NCBI RefSeq assembly: GCF_017352095.1
Contig: NZ_CP071463.1
Location: 806,001 to 870,000 of the forward strand
Direction of reading: 5' to 3'
Source: Natrinema longum
Lineage (GTDB): Archaea > Halobacteriota > Halobacteria > Halobacteriales > Natrialbaceae
Length of the DNA: 64,000 nt
The position numbers and the translations under genes were made by a program. Under the pieces are notes generated by a model, which was not told the DNA's origin, searched no databases, and was given only the letters and a program-made list of their open reading frames with translations. Shown piece by piece: positions 1-64,000 of the stretch (the stretch's first letter is position 1; each line of letters starts with the position of its first letter).

Positions 1-364
1 CGTGGAGGCTCTCTTTGAGCGCGTCGTGGACCTTGCAGAGTTCGAACGCGCGCTCGAGGATCTCCTCGCCGGTGTCGTCGTCGACGTCCGCCTCGACGCG
101 GATGTCGAACGCGACCGACTCGAGTTTGTCGTCGTCGTTGAGTTCGCCGCTGGTCTCGATCTCGATCCGGCCGAGGTCGTCGGCTCCCCGCTGTTGGCCG
201 CCGACCCGCAACGCAGGGACGTAACAGGAGCCGTACGCCGCCAGCAGCGTCTCGAGCGTGTCGGGGGCGTCCTCGCCGTTGGCGTCGATCGTCGTCTCGA
301 AGTCCCGAATCTCGTTCGTCGCGCTGTACCCCTCGTCTGAAACGGTCGTGACCTGTTTCGCCAT
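1..364 (-). CDS. OsmC family protein, partial (3' end beyond the window)
   Basis: The minus strand is open from an ATG at 364 to the left edge, giving 121 residues that start MAKQVTTVSDEGYSATNEIR. The stretch LLAAYGSCYVPALRVG carries the conserved cysteine of the OsmC/Ohr fold, placed as in family members, followed by an acidic beta-strand region (IEIETSGEL) and a helix with a second conserved-looking Cys (ALELCKVH-like). Family members reduce organic hydroperoxides or are of unknown role; peroxidase activity here is an inference from the two cysteines. The C-terminus is cut by the window edge. No neighbour context is available on the left. Confidence 0.8.
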   Translation of the reverse strand, partial: MAKQVTTVSDEGYSATNEIRDFETTIDANGEDAPDTLETLLAAYGSCYVPALRVGGQQRGADDLGRIEIETSGELNDDDKLESVAFDIRVEADVDDDTGEEILERAFELCKVHDALKESLH

Positions 365-744
365 GGCAGTCGAGACGTCCACGAGCGACGGTGTAAACGT
401 TGTCCCGTCGGTGTGACAGTCCGGAGTGCGACGGACGGACTCGCGTCGGCTCGATTCGCACCGAGTCGTTAGGACAGGCACCGTCGACTCCGCTCACGGG
501 CGTGCGGTCGGCGCTCGAGATCGTCGCAAAAACGTTTCGACGGCCTGACTCATCGTGCGCTCGAGTCGTGCTTCGAGGGGTAACTCGGCGGCGGGATGCA
601 CCGAGTTCGGACGGCTCGTCAGCCACACGGGCGCGTTCCGTTCGAAAACCCCGGCCGTCGTCGGATAGGGCTGGGACCGTCGGTCCCCTGCGTCTGCAGT
701 GGGATGCGATTTATCCGTCGCGCCGGGAGGATTACGAACAGCAC
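365..744. other. Intergenic region without a supported gene
   Basis: This 380-base gap separates the OsmC gene from a small membrane-protein gene. A long open frame runs through it into the next gene, but its composition (Arg/Ser-rich, no domain) looks like chance openness in GC-rich DNA. A weak AT-rich patch (GATTTATCC) about 35 bases before position 745 may be the promoter of the downstream gene. Confidence 0.4.
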
Positions 745-939
745 ATGTCGAGTTTCAACAGCGGGTCGGCAAACAAGCTCAGTATCGTTTCGACCCTGAT
801 AGACAGCGCAATGGAGTTCCGGCGCGGGCGTCGGAAGAGCGGGATGTTGCTCCTCGGGGCAGCCGCGCTTTCGTCCCGAATTCCCGGTCTCGGGACGGCC
901 GTCTCGCTGTTACTCCGACTGATTCGGCGACTCCGCTAA
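745..939 (+). CDS. Small basic, possibly membrane-associated protein (64 aa)
   Basis: The protein begins MSSFNSGSANKLSIVSTLID. It has an Arg-rich centre (EFRRGRRKSG), then a hydrophobic stretch (MLLLGAAALSSRIPGLGTAVSLLLRLI) and a basic end RRLR. I chose the ATG at 745 because a GGAGG lies 14 bases upstream and the sequence above it is not protein-like. It lies 12 bases before a membrane hydrolase gene on the same strand, so the two may be co-transcribed. I do not recognise a family, and the function is unknown. Confidence 0.55.
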   Translation: MSSFNSGSANKLSIVSTLIDSAMEFRRGRRKSGMLLLGAAALSSRIPGLGTAVSLLLRLIRRLR

Positions 940-951
940 CTCGAGCGATCG

Positions 952-1551
952 ATGGTCGACGTCACTGGCCACCTCGGGATGGCGCTGTTGTTCGCCGCGC
1001 CGGCGTGGATGGTCTGGGGGCGACGCGGCTCCCTCGCGTTCACGGGATTCGCGTTAGTGACGGCGATGCTCCCGGATACCGACTTGGTCCTCCAGGGGTA
1101 CCTCCCGGTCACCCACCACGGGGTGACCCACACCGTCCTGTTCGTCGTTCTGATGAGCATCCTCGCTGGGGTACTCGCTGCCAGATACCTCACCGACTGG
1201 TTCAACGCCACTCGTAGGATCCGAAGCTCCGAAATCGCGGGCGAGACGGTGTTCGTCTTCGCGACGGCGGGATTGATCGTCGGCGGACTTAGCCACCTGT
1301 TTGCGGACGTCCTATCCGCACCCGATATCGCGGCCCCGCTCTCGCCGTTCTGGCCCGTCTATTCCGAGGCGATAATCGTCGACGTCATCTACTACGACTC
1401 GCCGATCTGGAATTTCGGACTGCTCGCCGTCGCCGTCGGTCTCCATCTGGTGCTCGCTCGACGCGAGCGGTACCCACTCGAGACGCGTTATCGGATCGGT
1501 GCCCGAACGGAGACCGGCGAGCGCCAGTACAGTGGGGCGAACGAGGAGTAA
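952..1551 (+). CDS. Membrane-bound metal-dependent hydrolase, YdjM/DUF457-like
   Basis: The 199-residue protein starts MVDVTGHLGMALLFAAPAW and shows the family hallmarks: a His in the first membrane segment, an acidic PDTD motif at about residues 43-46, and a HHGVTHT motif at about 58-64, followed by further membrane segments and an Asp/His pair (HLFADVLS, about 114-121). These residues would bind a metal ion in the membrane. About four to five hydrophobic segments are visible. Family substrates are not well established. It follows a small membrane-associated gene by 12 bases. Confidence 0.8.
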   Translation: MVDVTGHLGMALLFAAPAWMVWGRRGSLAFTGFALVTAMLPDTDLVLQGYLPVTHHGVTHTVLFVVLMSILAGVLAARYLTDWFNATRRIRSSEIAGETVFVFATAGLIVGGLSHLFADVLSAPDIAAPLSPFWPVYSEAIIVDVIYYDSPIWNFGLLAVAVGLHLVLARRERYPLETRYRIGARTETGERQYSGANEE

Positions 1552-1619
1552 GGCCCCACGAGATCCGACTTCGTCCGCTCGAACCGTCGAAAACCGTCCG
1601 TTCTATCCGACGTCGACGC

Positions 1620-2348
1620 TCAGGACTCGAGTTCGAACGGCTCGTCGGCCTCGAGGGCGTGGACCGCGGCGTCGCTGCCGGTCCCGCGAACCTCGCTGGC
1701 GAAGTCCTCGGGATCCTGCTCGATCGGCGGGAACGTATCGTAATGCTGTGGGAAGGCGTGGTCGACGTCGAGCCAGTCGACGGCGATGGCTGCCTGCATC
1801 GGCCCCATGGTGAAGTGGTCGCCGATCGGCACTGCGGCGGCATCGGGCTCGAGGTACGGGCCGACGACCTCGCGCATCTCGGTCATGAGGCTGGTGTCAC
1901 CGGCGTTGTAGAACGTCGTCGACTCCTCGTCGCTGACCTGCGTCGGCTTCGTATCCGAGATGACGAAGCCGGCGGGCATGCCGCCGCTCGCGTCGTTTTC
2001 GGTCATGATCCCGTTCGTGTGGTCAGCGCGGGTCATGGTGACGTAGGCGTCGCCACACTCGACGGTCCCCCCGAGGTTCATCCCCATCCCGCCGACGGCG
2101 TCCTCGAAGCCGAACTCGTCTTCGCAGTAGGAGACGAGTTCCGGCGTCGCGACCAGCGTCGCGTCGGCAAACTCGCCCGCGTGAGCGATGTGGTCGGCGT
2201 GCCCGTGTGTCAACAGGACGTAGTCGGGCGTCTCGAGATCCGCCGGCTCGAGGTCGGTCTGTGGGTTGTCGAAGAACGGGTCGATCAACAGGTCCGTCTC
2301 CCCAACGGTGACGTGCCACGTCGAGTGGCCGTGCCAGGTGAGTTCCAT
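1620..2348 (-). CDS. UPF0173 metal-dependent hydrolase (metallo-beta-lactamase fold)
   Basis: The protein is 242 residues and begins [13 protein letters not shown], the usual start of the UPF0173 family; the reading frame is open further upstream but that part has no homologous look. The zinc-binding motif THGHADHI sits near residue 53, and later His/Asp residues ([35 protein letters not shown]) complete a metallo-beta-lactamase active site related to UlaG lactonases. It is probably cytoplasmic. The true substrate is unknown. It stands alone, convergent with the upstream YdjM-like gene. Confidence 0.88.
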
Positions 2349-2672
2349 AACCACCCGTGCGTTTGTGCGAATCCACCATAAAAGTGAGCGGAGTCGTCGA
2401 CTTCCGGTCTGCGGCCGCCAACCCGGTTTCTGGCGGGCTCGTGGTGAAATCAATGATCGATTGTCGGTCCAGGGTGGACGTGTACTATCACCAATATTTA
2501 TACGTTCGTACTCGGTACGACCGGACGCCGCAAGCGCCCTGACACATCACGCATGCGGTCCGGGATCGCATCCCGTTTGGCGACCCACCACTGCGGGACT
2601 CGCGTCCGCGCGCAGTCGCCGCACTGGCCGGCGATGCCGTGCCGTTTTTTACCCGGGGTCCGTACGACACCC

Positions 2673-2936
2673 ATGCTCGCACTCACGCTCGAGGAGTTCA
2701 TGGTAGAGCTGAACGACGGCGCGATCAAGAACGTCGGTCCGAACAACAAGGCGGCGACGGTCAAACTGTTCGACGTCGACTCGGCCGAGGCCAGGGAGTT
2801 CGGTGACAAGCGACTGAAACTCGTCTTCGAGGACGAGGACGACAACGAGATCCAGGTGTCGCTGTTCCCGGAGGACGTTCGGGAGCTCGTCGACGATATC
2901 GAGTCGCTCGAGGAAGATTCGCCCGTTTTCGACTGA
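2673..2936 (+). CDS. Conserved-looking haloarchaeal protein of unknown function (87 aa)
   Basis: A small acidic protein reading MLALTLEEFMVELNDG at its start, with a beta-rich middle (TVKLFDVDS, LKLVFEDEDDNEIQVSLF) and an acidic helical tail. The ATG at 2673 is preferred over an upstream Met because the preceding residues are Arg/Cys-rich and untypical of a haloarchaeal protein; a further ATG at 2700 is also possible. It precedes the S1/OB/DHH-like gene by 90 bases on the same strand, so a link with nucleic-acid metabolism is possible but unproven. Confidence 0.65.
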   Translation: MLALTLEEFMVELNDGAIKNVGPNNKAATVKLFDVDSAEAREFGDKRLKLVFEDEDDNEIQVSLFPEDVRELVDDIESLEEDSPVFD

Positions 2937-3026
2937 CGGCGGCGCTCTTTCGCGGGTGAAACCGTGGCTCGTGTGGCGAACGCATTTCGACAACAGTTTT
3001 AGGGCGAAACCGCTTGGTTCGAGTAG

Positions 3027-5234
3027 ATGGGTAACTGTATCATCTGCGGCACACCCGTTGACGGCGAGATCTGTGAGAGCCACGAGGAGGATGCCGTTTT
3101 CGAATTTCGCGGCACGTCCGCCTCGCAGCTTACGCCCGGTCGCTACTACCGGGGAACCGTCGACGGCTACGCCGACTTCGGTGTCTTCGTCGACATCGGA
3201 GACCACGTCACCGGCCTGTTGCATCGAAGCGAACTCGACCAACGACTCGAAAGTCTCGACTGGGAACCGGGGGACGACGTCTTCGTCCAGGTACTCGACG
3301 TTCGGGACAACGGCAACGTCGACCTCGGCTGGTCGATCCGCCAGCGCGAACGCGAGTTCCGCGGCCACCTGATCGAAACGGCCGACGACGAGCACCGTCC
3401 CGAGGACGTCGACGACGAATCGACTGACGACGAGTCGGCGACGGAGACGGCCGACGAAAACGACCGGGAATCGACCGACGACCGCGCGGCCAAAGCCGGC
3501 GAGTTGCAGGCGGCCGCCGAGGAAACCGAGCCCGCGTCCGAACCCGACACCGAGTCCGTCGACGAGGGACAGCCTGCGGCCGCGGAACCAACCGGAACAG
3601 TGACGAGCAGCGGCTCCGTCGCGACTGGATCCGCCGCCGCCTCGGCACCGGCAACCGACGATGCCGCCGACGCCGAATCCGAGGCCGAATCGGAACCCAC
3701 GCTCAAGCGGACGACCATCGACGCCATCGAGAATCAGGTCGGCAGCGTCGTCCGCCTCGAGGGCGAGATCACCGGCGTTCGCCAGACCAGCGGCCCGACG
3801 GTCTTCGAACTGCGCGACGAGACCGCGACCGTCGAATGCGCGGCCTTCGAGGAAGCCGGCGTTCGCGCCTACCCCGACGTCGAACTCGACGACGTCGTCG
3901 CCCTGGAGGGCGAGGTCGAACGCCACCACGGCGAGTTGCAGGTCGAAACCGAATCCCTCGACATCCTCGACGGCGAGGAGCGGGAGACGGTCGTCGACCG
4001 CCTCGAGAGCGCGATCGAACGAGAGGCACGTCCGGCCGAGGTCGCGCTGCTGGCCGACCACGAAGCGGTCGCAGCCGTCGAAGACGGCATCGCCGACGCG
4101 GCGACCGCGATCCGACGGGCCGTCATGGAAGCACGGCCGATCGTCGTCCGCCACGGTGCGACCGCCGACGGCTACGTCGCCGGGGCGGCCATCGAGCGCG
4201 CCGTCCTCCCGCTGATTCGCGAGAAACACACGCGCGAGGACGCGGAGTACCACTACTTCGAGCGCCGGCCGCTCGACGGCCGCGTCTACGACATGGACGC
4301 CGCCACCGGCGACGTCACCTCGATGCTCGAGGCCCGCGATCGCCACGGCGAACAGCTCCCCCTCGTCGTGTTGGTCGACGCCGGGTCGACCGTCGAATCC
4401 GTCGACGGCTACGACCTGCTCTCGGTGTACGACGCCGACTCGCTCGTCATCGACGACAGTCGCGCCGACGAGGAGGTCGCCGACGCCGTCGACGTCGCCG
4501 TCGCACCGTCCCTCGCCGGCGCTGACGTCACCGACGTCACCTCGACCGCACTGGCCACCAACGTCGCCGCCCACGTCAACGACGACGTCCGTGCCGATCT
4601 GGAACACCTCCCCGCGGTCAGCTACTGGGAGAACACGCCCGAGGCGTATCTCGACCTCGCAACCGAGGCCGGCTACGACGAGACCGGCGTCTCCGAGCGC
4701 CGCGAAGCCGTCGCGCTCGAGGCCTACTACCAGTCGTACAAGGACAAACGCGAACTCGTGATCGACCTGCTGTTCGGCGACGGCGAGGAGTCGGATCGGC
4801 CGCGAAACGGCGATCTGGCCGCCCACGTCTCCGAACAGTTCCGCGACAAGCTCGAAACCGAACTCGAGACGGCCCGCGAGAACCTCACGGTGGAAGGCGT
4901 CGACGGCGTTACCGTCTCCGTGCTCGACACGGACGCCTTCACCCACCGGTACAACTTCCCGACGACGATCCTGCTGCTGGACGCGCTCCACCGGTCCGAA
5001 CGCGACCGGGCGGACCCGCCCTACGTCACGCTCGGCGTCGGCGACGACGAACTCCACGTCCGCGCGACCGAACCCGTGAACGTGCGCGACCTCGGTGACG
5101 CGATCGCCGAGGCCGTTCCCAACGGCGGGGTCAGCGTCGTCGGCGGCCAGGACGGTCACGTCGAGTTCCTGCCCGGCAAACGCGATGCCGTCCGGGAGGC
5201 CGCACTCGAGGCGCTCGGCGAGACGCTCGCGTAA
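3027..5234 (+). CDS. S1 + OB-fold + degenerate DHH/RecJ-like protein
   Basis: This 735-residue protein has a short Cys cluster (CIICGTPVDGEIC) at residues 4-16, an S1 RNA-binding domain at about 30-110 (GRYYRGTVDGYADFGVFVD), a long acidic linker at about 118-235, an OB-fold at about 240-320 (LEGEITGVRQTSGPTVFEL), and a DHH/DHHA1-like region at about 365-735. The catalytic signatures look lost: where RecJ-type enzymes have HxDaDG and DHH, this has RHGATADGY and DDSRAD, while a GG..GH-like turn remains near the C-terminus. Haloarchaea carry several RecJ-like paralogues; this one is likely a nucleic-acid-binding member without classical nuclease activity. That last point is an inference from missing residues. 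Confidence 0.8.
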   Translation: MGNCIICGTPVDGEICESHEEDAVFEFRGTSASQLTPGRYYRGTVDGYADFGVFVDIGDHVTGLLHRSELDQRLESLDWEPGDDVFVQVLDVRDNGNVDLGWSIRQREREFRGHLIETADDEHRPEDVDDESTDDESATETADENDRESTDDRAAKAGELQAAAEETEPASEPDTESVDEGQPAAAEPTGTVTSSGSVATGSAAASAPATDDAADAESEAESEPTLKRTTIDAIENQVGSVVRLEGEITGVRQTSGPTVFELRDETATVECAAFEEAGVRAYPDVELDDVVALEGEVERHHGELQVETESLDILDGEERETVVDRLESAIEREARPAEVALLADHEAVAAVEDGIADAATAIRRAVMEARPIVVRHGATADGYVAGAAIERAVLPLIREKHTREDAEYHYFERRPLDGRVYDMDAATGDVTSMLEARDRHGEQLPLVVLVDAGSTVESVDGYDLLSVYDADSLVIDDSRADEEVADAVDVAVAPSLAGADVTDVTSTALATNVAAHVNDDVRADLEHLPAVSYWENTPEAYLDLATEAGYDETGVSERREAVALEAYYQSYKDKRELVIDLLFGDGEESDRPRNGDLAAHVSEQFRDKLETELETARENLTVEGVDGVTVSVLDTDAFTHRYNFPTTILLLDALHRSERDRADPPYVTLGVGDDELHVRATEPVNVRDLGDAIAEAVPNGGVSVVGGQDGHVEFLPGKRDAVREAALEALGETLA

Positions 5235-5360
5235 GGCTCGCTCTTCTCCGTCGGCCGCCCGACGCCGAGCGACAGCGCCGTGGGGTCGTCGGCGGTCGGA
5301 ACCGGTGACCCAACACCTCGAACCACCAACGTCTTTCCACGTCCGAGCGAAAGGAATGGT

Positions 5361-5834
5361 ATGAGCGCAAGCGAGGGACCGGATCACGGACGAGATGCAG
5401 GCGATCCGTGGACTCGACTTCGCGAGAACGCGGTCCGCATCGTCTCCCTACTCGTGACGGCGATCTGGCTCGGGGGACTGCTTACCGGTCAATCGTGGTG
5501 GCTCCCCGTACTGGTCGTCGGCTACGCCGCCGTCCTCCCGATCGTCACGATCCTGTTTGGCGACGAGACGGCGGGCCACGAGTGGAGCGACGACGAGACG
5601 GAGACGACGGAATCCGAACCGACGAGGACGGATTCCCCCAGCGATGCAGGTGGCACGCGCGACGCGCTCGAGACGCTCCGCGAGCGCTACGCTGCGGGCG
5701 AGCTGACAGACGAACAGTTCGAACGGAAACTCGAGCGACTGCTGGGGACGAAAACCGTCGAGAACGCCCGAGAGTGGACCCGGGAAGGCGATCGGGAACG
5801 CACCGACGGTCGGGAGCGCGAGTACGACCGGTGA
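5361..5834 (+). CDS. SHOCT-domain membrane protein
   Basis: The 157-residue protein has two hydrophobic segments (about residues 27-44 and 46-65), an acidic Ser/Thr linker, and a C-terminal SHOCT motif at about 104-125 (LRERYAAGELTDEQF). SHOCT motifs are short oligomerisation-type helices found at the ends of many haloarchaeal membrane proteins. I chose the ATG at 5361 because the residues above it are Pro/Thr-rich and unlike the protein. The role is unknown. It stands alone, 126 bases after the DHH-like gene. Confidence 0.75.
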   Translation: MSASEGPDHGRDAGDPWTRLRENAVRIVSLLVTAIWLGGLLTGQSWWLPVLVVGYAAVLPIVTILFGDETAGHEWSDDETETTESEPTRTDSPSDAGGTRDALETLRERYAAGELTDEQFERKLERLLGTKTVENAREWTREGDRERTDGREREYDR

Positions 5835-6068
5835 GCGAGTCCCCACTGATGTGGACGCCGAGGCGTTCGTGGTGGGTGCCCAGTAACTTCCCCGCGGAGG
5901 CGGTCCAACTCGTCGGCGGATCGGCGACCGTCTTCCAACGGTGAGACCCGTTCGGTGGCGTCGAAACGGCGTCGTCCGAAGCCCGCCGTCGAATCGGCGG
6001 CTTTCGCTCACGAGCGGCCGGCCGACGACGGGGACCACAGCTATGACACTGGCACGTGTACGATTACC

Positions 6069-6878
6069 ATGATCATAGGTGCCAAAGGATCGCCCCTCGA
6101 CGACATCGAGTTCCTCGCGCGGTCGGAGCACCGCGTGACCACACTCGAGACGCTGGCGAGGAGTCCCCAAAGCCGGGCGGACCTCCGGGAGCGAACCGAT
6201 GTCTCCCAGTCGACGATCGGGCGGACGCTGCGCGAGTTCGAGGACCGCCACTGGATCTGCCGGGAGGGACACCAGTACGAGGCGACACAGCTTGGAGCCT
6301 TCGTCGCCTCGGGAATGCGAGAGCTAGTCGAACGAATCGAGACCGAACAAAAGCTCCGCGACGTCTGGCAGTGGGTCCCGGCCGAGGCGAGCGGATTCAC
6401 GATCGAGATGGGGTCCAACGCGGTCGTGACAGTCGCGGAGGCAGACGATCCGTACCGCCCGGTGAACCGGTTCGAGTCGCTGCTCCGGGAGACGGACCGG
6501 TTTCGGTTCGTCGGGTTCGACCTGGCCTTGCTCGAACCGTGTAAGGAGGAACTCGCCCGCCGAATCGTCGACGGGATGGACACGGAGATCATCGACCCAC
6601 CACACGTTGCCAGGCACATCCTCTCGACGTACCCGGAACACTGTTCGAAACCCCTCGAGAGCGGGAACCTTTCGGTCTGGCTACACGACGAGCTGCCCCC
6701 CTACGGGGTCGGTATCTTCGATCGACGAATCGGAGTCAGCGGCCACGATCCCGAGAGCGGAGCGGCTCGCGTGCTGATCGATACCGACGCGTCGGCGGCC
6801 CGCGAGTGGGCGGAAGCGACCTACGAATCCTATCGCAGTGAGGCCCGGCCGCTCCGGGTCGAACGGATCGGAGAGTGA
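6069..6878 (+). CDS. Winged-helix transcriptional regulator (haloarchaeal)
   Basis: The 269-residue protein has an N-terminal winged helix-turn-helix at about residues 10-75 (RSEHRVTTLETLARSPQSR... DVSQSTIGRTLREFEDR), typical of the large haloarchaeal ArsR/IclR-like regulator group, followed by a mixed alpha/beta C-terminal domain of about 180 residues with VARHILSTYPEH and an Arg/Asp-rich end. That C-terminal part resembles the sensor-like region of this group, but no ligand can be read from it. The ATG at 6069 is preferred over an upstream Met because the preceding 38 residues are low-complexity. It is probably cytoplasmic and DNA-binding; the target is unknown. Confidence 0.78.
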   Translation: MIIGAKGSPLDDIEFLARSEHRVTTLETLARSPQSRADLRERTDVSQSTIGRTLREFEDRHWICREGHQYEATQLGAFVASGMRELVERIETEQKLRDVWQWVPAEASGFTIEMGSNAVVTVAEADDPYRPVNRFESLLRETDRFRFVGFDLALLEPCKEELARRIVDGMDTEIIDPPHVARHILSTYPEHCSKPLESGNLSVWLHDELPPYGVGIFDRRIGVSGHDPESGAARVLIDTDASAAREWAEATYESYRSEARPLRVERIGE

Positions 6879-7132
6879 ATCGGACGGCTGGCGTCGATCC
6901 CGGCGATTATTCCGTCACGGTGGCTCTGTTCGGGAACTGTGGTGCCGTCAGCGGCACCCGACGACGTCACCGTCTCGGTGACGCGACGGTCCAGGACGCG
7001 AACGGTGCTCTCGCTTGCAGTCGACGACCACGTTGCAGCCGTTGCACGACTGACAGCGACTGCACAGATATCACTAGGTGCTTACACAACCTTCCGTCCC
7101 GTATCCTCTCTCGCCGAGCGGGGAACGAAACC

Positions 7133-7363
7133 ATGACGAACGACGTACAATCCGAAGAGAGGAGGACAGCACTACAAGTCGCGTGTGATACAGCCGTTTC
7201 CGGGTGTGTCTTCCGCATGCGTACCGAGGAAGACGACAAGGATCGCCTGCTGGAGATCGCGCGCGAACACGTCAAAGAACAACACGGCCAAGAGTACTCC
7301 CTCGAGGAAATCGACGACCAGCACGTAACCGAGGTCGAGGTCGAAACCGGGACGGGCGAATGA
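7133..7363 (+). CDS. DUF1059 family small protein
   Basis: The 76-residue protein matches the DUF1059 pattern: a Cys in a short strand (LQVACDTAV), a second Cys in SGCVFRMRTEE, then an acidic helix ending AREHVKEQHG with the characteristic His pair. Its function is not established. The start at 7133 gives a normal family length. Its stop overlaps the next start in an ATGA at 7360, so it is translated together with the following four-helix membrane protein. Confidence 0.75.
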   Translation: MTNDVQSEERRTALQVACDTAVSGCVFRMRTEEDDKDRLLEIAREHVKEQHGQEYSLEEIDDQHVTEVEVETGTGE

Positions 7364-7896
7364 GCGTCGATCGATCACCGACGGACCACGAGACCGGTCA
7401 GGAACTCGAACGGGGAGGACGGATCGGCTCGCTCCTGATGGCGCTTGCGGGCATCGCCTTCGTCGGCTACGGGATCGTCTTCCTCGCGAGAACGTTCTTC
7501 GGCACCGGCTTCGAACTCGGTGTCGCAACCCTGAACGGGGTCACCCCGGCGGATCTCAACGCGGTCGATCCAGCCGTCGTACACTATATCAACCACCTCC
7601 ACGTCGCTACTGCGGGGTTTATCATTGCCACCGGGATCGCCATCACGGCGCTTGCGTGGTACGGCGTCCGGAGCGGGCAACTGTGGGCGTGGACGACGGC
7701 GATCGTCGCTGCCGTCGTCGGGTTGGCAATCGCACTCCCCATGCACTACGGCGATCTCTTCGCTCACAACTGGGTGACACATCTCGGCCCCATCTACCTC
7801 GCAACGCTCGTGTTCGTGGTCGGGGCCGCACTGGCCTACCGGGGCATCCAATCCGAATCCCGGAGCGCGGAAACCGACCGGAGGACTGGCGCCTAG
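7360..7896 (+). CDS. Four-helix integral membrane protein of unknown function
   Basis: The 178-residue protein has four predicted membrane segments, at about residues 26-45, 76-97, 103-125 and 137-158, with His residues near their ends (HYINHLH, MHYGDLFAHNW, HLGPIYL). His residues placed like this can bind haem or metal, but no family is recognised. It overlaps the DUF1059 gene by four bases (ATGA), so the two form an operon. It is followed by a stem-loop at 7920-7953, a probable end of transcription. Confidence 0.65.
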   Translation: MSVDRSPTDHETGQELERGGRIGSLLMALAGIAFVGYGIVFLARTFFGTGFELGVATLNGVTPADLNAVDPAVVHYINHLHVATAGFIIATGIAITALAWYGVRSGQLWAWTTAIVAAVVGLAIALPMHYGDLFAHNWVTHLGPIYLATLVFVVGAALAYRGIQSESRSAETDRRTGA

Positions 7897-7919
7897 TACC
7901 GTTTCACCCGTCGACTGCA

Positions 7920-7953
7920 GGGTCGAATCGAATCACACCACGTGATTCGACCC
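7920..7953. terminator. Stem-loop between convergent genes
   Basis: Arms GGGTCGAAT (7920-7928) and ATTCGACCC (7945-7953) form a nine-pair stem; an alternative inner stem CGAATCAC/GTGATTCG competes with it. It sits between the end of the four-helix membrane gene and the end of the AI-2E gene on the other strand. A second short palindrome (CCACTAGTGG) follows at about 7974. There is no clear T-run, so the terminator role is inferred from position. Confidence 0.45.
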
Positions 7954-8078
7954 TCCAGTGGAGGCGTGGACCGCCACTAGTGGTCCGTCCGACTCTGTTA
8001 TACACTCGTGGGACCGATTCCAGTGAGCCGAGGGAAAGCGTGGTCGACTACGCGAGGCGGTCCCCGTTTGGGCAGCGA

Positions 8079-9149
8079 TTACTCCGTTTCCGCGAACGCG
8101 TTCGCTCGCTCGAGACTGGAGCCCCCCTCCGGACCGAATCGCTCGGTTCGATAGAAAACCGTCACGGTGGCTTTGAGGACCGCGAGCACGACGGGTCCGA
8201 CGAACAGGCCGATCACCCCGAACAGGGAAAGACCGCCGATGACGCCGAGCAATGCAAGCGCCGGATGAAGGTCGGACCCCCAGTTGACCAGAACGGCCCG
8301 GAGGTAGCTGTCGGCAACGGTGAGGACACCGATCCCGTATCCCAACAGGAGAACGCCGCGCACGGGATCGCTCGCAGCCCCGTGAGCGAGCGTCACCGGT
8401 CCCCAGACGAGCCAGACGCCGATCGTCGGGAGAAACGCGGCGAACACGAGGATCGCTGCCAGCGTGGTCGCGTACGGGACGCCGAGCAACGCGAGTCCCG
8501 CCCCACCGAGTATGCCCTGGACGATCGCGACGAACACGTGACTGCGGAGAACCGCCCAGATGACGCCGTGGACCTCCGTGAACAGGGCCTCGAGCACTCG
8601 TGACTCGAGCGGTGTGACCGTCCGCAGCCAGTCGACGAGCGCTGGACCGTCGACCAACAAATAGTACAGCAGGGCGACGAGGACGACCATCCCGACGACG
8701 ACGTCGATTCCGATCGCCACGATATCGACCGCCCGGGCCAGCGTCAGCTCCACGGCGTTCGAGAGCGTCCCGTCGAGTTCCGATCGGACGGCAGCCTCGA
8801 CGGCAGCGATCGACTCGTCGGAGACGCCGAGGTCCTCTCGAGCGATCTCGTAGCCGTTCGCGAGGAGTTGGCTGCCGTCGACCGACTCGATCGCCGAGAC
8901 GGCCGACCGGTGGACGACCAGCGAGATGAGAACCAGCGGGACGATCCCGGCAGTGACAGTACTCCCAGTCAAAACGAGGGCAGCGATCCGCGAACCGAGC
9001 CATGGCTCGAGTCGGTCGTACGCTGGCCGGAGGACGACTGCGAACAAGCCGGCGGCCAGTACGTACTCGAGCAGCGGGAGAACCAGGAGGGCGGCGAGCC
9101 CACAAAGGACGGCCACGGAGAGGGCGAAAAACGCAGCCAGGGGCTTCAT
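8079..9149 (-). CDS. AI-2E family transporter (PerM/TqsA-like)
   Basis: The 356-residue protein has about eight membrane segments: a pair at the N-terminus (about residues 5-40), one near 60-80, a soluble stretch at about 85-150 (SDESIAAVEAAVRSEL), then a hydrophobic block to about 330. The late motif GVIGLFVGPVVLAV is typical of the AI-2E/UPF0118 family. Members export small molecules or ions; the substrate cannot be inferred. The ATG at 9149 is preferred because upstream residues are not hydrophobic. A 81-bp palindromic element lies upstream. A second family member is at 46024-47115, with low overall similarity. Confidence 0.85.
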   Translation of the reverse strand: MKPLAAFFALSVAVLCGLAALLVLPLLEYVLAAGLFAVVLRPAYDRLEPWLGSRIAALVLTGSTVTAGIVPLVLISLVVHRSAVSAIESVDGSQLLANGYEIAREDLGVSDESIAAVEAAVRSELDGTLSNAVELTLARAVDIVAIGIDVVVGMVVLVALLYYLLVDGPALVDWLRTVTPLESRVLEALFTEVHGVIWAVLRSHVFVAIVQGILGGAGLALLGVPYATTLAAILVFAAFLPTIGVWLVWGPVTLAHGAASDPVRGVLLLGYGIGVLTVADSYLRAVLVNWGSDLHPALALLGVIGGLSLFGVIGLFVGPVVLAVLKATVTVFYRTERFGPEGGSSLERANAFAETE

Positions 9150-9293
9150 ATCTCGACGTTTTTCCTCGAAAGCATAAGTGTTAATATTCGTAACAGAACA
9201 GCCGTTCGAATTCGAACCGGTGCAACCGGTAGTCCGCGAACGTGGGAACGATCGAGCAAAAGCCGTCGGGTCGGAACCGCATTCGATCGCACC

Positions 9294-9374
9294 ATCGTAG
9301 CCACTGAAAGTCAATGTACACCTGACCGCACGACGGCCTGCGGTCAGTGTGTCAATCGCTTCAGTGGCTACGAT
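9294..9374. repeat. Palindromic element, copy 1
   Basis: A perfect 15-bp outer inverted repeat (ATCGTAGCCACTGAA at 9294-9308 and its complement at 9360-9374) encloses a nine-pair inner stem (CTGACCGCA at 9322-9330 with TGCGGTCAG at 9339-9347) and an 8-base loop. The 3' side contains TCAGTGTGTCAATCGCTTCA, which is nearly repeated in a second element at 12702-12769 whose stems have different sequences. It lies between grpE and the AI-2E gene and may be a small mobile-element remnant or a structured RNA. Confidence 0.7.
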
Positions 9375-9416
9375 ATCCGCTTCGTCGGCGAGAATCGGAG
9401 AGCCGTACTGTGACTA

Positions 9417-10514
9417 TCAGTCGTCCGTTTCGTCCGCCGGGGTGTCGACGCTCTCGTCGCTGTCGACTTCGCCGCCGAGTTCGATCGCCGCGTCGTCCTC
9501 GTCGGCCGTATCGTCGTCGGTCCCAGCACCGCCGGCGTGGTCGGCCGATTCAGCAGCGTCCTCGTCCCCACCCGAGTCGGCGTGTTCGCCGTTCGAGACG
9601 GTCACTTGCGCGTTCTGGATGACCTTGTCGCCCATCTCGTAGCCGGGCGTGTACACGTCCGCGATCGTCCCTTCGGGCTGGTCGCTGTCGACCTGCATCA
9701 TGACCTCGTGGCGCTGCGGGTCGGTTTCGGTACCCGGCTGGGGATCGATCTCGGAGACGTTCTCGTCCTCGAGGATGCGGTCGAACTCCCGGAGGGTCAT
9801 CTCGACGCCCTCCCGCAAGCTCTCGGCATCGCCGCTGTCCTCCTCGAGTGCGCGTTTCAGGTTGTCGCGGACGCCGATGAGCCGTTCGACGAGGTCCTCG
9901 GCGGCGCGGTCTTTGATCTGCTGTTGGCGCTTTTTCGCACGCTTCTTGTAGTTCTGGAAGTCCGCTTGCTTGCGTTTGAGCCGGCTCTTCAGGTCCTCGA
10001 CCTCGGCTTCGTACTCCTCGAGTCGGTCGTCGCGGTCGGTCAGTGCCTGCTCGTACTCCTCGAGTTCGTCCTGGAGTTCGCCGATGGTCTCGGCCTGGGA
10101 CTCGATGCGTTCCGTGAGATCCTCGAGTTCCTCGCGTTGGTGGGCGACGGTCCCGTTGAGTGCTTGGGCTTCCTCGACGATCGAGTTGACCTTGTGAGCG
10201 AGTTCGTCGTCGTACTCGGTGACTCGATCGAGCACTCGCTGGACGTCCTCGCCAGTTTCGGGTCCGTCACCGGACGCGTCGTCGGCTGGCGTCGGTTCAT
10301 CCGTCGCTTCCGCCTCGGCACCCCCGGCCGTGTCGACGCTCGAGTCGGCAGCCGGCGCGGGCGGTTCCGAACTCGAATCGTCGGTTTCGGGGCTCGGGTC
10401 CGATTCCCCAGCCGTCGATTCCGCGGAGTTCACGTCGGCCGCTTCGCCGTCGTCGGATTCCTCCTCGGACGGGACACCCTGGGCGGACGTGTTCGTGCCC
10501 TCGTCTTCGCTCAT
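9417..10514 (-). CDS. grpE: GrpE, nucleotide-exchange factor of DnaK
   Basis: The 365-residue protein ends in a GrpE domain: a long coiled coil (about residues 105-235, including KRKQADFQNYKKRAKKR) followed by the beta-rich wing (HEVMMQVDSDQPEGTIADVY, GYEMGDKVIQNAQVTVS at about 290-325). GrpE releases ADP from the Hsp70 DnaK in the cytoplasm. The N-terminal 85 residues and the last 40 are very acidic and of low complexity, making the protein much longer than the usual 190-210 residues. The ATG at 10514 (MSEDEGTNTSAQG) is the natural start. dnaK is not in the window; its usual neighbour may be elsewhere. Confidence 0.92.
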   Translation of the reverse strand: MSEDEGTNTSAQGVPSEEESDDGEAADVNSAESTAGESDPSPETDDSSSEPPAPAADSSVDTAGGAEAEATDEPTPADDASGDGPETGEDVQRVLDRVTEYDDELAHKVNSIVEEAQALNGTVAHQREELEDLTERIESQAETIGELQDELEEYEQALTDRDDRLEEYEAEVEDLKSRLKRKQADFQNYKKRAKKRQQQIKDRAAEDLVERLIGVRDNLKRALEEDSGDAESLREGVEMTLREFDRILEDENVSEIDPQPGTETDPQRHEVMMQVDSDQPEGTIADVYTPGYEMGDKVIQNAQVTVSNGEHADSGGDEDAAESADHAGGAGTDDDTADEDDAAIELGGEVDSDESVDTPADETDD

Positions 10515-10639
10515 GTCCCAGTCAACGAACAGCGGTAATAAAAGGGTTGAGGTACCCAGGTCGACGTGGGCGGGCATGGGCTGGCGGTCGGGGCCCAGCG
10601 ACGGCAACCTTCTATACGGGCGCTGGCAAACCACGACCC

Positions 10640-11422
10640 ATGCGAGACGTCTGTATCGTCGGCGGGGGCGTCGCCGGCCTCGCCGCCTCGATCTTTACCG
10701 CCCGTGCGGGACTGGATACCATCGTCGTCGACGCCGGGGGACGAAGTCCCCCGAGCAGCCGGACGCAGTCCGGCGACGGTGGGGAGTCCATCCTCGCGCG
10801 GAACGCCAGCCTCGAGAACTACCCCGGCTTTCCGGACGGGGTCGACGCCCGCCGGTATCTGCGATTGACCCGCGAGCAGGCCCGAACAGCGGGTTCCGAG
10901 TTCGAACTCGGGCGAGTGACGAGCACCGAGCCGATCGACGAGACGGCTCTCGAGGCGGGGTTCGTCCTCGAGACGGCGGGTGGCGATCCACTCGAGGCCC
11001 GGCGGGTGATCGCGGCGTCGTGGCCCGACAGCGAGTATCTCGTTCCGCTGGACGTCGGTCGGATCAAGCGTGGGAGCAAACACTTCGTCTCGGTCGACGA
11101 GGCAGGCCGGACGGCCGTCGACGGGGTCTACGCTGCGGGCCGACTCGCGGACGAGCCCCATCAGGCGATCGTCGCGGCCGGCCACGGGGCGACGGTCGGC
11201 CTCGCGGTCGTTCACGATTCGGACGCGAACTTCTATCACGACTGGGTCACCCCCGAGGGCTACTTCACCGGCCGCGGCCGCGAGGTGCCGCCGGGCTGTG
11301 AAGAGATCGGCGAGGACGAGCGACTCGAGCGCGACGAACGGGCGAGAGCGCGCATGCTCGAGGCGTTTTCCGAGCCGCTAGACGAGGAACCGACGATGCA
11401 TCCGAGTGTCGAGGGGAAGTAA
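10640..11422 (+). CDS. FAD-dependent oxidoreductase (thioredoxin-reductase-like)
   Basis: The 260-residue protein begins with a Rossmann motif CIVGGGVAGLAASIFTARAG and has the second FAD-binding motif GVYAAGRLADEPHQAIVAAG near residues 156-175, as in thioredoxin-reductase-like flavoproteins. It lacks the CxxC redox pair and is shorter than true reductases because the NAD(P)-binding insert is mostly absent. The start ATG at 10640 follows from the Rossmann motif being at the very N-terminus. Substrate is unknown. It is divergent from grpE, with their starts 125 bases apart. Confidence 0.75.
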   Translation: MRDVCIVGGGVAGLAASIFTARAGLDTIVVDAGGRSPPSSRTQSGDGGESILARNASLENYPGFPDGVDARRYLRLTREQARTAGSEFELGRVTSTEPIDETALEAGFVLETAGGDPLEARRVIAASWPDSEYLVPLDVGRIKRGSKHFVSVDEAGRTAVDGVYAAGRLADEPHQAIVAAGHGATVGLAVVHDSDANFYHDWVTPEGYFTGRGREVPPGCEEIGEDERLERDERARARMLEAFSEPLDEEPTMHPSVEGK

Positions 11423-11434
11423 GGTACCCGCCGT

Positions 11435-12634
11435 TCAGCAGCCGTTGTTAGTGCCTGCGGTGACGGTTCCCTCGACCGTCGAGGAATCCTTACAGGTCAC
11501 CGTGTCACCTGTAACGTCGCCGCTGATTTTCGCATCTCCTTTGAGCGTTACGTCGTTATCAGCCGCGGAGACGGTCCCGCTTATCGTCGCGCCATCGCTG
11601 AGTTCCAATGTACGACCGGACCCAGTCAACTCGACTTCGCTATCGGCGAGACTGTCTTGCTCCAACGAGACGTCGTATCCGGATTCGACCGTCCCGTCGA
11701 TTTCAGCCGAATTTCCGATCGTAACTTCACGGTCGGCAGCCACACCACCTTCCACGACCGCATCCTTGGCGAGCGTCACTTCGTCGTCGGACTCGATCGC
11801 GCCGCCGACGAAGGCGCGTTCATCGAGCGCGACGTAATCGCTACTATCGATCGGTCCATTGACCGTTGCGTCCTGGTCAACATCTACGGAATCACCGGCA
11901 TCGACCGAACCAGTGATTTTGCTCGAGTCCCGGACATAAACGCTCTCGTCGGCCGACACAGTGCCGTCGACGACGCTATCGTCCTTGATATCGGCGTCTT
12001 TTCCGGTCTCGACGTCCCCGATAATTTTGCCCCCGTCTACTTCGATCCGGGATGTCTTGCTAACGTTTACCTCACCGACCACCGTCGTTTGGTTGTTCAC
12101 TTTCAATCCGTTGTTCAGTTCGGTTCCGTCGGGGTCGGTGAAGTCACACGAAACGATACCGCCGGTTTCGACGTCGATTTGGTTGCCGTTGTTGAATTTA
12201 CTCTTGAACGTTGTACACCCGTAATCGGGGTACTGGCCCCGCAGTTCGTACGTCCCGAGCAACACGTTCCCGCCAATCACCTGTAACACGTCCCCTTGTT
12301 CGAGCGAGTCTGGACAGTCACTGCTCTCGAGCGTCGTCACGTCCCCTTTTTCGAGTTCGCCGCTGCCGTCCCAGAACCCACAGCTCCCCTCACCCTCGAG
12401 TTTGATTTCGGTTTCGCCGGCCGACAGGTCTCGAACGTCGGTCAGACCGACGACGACCTTATCCGTATGTTCCTGATAGGAGAGCTCCGCGTCGGGCTGT
12501 TGATCGAAGAGTCCGACACCGAGAAGGGCTGCCGCGAGAACGGCCATCACTAGCGTCACGATTCCGATGAGCAACACCGTTCCGATCACCGCTGACACCC
12601 CTCGCTCACCCGGTTGGACCTGACGAATTCCCAT
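11435..12634 (-). CDS. Type IV pilin-like protein fused to a bactofilin-like repeat domain
   Basis: The 399-residue protein starts with a class III pilin signal: MGIRQVQPGERGVSAVIGTV, a prepilin peptidase site followed by a hydrophobic helix (about residues 14-42), as in the archaeal DUF1628 pilin N-terminus. Residues 45-165 form a Cys-containing domain (SCGFWDG, DYGCTTF, VSCDF). From about 170 to the end there are repeated short strands of the form xVxGxVxAxxxVxV (VVDGTVSADESVYV, KITGSVDAGDSVDV), the spacing of a right-handed beta-helix as in bactofilins. It probably sits at the cell surface as a pilus-like or filament-forming subunit. The fusion is unusual. No pilus assembly genes are adjacent. 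Confidence 0.8.
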   Translation of the reverse strand: MGIRQVQPGERGVSAVIGTVLLIGIVTLVMAVLAAALLGVGLFDQQPDAELSYQEHTDKVVVGLTDVRDLSAGETEIKLEGEGSCGFWDGSGELEKGDVTTLESSDCPDSLEQGDVLQVIGGNVLLGTYELRGQYPDYGCTTFKSKFNNGNQIDVETGGIVSCDFTDPDGTELNNGLKVNNQTTVVGEVNVSKTSRIEVDGGKIIGDVETGKDADIKDDSVVDGTVSADESVYVRDSSKITGSVDAGDSVDVDQDATVNGPIDSSDYVALDERAFVGGAIESDDEVTLAKDAVVEGGVAADREVTIGNSAEIDGTVESGYDVSLEQDSLADSEVELTGSGRTLELSDGATISGTVSAADNDVTLKGDAKISGDVTGDTVTCKDSSTVEGTVTAGTNNGC

Positions 12635-12701
12635 TGGTTCGAGTTACAATCACAGCAACAAACAGTTTACGGGGACGTGTTCGCTTCCTATCATCTATGG
12701 T

Positions 12702-12769
12702 GGCGGCTGAAATCATCGCACGCCTGATCGAAGACAGCGTGCGATCAGTGTGTCAATCGTTTCACCGCC
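12702..12769. repeat. Palindromic element, copy 2
   Basis: Outer arms GGCGGCTGAAA (12702-12712) and TTTCACCGCC (12760-12769) pair with a one-base bulge; inner arms ATCGCACGC (12715-12723) and GCGTGCGAT (12737-12745) pair perfectly around a 13-base loop. The 3' half contains TCAGTGTGTCAATCGTTTCA, matching copy 1 (9294-9374) at all but one position, while both stems differ but still pair. It lies in the divergent region between the pilin gene and coaBC. Confidence 0.65.
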
Positions 12770-12891
12770 TCCGAGACGGCCTCGATCGGTGGTTCCGCCG
12801 AGAGATTGCCGGCACTCGAGGCGTCGCCGTCCCCGATTGCCATTTCAACCGACAGTAACCCTAAAGGGTCCCAATCCGAAGTGACGCCCAC

Positions 12892-14064
12892 ATGCTCGAG
12901 GGAGTCAACGTCGCACTCGGGATCACGGGGTCGATCGCGGCCGTCAAGACGGTCGAACTGGCCCACGAGTTGCGACGGCAGGGGGCCGACGTCCGCGGAG
13001 TGATGAGCGACAGCGCACGGGGGATCGTCCACCCGTGGGCCGTCGAGTTCGCGACCGAGAACGAGGTCGTCACCGAGATTACCGGGAGCGTCGAACACGT
13101 CGAACTCTGTGGGAACGACGGCTGGGCCGACGTCTTCCTCGTTGCGCCCGCGACCGCGAACACCGTCGGCAAGATCGCGAGTGCGATCGACGATACGACC
13201 GTGACGACGTGTGCGACGACCGCGCTGGGAGCCGGGACGCCGATGGTCGTCGCCCCTGCGATGCACGAGCCGATGTACGACCATCCCGGCGTGCTCGAGG
13301 CCATCGAGACCGTCGAGGAGTGGGGCGTCGAGTTCGTCGATCCACGCGTCGAGGAGGGGAAGGCCAAGATCGCAAGCGAGGAGGCGATCGTCTGTGACGT
13401 CGCCCGCACGGCCGGCGACCGTTCCCTCGAGGGAGCCCACGTCGTGGTCACCAGCGGTGCGACCAGCGAGTCGATCGACCCGGTCCGTGTGCTGACGAAC
13501 CGCTCGTCGGGGACGATGGGACGGGCCGTGGCGAAAGCCTGCTACGTTCGCGGCGCGGACGTGACGCTCGTCCAGGACGGTCCGGACGTTCCCTACGCCA
13601 CCGTCAGGGAGGTCGAGAGCGCCCGCGAGATGCTCGCGGCCACCAGCGCAGCCTGCGAGGACGCGGATGCGCTCGTCTCGGCGGCGGCGATCAGCGACTA
13701 CACGGTCGCGGAAAGCGACGAGAAGATCCGCTCGGGACAGGAGCTCACGCTCGCGCTCGAGCCGACGCCGAAACTCATCGACGAGATTCGTTCCCAAGAC
13801 CCCGATCTGCCGATCGTCGGGTTCAAAGCCGAAACGTCCGGCGACGAGACAGCGATGATCGAGCAGGCGAGAAAAACGCTCGAGCGGGCCGAGCTGGCCT
13901 TCGTCGTCGCCAACGACGCGAGCGTGATGGGTGCAGAGCGGACGAGCGCCCTGCTGGTCCACGCGAACGACGCCGCCCGCTACGAGGGGACGAAAGCGGG
14001 ACTGGGCGGGGAGATCGCCGATTCGATCGCAACGATACTCGAATCAGAGATGACGGCGGACTAA
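12892..14064 (+). CDS. coaBC: Phosphopantothenoylcysteine decarboxylase / phosphopantothenate-cysteine ligase
   Basis: The 390-residue bifunctional enzyme makes 4'-phosphopantetheine in coenzyme A synthesis. The N-terminal flavin-dependent CoaC half (about residues 1-180) opens with LGITGSIAAVKTVELAHEL and contains the decarboxylase signature VAPAMHEPMYDHP at about 120-132. The CoaB half (about 180-390) has VVTSGATSESIDPVRVLTNRSSG and the substrate-binding KPKL-like segment PTPKLIDEIR near 290. Length and architecture are normal for the archaeal enzyme. It reads alone, followed by a regulator gene. Confidence 0.95.
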   Translation: MLEGVNVALGITGSIAAVKTVELAHELRRQGADVRGVMSDSARGIVHPWAVEFATENEVVTEITGSVEHVELCGNDGWADVFLVAPATANTVGKIASAIDDTTVTTCATTALGAGTPMVVAPAMHEPMYDHPGVLEAIETVEEWGVEFVDPRVEEGKAKIASEEAIVCDVARTAGDRSLEGAHVVVTSGATSESIDPVRVLTNRSSGTMGRAVAKACYVRGADVTLVQDGPDVPYATVREVESAREMLAATSAACEDADALVSAAAISDYTVAESDEKIRSGQELTLALEPTPKLIDEIRSQDPDLPIVGFKAETSGDETAMIEQARKTLERAELAFVVANDASVMGAERTSALLVHANDAARYEGTKAGLGGEIADSIATILESEMTAD

Positions 14065-14188
14065 TACAGCGACGAGTCCGTCAGGAGAGTTATATGGGTG
14101 GGGTTCATTCGACTGAACTAATGGGTGTCCGACTGGATTCGAACACGACCACAGTAGTGGCCGTAGCCGGTGTCTCGAGGTGATTACC

Positions 14189-14824
14189 GTGGCGCAACAA
14201 CAGCACGCCGACGATGGGGTCGAGGGTGACGAGGCCGACGCGGGTGGCGAGGCCGACGTGGATGATGACGCGGACGAACGGCTCTCCAAAGGGGAGATAT
14301 TCGAACTCCTGCGGAACCAGCGACGGCGCTACGTCCTCCAGTATCTCAAGCAAGACGAGCGGCCGGTCGAACTCGGCGATCTCGCTCAGCAGGTCGCCGC
14401 CTGGGAGTACGAGACGACGCTCGATGGCGTGACGCCCGAACAGCGCAAGCGAGTCTACACGACTCTCCAGCAGACGCATCTCCCGAAGATGGACTCGTCG
14501 GGGATCCTTCGCTTCGACTCCGATGCGGGCGTCATCACGGTGACCGAGCGAACGCGAGACATCAGCGTCTATCTCGAGATCGTCCCCGGCCGAGAGTTCG
14601 CGTGGCGAGAGTTGTACCTCTCGCTAGGTGCGATCAGTTGCGCGCTCGTTGCCGCGCTGTGGCTGGATATCTATCCGCTGACGTACCTGTCGAACCTGGT
14701 CTGGATGGCCATTATCGCGGCGACGGTCACGATTACCGCAGTTGCACACATCTACCACGAGCGGAACATGCGGCTGGGACACGGCGATCAGCCGCCCGAA
14801 CTCAGCTACGGCACCGACGACTGA
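14189..14824 (+). CDS. DUF7344-type winged-helix protein with two membrane segments
   Basis: The 211-residue protein has an acidic N-terminus, a helix-turn-helix-like domain at about 32-120 (SKGEIFELLRNQRRRYVLQYL... DLAQQVAAWEYE), as in the haloarchaeal DUF7344 family, and two C-terminal membrane helices at about 150-190, ending HIYHERNMRLG. It may be a membrane-tethered regulator. I chose the GTG at 14189 because GAGGTGA lies five bases upstream; the GTG at 14180 falls within that ribosome-binding site. Target genes are unknown. Confidence 0.75.
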   Translation: MAQQQHADDGVEGDEADAGGEADVDDDADERLSKGEIFELLRNQRRRYVLQYLKQDERPVELGDLAQQVAAWEYETTLDGVTPEQRKRVYTTLQQTHLPKMDSSGILRFDSDAGVITVTERTRDISVYLEIVPGREFAWRELYLSLGAISCALVAALWLDIYPLTYLSNLVWMAIIAATVTITAVAHIYHERNMRLGHGDQPPELSYGTDD

Positions 14825-14909
14825 CGGAATGATCGAGTGACGGACGGGATTGCTCCGTGCGCCCCGGTCGTATCGTCAACTTTTACTCCCTTACCCTCCG
14901 ACCGTCGAC

Positions 14910-15479
14910 ATGGATCAACTAAAGCAGTCTCTCCTCGAGGCTCCGATCATCGAGAAGAACGGATACCATTACTTCGTTCACCCCATCAGCGACGGCGTCC
15001 CGAAGCTGGATCCGACCCTGTTGCGCGAGATCGTCATCCGAATCATCCGCAAGGCGGAACTCGAGGAAGTCGACCGGATCGTCACCCCCGCAGCGATGGG
15101 GATTCACATCTCGACTGCCGTCTCGCTGATGACCGACATTCCGCTGACCGTCATCCGCAAGCGCCAGTACGGCCTCGACGACGAGGTCGCGATCGCCCAG
15201 AAGACGGGCTACTCGGAGAACCAGATGTACATCAACGACGTCCGCGAGGGCGAGCGCGTGCTCGTGCTCGACGACGTCCTCTCGACGGGTGGCACGCTCG
15301 CGGCGGTCCTCGACGCGCTCGGCGAGATCGGTGCCGAAGTCGTCGATACGGTCGCAGTCATCAAGAAGGTCGGCGGCGAAAACAAGGTCGACGACGCCGG
15401 CTACGACGTCAAGACGCTGATCAACGTCGACGTCGTCGACGGCGAGGTCGTCATCATCGACGAGGAAGGCGACCAGTAA
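14910..15479 (+). CDS. hpt: Hypoxanthine/adenine phosphoribosyltransferase
   Basis: The 189-residue enzyme salvages purine bases using PRPP. The PRPP-binding signature [13 protein letters not shown] lies at about residues 113-125, and the N-terminus ([20 protein letters not shown]) and [17 protein letters not shown] match the archaeal Hpt group. The ATG at 14910 is preferred over an upstream start because it gives the usual family length. It is cytoplasmic. Hpt and coaBC lie near each other on the same strand, with a regulator between. Confidence 0.92.
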
Positions 15480-15622
15480 CCAGCCCGGAACCGAGGCGGA
15501 TTCCCCGTCGACATAGTTTCACGGATGGAGTATTATTGTGCTTTGAGTAGTCGGTGAAAAAAGATGCCGTCTCCGGGACAGAGAAGGCGATTTCCCGACC
15601 GAGTCGGGTCGATTCAGCACAA

Positions 15623-15632
15623 GGAATATAGT
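15623..15632 (+). promoter_or_regulatory. TATA-like element before the peptide transporter operon
   Basis: GGAATATAGT lies about 28 bases before the ATG at 15656 of the binding-protein gene. That spacing would start transcription almost at the start codon, as in the leaderless mRNAs common in haloarchaea. It is inferred from position and base composition only. Confidence 0.45.
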
Positions 15633-15655
15633 GGCAGGATCTGAACCACACGGCT

Positions 15656-17302
15656 ATGGCAGGGAATAGTGTCGGACTGGGGGGACGAGGGTACCGTCGG
15701 CGTTCGGTTTTGCGGGGAGTCGGCGCGGCCGGGATCGGTGGACTGGCCGGCTGTATCCGTTCCAACGACGGGACCAAAGCGGAGGGGGACGCCGAGAAGT
15801 TGATCAAAGCGGGGTTCGCGGAGACGGGGGTCGAACCGCCGTTCCGGACGACGATCGCCATCACCGAGGACGACGAGCGAGAGCAGTTCGCACAACTGTT
15901 CAAGGCGACACTCGATGGAACGGGCTTTTTCGACGTCTCGATCGACAGTCAGGAGTTCCGATCGCACGTCGATCTGATGCGGAACGCGGCCGCCAGGGAC
16001 GTAAACGCCATGTTCGTCGCGAGTTGGACTGGCGGGTGGGACCCGGACAGCTACGTCAATATGCTGTTTCACTCGGACAACCATACCCCCAACGGGTTCA
16101 ACGTCGGCCACTACGCAAACGAGGCCGTCGACGACGGCATCGACGCGGGCCTCGTGGAAACGGACCCCGACGAACGGATCGCCATCTACCGGCGACTACA
16201 GGAAACCCTGGTTGCTGACTCGCCGATATCGTTCGTTCGGTTTAGCGAATCCACCCACGTCTGGGACGCCGACACCGTCAGCGGCTGGCAGACGTATCCC
16301 CTCGAGCCGGGCGCGTACTACGCCGTGTACGCCCCCTGGGCCGGGACCTACACGGAACTCGACGACGGCAGCGAGTTCGTCGGTGATCTCGGGAGCGACA
16401 TCGCGACGACCGATCCGGTCTCGATGACCGACACCGTGTCCAGTCACGCGACGGCACTGGTCTACGAGGGACTCGTCGCCGTCGATTTCGACGGCGAGAG
16501 CCAGCCGTTGTTGGCCACCGACTGGGAACGACTCGACGGGACGACCGTTCGGATGCACCTCAGGGAGGGCGTCCAGTTTCACAACGGCGAGGAACTCACC
16601 GCAGCACACGTCGCGGGCTCGTTCGAACGCTACGAGGGCACGCTCCGGGAAACGGACGTCTACGACTGGTACGAGGGAAGCGAGATCGTCGACGATCACA
16701 CCATCGACATCGAGTGCTGGCGGGAGTATGGGCCCCTCGAGACGGCGCTTTTCAACGTCCCGATCGTCCCGATGGCGGCGATCGACGGCGAGCACGACCT
16801 CGAGTCGGAGCCGGTCGGAACCGGCCCCTACCGATTTGGCGACTACGACAGCGGCAGCCACTGGCGACTGGAACGGTTCGACGATCACTGGTTCGAGGGA
16901 GACGACACGGTTCCGTCGACGGCACCGGTCGAAACCGTCACGCTCGAGATCATCACGGAGACGGCGTCCAGACAGGCCGCACTCGAGGCCGGCAACATCG
17001 ACTTCAGTTACGGTCTCCCGTCGGCAAACGTATCCGAGTTCGAAAGCGACGGCGCGTACGGCGTCGGTCGCCACATCGGCGGCGGGTTCGATATGGTGAT
17101 CTATCCCTGTTACCGAGCGCCGTTTACGAGCGCGAAGGTTCGCCGGGGCTGTAACATGTTGCTCCCGCGTACGGAAACGCTCGAGACCGTCTACGACGGG
17201 GTCGGTCAGCTGGCTTATACGCCGATCTCGCCGCTGCTCGAAGCGTACAGCGACGAGACGTTCCAGGAGACGATCGCCGACGAATACGTCCGTCAGAACT
17301 AA
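15656..17302 (+). CDS. Peptide-type ABC transporter substrate-binding lipoprotein, apparently circularly permuted
   Basis: The 548-residue protein has a Tat lipoprotein signal (YRRRSVLRGVGAAGIGGLAGC, Cys at 33). Family-5 binding proteins normally begin with the LVYEGL/FHLR-GV-F-DG-LTA region and end with a DPDSYVNMLFHSDN region. Here the order is reversed: residues about 42-228 match the usual C-terminal part (LIKAGFAETGVEPPF, GGWDPDSYVNMLFHSDN, VSGWQTYPLEPG), then about 230-548 match the usual N-terminal part (SSHATALVYEGLVAVDF, MHLREGVQFHNGEELTA, GTGPYRFGDY). The protein ends ADEYVRQN, where the C-terminal half would normally continue. Both halves are intact and it heads the dpp-like operon, so it is likely functional. 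Ligand is probably a peptide. Confidence 0.85.
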   Translation: MAGNSVGLGGRGYRRRSVLRGVGAAGIGGLAGCIRSNDGTKAEGDAEKLIKAGFAETGVEPPFRTTIAITEDDEREQFAQLFKATLDGTGFFDVSIDSQEFRSHVDLMRNAAARDVNAMFVASWTGGWDPDSYVNMLFHSDNHTPNGFNVGHYANEAVDDGIDAGLVETDPDERIAIYRRLQETLVADSPISFVRFSESTHVWDADTVSGWQTYPLEPGAYYAVYAPWAGTYTELDDGSEFVGDLGSDIATTDPVSMTDTVSSHATALVYEGLVAVDFDGESQPLLATDWERLDGTTVRMHLREGVQFHNGEELTAAHVAGSFERYEGTLRETDVYDWYEGSEIVDDHTIDIECWREYGPLETALFNVPIVPMAAIDGEHDLESEPVGTGPYRFGDYDSGSHWRLERFDDHWFEGDDTVPSTAPVETVTLEIITETASRQAALEAGNIDFSYGLPSANVSEFESDGAYGVGRHIGGGFDMVIYPCYRAPFTSAKVRRGCNMLLPRTETLETVYDGVGQLAYTPISPLLEAYSDETFQETIADEYVRQN

Positions 17303-17311
17303 TCACGATTA

Positions 17312-18259
17312 ATGTCGCTCGGCAGATACGTCTGCAAACGGCTGTTGGTCACCGTTCCGGTCCTCGTGGGCGTTACGGCGCTGACGTTCTCGTTCGTCCA
17401 CGTCCTGCCGGGCGATGCGGTCGACGCGATCGTCGGGTACCGAGACGTCGCACCCGGGACCGAAGCGTCGATTCGAGCCGAGTATCGCCTCGACCGACCG
17501 GTTTGGAAGCAGTACCTGCTGTGGCTGTGGGACGCCCTCAGCCTCGAGTTCGGGCGGTCTCCGATCACCGGCCGACGCGTCGCGGCGACGATCGGCCGGC
17601 GACTTCCCGCGACGCTCGCGCTCGGCGGGGCTGCGTGGCTGCTCGCGCTCGCCATCGGCGTTCCGGCCGGTATCGTCGCCGCGGTCAGACAGGGCGAGCC
17701 GGCCGACGAACTGAGTCGGCTCGCTGCACTCGCGGGCATCGCGACGCCGAACTTCTGGCTCGGACTCGTCTTGTTGCTGGTCTTTAGCGTCCGGTTGGGC
17801 TGGTTCCGGGTTATTCCTCCCGACGCGCCGCTCGTGAGTCTCGCGATGGCGAAATTCATGATTTTACCGACGCTCACGCTCGGAACGGCCTCGGCCGCGT
17901 TCGTCACGCGATTGCTTCGATCGTCGATGCGACGGGAACTCGACGCGGCGTACGTTCGAGCCGCACGCGCGAAGGGATTACGTGAGCGAACCGTGATCCT
18001 GAAACACGTGCTGCGAAACGCTTTGTTGCCGGTCGTGACGGTCACTGGGATCCAGTTGGCGTTCCTGATCGACGGTGCGGTCGTCGTCGAACAGATCTTT
18101 TCCTGGCCCGGCATGGGACGGCTGCTGGTCCGATCGATCCTGCAGCGAGACTATCCGGTCATCCAGGCCGGGGTCTTGCTCATCGGCGTCACGATCGTCC
18201 TCGCGAACCTCCTCGTCGACATCGTCTACGCGGTACTCGATCCACGCATCCGATACTGA
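17312..18259 (+). CDS. dppB: Dipeptide/oligopeptide ABC transporter permease, DppB type
   Basis: The 315-residue membrane protein starts MSLGRYVCKRLLVTVPVLVG, followed by a large loop and five further membrane segments, the DppB/OppB layout. The ATPase-contact (EAA) loop is at about residues 205-225 (ELDAAYVRAARAKGLRERTVI). It begins 9 bases after the binding-protein gene and 3 bases before dppC, so it is translated with them. It forms half of the membrane channel. Confidence 0.92.
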   Translation: MSLGRYVCKRLLVTVPVLVGVTALTFSFVHVLPGDAVDAIVGYRDVAPGTEASIRAEYRLDRPVWKQYLLWLWDALSLEFGRSPITGRRVAATIGRRLPATLALGGAAWLLALAIGVPAGIVAAVRQGEPADELSRLAALAGIATPNFWLGLVLLLVFSVRLGWFRVIPPDAPLVSLAMAKFMILPTLTLGTASAAFVTRLLRSSMRRELDAAYVRAARAKGLRERTVILKHVLRNALLPVVTVTGIQLAFLIDGAVVVEQIFSWPGMGRLLVRSILQRDYPVIQAGVLLIGVTIVLANLLVDIVYAVLDPRIRY

Positions 18260-18262
18260 ACT

Positions 18263-19318
18263 ATGAGTGACCGACAATCCACCACCGAACGCGGCCAGAT
18301 CCGTATCGTCGGCTTCGACGATGCGGCGTCGCGTTCGGCGACGGCGACGGCAGCGACGAGCGAGACAGACTCGACGGAACCGGGACGCGGTCGCCTCGAG
18401 AACGCATGGGTTCGGTTCCGGCAGAATCGTGCGGCGATGGGTGGGCTGGTCGTGCTCGGCGTGATGGCAGCGCTTGCGATCTTCGGCCGGCCGATCGAGG
18501 TGTCGACGGCGGAGTACACGCTCACGCTCCAGCCGTTCGCGCTGGCTCCCCACGACCCCCACGAACCGTTCGTCGGGCCGGCGAACGCGCCCCCCTCCTG
18601 GTCGCATCCGTTCGGAACCGACTGGGCGGGACGCGATCAGTTCGCCCGCGTACTCGTCGGCGGCCGCTACACCCTCGGCATCGGCCTCGTCGCCGTCGCG
18701 GTGGCGCTGTGTATCGGGATCCCCCTGGGTGCGATCGCGGGCTATTTCGGCGGCTGGGTCGACGAAGTCATCATGCGACTCGTCGACGTGCTGTACGCCT
18801 TCCCGTTTCTGGTCCTGGCGATCGCGATCGTCCCGATCCTCGAGCCGGTGCCGATCCTCGACGGGGGTATCTGGACGGTGGTGATCGCACTCGGGATCAC
18901 CGGCTGGCTCAGCTACGCTCGACTGTTACGCGGCGAAATCCTCTCCGTGCGGGAACGCGAGTACGTCACGGCTGCCAGAGCGCTCGGCGTCCCGGATCGG
19001 CGGATCATTCACAGACACGTCGTGCCGAACGCGATCGCGCCGGTCGTCGTGCAGGCGACGCTCAACGTCGGCACGGTCGTCCTCACGGCAGCGGCGCTTG
19101 GCTTTCTCGGCCTCGGTCTCGAGCCCGGGAGCGCGGAGTGGGGTGCGATGCTCTCGCGAGGTCGTGACACGCTCGTGCAGGGGTACTGGCACGTTACCGT
19201 CTTCCCGGGTGCGGCGATCTTCCTGTTCGTGCTGGCGATCAACCTCGTCGGGGACGGGATCAACGACGCGCTCGATCCGGGTCGAGACGGCAGCGACGAC
19301 CGGAGGCGGATGCGCTGA
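18263..19318 (+). CDS. dppC: Dipeptide/oligopeptide ABC transporter permease, DppC type
   Basis: The 351-residue protein has a polar N-terminus of about 45 residues, a first membrane helix (AMGGLVVLGVMAALAIF), an extracytoplasmic segment with PFGTDWAGRDQFARV, and then about five helices. The EAA loop is near 230-250 (EREYVTAARALGVPDRRIIHR). This is the DppC/OppC subunit. Its stop overlaps the dppD start (TGATG), showing tight coupling. Confidence 0.92.
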   Translation: MSDRQSTTERGQIRIVGFDDAASRSATATAATSETDSTEPGRGRLENAWVRFRQNRAAMGGLVVLGVMAALAIFGRPIEVSTAEYTLTLQPFALAPHDPHEPFVGPANAPPSWSHPFGTDWAGRDQFARVLVGGRYTLGIGLVAVAVALCIGIPLGAIAGYFGGWVDEVIMRLVDVLYAFPFLVLAIAIVPILEPVPILDGGIWTVVIALGITGWLSYARLLRGEILSVREREYVTAARALGVPDRRIIHRHVVPNAIAPVVVQATLNVGTVVLTAAALGFLGLGLEPGSAEWGAMLSRGRDTLVQGYWHVTVFPGAAIFLFVLAINLVGDGINDALDPGRDGSDDRRRMR

Positions 19319-20400
19319 TGGCGCTGCTCGAGGTCGAGGATCTCGTCGTCCAGTTTTACACCGATGACGGCGTGGTTCGGGCGGTCGACGGGATCAGCTA
19401 CGAGATCCGGGCGGGCGAGACGGTCGGGCTGGTCGGCGAGAGCGGGGCCGGCAAGAGCGTCGCCAGCCTCGCGTTGCTTCGCCTGATCCAGGCACCCGGC
19501 GAGATCGTGAGCGGCGAGATCCGATTTCAGGGACGGGACGTCCGGGAGTGCTCGGCCGAGGAGCTCAGAGCGATTCGGGGCAACGAGATCGCGATGGTTT
19601 TCCAGGACGCCGAGGCGGCGCTCGACCCGGTCTACACGGTCGGCGAACAGATCGCCGAAGCGGTTCGTGCCCACGACGACGTTACCGACACCCAGGCCCG
19701 CGAGCGGGCGATCGATCTTCTCGAGCGGGTCGGCATCCCGAACCCGGCGACGCGGTACGCGGACTACCCCCACGAGTTCTCGGGGGGAATGCAACAGCGA
19801 GTCGTCATCGCGATGGCGCTGTCCTGCGATCCCGCCTTGCTCGTCTGTGACGAGCCGACCACCGGGCTCGACGTCACCGTCCAGGCCGGCATCCTCGAGT
19901 TGCTCGACGACCTCGCCCGGGAGTCCGAGACGGCGATCCAGCTGGTCACCCACGACCTGGGGATCGTCGCCGAGTTATGTGACCGGGTGGTCGTCCAGTA
20001 CGCCGGCGAAATCGTCGAGCGCGCACCGGTCGAAGCGCTGTACTACGATCCGAAACACCCCTACACCGTCGGGTTGCTGGCCTCGATCCCCCGACTGGGC
20101 GACGACAGCGAGCGTCTCACGACGGTGCCCGGAACGACGCCATCCCTCGTCGATCCGCCGACCGGCTGCCGGTTCCACCCGCGCTGTCCCTACGCCGAGA
20201 CGGCGTGTGCCAGACGCGCGCCGCCGCTCGTCGAGACCGACTCGGGAACGCCAGCCGCCGACGCCGGTCCCGAGACGCACCTCGCCGCCTGCCTCGAGTA
20301 CACCGGCGACCTCGAGGAGGGGCTGGACTACGACGTTCAGGTCCGAGACGAGGGCGGCGGAATCGATCCCGACCCGGAACGGCGAGGTGAGTCGGGATGA
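19318..20400 (+). CDS. dppD: Dipeptide/oligopeptide ABC transporter ATP-binding protein, DppD type
   Basis: The 360-residue ATPase has Walker A GESGAGKS (about residue 40), signature SGGMQQR (about 155), Walker B LLVCDEPTTGLD (about 177) and a switch His in TQLVTHD-like sequence. The C-terminal oligopeptide-transporter region has the FHPRCPYA Cys motif at about 285, where Cys residues can bind an iron-sulfur cluster in this family, and a further 60 acidic residues. It overlaps dppF by four bases. Confidence 0.92.
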   Translation: MALLEVEDLVVQFYTDDGVVRAVDGISYEIRAGETVGLVGESGAGKSVASLALLRLIQAPGEIVSGEIRFQGRDVRECSAEELRAIRGNEIAMVFQDAEAALDPVYTVGEQIAEAVRAHDDVTDTQARERAIDLLERVGIPNPATRYADYPHEFSGGMQQRVVIAMALSCDPALLVCDEPTTGLDVTVQAGILELLDDLARESETAIQLVTHDLGIVAELCDRVVVQYAGEIVERAPVEALYYDPKHPYTVGLLASIPRLGDDSERLTTVPGTTPSLVDPPTGCRFHPRCPYAETACARRAPPLVETDSGTPAADAGPETHLAACLEYTGDLEEGLDYDVQVRDEGGGIDPDPERRGESG

Positions 20401-21719
20401 CGGCGACGAGCGACGAGACACTCGTCCGAGCCGAGGGGCTCGAGAAATACTATTCGTCGACCGACGGGATCCTCGATCGGCTGCTCGGCCGCGGCGAGAC
20501 GGTCCGGGCGGTCGACGGCGTCGACCTCGAGATCCGCGAGGGGGAGACGCTCGGGCTCGTCGGCGAGAGCGGCTGCGGGAAGACGACGCTTGGCCGAGCG
20601 CTCGTCGGACTGCTCGAGCCAACTGACGGGACGATCTCCTATCGCGGGACCGAACTCGCCGACCGCTCCCGGTCGGAACGCCGGGCGTTGCGGACCGAGA
20701 TTCAATATCTCTTCCAGAACCCGATGGCGAGCCTGAACCCACAACTGACGGTCGACGAGATCGTCGGCGAGGCGCTCGCAGTTCACGACATCGTTCCTTC
20801 AGGGGAACGTGACGCGCGCGTGCGCGAGTTGCTCGAGACGGTCGGGTTGCAGGCCGACCACGCGACTCGGTACCCACGCGAGTTCTCGGGGGGCCAGCGC
20901 CAGCGGATCGCCATCGCGCGTGCACTCGCCGTCGAACCCGAATTCGTCGTCTGTGACGAACCGGTTTCGGCACTCGACGTCTCGGTGCAAGCGCGGATCC
21001 TCAACCTGCTTTCCGACCTGCAAGCGGAGTTCGGACTCTCCTATCTGTTTATCGCCCACGATCTCTCCGTCGTCGAACACATCGCCGACCGGGTCGCCGT
21101 CATGTATCTCGGCGAGATCGTCGAAACCGGGACGACCCCCGAGGTCTTCGACGATCCGTCACATCCCTATACCGAGGCGCTGTTGTCGGCGATTCCCGAA
21201 CCCGATCCCTGCTGGGAGGGCGACCGGATCGTCCTCGAGGGGTCGGTGCCATCGCCGACGGATCCCCCCTCCGGGTGTCGGTTCCACACGCGCTGTCCGC
21301 AGCTCGTCCCGCCGGCGGCGTACGATATCGATGGTGAGACCGTCCGTTCGATCATGGCGCTTCGAACCCGACTCGCCGAGGCGAATGCGGACGCGGGCCT
21401 CGACGCACTGTACTCGAGAGCCGACGGCCCCGAGGACCGATCGGCAGCGCTCCGGGACGCGACCGGGATTCCCCGGCGGCTCTCCGACCCGAACGCGGAG
21501 GCCGCCTTCACGAACGCCCTCGAGCCCGCGATGGACGGCGATCTCGAGGCCGCACGACGGCGTCTCGCCGAAGCGTTCGAGACGCCCTGCGAAACGACCG
21601 AGCCGGAACTGGCCGCGGGGGCAGCCCAGCACCCGATCGCCTGCCATCGGTTCGACGAGCGATTCGAGGGCGACGACCGGGGCGGGGGAGACGGCCCCAC
21701 TCGAGAGGGACGACGATGA
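20397..21719 (+). CDS. dppF: Dipeptide/oligopeptide ABC transporter ATP-binding protein, DppF type, with extended C-terminus
   Basis: The 440-residue ATPase has Walker A GESGCGKT (about 57), signature SGGQRQR (about 165) and Walker [13 protein letters not shown] (about 183), with the RFHTRCPQL Cys motif near 300. After that point it continues for about 130 residues ([19 protein letters not shown]... [14 protein letters not shown]... HRFDERFEG), longer than bacterial DppF. Overlaps of four bases with dppD and with the next gene show one operon. Confidence 0.92.
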
Positions 21720-22246
21720 GACGGATCTACCAGTCTCGCGCGCTCGAGCGCGCGGACGACGAGCCGTTCGCCCCCGGTGGCCTCGAGGACGACGAGCCAA
21801 CCGCTCGAACGATCGACTGGGCGGCGTTCAGCCACGCGGTCACCCCGACGGCAGTTCGCCACCGGGCGATCGACGTCACCGTCTCGACGGAGAGACGCCG
21901 GTACGAACCCGGTGACCCAGTCGAACTCCGCATCGAGTTTCGGAATCGCCTCCCGATCCCCGTCCGGATCCGGACCGAGTCGCCGAACCGCTGGCGGTGG
22001 CGGGTCGACGGGCTTCGCGAAGCCTCCCAGGTCCCGCGGGCCGTTCCCGACCGACCCGCGATCTTTTCGTTCGCACGAAACGAACGGAAACGCTTCCGTC
22101 GCCGGTGGCCCCAGCGGATCCGGGTCGCCGACGACGAGTGGGTGCCCGTCGATCCCGGAACCTACACCATCGACGTCGGTGTTACCCGCGCGGACGCCAG
22201 CGCTCGCGGACTCGTCGATCGAACCGAAATCGAGATCGTGGAGTGA
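21716..22246 (+). CDS. Beta-sandwich protein at the end of the peptide transporter operon
   Basis: The 176-residue protein has no signal peptide and no membrane segment. From about residue 55 it is rich in beta strands (YEPGDPVELRIEFRNRLPIPVRI, DDEWVPVDPGTYTIDVGV), similar in style to BsuPI-type proteinase-inhibitor/Ig-like domains. It overlaps dppF in an ATGA, so it is made with the transporter. It may assist the transporter or protect against peptidases, but this is conjecture; the family is not recognised with certainty. Confidence 0.6.
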   Translation: MRRIYQSRALERADDEPFAPGGLEDDEPTARTIDWAAFSHAVTPTAVRHRAIDVTVSTERRRYEPGDPVELRIEFRNRLPIPVRIRTESPNRWRWRVDGLREASQVPRAVPDRPAIFSFARNERKRFRRRWPQRIRVADDEWVPVDPGTYTIDVGVTRADASARGLVDRTEIEIVE

Positions 22247-22301
22247 GTCACCCCTCTCCGTTCCGAGAGCCGGTACAGCGGCGGCACGGGTCCCACCAAT
22301 A

Positions 22302-22327
22302 TAGTGGATAGTTACCATACTACACTA
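22302..22327. promoter_or_regulatory. Dyad-symmetric site upstream of the hydrolase gene
   Basis: TAGTG (22302-22306) plus TAGT (22309-22312) pair with ACTA (22319-22322) plus CACTA (22323-22327), leaving a two-base bulge and a six-base loop. The dyad sits 27 bases before the ATG at 22354, overlapping the expected TATA/transcription start zone (CAATATAGTGG). Position suggests an operator for the hydrolase/decarboxylase-like gene pair. Confidence 0.4.
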
Positions 22328-22353
22328 TTAGGGTGGAGACCGAAGACCGAGCG

Positions 22354-23721
22354 ATGGCAGACAACACGCTGGCCAGCGACGCGTGGTGGAGCGAGTATCG
22401 AGAGATCGTCAACGCGGATCCGGAACTGAAACGACACGGCAGGGACGCGTTCGACGACGACTTCCTCGTCGGGATCGGTGACGAGCACTTCCTGCTCGAG
22501 ATGCAGGGCGGCGAGATACAGGACGTTCGGACGCCGGGGCTGGACGACGCGTGGTCGTTCGGCGTCGTCGGACCGCAGGAGGCCTGGGAGGAGTTCGTCA
22601 GCGAGGTGCCGGCGGCTCACCACAACGAGGTATTCGCCTCCTTCTACCGGACCGCGGTCAAAGGCGAAGAGGGCTACTTCGACCTGATCGGCAACCACAA
22701 GAAGATCTTCCAGAACTTCCGGGCGTTCCAGCGGACACTCGACCTGATGCGGACCGCACACAACGGCGGCGAACCGCGTACTGAGGGCACCAATCGGCCA
22801 CAGGAGGCGACAAACGAGCCCATCACGGGCCAGTACGTCACCGTCGACCTCGACGGCGTCGACCACCGCATCTACTACGAGGCGGCCGGCCCCGAAGACG
22901 GCATCCCGCTGCTCTGTCAGCACACGGCGGGCTGTAACAACCAGCAGTGGCGGCACGTGCTGAACGACCCCGAAATAACGGAGCACTTCCGGGTGGTCGC
23001 CTACGACCTGCCCCGCCACGGGAAATCGGTGCCGCCGTCGAGCGAATCCTGGTGGGCCGACCAGTACGACCTCACCGCCGAGCGGTTTACCGACACCATC
23101 GTCTCGATCGCCGACGCGCTCGAACTCGAGGACCCCGTGTTCGTCGGCTCGAGCATGGGCGGGACGATCACGCTCGAACTGGCCGACTGGTACCCCGAGC
23201 GGTTCCGGGCGCTGATCGGTCTCGAGGCGGGGCTGTTCACGCCCGGCTTCTACATCCAGTGGCTCGATCACCCACACGTCAACGCGAACGACGTCAACTC
23301 CCACGCGACGTGGGGGCTGATGGCCCCCCACGGACCGGAGTGGGCACGCCGCGAAACGCTGTACCTGTACGAACAGGGTGCCAACGGCGTCCTCAAGGGA
23401 GACCTCCACTACTACTCGATGGACCACGACTATCGCGACTCCGCCGACGACATCGACGCCACGCAGGTCCGGATGTACCTCATGAACGGCGAGTACGACT
23501 ACCTGACCAACCCCGACGACGCCCGCGAGGCCGCCGCGGCCATCGGCGACGGCGCGACCGCCCACGAGATGACGGCGACGGGTCACTTCCCGATGAGCGA
23601 GCGTCCGGAGCTGTTCCGGGCCTACATCAAGCCCGTCCTCGACGACATCCGCGGCGTCCGAGACGAACCGGTTCCCGAGGTCTTCGCGCCCGAGGACTTC
23701 GGCGTTGAAGCGAACAAGTAA
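22354..23721 (+). CDS. Alpha/beta hydrolase with an added N-terminal domain
   Basis: The 455-residue protein has an N-terminal domain of about 130 residues (LLEMQGGEIQDVRTPGLDDAW) that resembles sterol-carrier-type or ligand-binding folds but is not firmly recognised, then a hydrolase domain from about 150. The nucleophile elbow is VGSSMGGT (Ser near residue 266); candidate acid and base are in MNGEYDYL and TGHFPMSE. A GTG at 22333 would add seven residues. It is followed after 10 bases by an acetoacetate-decarboxylase-like gene, suggesting joint catabolism of an ester or beta-diketone-like compound; substrate unknown. Confidence 0.82.
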   Translation: MADNTLASDAWWSEYREIVNADPELKRHGRDAFDDDFLVGIGDEHFLLEMQGGEIQDVRTPGLDDAWSFGVVGPQEAWEEFVSEVPAAHHNEVFASFYRTAVKGEEGYFDLIGNHKKIFQNFRAFQRTLDLMRTAHNGGEPRTEGTNRPQEATNEPITGQYVTVDLDGVDHRIYYEAAGPEDGIPLLCQHTAGCNNQQWRHVLNDPEITEHFRVVAYDLPRHGKSVPPSSESWWADQYDLTAERFTDTIVSIADALELEDPVFVGSSMGGTITLELADWYPERFRALIGLEAGLFTPGFYIQWLDHPHVNANDVNSHATWGLMAPHGPEWARRETLYLYEQGANGVLKGDLHYYSMDHDYRDSADDIDATQVRMYLMNGEYDYLTNPDDAREAAAAIGDGATAHEMTATGHFPMSERPELFRAYIKPVLDDIRGVRDEPVPEVFAPEDFGVEANK

Positions 23722-23731
23722 CAGTTCAGCC

Positions 23732-24520
23732 ATGAGTGACCATCAATTCGATCCCGAGACGTACACCGGAATGCCGGACGGAACGGCCGTCTCGCCGCCA
23801 CAGCTGATCAAGAACGCTCGAATGCTCATCGTCGGCTACGAGGCCGACCCCGACGTCCTCGAGGCCGCGCTGCCGCCCGGACTCGAGCCCCACCCGAACA
23901 CGCTCGTCCAGTTGAACATGTATCAGGTGCCGTCGGCCGACCGGACGAGTCACCTCGATCCGTACACGCTCACCTACCTGACGGTAGAAGTCGCCGATCA
24001 GGACAGCCGCGCGATCAGTACTGCACAGGGTGAGGTTCCCGTCCCCGGCCGGTTCTGGGTCGGCTACTGGAGTGACTCGGCGCAGATGCAGCGCTACACC
24101 CGCGAGAACGGCGGTATTCCAGCTCTCGACGGGTCGTGTTCCTGGGACGAGGACGGCGACGAACTCGTCTCGACGCTCTCGGTCGACGGCGAGCCCGTCA
24201 TCGAGGCCGAAGCGAGCGTCGGTGACGACCAGATCGACACGCTCACCGGCCACCTCCACTACTACGCACACCGGCAGTTCCCGGACCCGGCGGGCGGCCG
24301 GGCACAGGTCAGCGAACTGCTCGAGTTCCCGATCCCCTTCGTCAGCGAGCTATACGAGGCCGAGGTCGACCGCGTCGACTTCGAGTTCCCCGAGGGATCG
24401 CGATTTCAGGAGTTCGCACCCGTCGAGCCGCTCTCGACGCCGTCGATCCTGCACGGAACGGTGACGTTCACCTATCCACAGGGACGACGGCTGCGTGACT
24501 ATCTCGCTGCGGACTCGTAG
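23732..24520 (+). CDS. Acetoacetate decarboxylase superfamily protein
   Basis: The 262-residue protein carries the ADC-like fold: LEAALPPGLEPHP near residue 47, a central SAISTAQGE-like strand region, and a conserved late segment (LHGTVTFTYPQGR). The Schiff-base lysine region of classical acetoacetate decarboxylase (EELSAYPKK-type) is not evident; the corresponding region reads EVPVPGRFWVGYWSDS, so it is probably not a true decarboxylase. The ATG at 23732 gives the usual N-terminus. It forms a pair with the hydrolase gene 10 bases upstream. Confidence 0.72.
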   Translation: MSDHQFDPETYTGMPDGTAVSPPQLIKNARMLIVGYEADPDVLEAALPPGLEPHPNTLVQLNMYQVPSADRTSHLDPYTLTYLTVEVADQDSRAISTAQGEVPVPGRFWVGYWSDSAQMQRYTRENGGIPALDGSCSWDEDGDELVSTLSVDGEPVIEAEASVGDDQIDTLTGHLHYYAHRQFPDPAGGRAQVSELLEFPIPFVSELYEAEVDRVDFEFPEGSRFQEFAPVEPLSTPSILHGTVTFTYPQGRRLRDYLAADS

Positions 24521-24573
24521 ACGGCTCCGTGAGCCGTTTCATTCCGTTCCTCGTTGTTGTTCGCCTCGAAAAG

Positions 24574-24597
24574 TATCGGGAAGTAGATTTGAACCAC
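24574..24597. repeat. Degenerate copy of the initiator tRNA 3' end
   Basis: TATCGGGAAGTAGATTTGAA and the next four bases match the 3'-terminal 24 bases of the tRNA at 24821-24895 with a few mismatches (T for G, A for G, C for T). Together with the exact copy at 24668-24691 it suggests an old attachment-site duplication. Its flanks show no gene. Confidence 0.5.
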
Positions 24598-24667
24598 GGT
24601 CGCAGCGAAGTTGCTCCCTGGTTCAGATGCTATGGATGACGCTCACGGATTTGTTCGCGCCAAAACA

Positions 24668-24691
24668 TAGCGGGAGGTAGATTTGAACTAC
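24668..24691. repeat. Exact 24-bp copy of the initiator tRNA 3' end (att-like)
   Basis: TAGCGGGAGGTAGATTTGAA plus CTAC is identical to 24821-24844, the 3' acceptor and T-arm part of the tRNA on the minus strand, in the same orientation and 153 bases away. Integrases that insert into tRNA genes leave exactly such 3'-end duplications. An imperfect inverted repeat (TTTTCACGAGTTC at 24758-24770 and GAATTCGTGAAAA at 24807-24819) lies between this copy and the real tRNA, as does a further partial inverted copy (CAAATCTACCC). Confidence 0.7.
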
Positions 24692-24820
24692 GCGAAGACG
24701 GACTCGCTCACTTCGTTCGCTGTGTGTGTCTTCTCTCGGTCAAATCTACCCGTCGTATTTTCACGAGTTCAGGGCTCACTCGTCGCTACACTCCTCGTTC
24801 GCCATTGAATTCGTGAAAAG

Positions 24821-24895
24821 TAGCGGGAGGTAGATTTGAACTACCGGTCTGCGGGTTATGAGCCCGCCGGAATCTCCTGGCTATCCCATCCCGCT
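24821..24895 (-). tRNA. Initiator tRNA-Met (CAT)
   Basis: On the minus strand a 75-base cloverleaf reads AGCGGGATGGGATAGCCAGG at its 5' end, with anticodon loop CTCATAA in a GCGGG/CCCGC stem, T-arm GGTAG-TTCAAAT-CTACC, and acceptor arms AGCGGGA/TCCCGCT. Three G-C pairs in the anticodon stem and the A1-U72 pair mark it as the initiator tRNA. The CCA end is not encoded. There is no intron. It starts archaeal translation with methionine. Copies of its 3' end lie just downstream. Confidence 0.97.
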
Positions 24896-24961
24896 ACCAC
24901 ATCATACCCGAGTGTGCTAGTTAAGGGTTGTGATTCGGGTGCCGTATGCGGGTTTCTACCG

Positions 24962-25408
24962 CTACTCCTGGTGGACCTGCCAGGTGTAGAGACTCTCACA
25001 GGTGTAGTTGACGAAGAAGCCGACGCCGATCCCGATCACGTTCGCGGCCACGTACCAGATGTCGAACCGTCTGACGAGCACGGCGAGCACCCCAAGCGTT
25101 ACCAGAAACCCGCCGAATCGGACCAGGTTCGACCGCAGGAATCGGCGGCCCAACGACCGGACACCACCCGTCCCGTACTCCGCGAACGTCCAGCGTTCGT
25201 TGATCGCGAAAATGATCGCGATTCCGAGTTCCCAGGAGAGTACCTTGGCGACGACCGGCCCGAGGACCGTCGCTTCGACCAGCACCACGAGCACCACGTT
25301 GTCGACGGTCGCTCCGACCGTCCCGACGCCGGCGAACTGGCCAAACCGCGTCGTCGAGAGCAACGCGCGTGCTCGCGTCCGGACCGCCTCTGACAGGGAA
25401 TCACTCAT
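24962..25408 (-). CDS. GtrA-family membrane protein
   Basis: The 148-residue protein has four membrane segments typical of GtrA (FAGVGTVGATVDNVVLVVLVE is split over the first; a second near 48-65 with ELGIAIIFAINERWTF; two more near 95-135) and ends YTCESLYTWQV. GtrA-like proteins help move lipid-linked sugars across membranes or tether glycosyltransferases. The ATG at 25408 is preferred over a GTG at 25417. No glycosyltransferase gene is adjacent. Confidence 0.85.
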   Translation of the reverse strand: MSDSLSEAVRTRARALLSTTRFGQFAGVGTVGATVDNVVLVVLVEATVLGPVVAKVLSWELGIAIIFAINERWTFAEYGTGGVRSLGRRFLRSNLVRFGGFLVTLGVLAVLVRRFDIWYVAANVIGIGVGFFVNYTCESLYTWQVHQE

Positions 25409-25501
25409 TGGTGACACGAATCGATGTCGGTTGCCGGGCTCGCTGTCCGCTCAGTGGCGTCGCCGATGGCCAGAAACGGACGCCGTCCGAGAACCGTCGA
25501 G

Positions 25502-25780
25502 CTAGATCGCGAGATCGCTCTTCGCCCGGACGACCTCGACGTCCGCGGCGTCGACGCGGTCGACGTCGAGGAAGTGGGGCGTGAAGTTTCGCTTCTCGTA
25601 GTCCTCGTACTCGTCCTCGCGACCGACGGTACACCACAGCTGGACCCGATCCGGACCGTGATAGTCGCCGTTTCTGTTGATCCCGAAACAGACCACCTCC
25701 GCCTCCCCCTCGTCGGCCTCGTATCGGATGATGGCCCCGTTGCGAATCCCGGGATCGCCGTGGATGATGAGCTGCTTCAT
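25502..25780 (-). CDS. HAH_0734 family protein
   Basis: The 92-residue acidic protein starts MKQLIIHGDPGIRNGAIIRY and contains VVCFGINRNGDYHGPDRVQLW; I recognise it as the haloarchaeal HAH_0734 family, whose function is unknown. The frame is open upstream but those 49 residues (Leu/Lys-rich, no homology look) overlap the promoter of rpl44e. It lies divergently beside the ribosomal cluster, a position that suggests conserved context. Confidence 0.8.
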   Translation of the reverse strand: MKQLIIHGDPGIRNGAIIRYEADEGEAEVVCFGINRNGDYHGPDRVQLWCTVGREDEYEDYEKRNFTPHFLDVDRVDAADVEVVRAKSDLAI

Positions 25781-25870
25781 GGCCGGTGATTCACAGGAGA
25801 GCGGATTAAACGCTTCGGAGACCCCGGCCGTCGTCCCGCGACTCGGGCGGTGGAAACCGCCGATCAAACG

Positions 25871-25878
25871 CTTTTTAA
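25871..25878 (+). promoter_or_regulatory. TATA-like element before rpl44e
   Basis: TTTTTAAA stands out from GC-rich flanks 37 bases before the ATG of rpl44e. It is the best candidate promoter for the five-gene translation cluster that follows without large gaps. Confidence 0.5.
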
Positions 25879-25914
25879 ACAGCGCTATCTTAGCCCACAG
25901 CAAGTGAGATAACC

Positions 25915-26196
25915 ATGCAGATGCCACGCCGATTCAATACGTACTGTCCGCACTGCAACGAACACCACGAACACGAAGTCGAGAAGTCCCGAACCGGCCG
26001 CTCGAGCGGCATGAAGTGGGACGCTCGCCGAACCCGACGCAACAGTTCGACCATCGGGAACTCCGGTCGCTTCTCGAAAGTGCCCGGCGGCGAGAAGCCG
26101 ACCAAGAAGACCGACCTCAAGTACCGCTGCAGCGAATGCGGCAAGGCCCACCTCCGCGAGGGATGGCGCGCCGGCCGACTCGAGTTCCAGGAGTGA
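25915..26196 (+). CDS. rpl44e: Ribosomal protein L44e (large subunit)
   Basis: The 93-residue basic protein starts [20 protein letters not shown] and has a zinc ribbon made of CPHC (residues 11-14) and CSEC (about 72-75). It binds 23S rRNA near the E site of the archaeal 50S subunit. Length is normal for the family. It is followed after 5 bases by rps27e, and then by aIF2-alpha, nop10 and a PAC2 gene, an order common in archaea. Confidence 0.97.
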
Positions 26197-26201
26197 TACC
26201 A

Positions 26202-26375
26202 ATGGCAGGAAATTTCTACAGCGTTCGATGCAGTGACTGCGAGAACGAACAGACCGTCTTCGGCAAGGCCTCCTCGGAGGTCGCCTGCGCCGTCTGTGGG
26301 ACGACGCTCGTTCGACCGACCGGCGGCAAAGCCGAGATCGAACACGAGATCCTCGAGACAGTCGAGTCACGATGA
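26202..26375 (+). CDS. rps27e: Ribosomal protein S27e (small subunit)
   Basis: The 57-residue protein has a zinc ribbon with CSDC (residues 10-13) and CAVC (about 29-32), followed by [11 protein letters not shown], the conserved S27e tail. It binds 16S rRNA in the 30S subunit. The ATG at 26202 is certain from the family N-terminus [10 protein letters not shown]. Its stop overlaps the next start (ATGA). Confidence 0.97.
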
Positions 26376-27172
26376 AGTACAGCGGCTGGCCCGATCCCGG
26401 CGAACTCGTCGTCGGCAAGATCGACGAAATCGAGGACTTCGGCGTCTTCGTCGATCTCGAGGAGTACGAGGACAAACGCGGTCTGATCCACATCTCGGAA
26501 GTCGCGAGCGGGTGGATCAAGAACGTCCGCGACCACGTCCGCGAAGGCCAGATCGCCGTCTGTAAGGTCTTGGATGTCGACAAGGGGTCCCAGCAGATCG
26601 ACCTCTCCCTGAAGGACGTCAACGACCACCAGCGCTCCGACAAGATCCAGGAGTGGAAGAACGAGCAGAAGGCCGACAACTGGATGGAACTGGCCTTCGG
26701 CGAGGAGATCGCCGACGAGGACTACACCGCCATCGCCAACGAACTGATCGCCATCCACGGCGGACTCTACGAGGGCTTCAAGCAGGCCGCGATCCACGGC
26801 GAGGAAGCCCTCGAGGACACCGATCTCGACGACGACGAGATCGACGCGATCGTCGAAACGGCTCGCGAGAACGTCTCGGTGCCTTACGTCAACGTCACCG
26901 GCTACGTCGACCTCGAGAACCCGTCGCCAAGCGGCGTCGACGGCATTCGCGAGGCCTTAGAGGCTGCCGAGGGCAACGGCGACGTACCCGAGGAAGTCGA
27001 CCTCGAAGTGAGCTACGTCGGCGCGCCCGAGTACCGCATCGAGGTGCAGGCACCCAACTACAAGACCGCCGAATCACAACTCGAGGCGAGTGCCGACCGG
27101 GCGATCGCCGCGATCGACGGTCACGGAGGCAGCGGCAAGTACCACCGCGAACGCCGCACCGACGACGAGTAA
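26372..27172 (+). CDS. eif2a: Translation initiation factor aIF2, alpha subunit
   Basis: The 266-residue protein has an N-terminal S1/OB domain (about residues 1-85: [20 protein letters not shown], then [20 protein letters not shown]), a helical middle domain and an alpha/beta C-terminal domain (about 175-255: [14 protein letters not shown]). aIF2 brings initiator tRNA-Met to the ribosome; its tRNA gene is also in this window. It overlaps rps27e by four bases and nop10 by one. Confidence 0.97.
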
Positions 27173-27351
27173 TGAAATCCGACATCCGGGTGTGTTCGGC
27201 GTGGCGCGAGGCCCACGACCGTCCGGTGTATTCCCTTTCTGCGACCTGCCCGTCGTGTGGTGCGGAGACGGTAAACAGCGCCCCGGCACCGCTGGATCCG
27301 ACCGATCCACACGGTGAGTACCGACGCGCTCTTAAACGTCGCAACCGCTGA
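27172..27351 (+). CDS. nop10: H/ACA ribonucleoprotein component Nop10
   Basis: The 59-residue protein has an N-terminal rubredoxin-like knuckle and the conserved TCPSCG motif at about residues 25-30, followed by APAPLDPTDPHGEYRR, the typical Nop10 core that binds the pseudouridine synthase Cbf5. In archaea it guides rRNA pseudouridylation. It begins at the A of the aIF2-alpha stop and is followed after 6 bases by the PAC2 gene. Confidence 0.96.
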   Translation: MKSDIRVCSAWREAHDRPVYSLSATCPSCGAETVNSAPAPLDPTDPHGEYRRALKRRNR

Positions 27352-27357
27352 TACGGT

Positions 27358-28125
27358 ATGGACGAACTCGAGATCGACGTCGTCGCCGAGGTCGAACTGG
27401 ACGACCCCGTTCTCGTCGAGGGGTTGCCGGGGGTCGGTCACGTCGGTACCCTCGCCGTCGAGCACTTGCTCGAGGAACTCGAGGGAGAGAGCACGCTCGT
27501 CCGGCGACTCTACTCCCAGGAGTTCCCGCCGCAGGTAAGCGTCGAGGACGGCGTCTCGGAACTGACCTGTGCGGAGATGTACGCCATCGACGTGCCCGAA
27601 GGGCGGGATTTGCTGCTTCTGACCGGCGATCATCAGGCCCAGAGCAACGCGGGCCACTACACGCTGACCGACGCCTTCCTCGACATCGCCGAGGAGTTCG
27701 GCGTGAGCGAGGTGTACGCGCTCGGCGGCGTTCCGACCGGCGAACTCATCGAGGAGTACGCCGTCGTCGGGGCCGTCAGCGACGAATCGATGCTCGAGAC
27801 GCTCGAGGAGGCGGGCGTCGAGTTCCGCGAGGACGAGCCCGCTGGCGGTATCGTCGGCGTCTCCGGGCTCCTGTTGGGACTGGGCGATCGACGCGGGTTC
27901 GAGGCGGCGTGTCTCATGGGCGAAACCAGTGGCTACCTCGTCGACCCGAAAAGCGCTCGGTCGGTTCTCGAGGTGCTCGAGGCGGTACTCGGCTTCGATC
28001 TCGACTACGAGTCCCTCGACGAGCGGGCCGACGAGATGGAGGAAGTCATCGGCAAGATCCAGGAGATGGAACAACAACAGGCGATGGACGTGCCGACCGA
28101 CGACGACCTGCGGTATATCGGTTGA
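27358..28125 (+). CDS. PAC2 family proteasome-assembly-chaperone-like protein
   Basis: The 255-residue protein begins with the PAC2 signature LVEGLPGVGHVGTLAVEHL (residues 18-36) and has LLLLTGDHQAQ, YALGGVPTGEL and GVSGLLLGLGDRRG further on. The last 30 residues form an acidic helix with Met/Gln repeats. Its archaeal relatives are linked to proteasome assembly, but direct proof in haloarchaea is limited. It is the last gene in the ribosomal cluster. Confidence 0.88.
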   Translation: MDELEIDVVAEVELDDPVLVEGLPGVGHVGTLAVEHLLEELEGESTLVRRLYSQEFPPQVSVEDGVSELTCAEMYAIDVPEGRDLLLLTGDHQAQSNAGHYTLTDAFLDIAEEFGVSEVYALGGVPTGELIEEYAVVGAVSDESMLETLEEAGVEFREDEPAGGIVGVSGLLLGLGDRRGFEAACLMGETSGYLVDPKSARSVLEVLEAVLGFDLDYESLDERADEMEEVIGKIQEMEQQQAMDVPTDDDLRYIG

Positions 28126-28250
28126 GATCGCCACGACGACGGGTCGTGTCGGTCACGAGGGACTGAGCTGTTTTCGGCTGTCCGTCGAACGACGAGCGGT
28201 GGCTCGTGCGGGCGTTCTGGAGACGACCAGTCGGAGTGCCATGGGTGGTC

Positions 28251-29030
28251 TCAGCCCTCGAGCACTTCGTAGGAGACGTCGGCGTCCCGGAGTGCATCGG
28301 TGACTCGGCCGACGGCGTCGGTCGTGGCGACGGCGGTGACCTCGAGGCCGTGGCTCGCGGCGTCGGCTGCGACCTCGCCGACGGCGAAGGTAACGTCGGG
28401 ATCGGTCCCCGCCTGTTGACAGGCGACGACGGCCTCGACGCCGGCGGCGACCACGACGTCGGCCCCGTCGCAGGCCTCGGTGACGGTTCCAGCATCGATC
28501 GCGCTGCTTCCGCCGGTGCGGATCGAGGGAACCTGTAGGACGGTCACGGAGCCTGGATCGAGTTCCATGACACCCTCGAAACTGGTGACGCCGACGTCGG
28601 TACCGGCCTCGGCGTCGGTGGTCGCGATACCGGTTGCCGGGCCCTCGCTGCCCGGCGTGGCATGGAGCAATCCGTCTTTGACTGTCAGCGAGACGGTTTC
28701 ACCCTCTTCGATGTCCTCGGTGGCGATATAGGCATCTTCGCTCATCGCTCCCAGCACGTCTCCGGTGACGTGGTCGGCGAACCGGCGGACGTCGTCGGCC
28801 GCGCGGAAGAGCCAGTCGACCCCCTCTCGGGTGACGCGATAGCGCGATCGCCCTTCCTTTTCCACGAGGCCGTCGTCGACGAGTTCGCGGATGTATTCGC
28901 TGACGGCCTGGCTCGTCACGCCGACTTCCCCGGCGATCTCCCCCTGGCTGACCGCGGGCTGGCGCTCGGCGATCTGGACGAGGATCCGGAATCGCGTCGC
29001 AGCCCGCTTGTTGTCGAGGACGTCGACCAT
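28251..29030 (-). CDS. MarR-like winged-helix regulator with C-terminal ligand-like domain
   Basis: The 259-residue protein has an HTH at about residues 10-75 (RFRILVQIAERQPAVSQGEI... TSQAVSEYIRELVDDGL). Residues about 100-259 form a domain with repeated Gly/Ala-rich strands and ends VTDALRDADVSYEVLEG, seen in a haloarchaea-wide family, probably a sensor. The frame stays open far upstream through artA, but MVDVLDNKRAATRFR at 29030 is the family N-terminus. It is divergent from artA, with starts 114 bases apart, so it may regulate artA or itself. Confidence 0.85.
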   Translation of the reverse strand: MVDVLDNKRAATRFRILVQIAERQPAVSQGEIAGEVGVTSQAVSEYIRELVDDGLVEKEGRSRYRVTREGVDWLFRAADDVRRFADHVTGDVLGAMSEDAYIATEDIEEGETVSLTVKDGLLHATPGSEGPATGIATTDAEAGTDVGVTSFEGVMELDPGSVTVLQVPSIRTGGSSAIDAGTVTEACDGADVVVAAGVEAVVACQQAGTDPDVTFAVGEVAADAASHGLEVTAVATTDAVGRVTDALRDADVSYEVLEG

Positions 29031-29144
29031 GTGGCTAGCCTTTTCGAGGGCGTTGCAAAAAGGTACGCGGTCGTTCGGTCGGTGACTGCTCCCGTCTCGA
29101 GGCGTCAAGTTGATAGCTGGAGAGTCCGTCGGAATGACGTGAGT

Positions 29145-30164
29145 ATGCCGGCCCTTCCAGCGACGGTCGCGATGACTATCGGTTCGATTCCGCTCGGAGA
29201 CTCGCTCGCGTGGATCGCGATCGGCGTGTTCGTCGCGGCGATGATCGTCGAGTGGTACGGTGCCGTCGATCCGGCGCGATACCTCGCCGCAGCGGCGTGG
29301 GTCGTCTTCGGCGTCTTCTGGCTGACGATGGTGCCCCACTACTACCTCGAGATCAAGAGCCCGATCGAGACCCTGCTGACGCTCGCGGCGCTGCCGTTGT
29401 GTGCCTACACCGGCTACCTGCTCGTCCGGGGGCGCGAGTCGCTGCTCCTGTTGTCGAAAGCGGTCGCGTTCATGGGACTGATCTACCTGCCCGCCGAGAC
29501 GATTCCGTTCGTCCGAACCTGGCTGATCGAGACGACCGCGGCCCAGACTCACTTCGGGATGGAGCTGCTGGGTCACAGTCCCGGTATCAACGAGGGGGCG
29601 AACGGCTACCAGAGCCGGTTTGCGTTCGATCCCGACGAGACCGTCACCGGCCGAACGACGTACATCGTCATGTCCTGTACCGGCATCGGCAGCATGGCGA
29701 TCTTCGGGGGACTCATCGCCGCGGTCAAAGCTCCGCTCAAGCGGAAAGTCGTTCCCTTCCTGACCGCCATCGTCGTCATCTGGTTTCTCAATCTCGTCCG
29801 GAACGTCTTCATCGGTCTGGCATCCCCGTGGGGCTGGTTCCAGCAGGACGCGCTCGTCTACATCGCCACGGAGTTCATGGGGGCCCCCGCGGATCGGACG
29901 TCCTACATCGTCGCGCACAATTTCATCTCCCAGGCGCTGGCGATCGTCGCCCTGCTGGGAATCACCTACCTCGTCGTCCGTCGTCTCCCCGAAGTCCTCG
30001 AGCCCCTCGAGGACGTCCTCTACATCCTGACGGGATCGGAGTACGACCTCGCCGACGCGCTCGGCCAGGAGATGAGAGCCGACGGCGGGGCGGCGACGGC
30101 CGCGACCGGGACGGAATCGGGCACCGGCCCCGACGCGTCGTCCGACGCCGAGACCGATCGATGA
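29145..30164 (+). CDS. artA: Archaeosortase A
   Basis: The 339-residue protein has about seven to nine membrane segments and the exosortase/archaeosortase signature: a catalytic Cys in VMSCTGIGSM (about residue 177), Arg in LNLVRNVFIG (about 214) and His in VAHNFISQ (about 260). ArtA cuts PGF-CTERM surface proteins such as the S-layer glycoprotein and attaches them to lipid. A GTG at 29139 would add two residues. Its stop overlaps the start of the phosphoesterase gene in an ATGA. Confidence 0.95.
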   Translation: MPALPATVAMTIGSIPLGDSLAWIAIGVFVAAMIVEWYGAVDPARYLAAAAWVVFGVFWLTMVPHYYLEIKSPIETLLTLAALPLCAYTGYLLVRGRESLLLLSKAVAFMGLIYLPAETIPFVRTWLIETTAAQTHFGMELLGHSPGINEGANGYQSRFAFDPDETVTGRTTYIVMSCTGIGSMAIFGGLIAAVKAPLKRKVVPFLTAIVVIWFLNLVRNVFIGLASPWGWFQQDALVYIATEFMGAPADRTSYIVAHNFISQALAIVALLGITYLVVRRLPEVLEPLEDVLYILTGSEYDLADALGQEMRADGGAATAATGTESGTGPDASSDAETDR

Positions 30165-30874
30165 CCGCTGTCGACGTCGACGTTCCGTTTCTCCTTTACG
30201 ACCGCGCCGTCTTCGTTCCCGCCGCCGAGACGCTCGTCCTCGCCGATACTCACCTCGGGAAGGCGGCCGCCTCGCGGGTGGACGCACCACTCGACGACGG
30301 GACCGACACCCTCGAGCGCCTGGATCGGCTCCTCGCGGACACCGAGCCGGCGACCGTCGTGATCGCGGGCGACCTGTTACACTCGTTTTCGCGGATTCCA
30401 CGCGGAGTGAAAGACGACGTGGGCCGACTCGTCGACGCCGTCGACGGGGCCGGTGCCGACCTGCTCGTCACGCCCGGCAACCACGACACGATGCTCGAGG
30501 CCGTATTCGACGGCGAGACGACCGCCGAGTACGCGCTGGCCGACGGCGAGACGGTGGTCTGTCACGGTCACGCACGGCCAGACGCGGCCGCCGATCGGTA
30601 CATCGTCGGCCACGACCATCCGGCGATCTCGATCGACGGTCGCAAGCGACCGTGTTTCCTCTACGGGCCGGCGACCGACGACGGAACGGACGTACTCGTC
30701 CTGCCAGCGTTTACCCGCCTTGCCGCCGGGTCGACCGTCAACGGGATGGACGGCAGTGACTTCCAGACGCCGCTCGTCCGCAACGCCGACGCCTTCCACC
30801 CCGCAGTCAGGGACGACTCGAGCGGCGATGTCCTGTGGTTCCCGCCGCTGGGAGCGTGTCGACGACTGCTGTGA
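30161..30874 (+). CDS. Calcineurin-like metallophosphoesterase
   Basis: The 237-residue cytoplasmic enzyme has all phosphoesterase motifs: DTHLGK (near 28), GDLLHS (near 71), TPGNHDTM (near 105), and CHGHARP and GHDHP near 130-150. Two metal ions would be bound by these residues. Haloarchaea often keep this gene next to artA, but its substrate is unknown. It is coupled to artA by a four-base overlap. Confidence 0.9.
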   Translation: MTAVDVDVPFLLYDRAVFVPAAETLVLADTHLGKAAASRVDAPLDDGTDTLERLDRLLADTEPATVVIAGDLLHSFSRIPRGVKDDVGRLVDAVDGAGADLLVTPGNHDTMLEAVFDGETTAEYALADGETVVCHGHARPDAAADRYIVGHDHPAISIDGRKRPCFLYGPATDDGTDVLVLPAFTRLAAGSTVNGMDGSDFQTPLVRNADAFHPAVRDDSSGDVLWFPPLGACRRLL

Positions 30875-30913
30875 GGTGGCGCTATCGACGGCTCTCGCGA
30901 AGGACGGTCCTCG

Positions 30914-31108
30914 CTACAGGACAGCGACCACCCGACGGGGTTCGACCGGCCGCAGGGAGCCATCGATCGCGATGAGCCCTCTGAAGAAGTCGCTGAAGAC
31001 GATGAGCAGTATCGCAGCGAGAAAGATCAAACAGAGAAAGCTAAAGAAGATGATCGCCGCCTGTCGACCGGTAAGCGCCGTCCCTTCGAGGAGTTCGTCC
31101 ATAGCCAT
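30914..31108 (-). CDS. Single-span membrane protein of unknown function (64 aa)
   Basis: The protein begins MAMDELLEGTALTGRQAA and has one long hydrophobic span (IIFFSFLCLIFLAAILLIVF), followed by SDFFRGLIAIDG and a basic tail. ATGs at 31108 and 31102 are both possible starts; an upstream in-frame Met at 31132 is less likely. It lies between the phosphoesterase and the flavoprotein genes. I recognise no family. Confidence 0.6.
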   Translation of the reverse strand: MAMDELLEGTALTGRQAAIIFFSFLCLIFLAAILLIVFSDFFRGLIAIDGSLRPVEPRRVVAVL

Positions 31109-31260
31109 GGCTGCGCTCCGTATCCCGACCAATGGCTCTCGTTGCGGTTAGTGTTTCTCCGTGACTCGCGGGACTGTCCTGGTCTCGAGACAGTGTCGCG
31201 ATCGATCGGGTCGTCACGATCGGACGACCAGACGGCTCGAGTCGCCGTTTCGGGGACGGG

Positions 31261-32553
31261 TTACCGCGACAGGTCCTCGATGGCGGCCTTCGCCGCTTCC
31301 TGGCCGCTTTCCATCGCGCCCTGGATCGACGACCACTGCGTGTAGTCGCCGGCCAGATAGACGGGGCCCGCGGGATCGCGAGGGTCGGGAAGCCGGTCGT
31401 GGATCCCCGGCGGCTGCTCGAACTGTGCGAACGGCACGCGCTCGGTATGTAGCGCCTCGAGGTCGTCGAACCGCCGATCGGGGTACCACGACTCGAGGGA
31501 CCGGCGGGTCCGAGCGGCCAGCTCCGCGTCGCTCTCCTCGCGCTCGCCCAGATAGGTGGCGCTGATCAGGGTCGTTCCCGCGGGGGCGTACTCGGGTGCG
31601 ACGACGCTGTGGGGGACGACGTGGTTTGGCCCTCGGTCGCGCCCGTTCAACAGGAGCCGGCGGCCGGTCTCGAGGTCGGCATCCGCGGGGAGGGCGTAGT
31701 ACTGGGTAACGCAGCCCCGCGCATCGACGGGAATCGTCGACACGCCGGTGAGGTCGCGAGCGGTCGGCGGATCGGTCGCGACGACGACGGCGTCGGCGTC
31801 GACGGTCCCGTCGTCGGTGTCGACCGAGACGGGGGTGTCGGTACCGTCGTCACCGTCGGGCGTCACCGACGTGACCTCGACTCCCGGTTCGATCGCCCCG
31901 CCGGCCTCGCGAACCCGGTCGGCGAGTTGGGACGGGATCGCTTCCATCCCGGCCGTCGGAACGGCGATCCCGCCCGCCGCGAGGGTCCGGAACGTGTACT
32001 CGAAGACGTGCCTGGACGTCGACAGCGACCGGTCGAGCGTGATCCCGCCGTAGAACGGAGCGATAAAGCCACGGATGAATCCCGCCGAAAAGCCACGTTC
32101 GCGGAGGAAGTCGTCGATCCGTTCGTCGTCGCCGGCGAAGATCTCCGTCGGATCGGTTCGCCGAAGGTCCCACCACAACCGGGCGACTCGAAGCGCGTCC
32201 CCGAACGAAACCGACGGACTCGACAACGTCGACGGAATCGTCCCCGGCTCGCGAAGCGGATCCGCGAGCGTCGACCGGCCGTTCGGGCCGGCGAGGGTGG
32301 CACCGGGGGCGAACCGGCGTAACTCGAGGGCCTCGAGGTCGAGTTCACGCTTGACCGCGGGATAGGCCGTAAAGAGGACCTGGAAGCCGCGATCGAACAG
32401 ATAGCCGTCGCGCTCGAGGGTTCGGACGCGGCCACCGACCGTCTGCTCCCGTTCGAACACCGTCACGTCAGTGCCGCCGGCGGCGAGGTGACGCGCGGCG
32501 ACCAGTCCGGCCAACCCGCCACCAGCGACGACGACCTGCGGAGTCGATCGCAT
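31261..32553 (-). CDS. FAD-dependent amine oxidase/protoporphyrinogen-oxidase-like flavoprotein
   Basis: The 430-residue protein has the N-terminal dinucleotide motif VVVAGGGLAGLVAARHLAAGG and the adjoining EREQTVGGRVRT, plus the C-terminal FAD motif VYLAGDYTQWSSIQGAMESG at about residues 400-420. This is the pattern of the phytoene desaturase/amine oxidase superfamily. The particular substrate cannot be read; carotenoid or quinone metabolism is possible. Start follows from the Rossmann motif near residue 8. Confidence 0.85.
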   Translation of the reverse strand: MRSTPQVVVAGGGLAGLVAARHLAAGGTDVTVFEREQTVGGRVRTLERDGYLFDRGFQVLFTAYPAVKRELDLEALELRRFAPGATLAGPNGRSTLADPLREPGTIPSTLSSPSVSFGDALRVARLWWDLRRTDPTEIFAGDDERIDDFLRERGFSAGFIRGFIAPFYGGITLDRSLSTSRHVFEYTFRTLAAGGIAVPTAGMEAIPSQLADRVREAGGAIEPGVEVTSVTPDGDDGTDTPVSVDTDDGTVDADAVVVATDPPTARDLTGVSTIPVDARGCVTQYYALPADADLETGRRLLLNGRDRGPNHVVPHSVVAPEYAPAGTTLISATYLGEREESDAELAARTRRSLESWYPDRRFDDLEALHTERVPFAQFEQPPGIHDRLPDPRDPAGPVYLAGDYTQWSSIQGAMESGQEAAKAAIEDLSR

Positions 32554-32636
32554 AGTGGAACGTCGGTCGGTGACCTATAAAGGAACTGTCCTAACTGTGC
32601 AGGGAAGCAGTCTTGCCCGATAGTGTCTGGTAGGAG

Positions 32637-32647
32637 TTATTATAATG
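32637..32647 (+). promoter_or_regulatory. TATA-like element before capC
   Basis: TTATTATAATG is a strong AT-rich patch about 29 bases before an ATG at 32675, and 125 bases before the preferred start at 32771. If transcription starts about 27 bases downstream, a leaderless start at 32675 becomes possible, so the true capC start needs this to be settled. Confidence 0.5.
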
Positions 32648-32770
32648 TTAATGTGATTTGTCGTCCTCAGTACGATGCAGTTGGCCAACCGAACCTGTGT
32701 AGAGCGCGATTTGACCGGCATCAACCGGCGAGATTCCGCCCTCGCCTTCCGCCTTCACAACTCGTTTATA

Positions 32771-33979
32771 ATGGGCATTAGAATAGATCTCTCGGAACGT
32801 TACATAGAAATGATCGTTGCCGTCACCGTCACTGCACTCGGTGTCTTCGCCGTCGGGCTCATCACGCAACTGTTTGGCTACCGGACCGGTGGGACGATCG
32901 CAATTCCGGTTCTCGCCGTGTATACGCTAAAAAACGCGCTGATGTTGCCGATTTTCCTCATCAGTACGCTCATCGCGTATATCGGTCTCTACGTCGTCAA
33001 ACACCGCACCCTCATCTATGGCCGCGACGAACTCCTCGTGGCGATGGCGATCGGCAGTGGCGTCCCCCTCGTGTTGTTGCTCGCTGTCTGGCATTTCCTC
33101 CCGGAATCGCTCCGAAGCGTGGTCTTCATCGGGAGCATCCTTCCGGGACTGGCGGCGTACAATTACCACCAGATCAAGCCACAGTACCGCAGCCGCGATC
33201 TACTGACGACGGCGGCTTTGCTCGTCGTTCTCGTCGCGACCGGGTGGATCCTGGTCGCCCCATCGCTCGCGGAGACGCTCGGTACCCTCACCCCGCCAGT
33301 TCTCTACAGTCCGACGGCCGACGTGGCCGTCCTGAAAGGCGCGGTCGTGGTCGAGGAGTTGGACCCGACGATTCTCGCACGCCCGGTCGCAATCGTCGTG
33401 TTTCTGATCGGTGTTGTGCTCGCGGAACGCGTTCGGAGCCGGTACGGCGTCCGGACGGGCCTCGTTGCGATGGCGCTACTCTCGCTGTATGCACTCGCCA
33501 ACACGTGGTTGCTCGTGTTGTATCTCGCCGTTCTGGTCGTCGCGTATCTCGGACTGAAAACCGTCCACTACGTCACACTGTTGTACGGGCGCGTTCTGAT
33601 CTCCGTAGCGACCGGTACGGCGCTGATCGCCGTCGTCCCGCTTGCACTTTCGCTCCCGATCACTCGCGGGCTATCAGCCTACTTCGTCGCTATCCTGGCC
33701 GGCGTAAACGCCTACAGTTGGCACGTCACCGCGCCCGCACAGCGGGCGCTATTCGTCCCGTTACAGATCGGATCGTTCCTCCTGTTGCTCGCCACGACAC
33801 AACTCATCGGCCTGGCTCGTCCGACGTTGATTCCACAGGTGTTCGAGATTCCTGCCATCGTCGCGATGCTCGTCGGCGTCGTCGCGTGTGTGGTCTTCGT
33901 CGAGTGGCGGACCGTCGACCGTCCGGACCAAGAGGCCGTGTTCGAGGCGTCGATCCTTTCGGGAGGTGGTGACGCGTGA
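32771..33979 (+). CDS. capC: Poly-gamma-glutamate synthesis membrane subunit, CapC/PgsC type (internally duplicated)
   Basis: The 402-residue membrane protein contains two CapC-like halves: YIGLYVVKHRTLIYGRDELL near residue 75 and YLGLKTVHYVTLLYGRVLIS near 265, each followed by hydrophobic helices and an Asn-rich turn (ILPGLAAYNYHQI, ILAGVNAYSWHVT). About 11-12 membrane helices are visible. CapC forms the membrane part of the ligase that makes poly-gamma-glutamate capsule. I placed the start at MGIRIDLSERYIEM; an ATG at 32675 would add 32 non-hydrophobic residues and fits the TATA element. It overlaps capB by four bases. Confidence 0.82.
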   Translation: MGIRIDLSERYIEMIVAVTVTALGVFAVGLITQLFGYRTGGTIAIPVLAVYTLKNALMLPIFLISTLIAYIGLYVVKHRTLIYGRDELLVAMAIGSGVPLVLLLAVWHFLPESLRSVVFIGSILPGLAAYNYHQIKPQYRSRDLLTTAALLVVLVATGWILVAPSLAETLGTLTPPVLYSPTADVAVLKGAVVVEELDPTILARPVAIVVFLIGVVLAERVRSRYGVRTGLVAMALLSLYALANTWLLVLYLAVLVVAYLGLKTVHYVTLLYGRVLISVATGTALIAVVPLALSLPITRGLSAYFVAILAGVNAYSWHVTAPAQRALFVPLQIGSFLLLLATTQLIGLARPTLIPQVFEIPAIVAMLVGVVACVVFVEWRTVDRPDQEAVFEASILSGGGDA

Positions 33980-35541
33980 TCGACCAGAGACACTTCGAAG
34001 TCATCGCAACGCCCGAGGGGTGGATCTGGGAGTTCTACGACGGAGATGTCCCACTCGCAGTCGCCCCAGCCCCATACGAGACGTCACAGGACGCACGGAA
34101 CGCGGTCGATGCGGTTCGAGATGCCGTCGCCGAAGTCCAACAGCTCGACGCGTTCGAGTTCACCGTCGACCCGACCGATCACGCACGCTCTCGGATTCAC
34201 ATCCGGGGGGAGGAACGCAGCGGCATCTTCGAGTGGGCACTCGAGCAAGGAGAGGAGACGCTCGCGGTTCCGAGCTACACCTATACGACACGGGACAGCG
34301 TAGTCGACGCAGCACGGCGGTTCCGCGAGCTCGCAGTCGGGGCGATGTCCGTCTACCTGACCGGAGCGAAAGACGAATCGGTCTCGTATGAGCCGTTCAG
34401 CGTTGGGCGTGGTACCCTTCGAAACCGGCTGTGGTCGCTTCTCACGCGAGGACGGCGTCATCGAACGTTCATCGAGGACACCGATATTCGGATCGTCGTG
34501 TCCGGCATCCGTGGCAAGTCATCGACGGTCAAGCGGCTCGACGACGTGTTCAATCGGCGTGGCTACGACGTGCTGACGAAAATCACGGGGAATCAGCCGG
34601 CGCTCATCCGAAACGGCGACGTCATCCCGATCGATCGACCGGGGCCGTATACCACGCTCTACGAAAACATCAACGTGCTTCGGGAGTTCAGTCCGATTCT
34701 CGAGTCGTATACGCCCGAGAACGTGGCCATCTTCGAGAACCAGGGGATCACCGAATACACGACGCGGCTGTTCAATCAGCGGTTCGTCAAACCCCACGTC
34801 GTCGTGATCGCGAACATCCGCCAGGATCATCAGGATACGCTCGGGAAGAGCCGACGTGACATCGCACGTGCGTTCGCTCGGACGATCCCTCCGGGCACGG
34901 ATGTCGTGAGCGGGGAACTCCATCCCGTGTTGCACGAGTATCTGTCCGCGGAGATCACACGGGCAGGCGGAACGCTCACACAGGTCACGATTCCGGACGA
35001 CCAGCGCGGGCGGATCGGTGCCGAAACGGTCTACGCGGTCAACGACGTCTTGCGTCTGCTGGATCTGGAGCCGGTCCCCGAGGAACAGCTCAACGGGTAT
35101 CTCGATGCGATCCAGCCCGAGTGGGTTCGTCTCCCCGGCGGGCAAGTGTTCAACGGAGCGGAGATCAACGACATCGAAAGTACGGAGGCGATCCGTCGGT
35201 CACTCGCCGGGGAGAACTACGTTCTCCCGTTCGTCTACCTCCGGGCCGATCGGCGGAGTCGAACCGCCTCGTTTGCGGACTACCTGAATACGCTCGCAGA
35301 CCGGGACCTGATCCAGCGGGCACGGGCCGGTGGGGCGTTCACGGACGTCTTCGCGGCGAACGTCGACGTTCCCGTGACGACTCACGATCGGGACGAAAAC
35401 GCAGGTTCGGTGCTGGACGAGATGCTGGCTGGGGAGTACCCGGTCATGCTGATGGGAAATACGGTCGACGCGTTCATGCGAGACATGGATGCAGAGATTT
35501 CCGAGCGTGCCCAACAGGTCGCTATCGGCGACGCGGACTGA
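33976..35541 (+). CDS. capB: Poly-gamma-glutamate synthase, CapB/PgsB type, with N-terminal UPF0339-like repeats
   Basis: The 521-residue protein's catalytic half begins at about residue 150 and has the P-loop SGIRGKSSTVKRL (about 176-188), DVLTKITGNQPALIRNG, and NIRQDHQDTLGKSR, matching CapB, a Mur-ligase-like enzyme that joins glutamate by gamma-amide bonds. Before it lie about 120 residues forming two UPF0339/DUF1508-like repeats (FEVIATPEGWIWEFYDGDVP and FEWALEQGEETLAVPSYTYT), not part of bacterial CapB. Capsule would be made at the membrane with CapC. No CapA is adjacent. Confidence 0.88.
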   Translation: MIDQRHFEVIATPEGWIWEFYDGDVPLAVAPAPYETSQDARNAVDAVRDAVAEVQQLDAFEFTVDPTDHARSRIHIRGEERSGIFEWALEQGEETLAVPSYTYTTRDSVVDAARRFRELAVGAMSVYLTGAKDESVSYEPFSVGRGTLRNRLWSLLTRGRRHRTFIEDTDIRIVVSGIRGKSSTVKRLDDVFNRRGYDVLTKITGNQPALIRNGDVIPIDRPGPYTTLYENINVLREFSPILESYTPENVAIFENQGITEYTTRLFNQRFVKPHVVVIANIRQDHQDTLGKSRRDIARAFARTIPPGTDVVSGELHPVLHEYLSAEITRAGGTLTQVTIPDDQRGRIGAETVYAVNDVLRLLDLEPVPEEQLNGYLDAIQPEWVRLPGGQVFNGAEINDIESTEAIRRSLAGENYVLPFVYLRADRRSRTASFADYLNTLADRDLIQRARAGGAFTDVFAANVDVPVTTHDRDENAGSVLDEMLAGEYPVMLMGNTVDAFMRDMDAEISERAQQVAIGDAD

Positions 35542-35674
35542 GTCGTTCGGCTACCGATTGGAGACCGTCACGGGGTCGCCGGTGGGAAAACGATCTCTCT
35601 CGGAGGCGAGGGGTGGTGCCCCGACCGTTTGCCGTGGCCGGTACGGTTTTGCTCGTCGCGACGGCGTTGCTGGT

Positions 35675-36151
35675 ATGGGACACGCAGACACGACCGATCC
35701 GGAGCACGAACCCGACGGCCCGACCCTACAGCCCGTCTTCGAGAACCGCGTCCGGTTTGCCGAGACCGACCAGCAGGGGATCGTCTTCTACGGCGAGTAC
35801 TTCACCTTTCAGGACGAGGCGATCTCCGCGTTCTTCCGGGAAGTCGACTACAGTTACGGACGGATGCACGAGCGCGGCTGGCAGACACACGTGGTCAACG
35901 CCGAACTGAACTACCGTGCCGGTGCGGAGTTCGGTGACACCATCGTCAACGAACTGGCGGTCACCGAGATGGGAACGTCGAGTTTTACCTCCGACTACCG
36001 CGCGCGACGGAAATCCGACGGCGAACCCCTCGTCGAGGGCTCGGTCACCCACGTCGCCGTCGACCTCGAGACCGAGGAGCCGATCGCCATCCCGGACGAG
36101 TTCCGGGACGCGGTCGCGGCGTTCCAGGGCGGTCTCGAGTCGAGCGACTGA
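35675..36151 (+). CDS. Hotdog-fold acyl-CoA thioesterase
   Basis: The 158-residue protein has the 4-hydroxybenzoyl-CoA-thioesterase signature VRFAETDQQGIVFYGEYF (about residues 27-44) with the catalytic Asp in ETDQQG. The rest is the normal hotdog fold (LNYRAGAEFGDTIVNEL, SFTSDYRARRKS). It hydrolyses acyl-CoA esters in the cytoplasm; the acyl group is unknown. The ATG at 35675 follows from family length. It is convergent with the branched-chain amino-acid ABC operon. Confidence 0.88.
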   Translation: MGHADTTDPEHEPDGPTLQPVFENRVRFAETDQQGIVFYGEYFTFQDEAISAFFREVDYSYGRMHERGWQTHVVNAELNYRAGAEFGDTIVNELAVTEMGTSSFTSDYRARRKSDGEPLVEGSVTHVAVDLETEEPIAIPDEFRDAVAAFQGGLESSD

Positions 36152-36279
36152 GACGGGTTACTGTCCCGATGTCCCGGTGGGACCGCAGGGCGGTCGCGGT
36201 CTCACCGGCACTGACGGACAGGAGACCGTATGAGGAGTGGGGCGCACCCCATCGAAAAAAGCTCGAGCGGCGGGGTACC

Positions 36280-36996
36280 TCAGTGGACCCCGACGTACGC
36301 TTCGCGAACGTACTCGTTGCCGTGGAACTCCTCGGACGTGCCCGCCAGTTCGATCTCGCCGGTTTCGATCAGCGAGAGCCGTTCGGCGTGGCGCAACGCG
36401 AACGTCGAGTTCTGTTCGGCGAGCAGGATCGTCAGCCCCTGATCCGAGAGTCGCTCGAGCGCGTCGCTGATGTCCTGGATGATGACCGGGGCGAGCCCGA
36501 GCGTCGGTTCGTCGAGCATCAACACGTCGGGATCGCTCATGAGCGCGCGGCCGACGGCGAGCATCTGCTGTTCGCCGCCGCTCATGGTCTCGGCCTCCTG
36601 TTCGCGGCGTTCGTCGAGCCGCGGGAACAGCTCGTAGACCATGTCGAGATCGTCCTGAACCGCGCCACGATCGTCGCGGAACTGGGCACCCATCAGCAGG
36701 TTCTCGTGGACCGAGAAGAACGGGAACAGGTCCCGATCCTCGGTGCAGTAGATCAGGCCGTCCCTGACGATCTGCTGTGGGTTCACGGTCGCGAGGTCCG
36801 TTCCGTCGTAGCGGATCGCCCCCTCGTAGTCGACGAAGCCGGCGATGGCGTTGAGCATGGTCGTCTTCCCGGCCCCGTTGGGCCCGATGACGCCGTAGAT
36901 CTCGCCCTCGTCGATCGACAGCGAGACGCCTTTCAGTGCGTGTGACTTGCCGTAGTAGACGTTGAGGTCTTCGACCTCGAGTATCGGATCGGTCAT
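36280..36996 (-). CDS. livF: Branched-chain amino-acid ABC transporter ATP-binding protein, LivF type
   Basis: The 238-residue ATPase has Walker A GPNGAGKTT (about 37), signature MSGGEQQML (about 137) and Walker B VLMLDEPTLGLAP (about 155), with GVIGPNG and ILLAEQN typical of LivF. It hydrolyses ATP to drive uptake through LivH/LivM. It is the last gene of a five-gene leftward operon; its start and the LivG stop share one base. Confidence 0.93.
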   Translation of the reverse strand: MTDPILEVEDLNVYYGKSHALKGVSLSIDEGEIYGVIGPNGAGKTTMLNAIAGFVDYEGAIRYDGTDLATVNPQQIVRDGLIYCTEDRDLFPFFSVHENLLMGAQFRDDRGAVQDDLDMVYELFPRLDERREQEAETMSGGEQQMLAVGRALMSDPDVLMLDEPTLGLAPVIIQDISDALERLSDQGLTILLAEQNSTFALRHAERLSLIETGEIELAGTSEEFHGNEYVREAYVGVH

Positions 36997-37724
36997 TACA
37001 GTCCCTCCCCAGCGAGGTATGCCTCCTGGACGTGTTCGTTCTCGGCGATTTCCTCGGGCGTTCCCTCCGCGAGGAAGTCGCCGTTGTTGAGGACGACGAT
37101 TCGATCCACGAGTTCCATCAGCCCGCCCATGTTGTGGTCGACGACGATCATCGTCATCCCTTCGTCACGGAACTGCTCGATCTGATCGGCCAACTCCGTG
37201 ATTTCGGCCTGATTCATCCCCGCGAAGGGCTCGTCGAGTAGCATGAGCTCGGGTTCGGTCGCCAGCGATTTGGCGATCTCGAGCCGGCGGACGTCCGCGT
37301 GGGGCAGTTCGTCCGGCATCTCGTGAAGTTTGTCCTCGATATCGATGCGGGCGGCGTACTCGTAGATCTCCTCGTCGGTCGCGCCGCCGTAGAACGAGGT
37401 GAGCTTGTTCGGGAGCGTGAACAGCTTGATGTTGCCCGCAACCGGCATCTCCTGAATCGGGTTCGACTCCTGTGAGACCCGCGAGAGCCCCTTGTTGACG
37501 ACTTCGTGGGTCGCATCGTCGGTGATGTCGCTCCCGTCGAATCGGATCGAGCCCTCGGTGACATCGTAGCGGCCCATGATACAGTTGAAGACTGTCGACT
37601 TCCCCGAGCCGTTCGGTCCGATCAGGCCGACGATTTCGCCCTCGTCGGCTTCGAACGAGAAGTCGTCGACGGCGACCAGGCCGCCGAACTTCTTCGTGAG
37701 GCCGTCGACCTCGAGCAGGCTCAT
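36996..37724 (-). CDS. livG: Branched-chain amino-acid ABC transporter ATP-binding protein, LivG type
   Basis: The 242-residue ATPase has Walker A GPNGSGKSTVFN (about 37), a signature-like segment HADVRRLEIAKSLATEP where LivG proteins usually have GQQRRLEIA, and Walker B LMLLDEPFAGMNQ. The C-terminal EAYLAGEGL is typical of LivG. It overlaps livM by four bases. The weak ABC signature is worth noting but lies within the range seen for this subunit. Confidence 0.93.
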   Translation of the reverse strand: MSLLEVDGLTKKFGGLVAVDDFSFEADEGEIVGLIGPNGSGKSTVFNCIMGRYDVTEGSIRFDGSDITDDATHEVVNKGLSRVSQESNPIQEMPVAGNIKLFTLPNKLTSFYGGATDEEIYEYAARIDIEDKLHEMPDELPHADVRRLEIAKSLATEPELMLLDEPFAGMNQAEITELADQIEQFRDEGMTMIVVDHNMGGLMELVDRIVVLNNGDFLAEGTPEEIAENEHVQEAYLAGEGL

Positions 37725-38779
37725 CGGCGATCACCTCCGAATCGATCGAGGCCGTGCCAGAGTTTCCGGAACAGTCCGTCGCGGACGAACACGAGCACGA
37801 CCAAGACGAGTCCCCAGAAGACCGTCCATCGAATCGGGGACGGAAAGCCCGCGATCTCGGTGAGGACGTAATCCCGGAGTACGACGAGGAAGAAGGCCCC
37901 GCCGAGAGGCCCGAGGATCGAACTCATCCCGCCGAGGACGGCGATCGCGATCATTTCGATACTCCGGTCGACGACGATGAACGTCGTCGGGTCGACGCCG
38001 CCGCCGAAGTGAACCAGCAACACGCCGCCGATCCCCATCGGGATCGAACTCAGTGCGAACGAAAAGATCTTGAATTTCGTCGCATTGATCCCGGCAGCGT
38101 TGACTGCGGCTTCGTTTTCGCGGATCGACATGAGGATCAGTCCGATGTTCGAGCGAGCGATCAGCGTCAACACGATCGCGATCAGGAACATCGGGATGAT
38201 CATGTAGTAGTACCGGGCGAACGGATCGTACGTGAAGACCTCCACCGACTGGATTCCCGTTTCTCCGCCGGTGTATTGGCTGAAGGAGGGGATCAATCGA
38301 TAGAAGATCAACACGGACACGAACGTAATCAACGAGAAGTACGGTCCCGTCAGCCGAAGCGACGGCAGGGCGACGAGCAGCCCGACCACGAGTGCGGCGA
38401 GGATCGACACCGGAATCGTGATCATCATCGACAGCTCCGGGTTCACGTTGTGAATGAGCATCGCGGTCGTGTATCCCGCGGCACCCGAGAGGACGGAGTG
38501 ACCGAAGCTGATGTAGCCGGTGTAGCCGCTCTGGATGTCCCAGCTCATCGCGAAGATCGCCCAGATCGCTGCGACGGTCATCGCTCTGACGAGCCCGAAA
38601 TTCCCCCAGAACGGTGCCGTCAACAGCGCGGCGGCCGTTCCGAAGATCAACACGAACTGGAGCCCGTTCATTTCACCGAAGTAGTCACCGAACAACCGGT
38701 TGTAGACGTCCGCAAGCGGCTGTAGCGACTGATCGATACGGCCGGTTGCAGTGCTCAACCGATCCGTCGCGCTACTCAT
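37721..38779 (-). CDS. livM: Branched-chain amino-acid ABC transporter permease, LivM type
   Basis: The 352-residue membrane protein has a long soluble N-terminus, then about ten membrane segments. Hallmarks are SWDIQSGYTGYISFGHSVL (about 87-105), the EAA-like ATPase contact AVNAAGINATKFKI (about 227-240), and GGMSSILGPLGGAFFLV. The protein overlaps livG by four bases and livH by eight. It forms half of the channel. Confidence 0.93.
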   Translation of the reverse strand: MSSATDRLSTATGRIDQSLQPLADVYNRLFGDYFGEMNGLQFVLIFGTAAALLTAPFWGNFGLVRAMTVAAIWAIFAMSWDIQSGYTGYISFGHSVLSGAAGYTTAMLIHNVNPELSMMITIPVSILAALVVGLLVALPSLRLTGPYFSLITFVSVLIFYRLIPSFSQYTGGETGIQSVEVFTYDPFARYYYMIIPMFLIAIVLTLIARSNIGLILMSIRENEAAVNAAGINATKFKIFSFALSSIPMGIGGVLLVHFGGGVDPTTFIVVDRSIEMIAIAVLGGMSSILGPLGGAFFLVVLRDYVLTEIAGFPSPIRWTVFWGLVLVVLVFVRDGLFRKLWHGLDRFGGDRR

Positions 38780-39656
38780 GGACGAGCTCCCTCCCGAAGA
38801 GGCCGTTCGGTCTCATCAGTAAGATCGCGACGAGGACGACTAACGACAGGACCCCCTGGAAGCTCGGGCCGAGGATCTCGACCGACGCCGTCTCGAGGTA
38901 GCCGATCAGGTACGCCGCGATGACGGACCCCTTGATGCTGCCGATGCCGCCGATTACGACGATGATGAACGCGAGTGCGAGCGGACTGAGCCACATCTCG
39001 GGCGACGTCGACTGCAGCGTTCCGATGAACACCCCAGCGATCCCGGCGAACGCGCCGGCGATCAGCCAGGTCCGAGACTTGACTTTCTGGAGATTGACAC
39101 CCGTGAGCTCCGCACCGCGCGTGCTCATCGAGGTCGCGAGGATCGACCGTCCCTCGTCGGTTTTGGTCACGTAATACCACAGCGCCCCGATCGCGACCCA
39201 GGAGACGCCAAACGCCAACAGCTGGACGTACCGGAGCCGTGTTCCGACGGCCTCGAGATAGATCGTCCCCGACACCACCGGAATGAGCTGTGACGGCGCG
39301 CTGCCGAACTGGATGATGATCAGTTCGGTCAACAGGAGCGCCACGACGACCGTCGCGAGGAACGTGATCACGATGTTGTCTTCGATGTATTTGACCAGTC
39401 CCGCGTACAGCGCGTACGATGCGGCGGCTGTGACGACGACCGCGAGGAGGAACCCCACGATCGGTGGCAGTGAAAGCGCGCCAGCGGTCGACGTGAACGC
39501 GAGATACGTGAAGGCACCGAGCATGATCAGTGCGCCGTGTGCGAGATTCAGGACGCCGCCGACGCCGAAGATCATGGTGAACCCGATCGCGATCAGTGCG
39601 TAGACGGCACTGATCATCGCCCCTAACACCAGTATGGAGAGTAGTTGTCCTATCAT
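38772..39656 (-). CDS. livH: Branched-chain amino-acid ABC transporter permease, LivH type
   Basis: The 294-residue membrane protein starts MIGQLLSILVLGAMISAVYA and has about eight helices, with the LivH markers GVLNLAHGALIMLGAF (about 30-45), RGAELTGVNLQKVKS (about 185-199, the ATPase-contact loop) and GGIGSIKGSVIAAYLIG. It follows the binding-protein gene by 15 bases. Confidence 0.93.
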   Translation of the reverse strand: MIGQLLSILVLGAMISAVYALIAIGFTMIFGVGGVLNLAHGALIMLGAFTYLAFTSTAGALSLPPIVGFLLAVVVTAAASYALYAGLVKYIEDNIVITFLATVVVALLLTELIIIQFGSAPSQLIPVVSGTIYLEAVGTRLRYVQLLAFGVSWVAIGALWYYVTKTDEGRSILATSMSTRGAELTGVNLQKVKSRTWLIAGAFAGIAGVFIGTLQSTSPEMWLSPLALAFIIVVIGGIGSIKGSVIAAYLIGYLETASVEILGPSFQGVLSLVVLVAILLMRPNGLFGRELVHE

Positions 39657-39671
39657 TCGTTCGAGGCCCGC

Positions 39672-41024
39672 TTAGATCCACTCGGGGACGACGTGTTCTG
39701 AAGTCGCGTCCGGCTCGGGGTAGACACACTCGACGACGCCACCGTCCCCGTCTTCTTGCCACTGCGTCACCGGGAAATTCGAAATGATGTCGTCGTCGTT
39801 TCTGGTCTCCCTCACATCGTTCGGGTAGTCCGCGTCCTCGCCGTAGAGCGAGATTTCCCCCGCAGCGCCGGTGAACTCGAGGTCGAGCATGGACTCGACG
39901 ATGCCGTCGAGATCGCTCTCGTAATCGGCAGTGCCGGCGTCTTCGGCCGCCTGCGCGTAGAACAGGATCCCGTCGTACGAGTTGAACCCCATGTACATCG
40001 GTTTGCTCGGTGGGTCTCCGCCACCGAATTCCTCTTCGTAGGCATCGACGAAGGGCTTCGTCCGGTCGGTCAGTTCCGCGACGCCACCCGCACCGGACTG
40101 GGACGTCGTCTCGTACAGACAGGCACCTTCGGTCGCGCCCCAGAACTCGGGGGACATTCCCGGCACACTGATCCCCTCGAGCGCGAACGGATACTCGTTC
40201 TGCGCCCAGGTGCTGGTAAAGGCCGCCGCGCCCCCGTGTGCGATAAACCGCATGACGACGTCGGCGTCCGCTTCGTCGGCGGCGTCGAGGAACGGGTTGA
40301 AGTTGGACGTCTCGACCGACATTCTGTCCTGGTGAACGACGGAAAGATCGTCGTTCGACTCGATTTCGTCCGGGAGAATGTCCCGGAAGGAGCCGGTCCA
40401 GGCGGCGTCGTCGGCCAGGATCGAGAAATTCTCGAAGCCGTGTTGCTCGTTGAGGTAGCTCGCGTACCCCCCCATCCCCTCCGCCTGCAGATCCGAGTTG
40501 ATCGGTCCGGTTCGGACGATGTTCTTGTAGGTTTCGTAATCCTCGCCGTGATTGTCCGTGATCGTCGCCGGGTCCGCGGAGCCGGTGATGACGAACGGCA
40601 CGTCCATCTCCGCGACGAAGTCGATGATCCCCTGGGTCACCTCGCTGACGAAGGTGCCGACGAGCAGGTCGACCTGTTCGGACTGGACCAGATCTTCGGT
40701 CACCCGTTCGCCCTCCGACGGTGCGCCGCCGGTGTCTCGCGAGAGGAGTTCGACGTCCCGATCGAGAATACCGCCGTTGTCGTTCAGTTCGGAGACCGCG
40801 AGCTCCGCACTCCGTTCGGCCCCACGCCCCATCTGGAGCTCCGTCGGGCCGAGGTGACCGATTTTGAACGTTCCGTCGCCACCGCCACCGCCGACGCCAC
40901 CCATACAACCGGCGAGCGTCGTCGTCAACGCACCCGCACTCGCAGCACCGAGAAATGCTCGTCGTCCCACAACCCCGTTTCCAGATCTACTCGTTTCGAG
41001 AGTATCGTTATTTTCGTTAGCCAT
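39672..41024 (-). CDS. Branched-chain amino-acid type substrate-binding lipoprotein
   Basis: The 450-residue protein has a Tat lipoprotein signal (VGRRAFLGAASAGALTTTLAGC, Cys at about residue 41) and a Gly-rich linker before the two-lobed Peripla_BP_6 fold (FKIGHLGPTELQMG at about 55, DRDVELLSRDTGGAPSEG, NIVRTGPINSDL). It captures the ligand outside the membrane; ligand could be an amino acid, amide or urea and cannot be fixed. It is the first gene of the livHMGF-like operon, and a TATA-like patch lies about 30 bases before the start. Confidence 0.9.
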   Translation of the reverse strand: MANENNDTLETSRSGNGVVGRRAFLGAASAGALTTTLAGCMGGVGGGGGDGTFKIGHLGPTELQMGRGAERSAELAVSELNDNGGILDRDVELLSRDTGGAPSEGERVTEDLVQSEQVDLLVGTFVSEVTQGIIDFVAEMDVPFVITGSADPATITDNHGEDYETYKNIVRTGPINSDLQAEGMGGYASYLNEQHGFENFSILADDAAWTGSFRDILPDEIESNDDLSVVHQDRMSVETSNFNPFLDAADEADADVVMRFIAHGGAAAFTSTWAQNEYPFALEGISVPGMSPEFWGATEGACLYETTSQSGAGGVAELTDRTKPFVDAYEEEFGGGDPPSKPMYMGFNSYDGILFYAQAAEDAGTADYESDLDGIVESMLDLEFTGAAGEISLYGEDADYPNDVRETRNDDDIISNFPVTQWQEDGDGGVVECVYPEPDATSEHVVPEWI

Positions 41025-41167
41025 TGTAAGTCAGTGAGTTACCGATTCTCATCCCTCTCTTTCGATTCCCACTTAATAAAGATGAGGGAAGTTAGCAAGG
41101 CTCCTGTGAATAATACACGCATGAAAAGTTTTGACGTACCGTCGATCGATTCGAGGCCGAGCACCCC

Positions 41168-42148
41168 CTAGAAGAGGTCCGTGACTGCCAGCGAACCGTC
41201 TTGAAGCCGATATCGGCCGTTTTCGTACGCGACGATCCCTTCGTGGCGGAGATGATCGAGATGAGCGAACGCCTCTCCGGGGCCGTGGATGATGTGAATT
41301 CCCTCGAGGGCACCGAACAACCGTTCGCTGATCGTCCAGGCGTCGGCCGGTCCGTGCTCCCCGAGCAACTCGAGGATCGTTTCCGCTCGCTCCCGGTGGT
41401 GCTCGAGGATCGTTTCGGCCCGATCGGTCGGTTCGTCGATGGGATCGCGATGGCCGGGCCAGACGCGATCGTACTCGCGATCGACGAACCGTTCTAACGT
41501 GGCGACGTACTTCTCGAGGGGGCGCTGGACCCGCACGTCCGCACCGCCGACGTTGGGCGTGTACACCGGCAGGACGGCGTCGCCGACGAACGCTTCGTCG
41601 CCGGACTCGGTTTCGAAACAGCACAGCCCCGCCGCGTGGCCCGGTGCGTGGACCGTCTCGAGGGATCGACCACCGACCTCGAGCACGTCTCCGTCCGCGA
41701 TCGGCGTCGGTTCGGCCGGCTGTCCTTCGATGTCGGCCGACTCGAAGAAACCGAGGAGTTCCTCCCGTGCAGCCGCGGGAACGCCCCACTGCTCGAGGAG
41801 TTGGCGGCGGCGATCCTCGACGGCAGCGACCGCGTCCGGATCCTGGGCGACCAGTGGCGCGTCGGCCTCGTGAACGTAGACCGTCGCGTCGCTTTCGGCC
41901 TGGATCTCGCCGGCGAGTCCGGCGTGGTCGACGTGGAAGTGTGTGAGGACGATGTCGTCGACGTCGGCGAACTCGTAACCGCGCTCGGCGAGGCCCTCGC
42001 GGAGATCCTGGCGGACTGGATCGATAGCAACGCCGGTATCGACGAGCGCGAGTTCGTCGTCGGTGTCGTCAGCGAGAACGTACGCGTTGTTTCGGCCCTC
42101 GAATTCGTCGTTGCCAAGCGAAATACGGTCCATGTCGGCTACCGACAT
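41168..42148 (-). CDS. Metallo-beta-lactamase-fold hydrolase with C-terminal winged helix
   Basis: The 326-residue protein has metal-binding motif LTHFHVDHAG (about residues 65-74), HAPGHAAGLC near 154 and VWPGHRDP near 226, as in glyoxalase-II-like enzymes. After it a short domain (ETILEHHRERAETILELLGEHGPADAW, HIIHGPGEAFAHLDHL) resembles the winged-helix C-terminus of LACTB2-type hydrolases. It probably hydrolyses thioesters or nucleic acids; substrate unknown. It stands between the liv operon and gatB. Confidence 0.85.
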   Translation of the reverse strand: MSVADMDRISLGNDEFEGRNNAYVLADDTDDELALVDTGVAIDPVRQDLREGLAERGYEFADVDDIVLTHFHVDHAGLAGEIQAESDATVYVHEADAPLVAQDPDAVAAVEDRRRQLLEQWGVPAAAREELLGFFESADIEGQPAEPTPIADGDVLEVGGRSLETVHAPGHAAGLCCFETESGDEAFVGDAVLPVYTPNVGGADVRVQRPLEKYVATLERFVDREYDRVWPGHRDPIDEPTDRAETILEHHRERAETILELLGEHGPADAWTISERLFGALEGIHIIHGPGEAFAHLDHLRHEGIVAYENGRYRLQDGSLAVTDLF

Positions 42149-42550
42149 GCTACCCGCTAATAATTGACGCGATAGCGGTCGGGACCGCTGTCGGTGATGG
42201 GCTGACGGTGGACGAGCAACTCGTTCACCCGTGGAAATCGCTCAGTACAGTAGACATCGCTCAGTACAGGGTTGACGTATCGCGCCGAGCAAGGAAACCA
42301 GTACCCAGTGGCACGCGCTGTGACGGGGTCGGCCATCGGCGGACCGTGGCCGGAAGTTCTACGAGCTCGCCGACTGGCCACATCGTCGTTCGGCAGCGAC
42401 ACCGAGCACTATAACCTGCCATCTTCTCGCTCCACGATCGGACAGCAACCGCTACAAGATTCGATACGAGTGCCAACGCACGTCCCGTAGCTTTCGACCA
42501 GCGACGAACGGCTGTCCCTCAGCTCACTCGAGACAACCAGCGAGCGCCGT
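42149..42550. other. Intergenic region without a supported gene
   Basis: About 400 bases separate the hydrolase start from the gatB stop. Short open frames on both strands overlap each other and have no recognisable domain. A 14-bp direct repeat (ATCGCTCAGTACAG at 42237-42250 and 42256-42269) is the only structure seen. Confidence 0.5.
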
Positions 42551-44047
42551 TTACCCCTCGAGTTCGGCCCGCAGAAGTTGATTTACGTCACCCGGGTCCG
42601 CACTGCCGCCGGTCTTTTGCATGACCTGCCCGACGAGGAAGTTGATCGCGCCGTCGTCGCCGCTCTCGTAGTCGTCGACGGCGTCGGGGTTCTCGTCGAT
42701 GGCTTCGACGACGGCCTGCTGGACTTCGTCCTCGCCGGTCTTGCCCAACCCCTCCTCGGCGACGACCTCGTCGGGGGTCCGGCCGTCGTCGAGCATCGAG
42801 CGCAGGACCGTCTCGCGGGCGTTTTTGGCCGTGATCTCGTCGTCGGCGACGAGTTCGACGAGCCGCTTGATCTCCTCGAGTCGCCCCTCGATCCCGGTAA
42901 TTTCGATGTCGCGGTAGTTGAGTTCGCCCAGCAGGTTGTCGGCGACCCAGGTGGCGGCGAGGTCGGGGTCGAACTCGCCGGCGACGTCCTCGTAGAAGTC
43001 CGCGACCTGTTTCGTCGAGGTGAGCTTCGAAGCGGCCTCCTCGCTGAGACCGTACTCCTCCTGGAACCGCTCGCGACGGGCGGCGGGAAGCTCCGGAATC
43101 TCGATCTCGTCTTTCCAGTTCGAGACCCGTAGCGGCGGCAGGTCGGCCTCCTCGAAGTACCGGTAGTCCTTCTCCTCTTCTTTCGAGCGCATCGAGACCG
43201 TGATTCCCCGACTCTCGTCCCAGTGACGGGTCTCCTGTTCCACCGCGCGCCCGCGTTGAATCGCGTTCTTCTGGCGGGTTTCCTCGTAGGCCAGGGCCTT
43301 CTGTGCGCCCTTGTGGCTCGAGATGTTCTTGACCTCCGTACGGTTCGCGGCCTCGAGGGCGTCCATCCCGATCTCGTCGGTATCGTCGCCGTCGATCTCC
43401 TCGGTGGGGATGATCGAGAGGTTGGCGTCGATCCGCAGGCTGCCGTCGCGTTCGGCGTCGAAGACGCCCAGATACTCGAGGACTTCCTCGAGTTCGGCGA
43501 GGAACGCTCGGACCTCGCCGGGGCTGCGGAAGTCCGGCGCGGTGACGATCTCCATCAGCGGCGTTCCCGCACGATCGTAGTCGACGAGGGTGTACTCCGC
43601 CGAATCGATGCCGCCACCGCCGCCGACGTGCTGGAGGCTGCCCGGATCTTCCTCCAGGTGGGCGCGCTCGATTTCGATCGTGCGGCGCTGGCCCTCGACG
43701 GCGACCTCGAGTGAGCCCTCCTGGCAGATCGGCTCGTCGTACTGGGTGATCTGGAAGTTCTTGGGCAGGTCGGGGTAGTAGTAGTTCTTCCGGTGGAAGC
43801 GAGTCTCCTCGGGGATGTCGGCGTCGATCGCCTTCCCGATCTTGACGGCGGCCTCGACGGCGGCCTCGTTGAGCACCGGCAGCGCGCCCGGCAGGCCGAG
43901 ACAGACGGGACAGACGTTGTCGTTTGGCTCGTCGCTGGGCTCGGTCGAACAGCCACAGAAGATCTTCGTGTCGGTCTCCAGCTGGACGTGGACCTCGAGG
44001 CCGATGACGGTCACGAGGTCGCCCTGCTGGACGGTCTGGGCAGTCAT
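42551..44047 (-). CDS. gatB: Aspartyl/glutamyl-tRNA amidotransferase subunit B
   Basis: The 498-residue protein starts MTAQTVQQGDLVTVIGLEVHVQL and has the GatB signature FCGCSTEPSDEPNDNVCPVC-type zinc site, LPKNFQITQYDEPIC, and VDYDRAGTPLMEIVTAP. With GatA and GatC it converts Glu-tRNA(Gln) or Asp-tRNA(Asn) to the amide form. The C-terminal helical/YqeY-like domain (ETVLRSMLDDGRTPDEVV, NFLVGQVMQKTGG) is intact. gatA/gatC are not adjacent, as is common in haloarchaea. Confidence 0.97.
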   Translation of the reverse strand: MTAQTVQQGDLVTVIGLEVHVQLETDTKIFCGCSTEPSDEPNDNVCPVCLGLPGALPVLNEAAVEAAVKIGKAIDADIPEETRFHRKNYYYPDLPKNFQITQYDEPICQEGSLEVAVEGQRRTIEIERAHLEEDPGSLQHVGGGGGIDSAEYTLVDYDRAGTPLMEIVTAPDFRSPGEVRAFLAELEEVLEYLGVFDAERDGSLRIDANLSIIPTEEIDGDDTDEIGMDALEAANRTEVKNISSHKGAQKALAYEETRQKNAIQRGRAVEQETRHWDESRGITVSMRSKEEEKDYRYFEEADLPPLRVSNWKDEIEIPELPAARRERFQEEYGLSEEAASKLTSTKQVADFYEDVAGEFDPDLAATWVADNLLGELNYRDIEITGIEGRLEEIKRLVELVADDEITAKNARETVLRSMLDDGRTPDEVVAEEGLGKTGEDEVQQAVVEAIDENPDAVDDYESGDDGAINFLVGQVMQKTGGSADPGDVNQLLRAELEG

Positions 44048-44152
44048 TGGAGACCGATTCGGCCCCACGGGGGTAAAACGTAACGGGACGGGCTCGCTGT
44101 CGTCGCCGCTGCAGGCACTACGTTTTTCCAGCGACCCGCTCCACCTCCAGCC

Positions 44153-44359
44153 ATGGCCAGCGAACGACCGTCCGCCGAAGAACTGCGACGGGGAATGACC
44201 GTCAAAATCGTTCAGGACGACGCTGATCCCCACTCCGAGGATACGGAGCCGATCATCGGTGAGGTCGGGACGATCTACGGCGACGAGCCCGAGGGTCCGC
44301 ACGTGAAACTGAAAAGCGGCGTCGTCGGCCACGTCCAGTCGGTCGCCCACGACGAGTAG
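44153..44359 (+). CDS. DUF2196 (YwbE-like) small protein
   Basis: The 68-residue protein contains ELRRGMTVKIVQDDADPHS and EGPHVKLKSGVVGHVQSV, matching the DUF2196/YwbE pattern (RxGxxVxIV... HPHGIKVxLxxGxxGxVQ). Function is unknown; it resembles a small KOW/SH3-like fold. It is divergent from gatB, with starts 105 bases apart. Confidence 0.78.
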   Translation: MASERPSAEELRRGMTVKIVQDDADPHSEDTEPIIGEVGTIYGDEPEGPHVKLKSGVVGHVQSVAHDE

Positions 44360-44503
44360 TCCCCGATCGCCGAGGGCCGAAGACGCGGCGACCGCGGTGC
44401 TGTCGCTGGAGGTTTCCGGCCGGTCTCGATGCGAACTGGCGACAACCCCGGTGACGTGAGTAGCCGAGAATCTCGCCGTCGGGCGCAGGGATCGCTTTCG
44501 GGA

Positions 44504-45007
44504 TCAGTGTTTGGAGGCTTCGATCTCCGCGTAGTACTCTTCTTTCGACCAGTCACCGTCGAGATACGCAGTGGCCCACTCGGGTTCGAGAAAGACCATG
44601 AAATCCGGAATTTCGTTGTCGTCGAGTAGGGTCGGCATCGCTCGACGGTCGAACCCCTGGTCGACGATATCGGCGTAGGCGTCTCCGAGAATCGGGATGT
44701 CACCGTCCATGTCCGCGCTGTCGGTGTACTGCGGGACGAACATATCGTGCAACTGCCATTTGAGTACCGAGAGGTCGTCGTCGATCGCTTCGACCATCTC
44801 CGCCGCGAGCGCGCTCGTTTCTGCACTGACGTCAGTTCCGACATCCCCCCGCTGATCGTCGTCGCCGGCCTCCTCTTCCGCGTTCTCATCACTCTCGTCC
44901 GTTCCACCGAGGCAGCCGGCGACCGTTCCGATGCCGACGGTAGCCCCTATCGTCAACACTGATCGTCTCGGGACGCTCTCGATCGTCTCGGATATATTCC
45001 GTTTCAT
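44504..45007 (-). CDS. Secreted Tat lipoprotein of unknown function
   Basis: The 167-residue protein has a Tat lipoprotein signal (PRRSVLTIGATVGIGTVAGC, Cys near residue 32), an acidic linker, and a helical domain (SALAAEMVEAIDDDLSVLKWQL, FVPQYTDSADMDGDIPIL). No family is recognised. Its ATG overlaps the stop of the broken DUF3179 gene (ATGA), and its frame stays open upstream into that gene's 3' part, which is a sign of a past deletion that joined the two. Confidence 0.7.
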   Translation of the reverse strand: MKRNISETIESVPRRSVLTIGATVGIGTVAGCLGGTDESDENAEEEAGDDDQRGDVGTDVSAETSALAAEMVEAIDDDLSVLKWQLHDMFVPQYTDSADMDGDIPILGDAYADIVDQGFDRRAMPTLLDDNEIPDFMVFLEPEWATAYLDGDWSKEEYYAEIEASKH

Positions 45008-45675
45008 AGTATTTCCCCGTTCGCTCGGTTCTTCCGAGGAGACGAGCACCGGCCCGTAATTACGGATGGAGCCGGCCTCCTCCGTGAGAACGACCGTCCC
45101 CGGGTACTGCTCGTGCCATCGCTCCCACGCCGTCCGGGCGACCTGGAACTCCTCGAGGGACTCCCCTTCGCCCGGGCCGCGGATACTCCGTGCGAGCATC
45201 TGCGGATACTCCGCGCGAGCATCTGGGGCCACCACGTCTCCGTTCCGCGATCGTGCATGACGAGGGTGCTGTTGATCAGTCGGTCGGAGACGCCGAACTC
45301 GCTCTCACCGCGAGAGAAGTCCTGTGCGGTCCCAGTTAGCGGGCAGTACGTCACCGCGACCGGTTCGCCGCCGAAGACGGGATCCCCGCCGGCCAGATTT
45401 GCGGGCGGGTCGTCGGCCGAGGTGAACTGCGGATCGTCGATCGACAGGATGTCGTCCGGTCCCGAGCCGCCGGACAGGCTCTCCGCCTCGAGTTCGTCGG
45501 TCGTGTACTCCTCGGGAAGCGATCGGTCGGCGATCGGCGGGCCCTCCGTCGGTGTTGCACCGCGATCGGACGCGCCGGAGCCATCCAGACAGCCTGCAAG
45601 AGCCGCGAGAGCGAGGCCACTGGCCGAGGTGATGACGCGTCGTCTCGAAAGAGCGTCGGGTCTGCCGTCGTGCAT
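45004..45675 (-). pseudogene. DUF3179 lipoprotein gene, frameshifted and truncated
   Basis: The first about 160 residues are a Tat lipoprotein (LSRRRVITSASGLALAALAGC) with the DUF3179 core (AVTYCPLTGTAQDF, NSTLVMHDRGTETWWPQMLARS). Right after this a 23-bp tandem duplication (45179-45224) shifts the frame, and the rest becomes Arg/Ser-rich nonsense. In the other frame the true continuation is readable (EEFQVARTAWERWHEQYPGT, SIRNYG), but it then runs straight into the next gene; the normal DUF3179 C-terminal half (with a further about 100 residues) is missing. So the gene has both a frameshift and a 3' deletion. Confidence 0.75.
45179..45224. repeat. 23-bp tandem duplication within the DUF3179 gene
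   Basis: GCGGATACTCCGTGCGAGCA plus TCT (45179-45201) is followed directly by GCGGATACTCCGCGCGAGCA plus TCT (45202-45224), one mismatch in 23. Since 23 is not a multiple of three, it shifts the reading frame of the DUF3179 gene. Confidence 0.9.
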
Positions 45676-46023
45676 AGGTGTCGAAAAGGACGCAGCGCAC
45701 ATAACCGGGTGTCGGCCGTGTGTAATCGACGCACACCCACATCCCGATCGGTACTGACGCCCGACGCACTACTCGCGTGCACCTCATAGACGGGAAAGCG
45801 ACAGCGGGGTAGCGCAGAATAGAGCGAATCCGATCCGCCGTTCGGGACGAACTGAAGGAATCGTCTAATAGCCGGTCACTGCACGGCCAGTCTCATGCAC
45901 CGGCCTTCAGCTACGACTCTGATCCAACCTCCCGTGGCGTCGTTCCTATCCGTGGGACAGCGCCGCATCCGGTCACGTTACGATTGACGGAATCGACGGG
46001 CCAGGGCGTTCCGTCGGTCGCGG
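45676..46023. other. Intergenic region without a supported gene
   Basis: About 350 bases between the DUF3179 start and the AI-2E stop. No domain-bearing open frame, tRNA or clear hairpin is seen. It probably holds the promoter for the leftward lipoprotein genes. Confidence 0.5.
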
Positions 46024-47115
46024 TCACTCTCCGAGGAGAGCGCTACCGAGGGCGGGGAAGATCATATGCGCGAAGTGAACCGTAAGGACGACGATGATCG
46101 GGCCGAGGAAGAGTCCGTACCAGCCGAACGCGAGGGTCCCGAGGAAGTATCCGAGGAGAACCAGTCCCATGTGGACGCCGCTTCGTGCGGACAGGTACGA
46201 CCGCGCGAAGAAATCGGGGATCGTGTCGACGACGACGAACGTGAAGACGAGGAACGCGACCGGGTGCCAAAGCGGCGTCGACGTCGTCACTGCGAGTCCG
46301 AGCAGGATCAATCCGTACGGGACGTAGACTATTTTCATCCCGACGGCAGGGATCAGCGTCCCGATCCCGATGAGCAGCGAGAGCAACACCGGCGTCGCAA
46401 CGACGGCCCCTCCCGAGGCGAGATAGTTGAGACCGGTGTACGTCGCGACGGCAGTCACGGCGGCGACCGCAATGACCGCAAGATTGCTGAGAAAGACCGT
46501 TTCGAGGTCGTCGTCGACCGACTCGATGTACGAGACGATCTCGTCGTCGTGGTCGATGCTCTCGTAGAACCACCGTCGTAACTTCTGGTCGTCACGCAAG
46601 AGATAGAAGAGAAACGTGAGCATGAGGAAGAATCGAGCGAGAACCGAGAAGACGAATCCGGCGATCGACTGCAGGCGTCCCAGGACTCCCGCCAGGTCCT
46701 GTCGAATGATGCCCCCGATGGAGCCACCAGTGCCGGCCGTGAACGCGTCCCGGAGTCTATCGATGTTGCCCTCCCTGGCCAATCGCAAATACGGCTGGAG
46801 GAGCGATCGATACGCCTCGAGTTCGCTCGAGGCGAGAAACTGATCCAGTTCCCGGAGTGCGACGAGGCCCGCGTAGGCGATGACAGCAGCCATAGGGATG
46901 ACGACGAACAGTATCGTGACCGTCGCCGTCACGTTCGGATAGTCGATGACGCGGTCGAGTTGGCGATACAGTGGACGCGTCGCGTAGTAGACGAATATCG
47001 CGAAGAGGACCGTCCCCACGTATCTGAAGAGGGCGATCCCGATCAGTGCCGCGATCACCGATCCGAATCCAACCCAGAGGAGACGCTTGCCGTCCCAAGT
47101 GTCGAAAACGGCCAT
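46024..47115 (-). CDS. AI-2E family transporter (second copy)
   Basis: The 363-residue membrane protein has the family layout: two helices near residues 12-45, one near 60-85, a soluble stretch at about 90-145 (LRELDQFLASSELEAYRSL), then a block of helices ending GWYGLFLGPIIVVL. This is the same family as the gene at 8079-9149, with distinct sequence. Substrate is unknown. The ATG at 47115 is preferred over a TTG six bases upstream. Confidence 0.85.
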   Translation of the reverse strand: MAVFDTWDGKRLLWVGFGSVIAALIGIALFRYVGTVLFAIFVYYATRPLYRQLDRVIDYPNVTATVTILFVVIPMAAVIAYAGLVALRELDQFLASSELEAYRSLLQPYLRLAREGNIDRLRDAFTAGTGGSIGGIIRQDLAGVLGRLQSIAGFVFSVLARFFLMLTFLFYLLRDDQKLRRWFYESIDHDDEIVSYIESVDDDLETVFLSNLAVIAVAAVTAVATYTGLNYLASGGAVVATPVLLSLLIGIGTLIPAVGMKIVYVPYGLILLGLAVTTSTPLWHPVAFLVFTFVVVDTIPDFFARSYLSARSGVHMGLVLLGYFLGTLAFGWYGLFLGPIIVVLTVHFAHMIFPALGSALLGE

Positions 47116-47446
47116 GGTCAACTAGACGGGCACGAACCGGAAGAATGCCGGTCTCGAAAGAGCAGACTGTCTCGGATTCGTTTCTGACGCCGATGCCAAT
47201 CGGAACCAGCCTCATCCGACCCACTTCGCGTCCACGCGAGAGTACGCCTGGCCCGAATTCGAGATGGACCGGAAACGAACTCCCGTCAGCAATACGAATC
47301 GACTCATCACTGTCGACGTCAGCGATCCCGGTCGACGAGAGGAACCATATCACGTCCGTCGATCCGTTGGCGACGGACGTTCATTCCGTTGGGCAGTTGC
47401 GAATTTGGCTGCGGATTTTAGTGTCTCCGGACCGCGTTGATACGCT
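47116..47446. other. Intergenic region without a supported gene
   Basis: About 330 bases between divergent genes. The open frames here are shadows. An AT-rich patch (GGATTTTAGTG) about 33 bases before 47447 is a candidate promoter for the membrane-protein pair that follows. Confidence 0.45.
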
Positions 47447-48034
47447 GTGGCGCTCGAGAACCTCGTCCGTGACGAGCGGATGAACGCCGCCATCGGATGG
47501 TTGCTGACGGGCATCGTGGTGTTGGGTGCTATTGAGAGTGTTCTTACAGGTGTTCTTCTCTGGGGCGGGTTCGAGCTAGTCATCGTCGCTACGGTCTCAG
47601 TGCCAGCGCTGATCACCGGCGACTGGACGGCGATGGTTTCCTGGCCGCTCTTGGCAGTCGCTGCGTTCTCTGTCGTTGCCAGTGTGGCCGAATTTCCGTC
47701 CGAGACCGTGGTGTATCTCGCCGTTGCGACGCTCGCACTCATTGTCGTCGTCGAGCTTGAGACGTTCGCATCGGTCGAACTGAGTCGTCGGTTCGCCGTC
47801 GGCTTCGCGATGCTGACGACGATGGCGCTCCAGGCGCTCTGGACCGTCGCGCAGTTCTACTCGGATCGGTGGCTCGGGACCGCGTACCTGCACTCGCAGA
47901 CCGAACTCCAGTGGGACTTCGTCAGCGTCACCGTCGTGGGGCTCGTCCTCGGCGTGCTCTTCCAGTGGTACGCTGGCCGATTCGAGCCGGCGGGTGCCGT
48001 CGCTCGAGCCGCGAACGGAGCGGACCCACCATGA
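47447..48034 (+). CDS. Multi-span membrane protein of unknown function
   Basis: The 195-residue protein has about six membrane segments, beginning at GWLLTGIVVLGAIESVL. Start is a GTG at 47447 (MALENLVRDERMNAA); an ATG at 47480 is an alternative. Its stop overlaps the next start in ATGA, so it forms a pair with a YjdF-like membrane protein. No family is recognised. Confidence 0.65.
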   Translation: MALENLVRDERMNAAIGWLLTGIVVLGAIESVLTGVLLWGGFELVIVATVSVPALITGDWTAMVSWPLLAVAAFSVVASVAEFPSETVVYLAVATLALIVVVELETFASVELSRRFAVGFAMLTTMALQALWTVAQFYSDRWLGTAYLHSQTELQWDFVSVTVVGLVLGVLFQWYAGRFEPAGAVARAANGADPP

Positions 48035-48648
48035 CGCTGGGCGACGCGCTGGGACTGACGGATGCTCAGGAGCGCCGTCTCGTTCGAGGCCTGCAACTCG
48101 GGCTCGTCGCGCTCCTCGGTTACGGGGTCGTGACGTTTCAGTTCGGAATCTCCGGAACTGCGGGGTTTGCCCTCGGGATAACGCTCCTGCCGGCGTGGTT
48201 GCGCCGGGAGTACGGGTACTCGATGGACGCCGGACTCGTCCTCTGGACCACCACCGCCGTGATCCTTCACACGATGGGATCGCTCTGGTTCTACGACGTG
48301 TACCAGTGGTACGACGAGATCGCACACACCGTCTCGGCGTCAGTCATCGCAGGACTGGGGTATGCGGCCTTCCGAGCGTTCGAACTCCACACCGACGAGA
48401 TGAACGTCCCGTCGACCTTTCGCTCCGTGTTCATCGTCGTCTTCGTCCTCGCGATCGGGGTCGTCTGGGAGGTACTCGAGTTCGCCCTCGGCGGCGCGGT
48501 GGTCACTGTCTATGGCATCGACGACATCGTTACCGACTTCGTGTTCAACGCAGTCGGCGCAGTGATCGTCGCAATCTGGGGAACTGGCTACGTGAGTGAA
48601 CTCGTCGAATTCTTTCGGCGACGACTTCGTTCCAGACCCGAGAACTAG
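48031..48648 (+). CDS. DUF2238/YjdF-like membrane protein
   Basis: The 205-residue protein has about six membrane segments and the family hallmark DVYQWYDEIAHTVSASVIAG (about residues 89-108) with conserved Asp and His, followed by VVWEVLEFALG (about 149-159) and an Asp-rich IDDIVTDFVFN. The buried polar residues suggest metal or haem binding, but the function is unknown. It is coupled to the upstream membrane protein by a four-base overlap. Confidence 0.75.
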   Translation: MTLGDALGLTDAQERRLVRGLQLGLVALLGYGVVTFQFGISGTAGFALGITLLPAWLRREYGYSMDAGLVLWTTTAVILHTMGSLWFYDVYQWYDEIAHTVSASVIAGLGYAAFRAFELHTDEMNVPSTFRSVFIVVFVLAIGVVWEVLEFALGGAVVTVYGIDDIVTDFVFNAVGAVIVAIWGTGYVSELVEFFRRRLRSRPEN

Positions 48649-48922
48649 GCCCCTACAGGCGTGTTCGATCGATGGTGCTGCTAACGGTCGCTCGAAGCAG
48701 TAGTCGGCGTCGGCAAAAAGACGATCGCTGTGATCAGCAGGCAAGTCCGTAGCCAGTAACCGTTACAGCAGCTTGGCATGCGTTTCATGTGTCGGGTTGC
48801 CAATTCCGGCCCTCGTTTTACGCCGCAGATGGTCGAATGGTGAGCGATGACAGTATCCGATGCAGATGATCATGACCGAACTCGCAGCGAGAGCGATGTA
48901 TAGAACGAGTGAGGCGTAAGTT

Positions 48923-49246
48923 ATGGCCCGTGAGACGGCGTCACCCTCTCGAGAGGAGATCGAAAAACGGATTCGAAAGATTGGGAAGTACTCCCGGGCA
49001 GTCCGTACAGGATTGGTGATCATTCTAAGTGCGTTTCTATTAGCCGTTGGTGTCGTCCTTCCCGCAAACCTCGACAGTCCATCACAGGCGATCGAAGCGA
49101 TACTGATGCCACTCACGTTCGTCGGACTAGGTACCATCCTGTACGGAATCGGGATGCACCTTCACCTCATGCATTTGAATCTCGTCCGCCAGTTACAGCC
49201 AGAACCGGCGGACGACCAGCCATCGGCCCCCGAGCCAGATGATTGA
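48923..49246 (+). CDS. Two-span membrane protein of unknown function (107 aa)
   Basis: The protein begins MARETASPSREEIEKRIRKI with an amphipathic basic helix, then two hydrophobic segments (GLVIILSAFLLAVGVVLPA and ILMPLTFVGLGTILYGIG) and an acidic tail. Local base composition is less GC-rich than its left neighbours. It may be chromosomal or the first gene of the provirus; the sequence does not settle this. Confidence 0.6.
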   Translation: MARETASPSREEIEKRIRKIGKYSRAVRTGLVIILSAFLLAVGVVLPANLDSPSQAIEAILMPLTFVGLGTILYGIGMHLHLMHLNLVRQLQPEPADDQPSAPEPDD

Positions 49247-49567
49247 TTGTGAACCCGAATTCACCCGACTGTGAGTCGCTATCTTCGGGTAGCGGAAGTT
49301 TCAGAACGGAACGGACGGTCAGTCCACACGCCTGCCCACCTCCCTCTATTGACCGCCGGACAGCGGCGGGGTCCGAACGGAGCCGTAGTGAACTCCGTCG
49401 AAGATGGTCGGCTCGAAAAACGCGACTCCTCCGATATCGGGACGGACAGGGTTGTTACTCGAGTTTTAGGAACCCTCGAGACAACAATTGATTTCGAGTG
49501 GACTCGCCGGGCGGGCAACTGTAAACCTCGGTCGTGGTCAACCGCAGTACGGCGGAGGTGTTCGAGC
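49247..49567. other. Intergenic region near the probable left edge of the provirus
   Basis: About 320 bases with no recognisable gene; an open frame reading into the next gene has no domain in this part. No tRNA gene or tRNA fragment is visible, so the attachment site is not identified. A ribosome-binding site GGAGGTG at 49554-49560 belongs to the next gene. Confidence 0.45.
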
Positions 49568-49690
49568 GTGACCCGCTACTGCCCGCACTGCGGTGGCCGA
49601 ATGGTGACCAAGACCTCGAGCGGCGGCCTCCCCCGTCGCGTTTGTGAGAACGGTCCACACGATCTACAGGAGGTGTCACAAGGCCAATGA
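49568..49690 (+). CDS. Very small zinc-ribbon protein (40 aa)
   Basis: The protein reads MTRYCPHCGGRMVTKTSSGG and then LPRRVCENGPHDL. One CPHC knuckle and a later Cys/His (VCENGPH) could form a zinc site. The GTG start at 49568 is supported by GGAGGTG with seven-base spacing; the upstream open frame is not protein-like. The stop overlaps the next start (ATGA), so it is coupled to the SWIM gene. Confidence 0.6.
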   Translation: MTRYCPHCGGRMVTKTSSGGLPRRVCENGPHDLQEVSQGQ

Positions 49691-50118
49691 GCGCTTTCCC
49701 AGAACCAACTGACGGCGAGCCGGTCGACTTCCTCGAGGAACGCGACGACGGAACCGAGTCGTGGACTCGAGCCGATCCACGCGAGGCACTGATCGAATCG
49801 TTCGGTCGGTTCGGGTACAAGGTTACGCTCAGAGACGGTGAGAGCGTCCACTACTGTGCGCTCGGGATCGAAGACGGCGAGTACGTCGGTCGGTGCGACT
49901 GCAAGGGCTGGCAGTACCACGACGGACCCTGCGCCCATCTCTGCACGCTTCGGAAGGCCGACTTCCTCGAGCTGATCGAGATCGAGGCCACGGACGGGAG
50001 CCCCGACGACGAATACGAGATGTGCCAGGCCACCGGCGAGACGCTCGAGGGGGAGCCACACGACACCGCAATCGAACGGACACACCACCGTGAACGGGAG
50101 GTAGAGGGACAAATATGA
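49687..50118 (+). CDS. SWIM zinc-finger protein
   Basis: The 143-residue acidic protein has a SWIM-type motif CDCKGWQYHDGPCAHLCTL at about residues 74-92 (CxC then CxH), used in DNA or protein binding. The N-terminal part (FGRFGYKVTLRDGESVHYCAL) is beta-rich. SWIM proteins of this size occur in haloarchaeal viruses and plasmids. A GGAGGTG lies 11 bases before the ATG. It is probably regulatory. Confidence 0.75.
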   Translation: MSAFPEPTDGEPVDFLEERDDGTESWTRADPREALIESFGRFGYKVTLRDGESVHYCALGIEDGEYVGRCDCKGWQYHDGPCAHLCTLRKADFLELIEIEATDGSPDDEYEMCQATGETLEGEPHDTAIERTHHREREVEGQI

Positions 50119-50181
50119 CGCGCACGCACACCCGCGCACAAGGCACCTTCGGAGGTTACTACACCCCCCTTGCATCCGAAC

Positions 50182-50221
50182 TGCATAACTCGACGCCGTC
50201 CGCGTATTCACGACTTATGCA
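50182..50221. promoter_or_regulatory. Inverted repeat upstream of the RHH gene (candidate operator)
   Basis: TGCATAACTCG (50182-50192) is an 11-base arm that matches the complement of CGACTTATGCA (50211-50221) at 10 of 11 positions. It ends 15 bases before the ATG of the ribbon-helix-helix gene, where such proteins usually bind to control themselves. Confidence 0.5.
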
Positions 50222-50236
50222 AACCGGGGTGAGCCG

Positions 50237-50698
50237 ATGAGCCGGATGGATCACAACCCGACGAGCCGGACCTCGTTCGGCTGTCCGGATGATCTGCTCG
50301 AGCAACTCGACGAGATCGCCGATCGCGAAGACAAGAGCCGGAGCCAGAAGCTCCGCGAACTCGTTCGTCAGGAGGTCGAAGCGAAAGGTGACCTCGAGGG
50401 ACCACAGCCGATCCTTCCTGATGACGAGCGACTCGCCGATGCATATCGAACCCTCCACGATCGCGCTCACGCTCCACACAAAACCAAATCACGGGTTAAA
50501 CTCGAAACGGCAAAGAACAAGCTCTACACCAACGACACACCGAAGACAGCCGTTCTCGAGGAGATCATCAAACCCCTCGAACACCTCGGGTACGTCTCCG
50601 TCTATCCGGGCAATCAGACCGTGTGGGTCGTCGTCCGACCGATGCGGTACACCGATGGCGAAGACATAATCGACGAAGCAGAGCCTGTCTCGGCATAG
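50237..50698 (+). CDS. Ribbon-helix-helix (CopG-like) DNA-binding protein
   Basis: The 153-residue protein has an RHH motif at about residues 13-48 (TSFGCPDDLLEQLDEIADRE, then SRSQKLRELVRQEV): a strand followed by two helices. The rest (about 60-153) is a mixed domain with SVYPGNQTVWVVVRPMRY. It likely binds DNA as a dimer and controls viral genes, perhaps through the inverted repeat just upstream. It ends 14 bases before the stop of the leftward structural operon. Confidence 0.8.
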   Translation: MSRMDHNPTSRTSFGCPDDLLEQLDEIADREDKSRSQKLRELVRQEVEAKGDLEGPQPILPDDERLADAYRTLHDRAHAPHKTKSRVKLETAKNKLYTNDTPKTAVLEEIIKPLEHLGYVSVYPGNQTVWVVVRPMRYTDGEDIIDEAEPVSA

Positions 50699-50711
50699 GC
50701 ACACAGAAAAA

Positions 50712-50987
50712 TCAGACCAAAGACGTCAGAGCGATCCCCACGAGACCGGATCCCACAAGCAGCCCCGTCGTCCATTTTCCGCCCTTGTAAATCAACCACA
50801 GTCGGGATGTCTTTGGTCGAAGCTCCTCGAGATCCTCTTCTACGACATCGAGATCCTCCTCGAGATCGGTCTCCATCCGCTCGAGCAGCTCCGTTACATG
50901 ATCGAGTTTCTGCTCGATCTGAGTCATCCGTTCCGAGAGTTCATGATTCGAGGGGATGTCGTTAGATGGATCAGTAGCACTACTCAC
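50712..50987 (-). CDS. Coiled-coil membrane protein, last gene of the structural operon
   Basis: The 91-residue protein has a coiled coil at about residues 15-60 (LSERMTQIEQKLDHVTELLE) followed by one membrane helix (GLLVGSGLVGIALTSLV). Small proteins of this shape are common in haloviruses; a role in virion membrane or lysis is possible but not shown. It overlaps the upstream gene by four bases. Confidence 0.7.
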   Translation of the reverse strand: MSSATDPSNDIPSNHELSERMTQIEQKLDHVTELLERMETDLEEDLDVVEEDLEELRPKTSRLWLIYKGGKWTTGLLVGSGLVGIALTSLV

Positions 50988-51628
50988 GCGAGATGAAACA
51001 CCCCGGTTGCAGTCTGTTCGGCGCTGCTGGTATCGACGATCGTCACGGTCGCCTCGGGACCGACCGCAGGCTCATCGATATCCGTGGCCGTCCCGGCGGC
51101 TACTCCCGACGCGATCTCATCGGTGAACAATTCGGTTCCATCTTCCGCGAGCCAACTGACCTGGATGTCGTAGCTCCCGGTCGACTCGACCCGGCCGCGG
51201 AGGCGATCGGCACCGACCGCGGCCAGCGAATGCTCGATCGAGCCGTCGGCCGCAATCGTTGCACCGGACCAATCGGCTCGATCGGCGTCGGGGAGCGCAG
51301 TGATGTCGACATCGCCGAGGATGCGATTGTCGCGACTCGAGATATCGATCACGCCCTGATGGTCAACCGGGACAGTAGACGCGCTCACGTCGAGCGGCGT
51401 GTCTTCTTGCACTGCCACTGTACCGGCTTGGTTGACGGAGACAGTGTCTCGCTGCTCGACAGTCACGATACCATCGATCGACACGTCTTCCTCGAGATAG
51501 GCCGGAATCTGCGTATCCGTCTCGGTGATCGATACTTTCAGCAGATCGCGCGGGATGTCGGCTCCGATGATATCGTGGACACGATCGGTCTGTTCGCGGT
51601 GTTTGTAGGCTTCTGACTGTCTTCTCAT
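50984..51628 (-). CDS. Virion-associated protein of unknown function (214 aa)
   Basis: The protein starts MRRQSEAYKHREQTDRVHDI and then has beta-rich repeats of VxVxQxGTVxVQ type (VTVEQRDTVSVNQAGTVAVQ) near residues 52-75, ending GVFHLA. It shares one base with the spike-like gene upstream. The beta-rich repeats suggest a capsid-associated or spike part. No family is recognised. Confidence 0.65.
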   Translation of the reverse strand: MRRQSEAYKHREQTDRVHDIIGADIPRDLLKVSITETDTQIPAYLEEDVSIDGIVTVEQRDTVSVNQAGTVAVQEDTPLDVSASTVPVDHQGVIDISSRDNRILGDVDITALPDADRADWSGATIAADGSIEHSLAAVGADRLRGRVESTGSYDIQVSWLAEDGTELFTDEIASGVAAGTATDIDEPAVGPEATVTIVDTSSAEQTATGVFHLA

Positions 51629-52881
51629 TATTTCTGTGAGCTTTTGACGTAGCGATCAAGTGGCAGTTCTAGCTCGATCGGCTCCTCGCCGATCTCGGCG
51701 ATTTCCTCTCGGCGACGGTATCGGCGATCCTTCCCTGCGGTAATCGGGACGGAGTCCGTCACAGTTCTATCGACGAACCCGCGGCCCCGACCTCCGCTCT
51801 CTGTCTCGACGCGGAAATCGCCAACAATCACCTCCGTGCCCTTGATCGGCTCGCTAGTCTCGCTGTCGACGACCTCGACGCCGACACTGATTAGATCGTC
51901 CTCCTCGACCAACTCGTAGTCGTGTGGGTCGCCGCGGCGCATCTGCCGCGACGGGAAGCCGCGAAGGACCCACTCGCCCTGCCCTCGTGAATCGGCCGGG
52001 CGGTGATACGGCGAGGCTTCTGCGTAGAACGCCATGTCCGGCGGGACCCGCGCGAACTCGTACCGACCATTCTCGTCAGTCGTCGTCGAGTCGTATGGCT
52101 CGCCACTCCCGACAAGCAGATTGACGATTTTACCCGCAATCGGGTCTCCATCTGGCGTTTCGACGGATCCCTCGAGCCCCGAATACTGATACTCGACAGT
52201 CGTACCATCATCGCCGAGTTGTACCGTGTCCTCGAGGGTGCCGCTGAGAGCGACCACGTCGACCTCGCCCGAGGTTTCGACCTCTGAGACGCCGTCCTCG
52301 TTCGTCGTCGCTGAGACAACGTCCGCAGAGACAGGATCGCCAGGAACCGGCTGTCCGTGGGCATCCTTGATGATGATTTTGAGCGGCGAGAAGTCAACAT
52401 ACACCCTCGTCTCAGCACCAGTGAGATCCTTCGTGACGAGGCCACCAGTCTCAGACTCGATGAGGACGATATTGTCACCATCCCGAGGGAGACTGTTTTC
52501 CCCAGAATGAACGCCAGTGGGAATGACACCCATTGAGAAGGATGTCGACGTGAGTCCGGTCCCACCAGCGAGATTCCCATTTACATAGGCGTACACCGTC
52601 CCATTGACGAAATCACCGTTTTTGGTAACTGAGCCCGAAACGAAGGTCCCCGCTCGCTCGGTCGTGACGCTTGCTGACGAGACGAGGCCCTGTATCTGAG
52701 GGGAATCGTCTCCACCCTCGGGGAGTATCGAGCCATCGGGTGACACGCTACTGTGGTTCGTGACAGGTGCGCTCGAGGCAAGTCCGTCGACCGTGAGGGT
52801 GTTGTCACCTTCTGGAAGCAGCGTGTCCGCCGGCTCGTCGTAGGTATGATCAGTCGTCGAAGCAGTGGAATCAATAGTCAT
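51628..52881 (-). CDS. Probable spike/host-contact protein with carboxypeptidase-regulatory-like domains
   Basis: The 417-residue protein has tandem N-terminal segments (LLPEGDNTLTVDGLASSAPV and ILPEGGDDSPQIQGLVSSAS, at about 20-75), a beta region, and two CarboxypepD_reg-like/Ig-like domains: about 185-300 (GSVETPDGDPIAGKIVNLLV, TTTDENGRYEFARVPP) and about 330-405. Such domains occur in virus spikes. There is no signal peptide, so it would be assembled from the cytoplasm. It is in the same position as spike genes of SH1-like viruses; the assignment is an inference. Confidence 0.68.
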   Translation of the reverse strand: MTIDSTASTTDHTYDEPADTLLPEGDNTLTVDGLASSAPVTNHSSVSPDGSILPEGGDDSPQIQGLVSSASVTTERAGTFVSGSVTKNGDFVNGTVYAYVNGNLAGGTGLTSTSFSMGVIPTGVHSGENSLPRDGDNIVLIESETGGLVTKDLTGAETRVYVDFSPLKIIIKDAHGQPVPGDPVSADVVSATTNEDGVSEVETSGEVDVVALSGTLEDTVQLGDDGTTVEYQYSGLEGSVETPDGDPIAGKIVNLLVGSGEPYDSTTTDENGRYEFARVPPDMAFYAEASPYHRPADSRGQGEWVLRGFPSRQMRRGDPHDYELVEEDDLISVGVEVVDSETSEPIKGTEVIVGDFRVETESGGRGRGFVDRTVTDSVPITAGKDRRYRRREEIAEIGEEPIELELPLDRYVKSSQK

Positions 52882-52893
52882 TGAATCACCTTA

Positions 52894-53664
52894 TTAGGAC
52901 CACAACACCAGTAGGTCGCCTGCTGCGTCCTCGCTTTCGTAGCCATCTGCATTGACCGCGAACGTACTCGTTACACCCGACTCGAGTGGATTGGTGAAGT
53001 ACGTTGTGTCGTCTGCTGGAACTCCGAACATCTCACCATTGCCGCACAGATCTAAGCCCTGATTGTTCGGGTCCCAGTTGACGCCGCTGGCCCCGTCTTT
53101 CGCAGAGCCGGCGAAGTATGCGCGATGTACGGTTGTCGAGTCCGTGGGTGTCACGTCCTCCTGTTGGCTGCTCTCTGTCTGCTTCGAGTGGACGACCGTT
53201 ATCCCAGTAGCGTTCGGATATTCGTAATTGAAGTGGGCCACGTCTGAACTGTTGAACGTAATCGTACCGGAGTTCGACAGTTCGGTGTAGAGATTCCGAA
53301 TCGTTTCGGCTAGTAGACTCTTACTGGGGTCAACGCTTCCGGGGTACGACCAATCCCCGAGGTAGTCGTATGGGCCGTGTAAATCGCCGTCTTTTGGAAC
53401 ATGGGTGTCGAACTCCCCCGAGGTATCGAGCCATGCAACGAACCACCCGTCATCCTTGACGCGGAAATTGACTGTTCTCGAGGTTGCCCGAGAAAAGCCG
53501 AAACTGAACAGGCCTTCGACCCCGTTCTCATACACATTGTGTGCGTCGACACTTCCGTTATTCAGTACCTCCGTCGGGTCGATCGAGTCCTCGGTCGAGT
53601 GGTCAAGCGCGTTCCAGTATCCGAGGAAACTGATTTCGCTGGTATCCAGTGCTGGTAGCGTCAT
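52894..53664 (-). CDS. Virion surface-like protein (256 aa)
   Basis: The protein starts MTLPALDTSEISFLGYWNAL, has no signal or membrane segment, and is rich in beta strands and aromatic residues (VKDDGWFVAWLDTSGEF, GLDLCGNGEMFGVPADDTTY). Its position between membrane-associated genes and the spike-like gene suggests a capsid vertex or spike component. Its start overlaps the 3' end of a 50-residue gene. No family is recognised. Confidence 0.62.
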   Translation of the reverse strand: MTLPALDTSEISFLGYWNALDHSTEDSIDPTEVLNNGSVDAHNVYENGVEGLFSFGFSRATSRTVNFRVKDDGWFVAWLDTSGEFDTHVPKDGDLHGPYDYLGDWSYPGSVDPSKSLLAETIRNLYTELSNSGTITFNSSDVAHFNYEYPNATGITVVHSKQTESSQQEDVTPTDSTTVHRAYFAGSAKDGASGVNWDPNNQGLDLCGNGEMFGVPADDTTYFTNPLESGVTSTFAVNADGYESEDAAGDLLVLWS

Positions 53665-53813
53665 AAGTCGTTATTCTCCGTATTGTCGACAGATTTCAGA
53701 GCTTCGACGCGCTCACGTTTCATCCGTTCATACTCTGATTCCTCGTTCTCACGAGGAACGCTCTCTCCTGCGAGAACGCCCTCGGGTGGTTTGTTGAGTA
53801 TCCCTGTTTCCAT
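53661..53813 (-). CDS. Short conserved-position protein (50 aa)
   Basis: The frame reads METGILNKPPEGVLAGESVP, then a highly charged helix (RENEESEYERMKRERVEALK). Its ATG at 53813 has GGTGA upstream, and its stop overlaps the next ATG (ATGA). Codon use and coupling fit the operon, so I regard it as real though it is very short. Function unknown. Confidence 0.65.
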   Translation of the reverse strand: METGILNKPPEGVLAGESVPRENEESEYERMKRERVEALKSVDNTENNDL

Positions 53814-53815
53814 TA

Positions 53816-54349
53816 TTATATCACCTCAGTGTGCATTCGGCCGACGAGATCGACACTGCCGGATGCAGCGGGATTGTACCGAGCAACGTACTCTATTTTG
53901 TGCTCAGCTGGAATGATGGCCTGAAACTCGTCGACGAACGAGAACGGATCGTTGACCAATCCGAGCGGGCTGTTCGTCCAGCCACCGCCAACGGTGTGGT
54001 CGTCGATCTGCAACGCCCACTGAACGTCCGTCTCGTCTGTCGCCCCGATCGCCAGCAACGCCAGAGCCTGCTGGCTACTCCGCGGGAGCGACTGCGAGAC
54101 GACCGTCTTCTCGTCGCCTGGCTCGAGCGTCACGGAGCCGTCATCGTTCACGTCCTCGAGGTTCGATGTCTCCGAGACAATGTACTGCTGCGGGCCCATC
54201 GGCCGGACCTGACCGTCGTAGTAGTGATTGTGGGTATCCTCTCGCGATTCGGAGGACTCGGTTCCGTCGCCTCCCTCGATGTCTGACGTGTTCTCGGCGA
54301 TCCGCTGTAGCAGCGAGACCATCAAATCGACGTTGTCCGACACTCTCAC
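53816..54349 (-). CDS. Virion protein, N-terminal coiled coil and beta-rich C-terminus (177 aa)
   Basis: The protein has an N-terminal helix (SDNVDLMVSLLQRIAENTSD), an acidic His-rich linker (EDTHNHYYDGQV) and a beta-rich domain (VTLEPGDEKTVVSQSLPRSS, QWALQIDDHTVGGGWTNS, HKIEYVARYNPAASGSV). This pattern is typical of halovirus minor capsid or spike-base proteins. The start overlaps the previous stop in ATGA. Confidence 0.65.
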   Translation of the reverse strand: MRVSDNVDLMVSLLQRIAENTSDIEGGDGTESSESREDTHNHYYDGQVRPMGPQQYIVSETSNLEDVNDDGSVTLEPGDEKTVVSQSLPRSSQQALALLAIGATDETDVQWALQIDDHTVGGGWTNSPLGLVNDPFSFVDEFQAIIPAEHKIEYVARYNPAASGSVDLVGRMHTEVI

Positions 54350-54885
54350 GAGGACTCACCCCCACTATCGATTCGGATAGGACTGGGGCCGGCAGACGAC
54401 TGGGACAGCGCCCAGTTCAGGACGAGCACCAGGGCAATGATGCCGATCACCATCGTCATGATATCGTCGGTGAAGTCTTCGAGGAGCGATTCGATGAAGC
54501 CTCCATCGGGGCTGGATCCGTCACCGCCGTTCTCGTTGATCGATTGAGTGTAGCGGTCGATGAGATCCTGTTTCGCCCCCTCGGGGAGATCGCTGTTCAT
54601 GATCGCCTCGACGAAATCGGCCGACGAGTCCGATTGTTCGGCGAGTGCTTCGGCTCTGCGGACGTCTTGCTCGCGGAACTGGTAGGCACCGTACCCGGCG
54701 GCACCGACCGCGCCGACGCCGGCAGCCGGCTTCCAGAGGTCCTTCGCCGTCCGGCCCCCTTTCTTCGCCGCGTCGACTGCTTGACGGGCCCGTGCAGGCC
54801 CGACATCGCCGACATACCGGGCCGCATCATCGAGCGACCGGCCGGTCGCTTGCGCGACCTCTCGAGCGAGGCGAACCTTGCTCAT
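54346..54885 (-). CDS. Membrane protein of the structural operon (179 aa)
   Basis: The protein begins MSKVRLAREVAQATGRSLDD, has a short hydrophobic Gly/Ala-rich segment near 55-70 (AAGVGAVGAAGYGAYQF), a helical middle and a strong membrane helix near 148-170 (IMTMVIGIIALVLVLNWAL). A virion internal-membrane protein is the likely role. It overlaps its neighbours by four bases on both sides. Confidence 0.68.
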   Translation of the reverse strand: MSKVRLAREVAQATGRSLDDAARYVGDVGPARARQAVDAAKKGGRTAKDLWKPAAGVGAVGAAGYGAYQFREQDVRRAEALAEQSDSSADFVEAIMNSDLPEGAKQDLIDRYTQSINENGGDGSSPDGGFIESLLEDFTDDIMTMVIGIIALVLVLNWALSQSSAGPSPIRIDSGGESS

Positions 54886-57692
54886 CCATCGGCCCCCATG
54901 TCCATGACCGACTCGTCGCCGGCGTCGTTCTCATCGCCCCAGTCGATCGGCTCGTCGCGGTAGTAGTAGTTGTAGTAGTAGGCCGCAGCGATCAGGATCA
55001 CGGCGATTCCGACCATCCGAACCGGGTTGTCGGTGATCCAGCTAAGGATTCCGCCAGTCGCCGCAGCGGCGTCCTCACGGACCTGCTTGAGCGGCGGCTC
55101 TGCGCCGGTCGGCTGGCGCTCTGCCGGGATCTCTCCATTCTGGACGGCCTGATAGTAGGCCTTGAGCGCGGTCTGGATCTCGTCGGCGGACTCGAAGATA
55201 TCGGGTTCGTCGACGACATCGCCATCAGACCCGAGGTAGACGGTTGTCCCGTCACCGAGGTCGCCGGCAGCGAGGAACTCGACCTGTTCGCCGTCCCGGT
55301 GGGCTCGAGCGTAGATGTGCCACGGCTCGACGGCCTCGACCCACTCCCACTCAGACCAGCCTTCGTTCGTACCTTCCTGAACGTCGCGCTGATCGGGCTG
55401 CTCGCCGGTCGGCTGCTTGCTCTCGTCGGTGTTCCCGTTCTCAGCGTTCTGCTGATAGGCGTCGAGGGCCGCCTGCACGTCTTCCTCGGACGAGTAGATG
55501 TGTGGCTCGTCGACGATCTCGCCGTCGGGGCCGAGGAAGACCGTGTTGCCGTTGCCGTCGGCACCGGCGATGACGAACTCGACGCTACCGTTCCCGGTGT
55601 GTTCGCGCCGGAGGATGTACCACGGCTCGACGACCTCGTATTCAGTCCACTCGGTCCACTCGCCGGACTCTGCCTGTTCGCCGCCGCCGTCGGCGCGTTC
55701 CTGTCCACCGCGGCCACCCTGTGACCCACGGCCGCCGCCGCTGTTTGCCTCGAGCCACGCCTGGTAAGCGGTTCGGGCATCGCTTTCGCTCGGGAACGAG
55801 GGAAGCTCTTCGATCGGCGTCTGTCCGTCGACGACCTCTGCGTTGCCGCCGGACAGCAGGACCTCGATCCCGCTGCTGTGCTCTCGAGTGACGAAGAACC
55901 GCCGGTCAGTGCCGTCGATCTTCTCCTGACGCCAGAGAACCCAGCCGTTGCCGAGCTCCTCGAGCGCTTCCAACTCGTCCCACTCACCGCTTCCGTCACT
56001 GTCCGACGCCGAACCAGCCTGCTCGAGCCAGGCCTGATGCGCCTGTCGAGCGGCGGACTCGGTATCGAACGACGGAACATCGTCGAGGGTCGCATCCGGA
56101 TCGGGCTGTACGGCTTCGCCGCCAGCAGCGAGGAACTGCTCGCCGGAGGAGGGGCCGCCAGCGACGAAATACCGGTCGTCACTGCCGGTGGTCTGCTCTT
56201 GGCGGGAGAGTACCCAGCCACCCTCGAGTTCGGCGATCGGCTCAGGGTCGCCCCAGCCAGCGCCCTGACGCTCGTCGTCACCTGGCTCGTCGGAGCCGCC
56301 CATGACCATACTCGCGAGGGTGCCGCCGGCGACGATTCCACCGCCGATCACCCCACCGGCTGCGCCGTAGCGGGCGTATCGCGAATCCCGAATGCGGCTG
56401 AAAAGACTGCTGCTGTCGTCGGCTGTCCGGGCGACATCGTCGCCCGAGCGGGTCACTGTCGAGCCGATGTCATCGCTCGAGCGGGTGAACGTTGAGCCGA
56501 CATCATCACCCGACCGCGAGACTGCCGAGCCGACATCGTCGCCGGTGCGGGTAAACGTCGAACCGGCGTCGTCGCCCGTGCGAGCCGCGGTCGAACCGAA
56601 GTCATCGCCCGATCGGGCGGCCGTCGAGCCGACATCGTCGGTGCTACGGCTGACCCTCGAGGCCAGTCCGTCACCGTCTCGAGAGATAGCCGACCTGATC
56701 CGGCCGCTCAACGATCCAGCATCGTCGGCCGAGCGAGCCGAAGCATCGAGTGTTAGCTGCGAGCCGGTATCGTCGGCGGCACGCCCGGCGTCGTCCACCG
56801 TATCATCGACGACCGTGGCGGCGTCATCAGTGGAGCGACCCGCATCGTCCGCATTGCGGTTGAACACGTCCATCACGTCGTCGACGCCGCGGCTGGCCGC
56901 GTCTCGAGCATCGTCGGCACCGGAGCCGAAACTCAGAGCGTCTTCACCGGATGGGACCAACTGGGGCGTGTCATCCGCTGCACTCCCGATATCGTCGACA
57001 GACCGACCGCCGTCAGTCATGAGTCGACCAGCGTCACCGGCATCGTCCCCGAAGCGACTCGTCAAGCGACCGACTGCCGACGTGGCGCTGTCAAGACTGC
57101 GAGTACCGCCACGGAGAGCAGCAGAGCCGGCTCCCGCCGTCCCGAGAGTCAGGCCGATATCGGCCGCCTCGAGGGCACCGGGCGTGTAATCGGTCGTGCC
57201 TTCTTCAGTGTCGATCCCGGTCGCAGTTCCAACACCGATCCGTAGAGCATCACCGACTAACGTATCACCTGCCCATCGCACAGCATCGGTCGCAGGGTTG
57301 TCGGCTGGAGTCCCCTCGACCGCACTGTCGATCGTATTCGTGATCGATTGGTCGACCTGCTGGAACCCTTCGGCTACCTGGTCGTCGTTAACCCACGTGG
57401 GTTCACCCTGTTTAATACTGGCAGCGGCCGACATCGGTGCCTGTGCGAGGCCCGTCCGTACCGTATCCTGCACGCTGAAGCGGTCGTTGTCGAGCACGGC
57501 CTCCGAGCCCGTTTTGACCGCACTATCTGTCGCACTGAACCCCTCGACAGCCCCGGTGGTTGCGACGTTACGAATGCCGCCGGAGTCCTCTGTCGACGTG
57601 AAATCGTCGGAGATACCGACGTTCCCGTCAGTTGCGTCACGAAGCGCGTCGTCTGCGCTGTCCCGAATGTCGAAATCCAAGTTGAATGCCAC
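54882..57692 (-). CDS. Large virion membrane protein with hendecad repeats and four repeated domains
   Basis: The 936-residue protein has in order: an Ala/Asp-rich helical N-terminus (about 1-345); seven consecutive 11-residue repeats (about 345-422; consensus RSGDDVGSTxT); a membrane segment (about 445-470, GAAGGVIGGGIVAGGTLASM); four copies of a beta-rich domain of 75-80 residues (about 481-558, 569-648, 676-750 and 779-853; WVLxRQE or EPWxIxRxH core, ending in a helix); and a C-terminal membrane helix (about 893-914, VGIAVILIAAAYYYNYYY). It is likely a vertex or tape-like protein spanning the viral membrane. The repeat region and domain duplication are unusual. Confidence 0.75.
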   Translation of the reverse strand: MAFNLDFDIRDSADDALRDATDGNVGISDDFTSTEDSGGIRNVATTGAVEGFSATDSAVKTGSEAVLDNDRFSVQDTVRTGLAQAPMSAAASIKQGEPTWVNDDQVAEGFQQVDQSITNTIDSAVEGTPADNPATDAVRWAGDTLVGDALRIGVGTATGIDTEEGTTDYTPGALEAADIGLTLGTAGAGSAALRGGTRSLDSATSAVGRLTSRFGDDAGDAGRLMTDGGRSVDDIGSAADDTPQLVPSGEDALSFGSGADDARDAASRGVDDVMDVFNRNADDAGRSTDDAATVVDDTVDDAGRAADDTGSQLTLDASARSADDAGSLSGRIRSAISRDGDGLASRVSRSTDDVGSTAARSGDDFGSTAARTGDDAGSTFTRTGDDVGSAVSRSGDDVGSTFTRSSDDIGSTVTRSGDDVARTADDSSSLFSRIRDSRYARYGAAGGVIGGGIVAGGTLASMVMGGSDEPGDDERQGAGWGDPEPIAELEGGWVLSRQEQTTGSDDRYFVAGGPSSGEQFLAAGGEAVQPDPDATLDDVPSFDTESAARQAHQAWLEQAGSASDSDGSGEWDELEALEELGNGWVLWRQEKIDGTDRRFFVTREHSSGIEVLLSGGNAEVVDGQTPIEELPSFPSESDARTAYQAWLEANSGGGRGSQGGRGGQERADGGGEQAESGEWTEWTEYEVVEPWYILRREHTGNGSVEFVIAGADGNGNTVFLGPDGEIVDEPHIYSSEEDVQAALDAYQQNAENGNTDESKQPTGEQPDQRDVQEGTNEGWSEWEWVEAVEPWHIYARAHRDGEQVEFLAAGDLGDGTTVYLGSDGDVVDEPDIFESADEIQTALKAYYQAVQNGEIPAERQPTGAEPPLKQVREDAAAATGGILSWITDNPVRMVGIAVILIAAAYYYNYYYRDEPIDWGDENDAGDESVMDMGADG

Positions 57693-57910
57693 TATGTCTC
57701 ACCTCGTTTCAGTTCGCGGTAGATCAGGACCAGCATGAACAGAATCGCCAGCTGGGTGAGGAAGTCGAGATCCGTCTTCTCGAGTGAAACGACGGGATCG
57801 ACGGCCTCGGGAACCTGCTGGGACTGTACCTGCTGCTGTTGCTGGGCCTGCTGCTCCGCGACGATTTGCTGATACTCCTCTGAATTGCGGATTTGTTCTC
57901 TAACTCCCAT
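57692..57910 (-). CDS. Small Gln-rich membrane protein (72 aa)
   Basis: The protein has a Gln-rich helical N-terminus (YQQIVAEQQAQQQQQVQSQQ) and one membrane helix near residues 48-66 (DFLTQLAILFMLVLIYREL). Small one-span proteins of this type sit in the virus membrane. Its stop shares one base with the start of the 936-residue gene. Confidence 0.68.
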   Translation of the reverse strand: MGVREQIRNSEEYQQIVAEQQAQQQQQVQSQQVPEAVDPVVSLEKTDLDFLTQLAILFMLVLIYRELKRGET

Positions 57911-57919
57911 GTGTCGCGG

Positions 57920-58105
57920 TTAGACCAACCTCGAGGCGAGCACGACCACGGCGCTGACATCGACCGTTGCTCGAGCGGGTTGCTCGACGGCGGTCATATC
58001 GTATCCCATCAAAAAGGGATCAGTCGGCGACTGGCTGCGCTCGCTTGGAGGGCGGGCGTCGTCCGCTGTCCCGGCTTCGCCGGTAGTGGTGGTACGGACG
58101 CCCAT
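57920..58105 (-). CDS. Small protein between capsid and membrane genes (61 aa)
   Basis: The protein starts MGVRTTTTGEAGTADDARPP, has polar Ser/Pro-rich sequence and a weak hydrophobic end (ATVDVSAVVVLASRLV). Its place right after the large capsid gene matches that of VP13 in SH1-like viruses, but no similarity can be claimed. The reading frame has the same base composition as its neighbours. Confidence 0.55.
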   Translation of the reverse strand: MGVRTTTTGEAGTADDARPPSERSQSPTDPFLMGYDMTAVEQPARATVDVSAVVVLASRLV

Positions 58106-58111
58106 TGTTGC

Positions 58112-58795
58112 TTACAGACCGATCCTCGTGTCGACCTCGAAGGTCGAAACGTAGCTCTCGGGGTAGTCCTCGTCTTCCCAGACGATCTGGCGGGGGGCGT
58201 CGATCTTGAACGCGAGCGTCTCGTGACGCTCCCAGCGCACCGCCCCCTGGAGGTTGATCTCGCGGCCCCGGCGGTTCTGCTCCATGTCGTGGAAGCGGAA
58301 CAGCGGGAATCCCCACGGGAACAGCGTTCCCTGGGGCTGATCGAACTGGTTGAACCCCTCGACCTTCAGATACCCGTCGGTCATGATCGGGTAGAGCTTG
58401 ACATCGTCGCCGTCGGCCGGCGTCGATGCAAGCGTTACCTCGTTGGCCGCGTAGTCGACCGAGTCGATATCGATCTCGTCACCGGTCGAGACATCGACGG
58501 CGACGACGACCGGATAGTCTTGGTCCTCGAGTTTTTCCTCGCCAGCGATCGGCTGGAGGTTCGCATCGACGCCGTACGTCGACGTAGCGCCGTCGCCGGT
58601 GACCGTCTCCATCGTCCGCGGGACGAACCGGACCGGATCTCGAAGGGCGTCGTACTCGACCCACTCGAGATCGTCCGGAACGGTGAACTCGATGATACGG
58701 GTGTGGCGCTGGGGATCGAGTTGGTTCTGATTGAGACTGATGTCGACCTCGGTGCTGGCCTGCGTGAGGGTCTCGGGTTGGATATCTCCTGCCAT
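58112..58795 (-). CDS. Large major capsid protein, VP4-like
   Basis: The 227-residue protein is close in length to the SH1 VP4 capsid protein (about 230 residues) and lies directly after the smaller capsid-like gene, as in SH1-type viruses. It is beta-rich (HTRIIEFTVPDDLEWVEYDA, DYPVVVAVDVSTGDEIDIDS, YESYVSTFEVDTRIGL-type end), fitting a single jelly-roll. The ATG at 58795 has GGTGA a few bases upstream and is preferred over an ATC/other start at 58804. Two such proteins form the capsid shell. Confidence 0.8.
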   Translation of the reverse strand: MAGDIQPETLTQASTEVDISLNQNQLDPQRHTRIIEFTVPDDLEWVEYDALRDPVRFVPRTMETVTGDGATSTYGVDANLQPIAGEEKLEDQDYPVVVAVDVSTGDEIDIDSVDYAANEVTLASTPADGDDVKLYPIMTDGYLKVEGFNQFDQPQGTLFPWGFPLFRFHDMEQNRRGREINLQGAVRWERHETLAFKIDAPRQIVWEDEDYPESYVSTFEVDTRIGL

Positions 58796-58800
58796 CGAAA

Positions 58801-59340
58801 TCACCGTTGGGCGGCCATCTCGACCGCGGCCTTCTCTTGCTCAGTGAGGTTGTCCGTATCGAGAATCGAGACAGGGACACCGAAGTCGCTGGTATCGTCC
58901 CCGACGTGGAGTCGGGACTGTTCAGCGCTGAACCCGCTCGAGCCTTCCGGGATCTCGACGAACATCTTGACGATCTCCCGCTCGGCGATCATCAGCTCTT
59001 CATCGATGTAGCGGAAGAAGTCGGGTTCGACCCGCATCTTCGAGTACTCGAATCGATTGAGTGTATCGCTGAACGCCTGGCCGCCGGGAAGCGGGTCGCC
59101 CTGCTTCGTACACTTGTGCAGTGCGACCTTCGTCGAGCCGTCGAGCTTCTGCCCGTCGGCATCTCGAAACTCGGGAGCGATATTCGTACCCGCGTCGATG
59201 GCGATCAGATAGCCCTCCGGCCCGGTGATCGTGACGCAGGCGGTTCGGTCGTCGCCGGCGGCGACATCCTGCATCTCGATGAACGGGAGACCGGCATGGA
59301 GAGTCGTTTCTTGCTCGACGTTGTTTTGGCTCATTTGCAT
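58801..59340 (-). CDS. Small major capsid protein, VP7-like
   Basis: The 179-residue protein is of SH1 VP7 size (about 185 residues) and precedes the large capsid gene. It is beta-rich (DRTACVTITGPEGYLIAIDA, DFFRYIDEELMIAEREIVKM) and lacks membrane segments. The ATG at 59340 has GAGGTGATC six bases upstream. Pair formation with the VP4-like protein gives the jelly-roll shell of this virus group. Assignment rests on order, size and style, not a database search. Confidence 0.8.
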   Translation of the reverse strand: MQMSQNNVEQETTLHAGLPFIEMQDVAAGDDRTACVTITGPEGYLIAIDAGTNIAPEFRDADGQKLDGSTKVALHKCTKQGDPLPGGQAFSDTLNRFEYSKMRVEPDFFRYIDEELMIAEREIVKMFVEIPEGSSGFSAEQSRLHVGDDTSDFGVPVSILDTDNLTEQEKAAVEMAAQR

Positions 59341-59353
59341 GTTAGATCACCTC

Positions 59354-59638
59354 TTAGACGATGTCGAAATCGGCCAGCAGGACGCGGACCGACGTCGCTC
59401 CCATGCCGAGAGATAGCGGTCGTGAATACGTTGCGGGCAACGCTGCGAGCGTGAGGAACGCCGCTGTGAGGGCATACACGGCGTCGCCACCCCGAACCTG
59501 AACGTCGTAGACGTTCTCTCGGAGGTAGCTGGTTGCCAGCTGTGCTGCGAGACTGCCCCCGACGATGAGGACAGCGGACTTCGCGAAGGACGACGAGGAG
59601 AGCGTATCCGTCGCCCGATTTACGTTGACTGTCGCCAT
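59354..59638 (-). CDS. First protein of the structural operon, two membrane segments (94 aa)
   Basis: The protein begins MATVNVNRATDTLSSSSFAK and has two hydrophobic stretches, at about 19-40 (SAVLIVGGSLAAQLATSYL) and 52-70 (AVYALTAAFLTLAALPATY). It is probably a virus-membrane protein. It lies next to the divergent promoter region. Confidence 0.65.
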   Translation of the reverse strand: MATVNVNRATDTLSSSSFAKSAVLIVGGSLAAQLATSYLRENVYDVQVRGGDAVYALTAAFLTLAALPATYSRPLSLGMGATSVRVLLADFDIV

Positions 59639-59688
59639 TGCGCTTTCAACCGAGGCGCTTCTGTCAGATATACGGCCTAATTAATTGG

Positions 59689-59824
59689 GAATTGGCGAAA
59701 TTGGGCTTAGATACTTACTCAGACGGACCATTTTTGGCGATAGGCGGCCCTCCAAGCACCGCCAATTTCGCCCCGCCCTCTACCGATGATCCGATTAGCA
59801 ACTGCACCCGAGAATTGGCGAACC
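59689..59824. promoter_or_regulatory. Divergent promoter region with three copies of a GGCGAATT-like motif
   Basis: Three related sites lie in this interval: GAATTGGCGAAATT at 59689-59702, its inverted form GCCAATTTCGCC at 59761-59772, and GAATTGGCGAACC at 59812-59824; a weaker TTTGGCGAT lies near 59733. They sit between the starts of the leftward capsid operon (59638) and the rightward ATPase operon. The layout suggests an operator that controls both operons. Confidence 0.6.
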
Positions 59825-59837
59825 GCCAGTGGGTCCC

Positions 59838-60371
59838 GTGAGTAACGGCGCACCCACGAGACGAGAGTGTCGCTACTGTTCGAGTCGGCGCGTGGTTCCC
59901 GTGCTGTCCAAACGCATCGAACGCAGCAACAAACCGGGAAACAAGTACCGGACGTTCTGCTGGGGATGCGAGTCCTGGGGACCCTGTACCTCCGGTCAGC
60001 ACTTCCGTGAGTCCCTCCATCCGCACGTTCTCCCCGCGGATGGTGATCCCGATGTCCCGGCCGACATCATCCCGCTCGAGCAGTACGACTATGAAGACGA
60101 GTGGGAAGATCTCGTCGACGATGTTGCCGACCGCCGGGCCGATCGGGCCCGAGCCGATGGCGGATCGATCGACGATCCTTCCGAAAGCGGTGACGAGACC
60201 GAGAGTGATACCCGTCCTCCGGCAGAGGAGCATGAGTTCTCGTGTCCCAATTGCCACGAGCACGTCGACGGGTACCCCGACCAATGTCCCCACTGCGACA
60301 TCCCGTATAATTGGGGCAGTGACAGTGACGACGACGAAACTGATTGCGGCTGTTCCTCCGAACACCAATGA
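59838..60371 (+). CDS. Double zinc-ribbon protein, first gene of the rightward operon
   Basis: The 177-residue protein has an N-terminal Cys cluster (CRYCSSRR and FCWGCESWGPC, at about residues 10-50), a long acidic middle and a C-terminal zinc ribbon (FSCPNCHEHVDGYPDQCPHC, about 142-161). Two zinc-binding ends with an acidic linker suggest a DNA- or RNA-binding regulator. Start is a GTG at 59838; a GTG at 59829 is also possible. It overlaps the next gene by four bases. Confidence 0.7.
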   Translation: MSNGAPTRRECRYCSSRRVVPVLSKRIERSNKPGNKYRTFCWGCESWGPCTSGQHFRESLHPHVLPADGDPDVPADIIPLEQYDYEDEWEDLVDDVADRRADRARADGGSIDDPSESGDETESDTRPPAEEHEFSCPNCHEHVDGYPDQCPHCDIPYNWGSDSDDDETDCGCSSEHQ

Positions 60372-60796
60372 CAGACGACTCCATTCAAGACATCGAAGCA
60401 GAGCACGGCCAGCCCTCCGACCACTCCGGTCCGACACCCTCCGTCGATCCGGGCCCGTCGACAGACGGTGACGGGAGCGCCTCGAGCGGTTTCTCGCTCG
60501 GTCCGTCCAAACGGACGCTCGTTATCCTCGGTGTCGTGACTGTCGCCCTCGCAGCCCTCTACTGGCTTCGGACGCGGCAGCAGGACGGAGACGATGACGG
60601 AGCAGAAGAATCGTCGGGCACTGCCAACGATTTCGATTTCGACACCCTCGAGGATTCCGACGACGCCGATGATGACGACGAAGAGACGCTTGGTGAAATC
60701 GTCGTTCCACAGGATCCAAACGAGCCGCTCAAAGGCGATCGAGCGGTCATTCAGGGACTCAAGGACCGCGGGAAAATCTCGGGGGCCGGTAGTTGA
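60368..60796 (+). CDS. Single-span acidic membrane protein (142 aa)
   Basis: The protein has an acidic, Pro/Ser-rich N-terminus, a membrane helix at about 50-68 (TLVILGVVTVALAALYWL) and a very acidic C-terminal half (DTLEDSDDADDDDEE). It is likely a virion membrane protein. Its stop overlaps the next start by one base. Confidence 0.65.
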   Translation: MTDDSIQDIEAEHGQPSDHSGPTPSVDPGPSTDGDGSASSGFSLGPSKRTLVILGVVTVALAALYWLRTRQQDGDDDGAEESSGTANDFDFDTLEDSDDADDDDEETLGEIVVPQDPNEPLKGDRAVIQGLKDRGKISGAGS

Positions 60797-61464
60797 TGCC
60801 GACTCCGGACATTGCCGGCGATCAAGAGCAAGCGCGGGCCGAGGCCCTCGATGAGACCGTCCAGAGCCTCGAAGCAGAGCAAGATCGAATCGAAGACGAC
60901 GACGTCAACGAGGGAGAGAGTGGCCTTCAAGAAACCGCCGAGAACAGCGAGTCGGGTGATGACCCGGACGAGGACGATATCGAAATCGAGGAGGTCGACC
61001 TGTCCGACGATGATCTCTTCGCCGGCGTCGACGATATCGATGATGACGACGGTGAGAGTGAGTCGGAATCCGACTCCGAATCGGAGGCGACCGCCGGCTC
61101 GATGTCTGAGGATGTCGACTCGATCGGACAGTTCACGGGAGACAACCCGACGGCCCAGCTGCAATCGCACATCGAGGACGGTGCCGCCAAGCTCGCGGTA
61201 CTCGGTCTGGAAGACGACGATCAGGCAGCCCTCGAGGACGACCTTCGCGATGTCTTCTCGGCGTTCCGGCTCGGGTACTACGGTGCGGAGTTCGCGAACG
61301 AGTACATTTTCGTCGACGGCGACGGAGAAGTCGACCCGGCCTGGGCCCTGCTGGGATCGTCGCTGGCGTGTGCCGCCGTCGCGGTCATGATGCGACCCGA
61401 CAGTGACGATCAGATCGCCCGGCTGAAAGACGCCGTCAACTTCAACGGAGGTGGGTCGGCGTGA
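60796..61464 (+). CDS. Acidic membrane-anchored protein (222 aa)
   Basis: The first 110 residues are strongly acidic (EDDVNEGESGLQETAENSES) and probably disordered; residues about 115-175 form a compact domain (KLAVLGLEDDDQAALEDDLR, FRLGYYGAEFANEYIF) and residues about 180-200 a membrane segment (ALLGSSLACAAVAVMM). The ATG at 60796 overlaps the previous stop. Function unknown. Confidence 0.65.
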   Translation: MPTPDIAGDQEQARAEALDETVQSLEAEQDRIEDDDVNEGESGLQETAENSESGDDPDEDDIEIEEVDLSDDDLFAGVDDIDDDDGESESESDSESEATAGSMSEDVDSIGQFTGDNPTAQLQSHIEDGAAKLAVLGLEDDDQAALEDDLRDVFSAFRLGYYGAEFANEYIFVDGDGEVDPAWALLGSSLACAAVAVMMRPDSDDQIARLKDAVNFNGGGSA

Positions 61465-61880
61465 TGGGTGACAACGGCCTCGCCTCGAGCCTCGGAATCG
61501 ACATGACTCCGGAGGGGATCGCGAGTTCACTTTCGAACCCCGACCAGATCGCGCAGATGCTCCTTCAAGAGGGTGAAACGGGCGAGTCTCCGGCGGACAT
61601 CATGGCCGATCTCATCAACATGCAGCGGGCCGATCTCCGTCGGATCGGTGCCGAGCACGATGTCGATGTCGATGTCAACATGGTGACCTCCGAGAAGATG
61701 GCCCTCTACATCGCCGGCCTCGTCGAGGGGAACTGGGAGCCGGTGATCGAACTGTTCAACGAACAAGCCACCGAACGCGAGAAACTCCTCGAGGAACTGC
61801 TCGAAGAAGACGAGTTCGCCGAGTTCCAGACGGCGAAACGGTGCGTCATGAACACAGAACCGGGTGATTCTGATGGATAG
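61464..61880 (+). CDS. Helical protein of unknown function (138 aa)
   Basis: The protein reads MGDNGLASSLGIDMTPEGIA, followed by amphipathic helices (SLSNPDQIAQMLLQEG, SEKMALYIAGLVEGNWEPVI) and an acidic end. GGAGGTG at 61447-61453 lies 10 bases before the ATG at 61464; a GTG at 61461 is an alternative. It overlaps the next gene by eight bases. Confidence 0.65.
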   Translation: MGDNGLASSLGIDMTPEGIASSLSNPDQIAQMLLQEGETGESPADIMADLINMQRADLRRIGAEHDVDVDVNMVTSEKMALYIAGLVEGNWEPVIELFNEQATEREKLLEELLEEDEFAEFQTAKRCVMNTEPGDSDG

Positions 61881-62190
61881 CCTGGTGCCGCCGGCAGTGC
61901 TCCCGATCGACGGAGTCGGTACCCAGCTGACGACCGAGACGCCGACGCGCTCCGATATCGACGATCTCCTCGAGACTGGACTGGAGCGGCGGGAGTGGCT
62001 CGTGTTCAAGCAAGCATCGACGTTCGTCGGCGAGTTCGCGATCGTGTCCTACGTCGACGACGACTGGTGGGTGACGATTGCGACCGCCCATCCCATCCTC
62101 GGAATCGATCGAACCCCACCGAAGCAGGTCAGTCGTGATACCATCCGGAGCTGGGGGATCGATCACGACGCCTATCTCTGCCAGCTGTAA
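61873..62190 (+). CDS. Small protein upstream of the ATPase (105 aa)
   Basis: The protein starts MDSLVPPAVLPIDGVGTQLT and has a beta-rich middle (WLVFKQASTFVGEFAIVSYV, DDDWWVTIATAHPILGIDR). The ATG at 61873 is preferred over a GTG nine bases upstream. One base separates it from the ATPase gene, so the two are co-translated. Function unknown; possibly an ATPase partner. Confidence 0.62.
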   Translation: MDSLVPPAVLPIDGVGTQLTTETPTRSDIDDLLETGLERREWLVFKQASTFVGEFAIVSYVDDDWWVTIATAHPILGIDRTPPKQVSRDTIRSWGIDHDAYLCQL

Positions 62191-62191
62191 C

Positions 62192-62920
62192 ATGGCTCGA
62201 ATCACCGTGATCGGCGCGTCCGGCTCCGGCAAGAGCTACTACACCGGGGCGCTCCTCGAGGATCGCGTACCGAACTTCGACATCGCGGTTCACTTCGACC
62301 TCGAGGACGAGGAGGGTGGACTGTCGGTCGAAGGCAACGCGCTCTACGGGACACTGGTCGTCGACAAGGACCGATTCGAGTCAATCGATTGGCCGAAATG
62401 CCTCTTCAATCACCGGAAGCTCCGGGTCGTCCCCGACGCTCTGGACGACGAAGAGATCGAAGAACTCTACGGGCAGATCTGTGAGGCAGCGATGTCCCTG
62501 TGCAAGGACCTGGAGATCGAGGCGGCCCCCGAGTCGGCGCTGGTCTCGTGCGACGAGGCCCATCAAGTCCTCAGTAAGCACAGCCTCGACAGCCGCGTCA
62601 ACCGGATGCAGACCGGCGGACGGAAACACGGTGTCGAGACGATTCATCTCGCCCAGCGGCCGGCACTGATGCCGCTGACGATCCTCTCGCAGTCCGACCG
62701 ACGGATCTACTTCCACGTCTCCGAGCAGCGCGACATCGACAAGATCAACAAGGCGAGCACGTTCGACGCTGACCGGCTGAAGAATCTGCAGGCTCGCGAG
62801 GCAATCGTCGAGAACAAGCACTCGGGAGAGTTCGAAAAGATCGACACGGACAACTGCGACCGGGAGCGGCCACATTTCAGCGGCGACGACGGGATTCTGG
62901 ACGACGCGCTGCCGGTCTAA
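62192..62920 (+). CDS. DNA packaging ATPase (FtsK/HerA-like, PRD1-adenovirus lineage)
   Basis: The 242-residue ATPase has Walker A GASGSGKSYYTG (residues 8-19) and Walker B ALVSCDEAH (about 128-136), followed by RKHGVETIHLAQRPALMPL, the arginine/sensor-like region of packaging ATPases (about 150-168). It fits the genome-packaging enzyme of internal-membrane viruses in length. It is the last gene of the rightward operon, and its end overlaps the convergent gene by four bases. Confidence 0.85.
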   Translation: MARITVIGASGSGKSYYTGALLEDRVPNFDIAVHFDLEDEEGGLSVEGNALYGTLVVDKDRFESIDWPKCLFNHRKLRVVPDALDDEEIEELYGQICEAAMSLCKDLEIEAAPESALVSCDEAHQVLSKHSLDSRVNRMQTGGRKHGVETIHLAQRPALMPLTILSQSDRRIYFHVSEQRDIDKINKASTFDADRLKNLQAREAIVENKHSGEFEKIDTDNCDRERPHFSGDDGILDDALPV

Positions 62921-64000
62921 CCCTCGAATTCTTTCATCGGGTCGTAGCAGCTGCCGCCAGGACACTCGAATTTTCCAGTGGCCGGGTCAAAAGCCGATTG
63001 GAGACGTTCACTTAGGCGACCGAGTACGCCGGCTTGCTCGAGGGTTATCTCTCCCTCCTCTGTGGGGAACTCCTCGGTCGGATCATCAGGCATGACCCGT
63101 CCGCCCTCGAACCCGTCGAGATCGTCAAACTCGAGCGGATCCTGCCCGTGAACAGCCCGAATTCCGTTGATAACGCCGGCGTAGTGCTCGGCTTCGTCCT
63201 GTGCTTCTCGCGTCTCGGTTCGGGCGAGTTTGTACCCGGACCAGGCTTTCTTGAGTGCCGTCAGCGCTGGACCCGGAAGCCGGTCGCGACCGACATCGTC
63301 GGGTTCCGGTGTCGGTGCCAGTTGAGCGAGTTCCTCGTCGCTCGGTTCTTCCGGCGGGTCAGGCATCGAGCTTCGAGCCCAGGCTTCGAACGACTGTGAC
63401 TCGGTCTCGAGGTCGGGATCGTCGATGTCGTCCGGATCGGGGGCGGAAAAGACAGCTTCGGGATCCTCATCGAGATCGTCGACCGTCCCGATCAGGTCCT
63501 CGATATCGTCCCGATCGTAGCCACACTCTTCGAGCAGCGCCTCACAGGCGTCCTCTTTCCCGTCGGAACAGGCATCTTCGGCGCTGCTGCACATTTCTCC
63601 GTGGACCTTCTCGGCCTGCTTTGCGACCTGTGCCTGTCGCCGTTCTTCGTCTGCGTCGAGTCGATCCCCGACTTCTTGCTGTTTCCACTCGTCGGCGTGA
63701 CTCCGGTGCTCGTCGGTCGTGAGGTCTGGGTCGTAAAACGAGAGCCAATCGTCGATTCCGTGGCCCTGGAGGATCGCCTTCGCGGACTGCGCGTGGAAGA
63801 GGTGGCGGTGTGCCTCCCACGAGCCTCGATCCTCGAGTTGCTGTCGTTCGTTGGCAGTTAGCTCTTCTTGGCCAAACTGTTGGGCTTTTTCGGCCTTTCC
63901 GGATTCAGCGAGACGGACCGCTTCGTCGACGACGTAGTCGGGAGCCTCCGAGACGATCGTGACGGTCTTTGTCCGACGGTCATCGACTGGTGCAAGGTGG
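62917..64000 (-). CDS. Large acidic protein, partial (5' end beyond the window)
   Basis: The frame is open from the right edge to 62917, giving at least 361 residues. Visible parts are SEAPDYVVDEAVRLAESGKA near the N-terminal end shown, then AKAILQGHGIDDWLSFYDPD, a helical block, a Cys-containing segment (CSSAEDACSDGKEDACEALL) and an end with ECPGGSCYDPMKEFEG. The Met at 63594 is not the true start. The place next to the ATPase, and the style, fit the replication protein region of SNJ1-like elements, but no catalytic motif is in view, so this is only a suggestion. Confidence 0.6.
   Translation of the reverse strand, partial: HLAPVDDRRTKTVTIVSEAPDYVVDEAVRLAESGKAEKAQQFGQEELTANERQQLEDRGSWEAHRHLFHAQSAKAILQGHGIDDWLSFYDPDLTTDEHRSHADEWKQQEVGDRLDADEERRQAQVAKQAEKVHGEMCSSAEDACSDGKEDACEALLEECGYDRDDIEDLIGTVDDLDEDPEAVFSAPDPDDIDDPDLETESQSFEAWARSSMPDPPEEPSDEELAQLAPTPEPDDVGRDRLPGPALTALKKAWSGYKLARTETREAQDEAEHYAGVINGIRAVHGQDPLEFDDLDGFEGGRVMPDDPTEEFPTEEGEITLEQAGVLGRLSERLQSAFDPATGKFECPGGSCYDPMKEFEG

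Follow-up and report, generated by a model that had tools for sequence, protein, structure and literature searches.

A circularly permuted family-5 substrate-binding protein, predicted to be a lipoprotein, heads a peptide/nickel-type ABC importer operon in Natrinema longum

The window analyzed here is a stretch of 64,000 nucleotides from the genome of Natrinema longum. The gene at 15656–17302 on the plus strand encodes a protein of 548 amino acids in which SBP_bac_5 (PF00496) is the sole Pfam family, matched in two separate stretches. The neighboring genes described here lie on the same strand. Upstream, and outside the transporter, is an archaeal hypoxanthine/guanine phosphoribosyltransferase gene (14850–15479) identified using NCBIfam HPT_Archaea (250 bits, cut-off 200) and synteny; a purine phosphoribosyltransferase gene precedes the operon in the Natrialbaceae loci examined. 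Downstream are a DppB/NikB-type permease (17312–18259; PF00528 and PF19300, with Opp2B at 325 bits, below its cut-off), a DppC/NikC-type permease (18263–19318; PF00528 and PF12911), a DppD-type ATPase (19318–20400; PF00005 and PF08352 oligo_HPY) and a DppF-type ATPase (20397–21719; PF00005 and PF08352). A substrate-binding protein (SBP) followed by two BPD_transp_1 permeases and two ATPases with oligo_HPY tails makes up a peptide/nickel (Dpp/Opp/Nik) importer operon, and the Pfam and NCBIfam matches across 17312–21719 agree with the intact dppBCDF-like operon proposed in an earlier, sequence-only reading of this DNA.

The operon closes with a 176-amino acid ORF (21716–22246) that is conserved in position. 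It had no match at E≤0.001 in a Pfam and NCBIfam search. Identity at the equivalent place in other genera is 46–68%, and ∼48% in a Haloplanus operon with an unpermuted SBP, such that the ORF is shared by orthologous operons whether or not their SBP is permuted. In the DppF-type ATPase, ∼135 residues at the C-terminus extend past the oligo_HPY region and are without Pfam coverage.

Inspection of the ORF, its coordinates, the twin-arginine motif, the lipobox Cys33 and the sequence motifs found all of them as the sequence-only reading had described. The whole protein scored 181 bits with PF00496 against a gathering score of 32.4, which places it in the family by homology. None of the curated NCBIfam cut-offs for the DppA, OppA, NikA and GsiB equivalogs was reached, the best score being 127 bits where 600 was required. 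When the two blocks were examined separately, residues 45–232 matched profile positions 272–365 (E = 4.8e-5) and residues 236–548 matched positions 3–260 (E = 4.9e-47). The protein does not follow the profile in one collinear pass from 1 to 368, as positions 272–365 precede positions 3–260. A profile built from 36 haloarchaeal sequences, used on the stop-to-stop ORF that begins 8 codons upstream of the ATG, aligned residues 62–225 with model positions 377–534 (83 bits) and residues 241–546 with positions 59–365 (244 bits). The swapped order of the halves is far beyond chance. The sequence-only reading had placed the halves at residues 42–228 and 230–548; the swap itself stands, while the alignments move the boundaries slightly, to 45–232 and 236–548.

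The protein can be divided into five segments. Residues 1–33 (15656–15754) are a twin-arginine signal peptide ending at the lipobox cysteine, and residues 34–44 (15755–15787), outside both homology blocks, form a short linker between the lipid anchor and the block that now comes first. Block 1 (residues 45–232; 15788–16351) is the canonical C-terminal half, comprising the second part of domain III (lobe 2) and the C-terminal strand of domain I, as identified by PF00496 272–365 and 40% identity to Haloplanus. The junction YTELDDG (residues 233–239; 16352–16372), located by alignment to the canonical proteins L045 and L051, connects the former C-terminus with the former start of the mature protein; YAPWAGTYT is joined directly to ELDDGSEFVGDLGS. 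Block 2 (residues 240–548 plus the stop codon; 16373–17302) is the canonical N-terminal half, with domains I–II and the first part of domain III (PF00496 3–260; 48% identity to Haloplanus). It ends at the point where canonical proteins go on with YDPEqA.eLL (EEH-QGYDPEQ-ARELL in L045).

The marks of a Tat lipoprotein, RRR at residues 15–17 and AGC33, are found in 34/34 cut-A permuted proteins. By its RR motif and lipobox cysteine the window protein is a predicted haloarchaeal Tat lipoprotein. Its signal peptide can be aligned with the signal peptides of canonical relatives and was thus retained, not gained anew, which contradicts the earlier suggestion of a "fresh" signal peptide.

The unpermuted form of this gene is found in Haloplanus ruber, where the canonical protein L045 heads the orthologous permease-permease-ATPase-ATPase operon. 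Window residues 238–544 aligned with L045 residues 37–343 at 48% identity, and residues 46–238 aligned with residues 351–543 at 40% identity, both without gaps. A second canonical protein, L051 (G075), aligned in the same swapped manner at 44% and 28% identity. The N-terminal block did not fit the N-terminal part of its relatives when the halves were aligned separately, an alignment that the sequence-only reading had proposed. L045 and L109 (G111) have the same operon as the window protein but the canonical order, with both termini in lobe 1. The operon order SBP-B-C-D-F(-ORF176) also lies behind canonical L045, L051 and L162, with transporter genes that are 56–72% identical. Since an orthologous operon follows both canonical and permuted SBPs, the permuted gene replaces the canonical one in place. 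The unpermuted relative at the head of the orthologous operon in H. ruber therefore argues for circular permutation in place, not for fusion or an assembly error.

Fusion of the halves of two different paralogues, lying side by side, would yield the same swapped order, although no tool result favors such a chimera. Trees of each half separately put both halves beside the same canonical proteins, L045 and L109, and both halves align without gaps to one canonical protein; single partners likewise account for the permuted proteins L078 (with L132) and L183 (with L190). Because the half-trees are concordant, we regard a chimeric origin as highly improbable. In a circular permutation, a single protein supplies the homologue of each half, the halves stand in reverse order, the old termini are joined and nothing essential is missing, and this is what was found.

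The permuted order is present in most Natrinema genomes searched (66–95% identity), in other Natrialbaceae (43–51%) and in two species of another family (42–45%), so that relatives with the same permutation, which the sequence-only reading had proposed to look for, do exist. The nearest named relative is Natrinema ejinorense (95% identity). The only split copy is in Natrinema versiforme, where the gene is broken into two frames; relatives with two separate genes were looked for and no others were found. This copy could be taken as a sign that the permuted order is an assembly or rearrangement artefact, or that the gene is a decaying pseudogene. In N. versiforme JCM 10478 (L044 7551–7569, also L052 and L033), CTGTCTCTTATACACAT followed by N lies inside the permuted SBP gene. 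The sequence resembles, and is presumably, a truncated Nextera adaptor; the split coincides with it and is probably an assembly scar. The same order occurs in >20 separately assembled genomes at 42–95% identity, the window genome is a single contig of 3.59 Mb, and dN/dS of the permuted gene is 0.22–0.29 with both halves constrained. An artefact or a pseudogene is thus given almost no weight. Circular permutation, by comparison, is borne out by the profile order, the gap-free halves against an unpermuted orthologue, the concordant half-trees, conservation and purifying selection.

The window protein very probably serves a peptide/nickel-type ABC importer as its substrate-binding lipoprotein, a functional member of family 5 (Cluster C) in circularly permuted form, its function being a prediction. 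In OppA-like canonical members of Cluster C, domain I (lobe 1) contains both termini and domain III is uninterrupted (PMC5736914, PMC11192437). By homology, the permuted chain would take up the usual fold of a two-lobed clamp, the termini having been joined within domain I and the cut made within domain III (lobe 2). No segment of the clamp would be lost; domain I would be less interrupted, and domain III would be divided between the two ends. The ligand may be peptide-like or related, and the protein would dock on permeases of the DppBC type. Physically, the chief difference would be a lipid anchor that pulls on lobe 2 rather than lobe 1. AlphaFold2, given an alignment of eight sequences (the window protein and seven relatives), returned a pLDDT of 35.8. 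Among the PDB sequence matches listed, no solved structure stays collinear with the permuted chain across more than a single half.

The predicted change of the anchored lobe might suit a protein that has ceased to be a transporter subunit and taken on another role, such as that of a sensor or scaffold. We consider this very unlikely, as all genera examined still have the permuted SBP as the first gene of an intact permease/ATPase operon, and the canonical form occurs in orthologous operons.

Duplication is the standard expected route to a circular permutation. The gene may have arisen by tandem duplication and fusion via flexible linkers, followed by loss of the N-terminal half of the first copy, with retention of its signal peptide, and of the C-terminal half of the second copy. 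The anatomy fits the tandem duplication and loss of outer halves proposed earlier, though not the new signal peptide that went with it, which is the family's own. No fused tandem intermediate (N-C-N-C) was seen among the sequences analyzed.

The window genome encodes three permuted and three canonical family-5 proteins, the latter matching PF00496 in one pass. Outside the window, L005 and L007 (G000:C1:777970–782533) form a tandem pair of permuted genes of the cut-B type, and the tandem recurs in many Natrialbaceae genomes. The canonical haloarchaeal profile sorted the fetched SBPs, with duplicates removed, into 82 permuted and 56 canonical proteins, a set that is enriched for permuted proteins and is not a frequency estimate. 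In the 547-position model the cut sites are ∼365|376 (window group and L084/L091), 379|384 (L078 group) and ∼384|392 (cut-B), all within the same ∼40-residue stretch of lobe 2.

Matches to the cut-B protein L007 were found in 73/116 Halobacteria genomes, and the inspected rows keep its order. In bacteria, where plasmids are the sole source of the evidence, permuted proteins were also identified in Ketogulonicigenium, Maritalea and Nitratireductor (alphaproteobacterial, cut-B), and full-length collinear matches reach Microvirga, Neorhizobium and Roseomonas; Sulfitobacter and Thermomicrobium controls have the canonical order. Like the window protein, the cut-B proteins (the pair at 778–782 kb in the same genome, L046–L050, Ketogulonicigenium KVU_RS15710 and Nitratireductor DEJ54_RS20240) have their halves swapped behind a signal peptide, and the bacterial ones inspected are in similar transporter operons. 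They differ from it in a cut ∼20 residues further on and, by AU test, in having a separate origin. The Nitratireductor protein is also without a lipobox, which weakens the idea that Tat export or lipid anchoring is a requirement for permutation. On the Ketogulonicigenium vulgare plasmid (L156 5683–7359), the permuted SBP and its transporter operon lie between hydantoinase/oxoprolinase and peptidase genes, neighbors that hint at a pyroglutamate/hydantoin or peptide-related substrate.

L078 is assembled as a signal peptide plus L132[499–679] plus L132[79–497], at 59% and 69% identity, with the cut at 497|499 of canonical L132. Its order was seen full-length in about 19 genomes. Between the orthologues L183 (permuted) and L190 (canonical), identity is 73% in each block and rises to 81% across the signal peptide; either the order changed recently in this pair or it reverted.

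The number of origins was examined using trees in which permuted sequences had been cut and rejoined into canonical order. On the 32-row tree the order must have changed five times, four of these changes being forced by well-supported branches, and 0/200 bootstrap trees had a single change. Trees built from one half or the other give the same result for the decisive placements, and the permuted proteins L084 and L091 are placed among canonical L129, L117 and L114. The AU test rejected a single clade of all permuted rows (p = 3.9e-58). It also rejected joining the window clade with cut-B (p = 7.5e-5), with L084/L091 (p = 1.8e-6) or with L078 (p = 2.6e-36), the first two joins having included L036. 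In an enlarged set, the window-type proteins as one event were not rejected (p = 0.24), while the L078-type proteins as one clade were (p = 5.7e-7), and thus the order has changed or reverted even inside the L078 group. L036 (G042) had been considered as a separate event (AU p = 0.035), but this was dropped, since one window-type origin gave p = 0.24 with more sequences and p = 0.34 with the operon tree.

There have been at least four changes of order among family-5 proteins, other lineages having permuted independently at nearly the same place; the count assumes that the canonical order, which is that of every solved family-5 structure matched, is ancestral, and some changes could be reversions. 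One ancient permutation, inherited vertically or spread horizontally, might instead lie behind all permuted family-5 proteins, with the canonical ones among them as reversions. The placement of all cuts within ∼40 alignment positions is consistent with this, as is canonical L190, which is nested among permuted proteins of the L078 group. Against it, the AU tests reject joining the permuted groups, the cut points differ (∼365|376 in the window group versus ∼384|392 in cut-B), and an equally complex reverse event would be needed several times. A single ancient origin is therefore considered unlikely.

Compared with canonical family-5 proteins (PF00496; DppA, OppA, NikA and GsiB; Cluster C), the window protein has homologous halves and the same operon context, and haloarchaeal members share its type of lipoprotein/export signal. 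It differs in the opposite order of its halves, new termini in domain III, and a predicted lipid anchor on lobe 2. No paper on permuted family-5 proteins was found in the open literature, to which the search was largely confined, and no curated family or solved structure for the permuted form was found. Among naturally permuted binding proteins, the closest precedent is TpMglB-2 (Tp0684) of Treponema pallidum, an ABC binding protein that has kept ligand binding and has been given the proposed designation 'Type Ic/Cluster Bc' (PMC4990184). TpMglB-2 is an anchored lipoprotein, as is predicted for the window protein, but it is a Cluster B (type I) glucose binder of another fold class in which the relocated piece is limited to the end of the chain, three N-lobe strands. 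The window protein does not belong to Type Ic/Cluster Bc, as Pfam and PDB sequences gave only family-5 matches.

A circular permutation in nature is commonly regarded as an ancient event that is rare and happened once. In family 5, one large two-lobed fold has been cut several times in the same stretch, with permuted and canonical orthologues that are up to 73% identical. Permutation at one lobe-2 loop may be a recurrent, possibly switchable state of archaeal and bacterial family-5 proteins, making up a widespread 'Cluster Cc' class. We offer this tentatively and hold it somewhat less probable than not. If it is true, docking on the transporter, or release by it, would differ from that of canonical members because the anchor hangs from lobe 2. 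Order-sensitive annotation reads the permuted proteins as partial matches. Natural pairs allow one to ask how placement of the termini, folding order and anchor position affect a Venus-flytrap binding protein, and L183 and L190 are an ideal pair for such an experiment.
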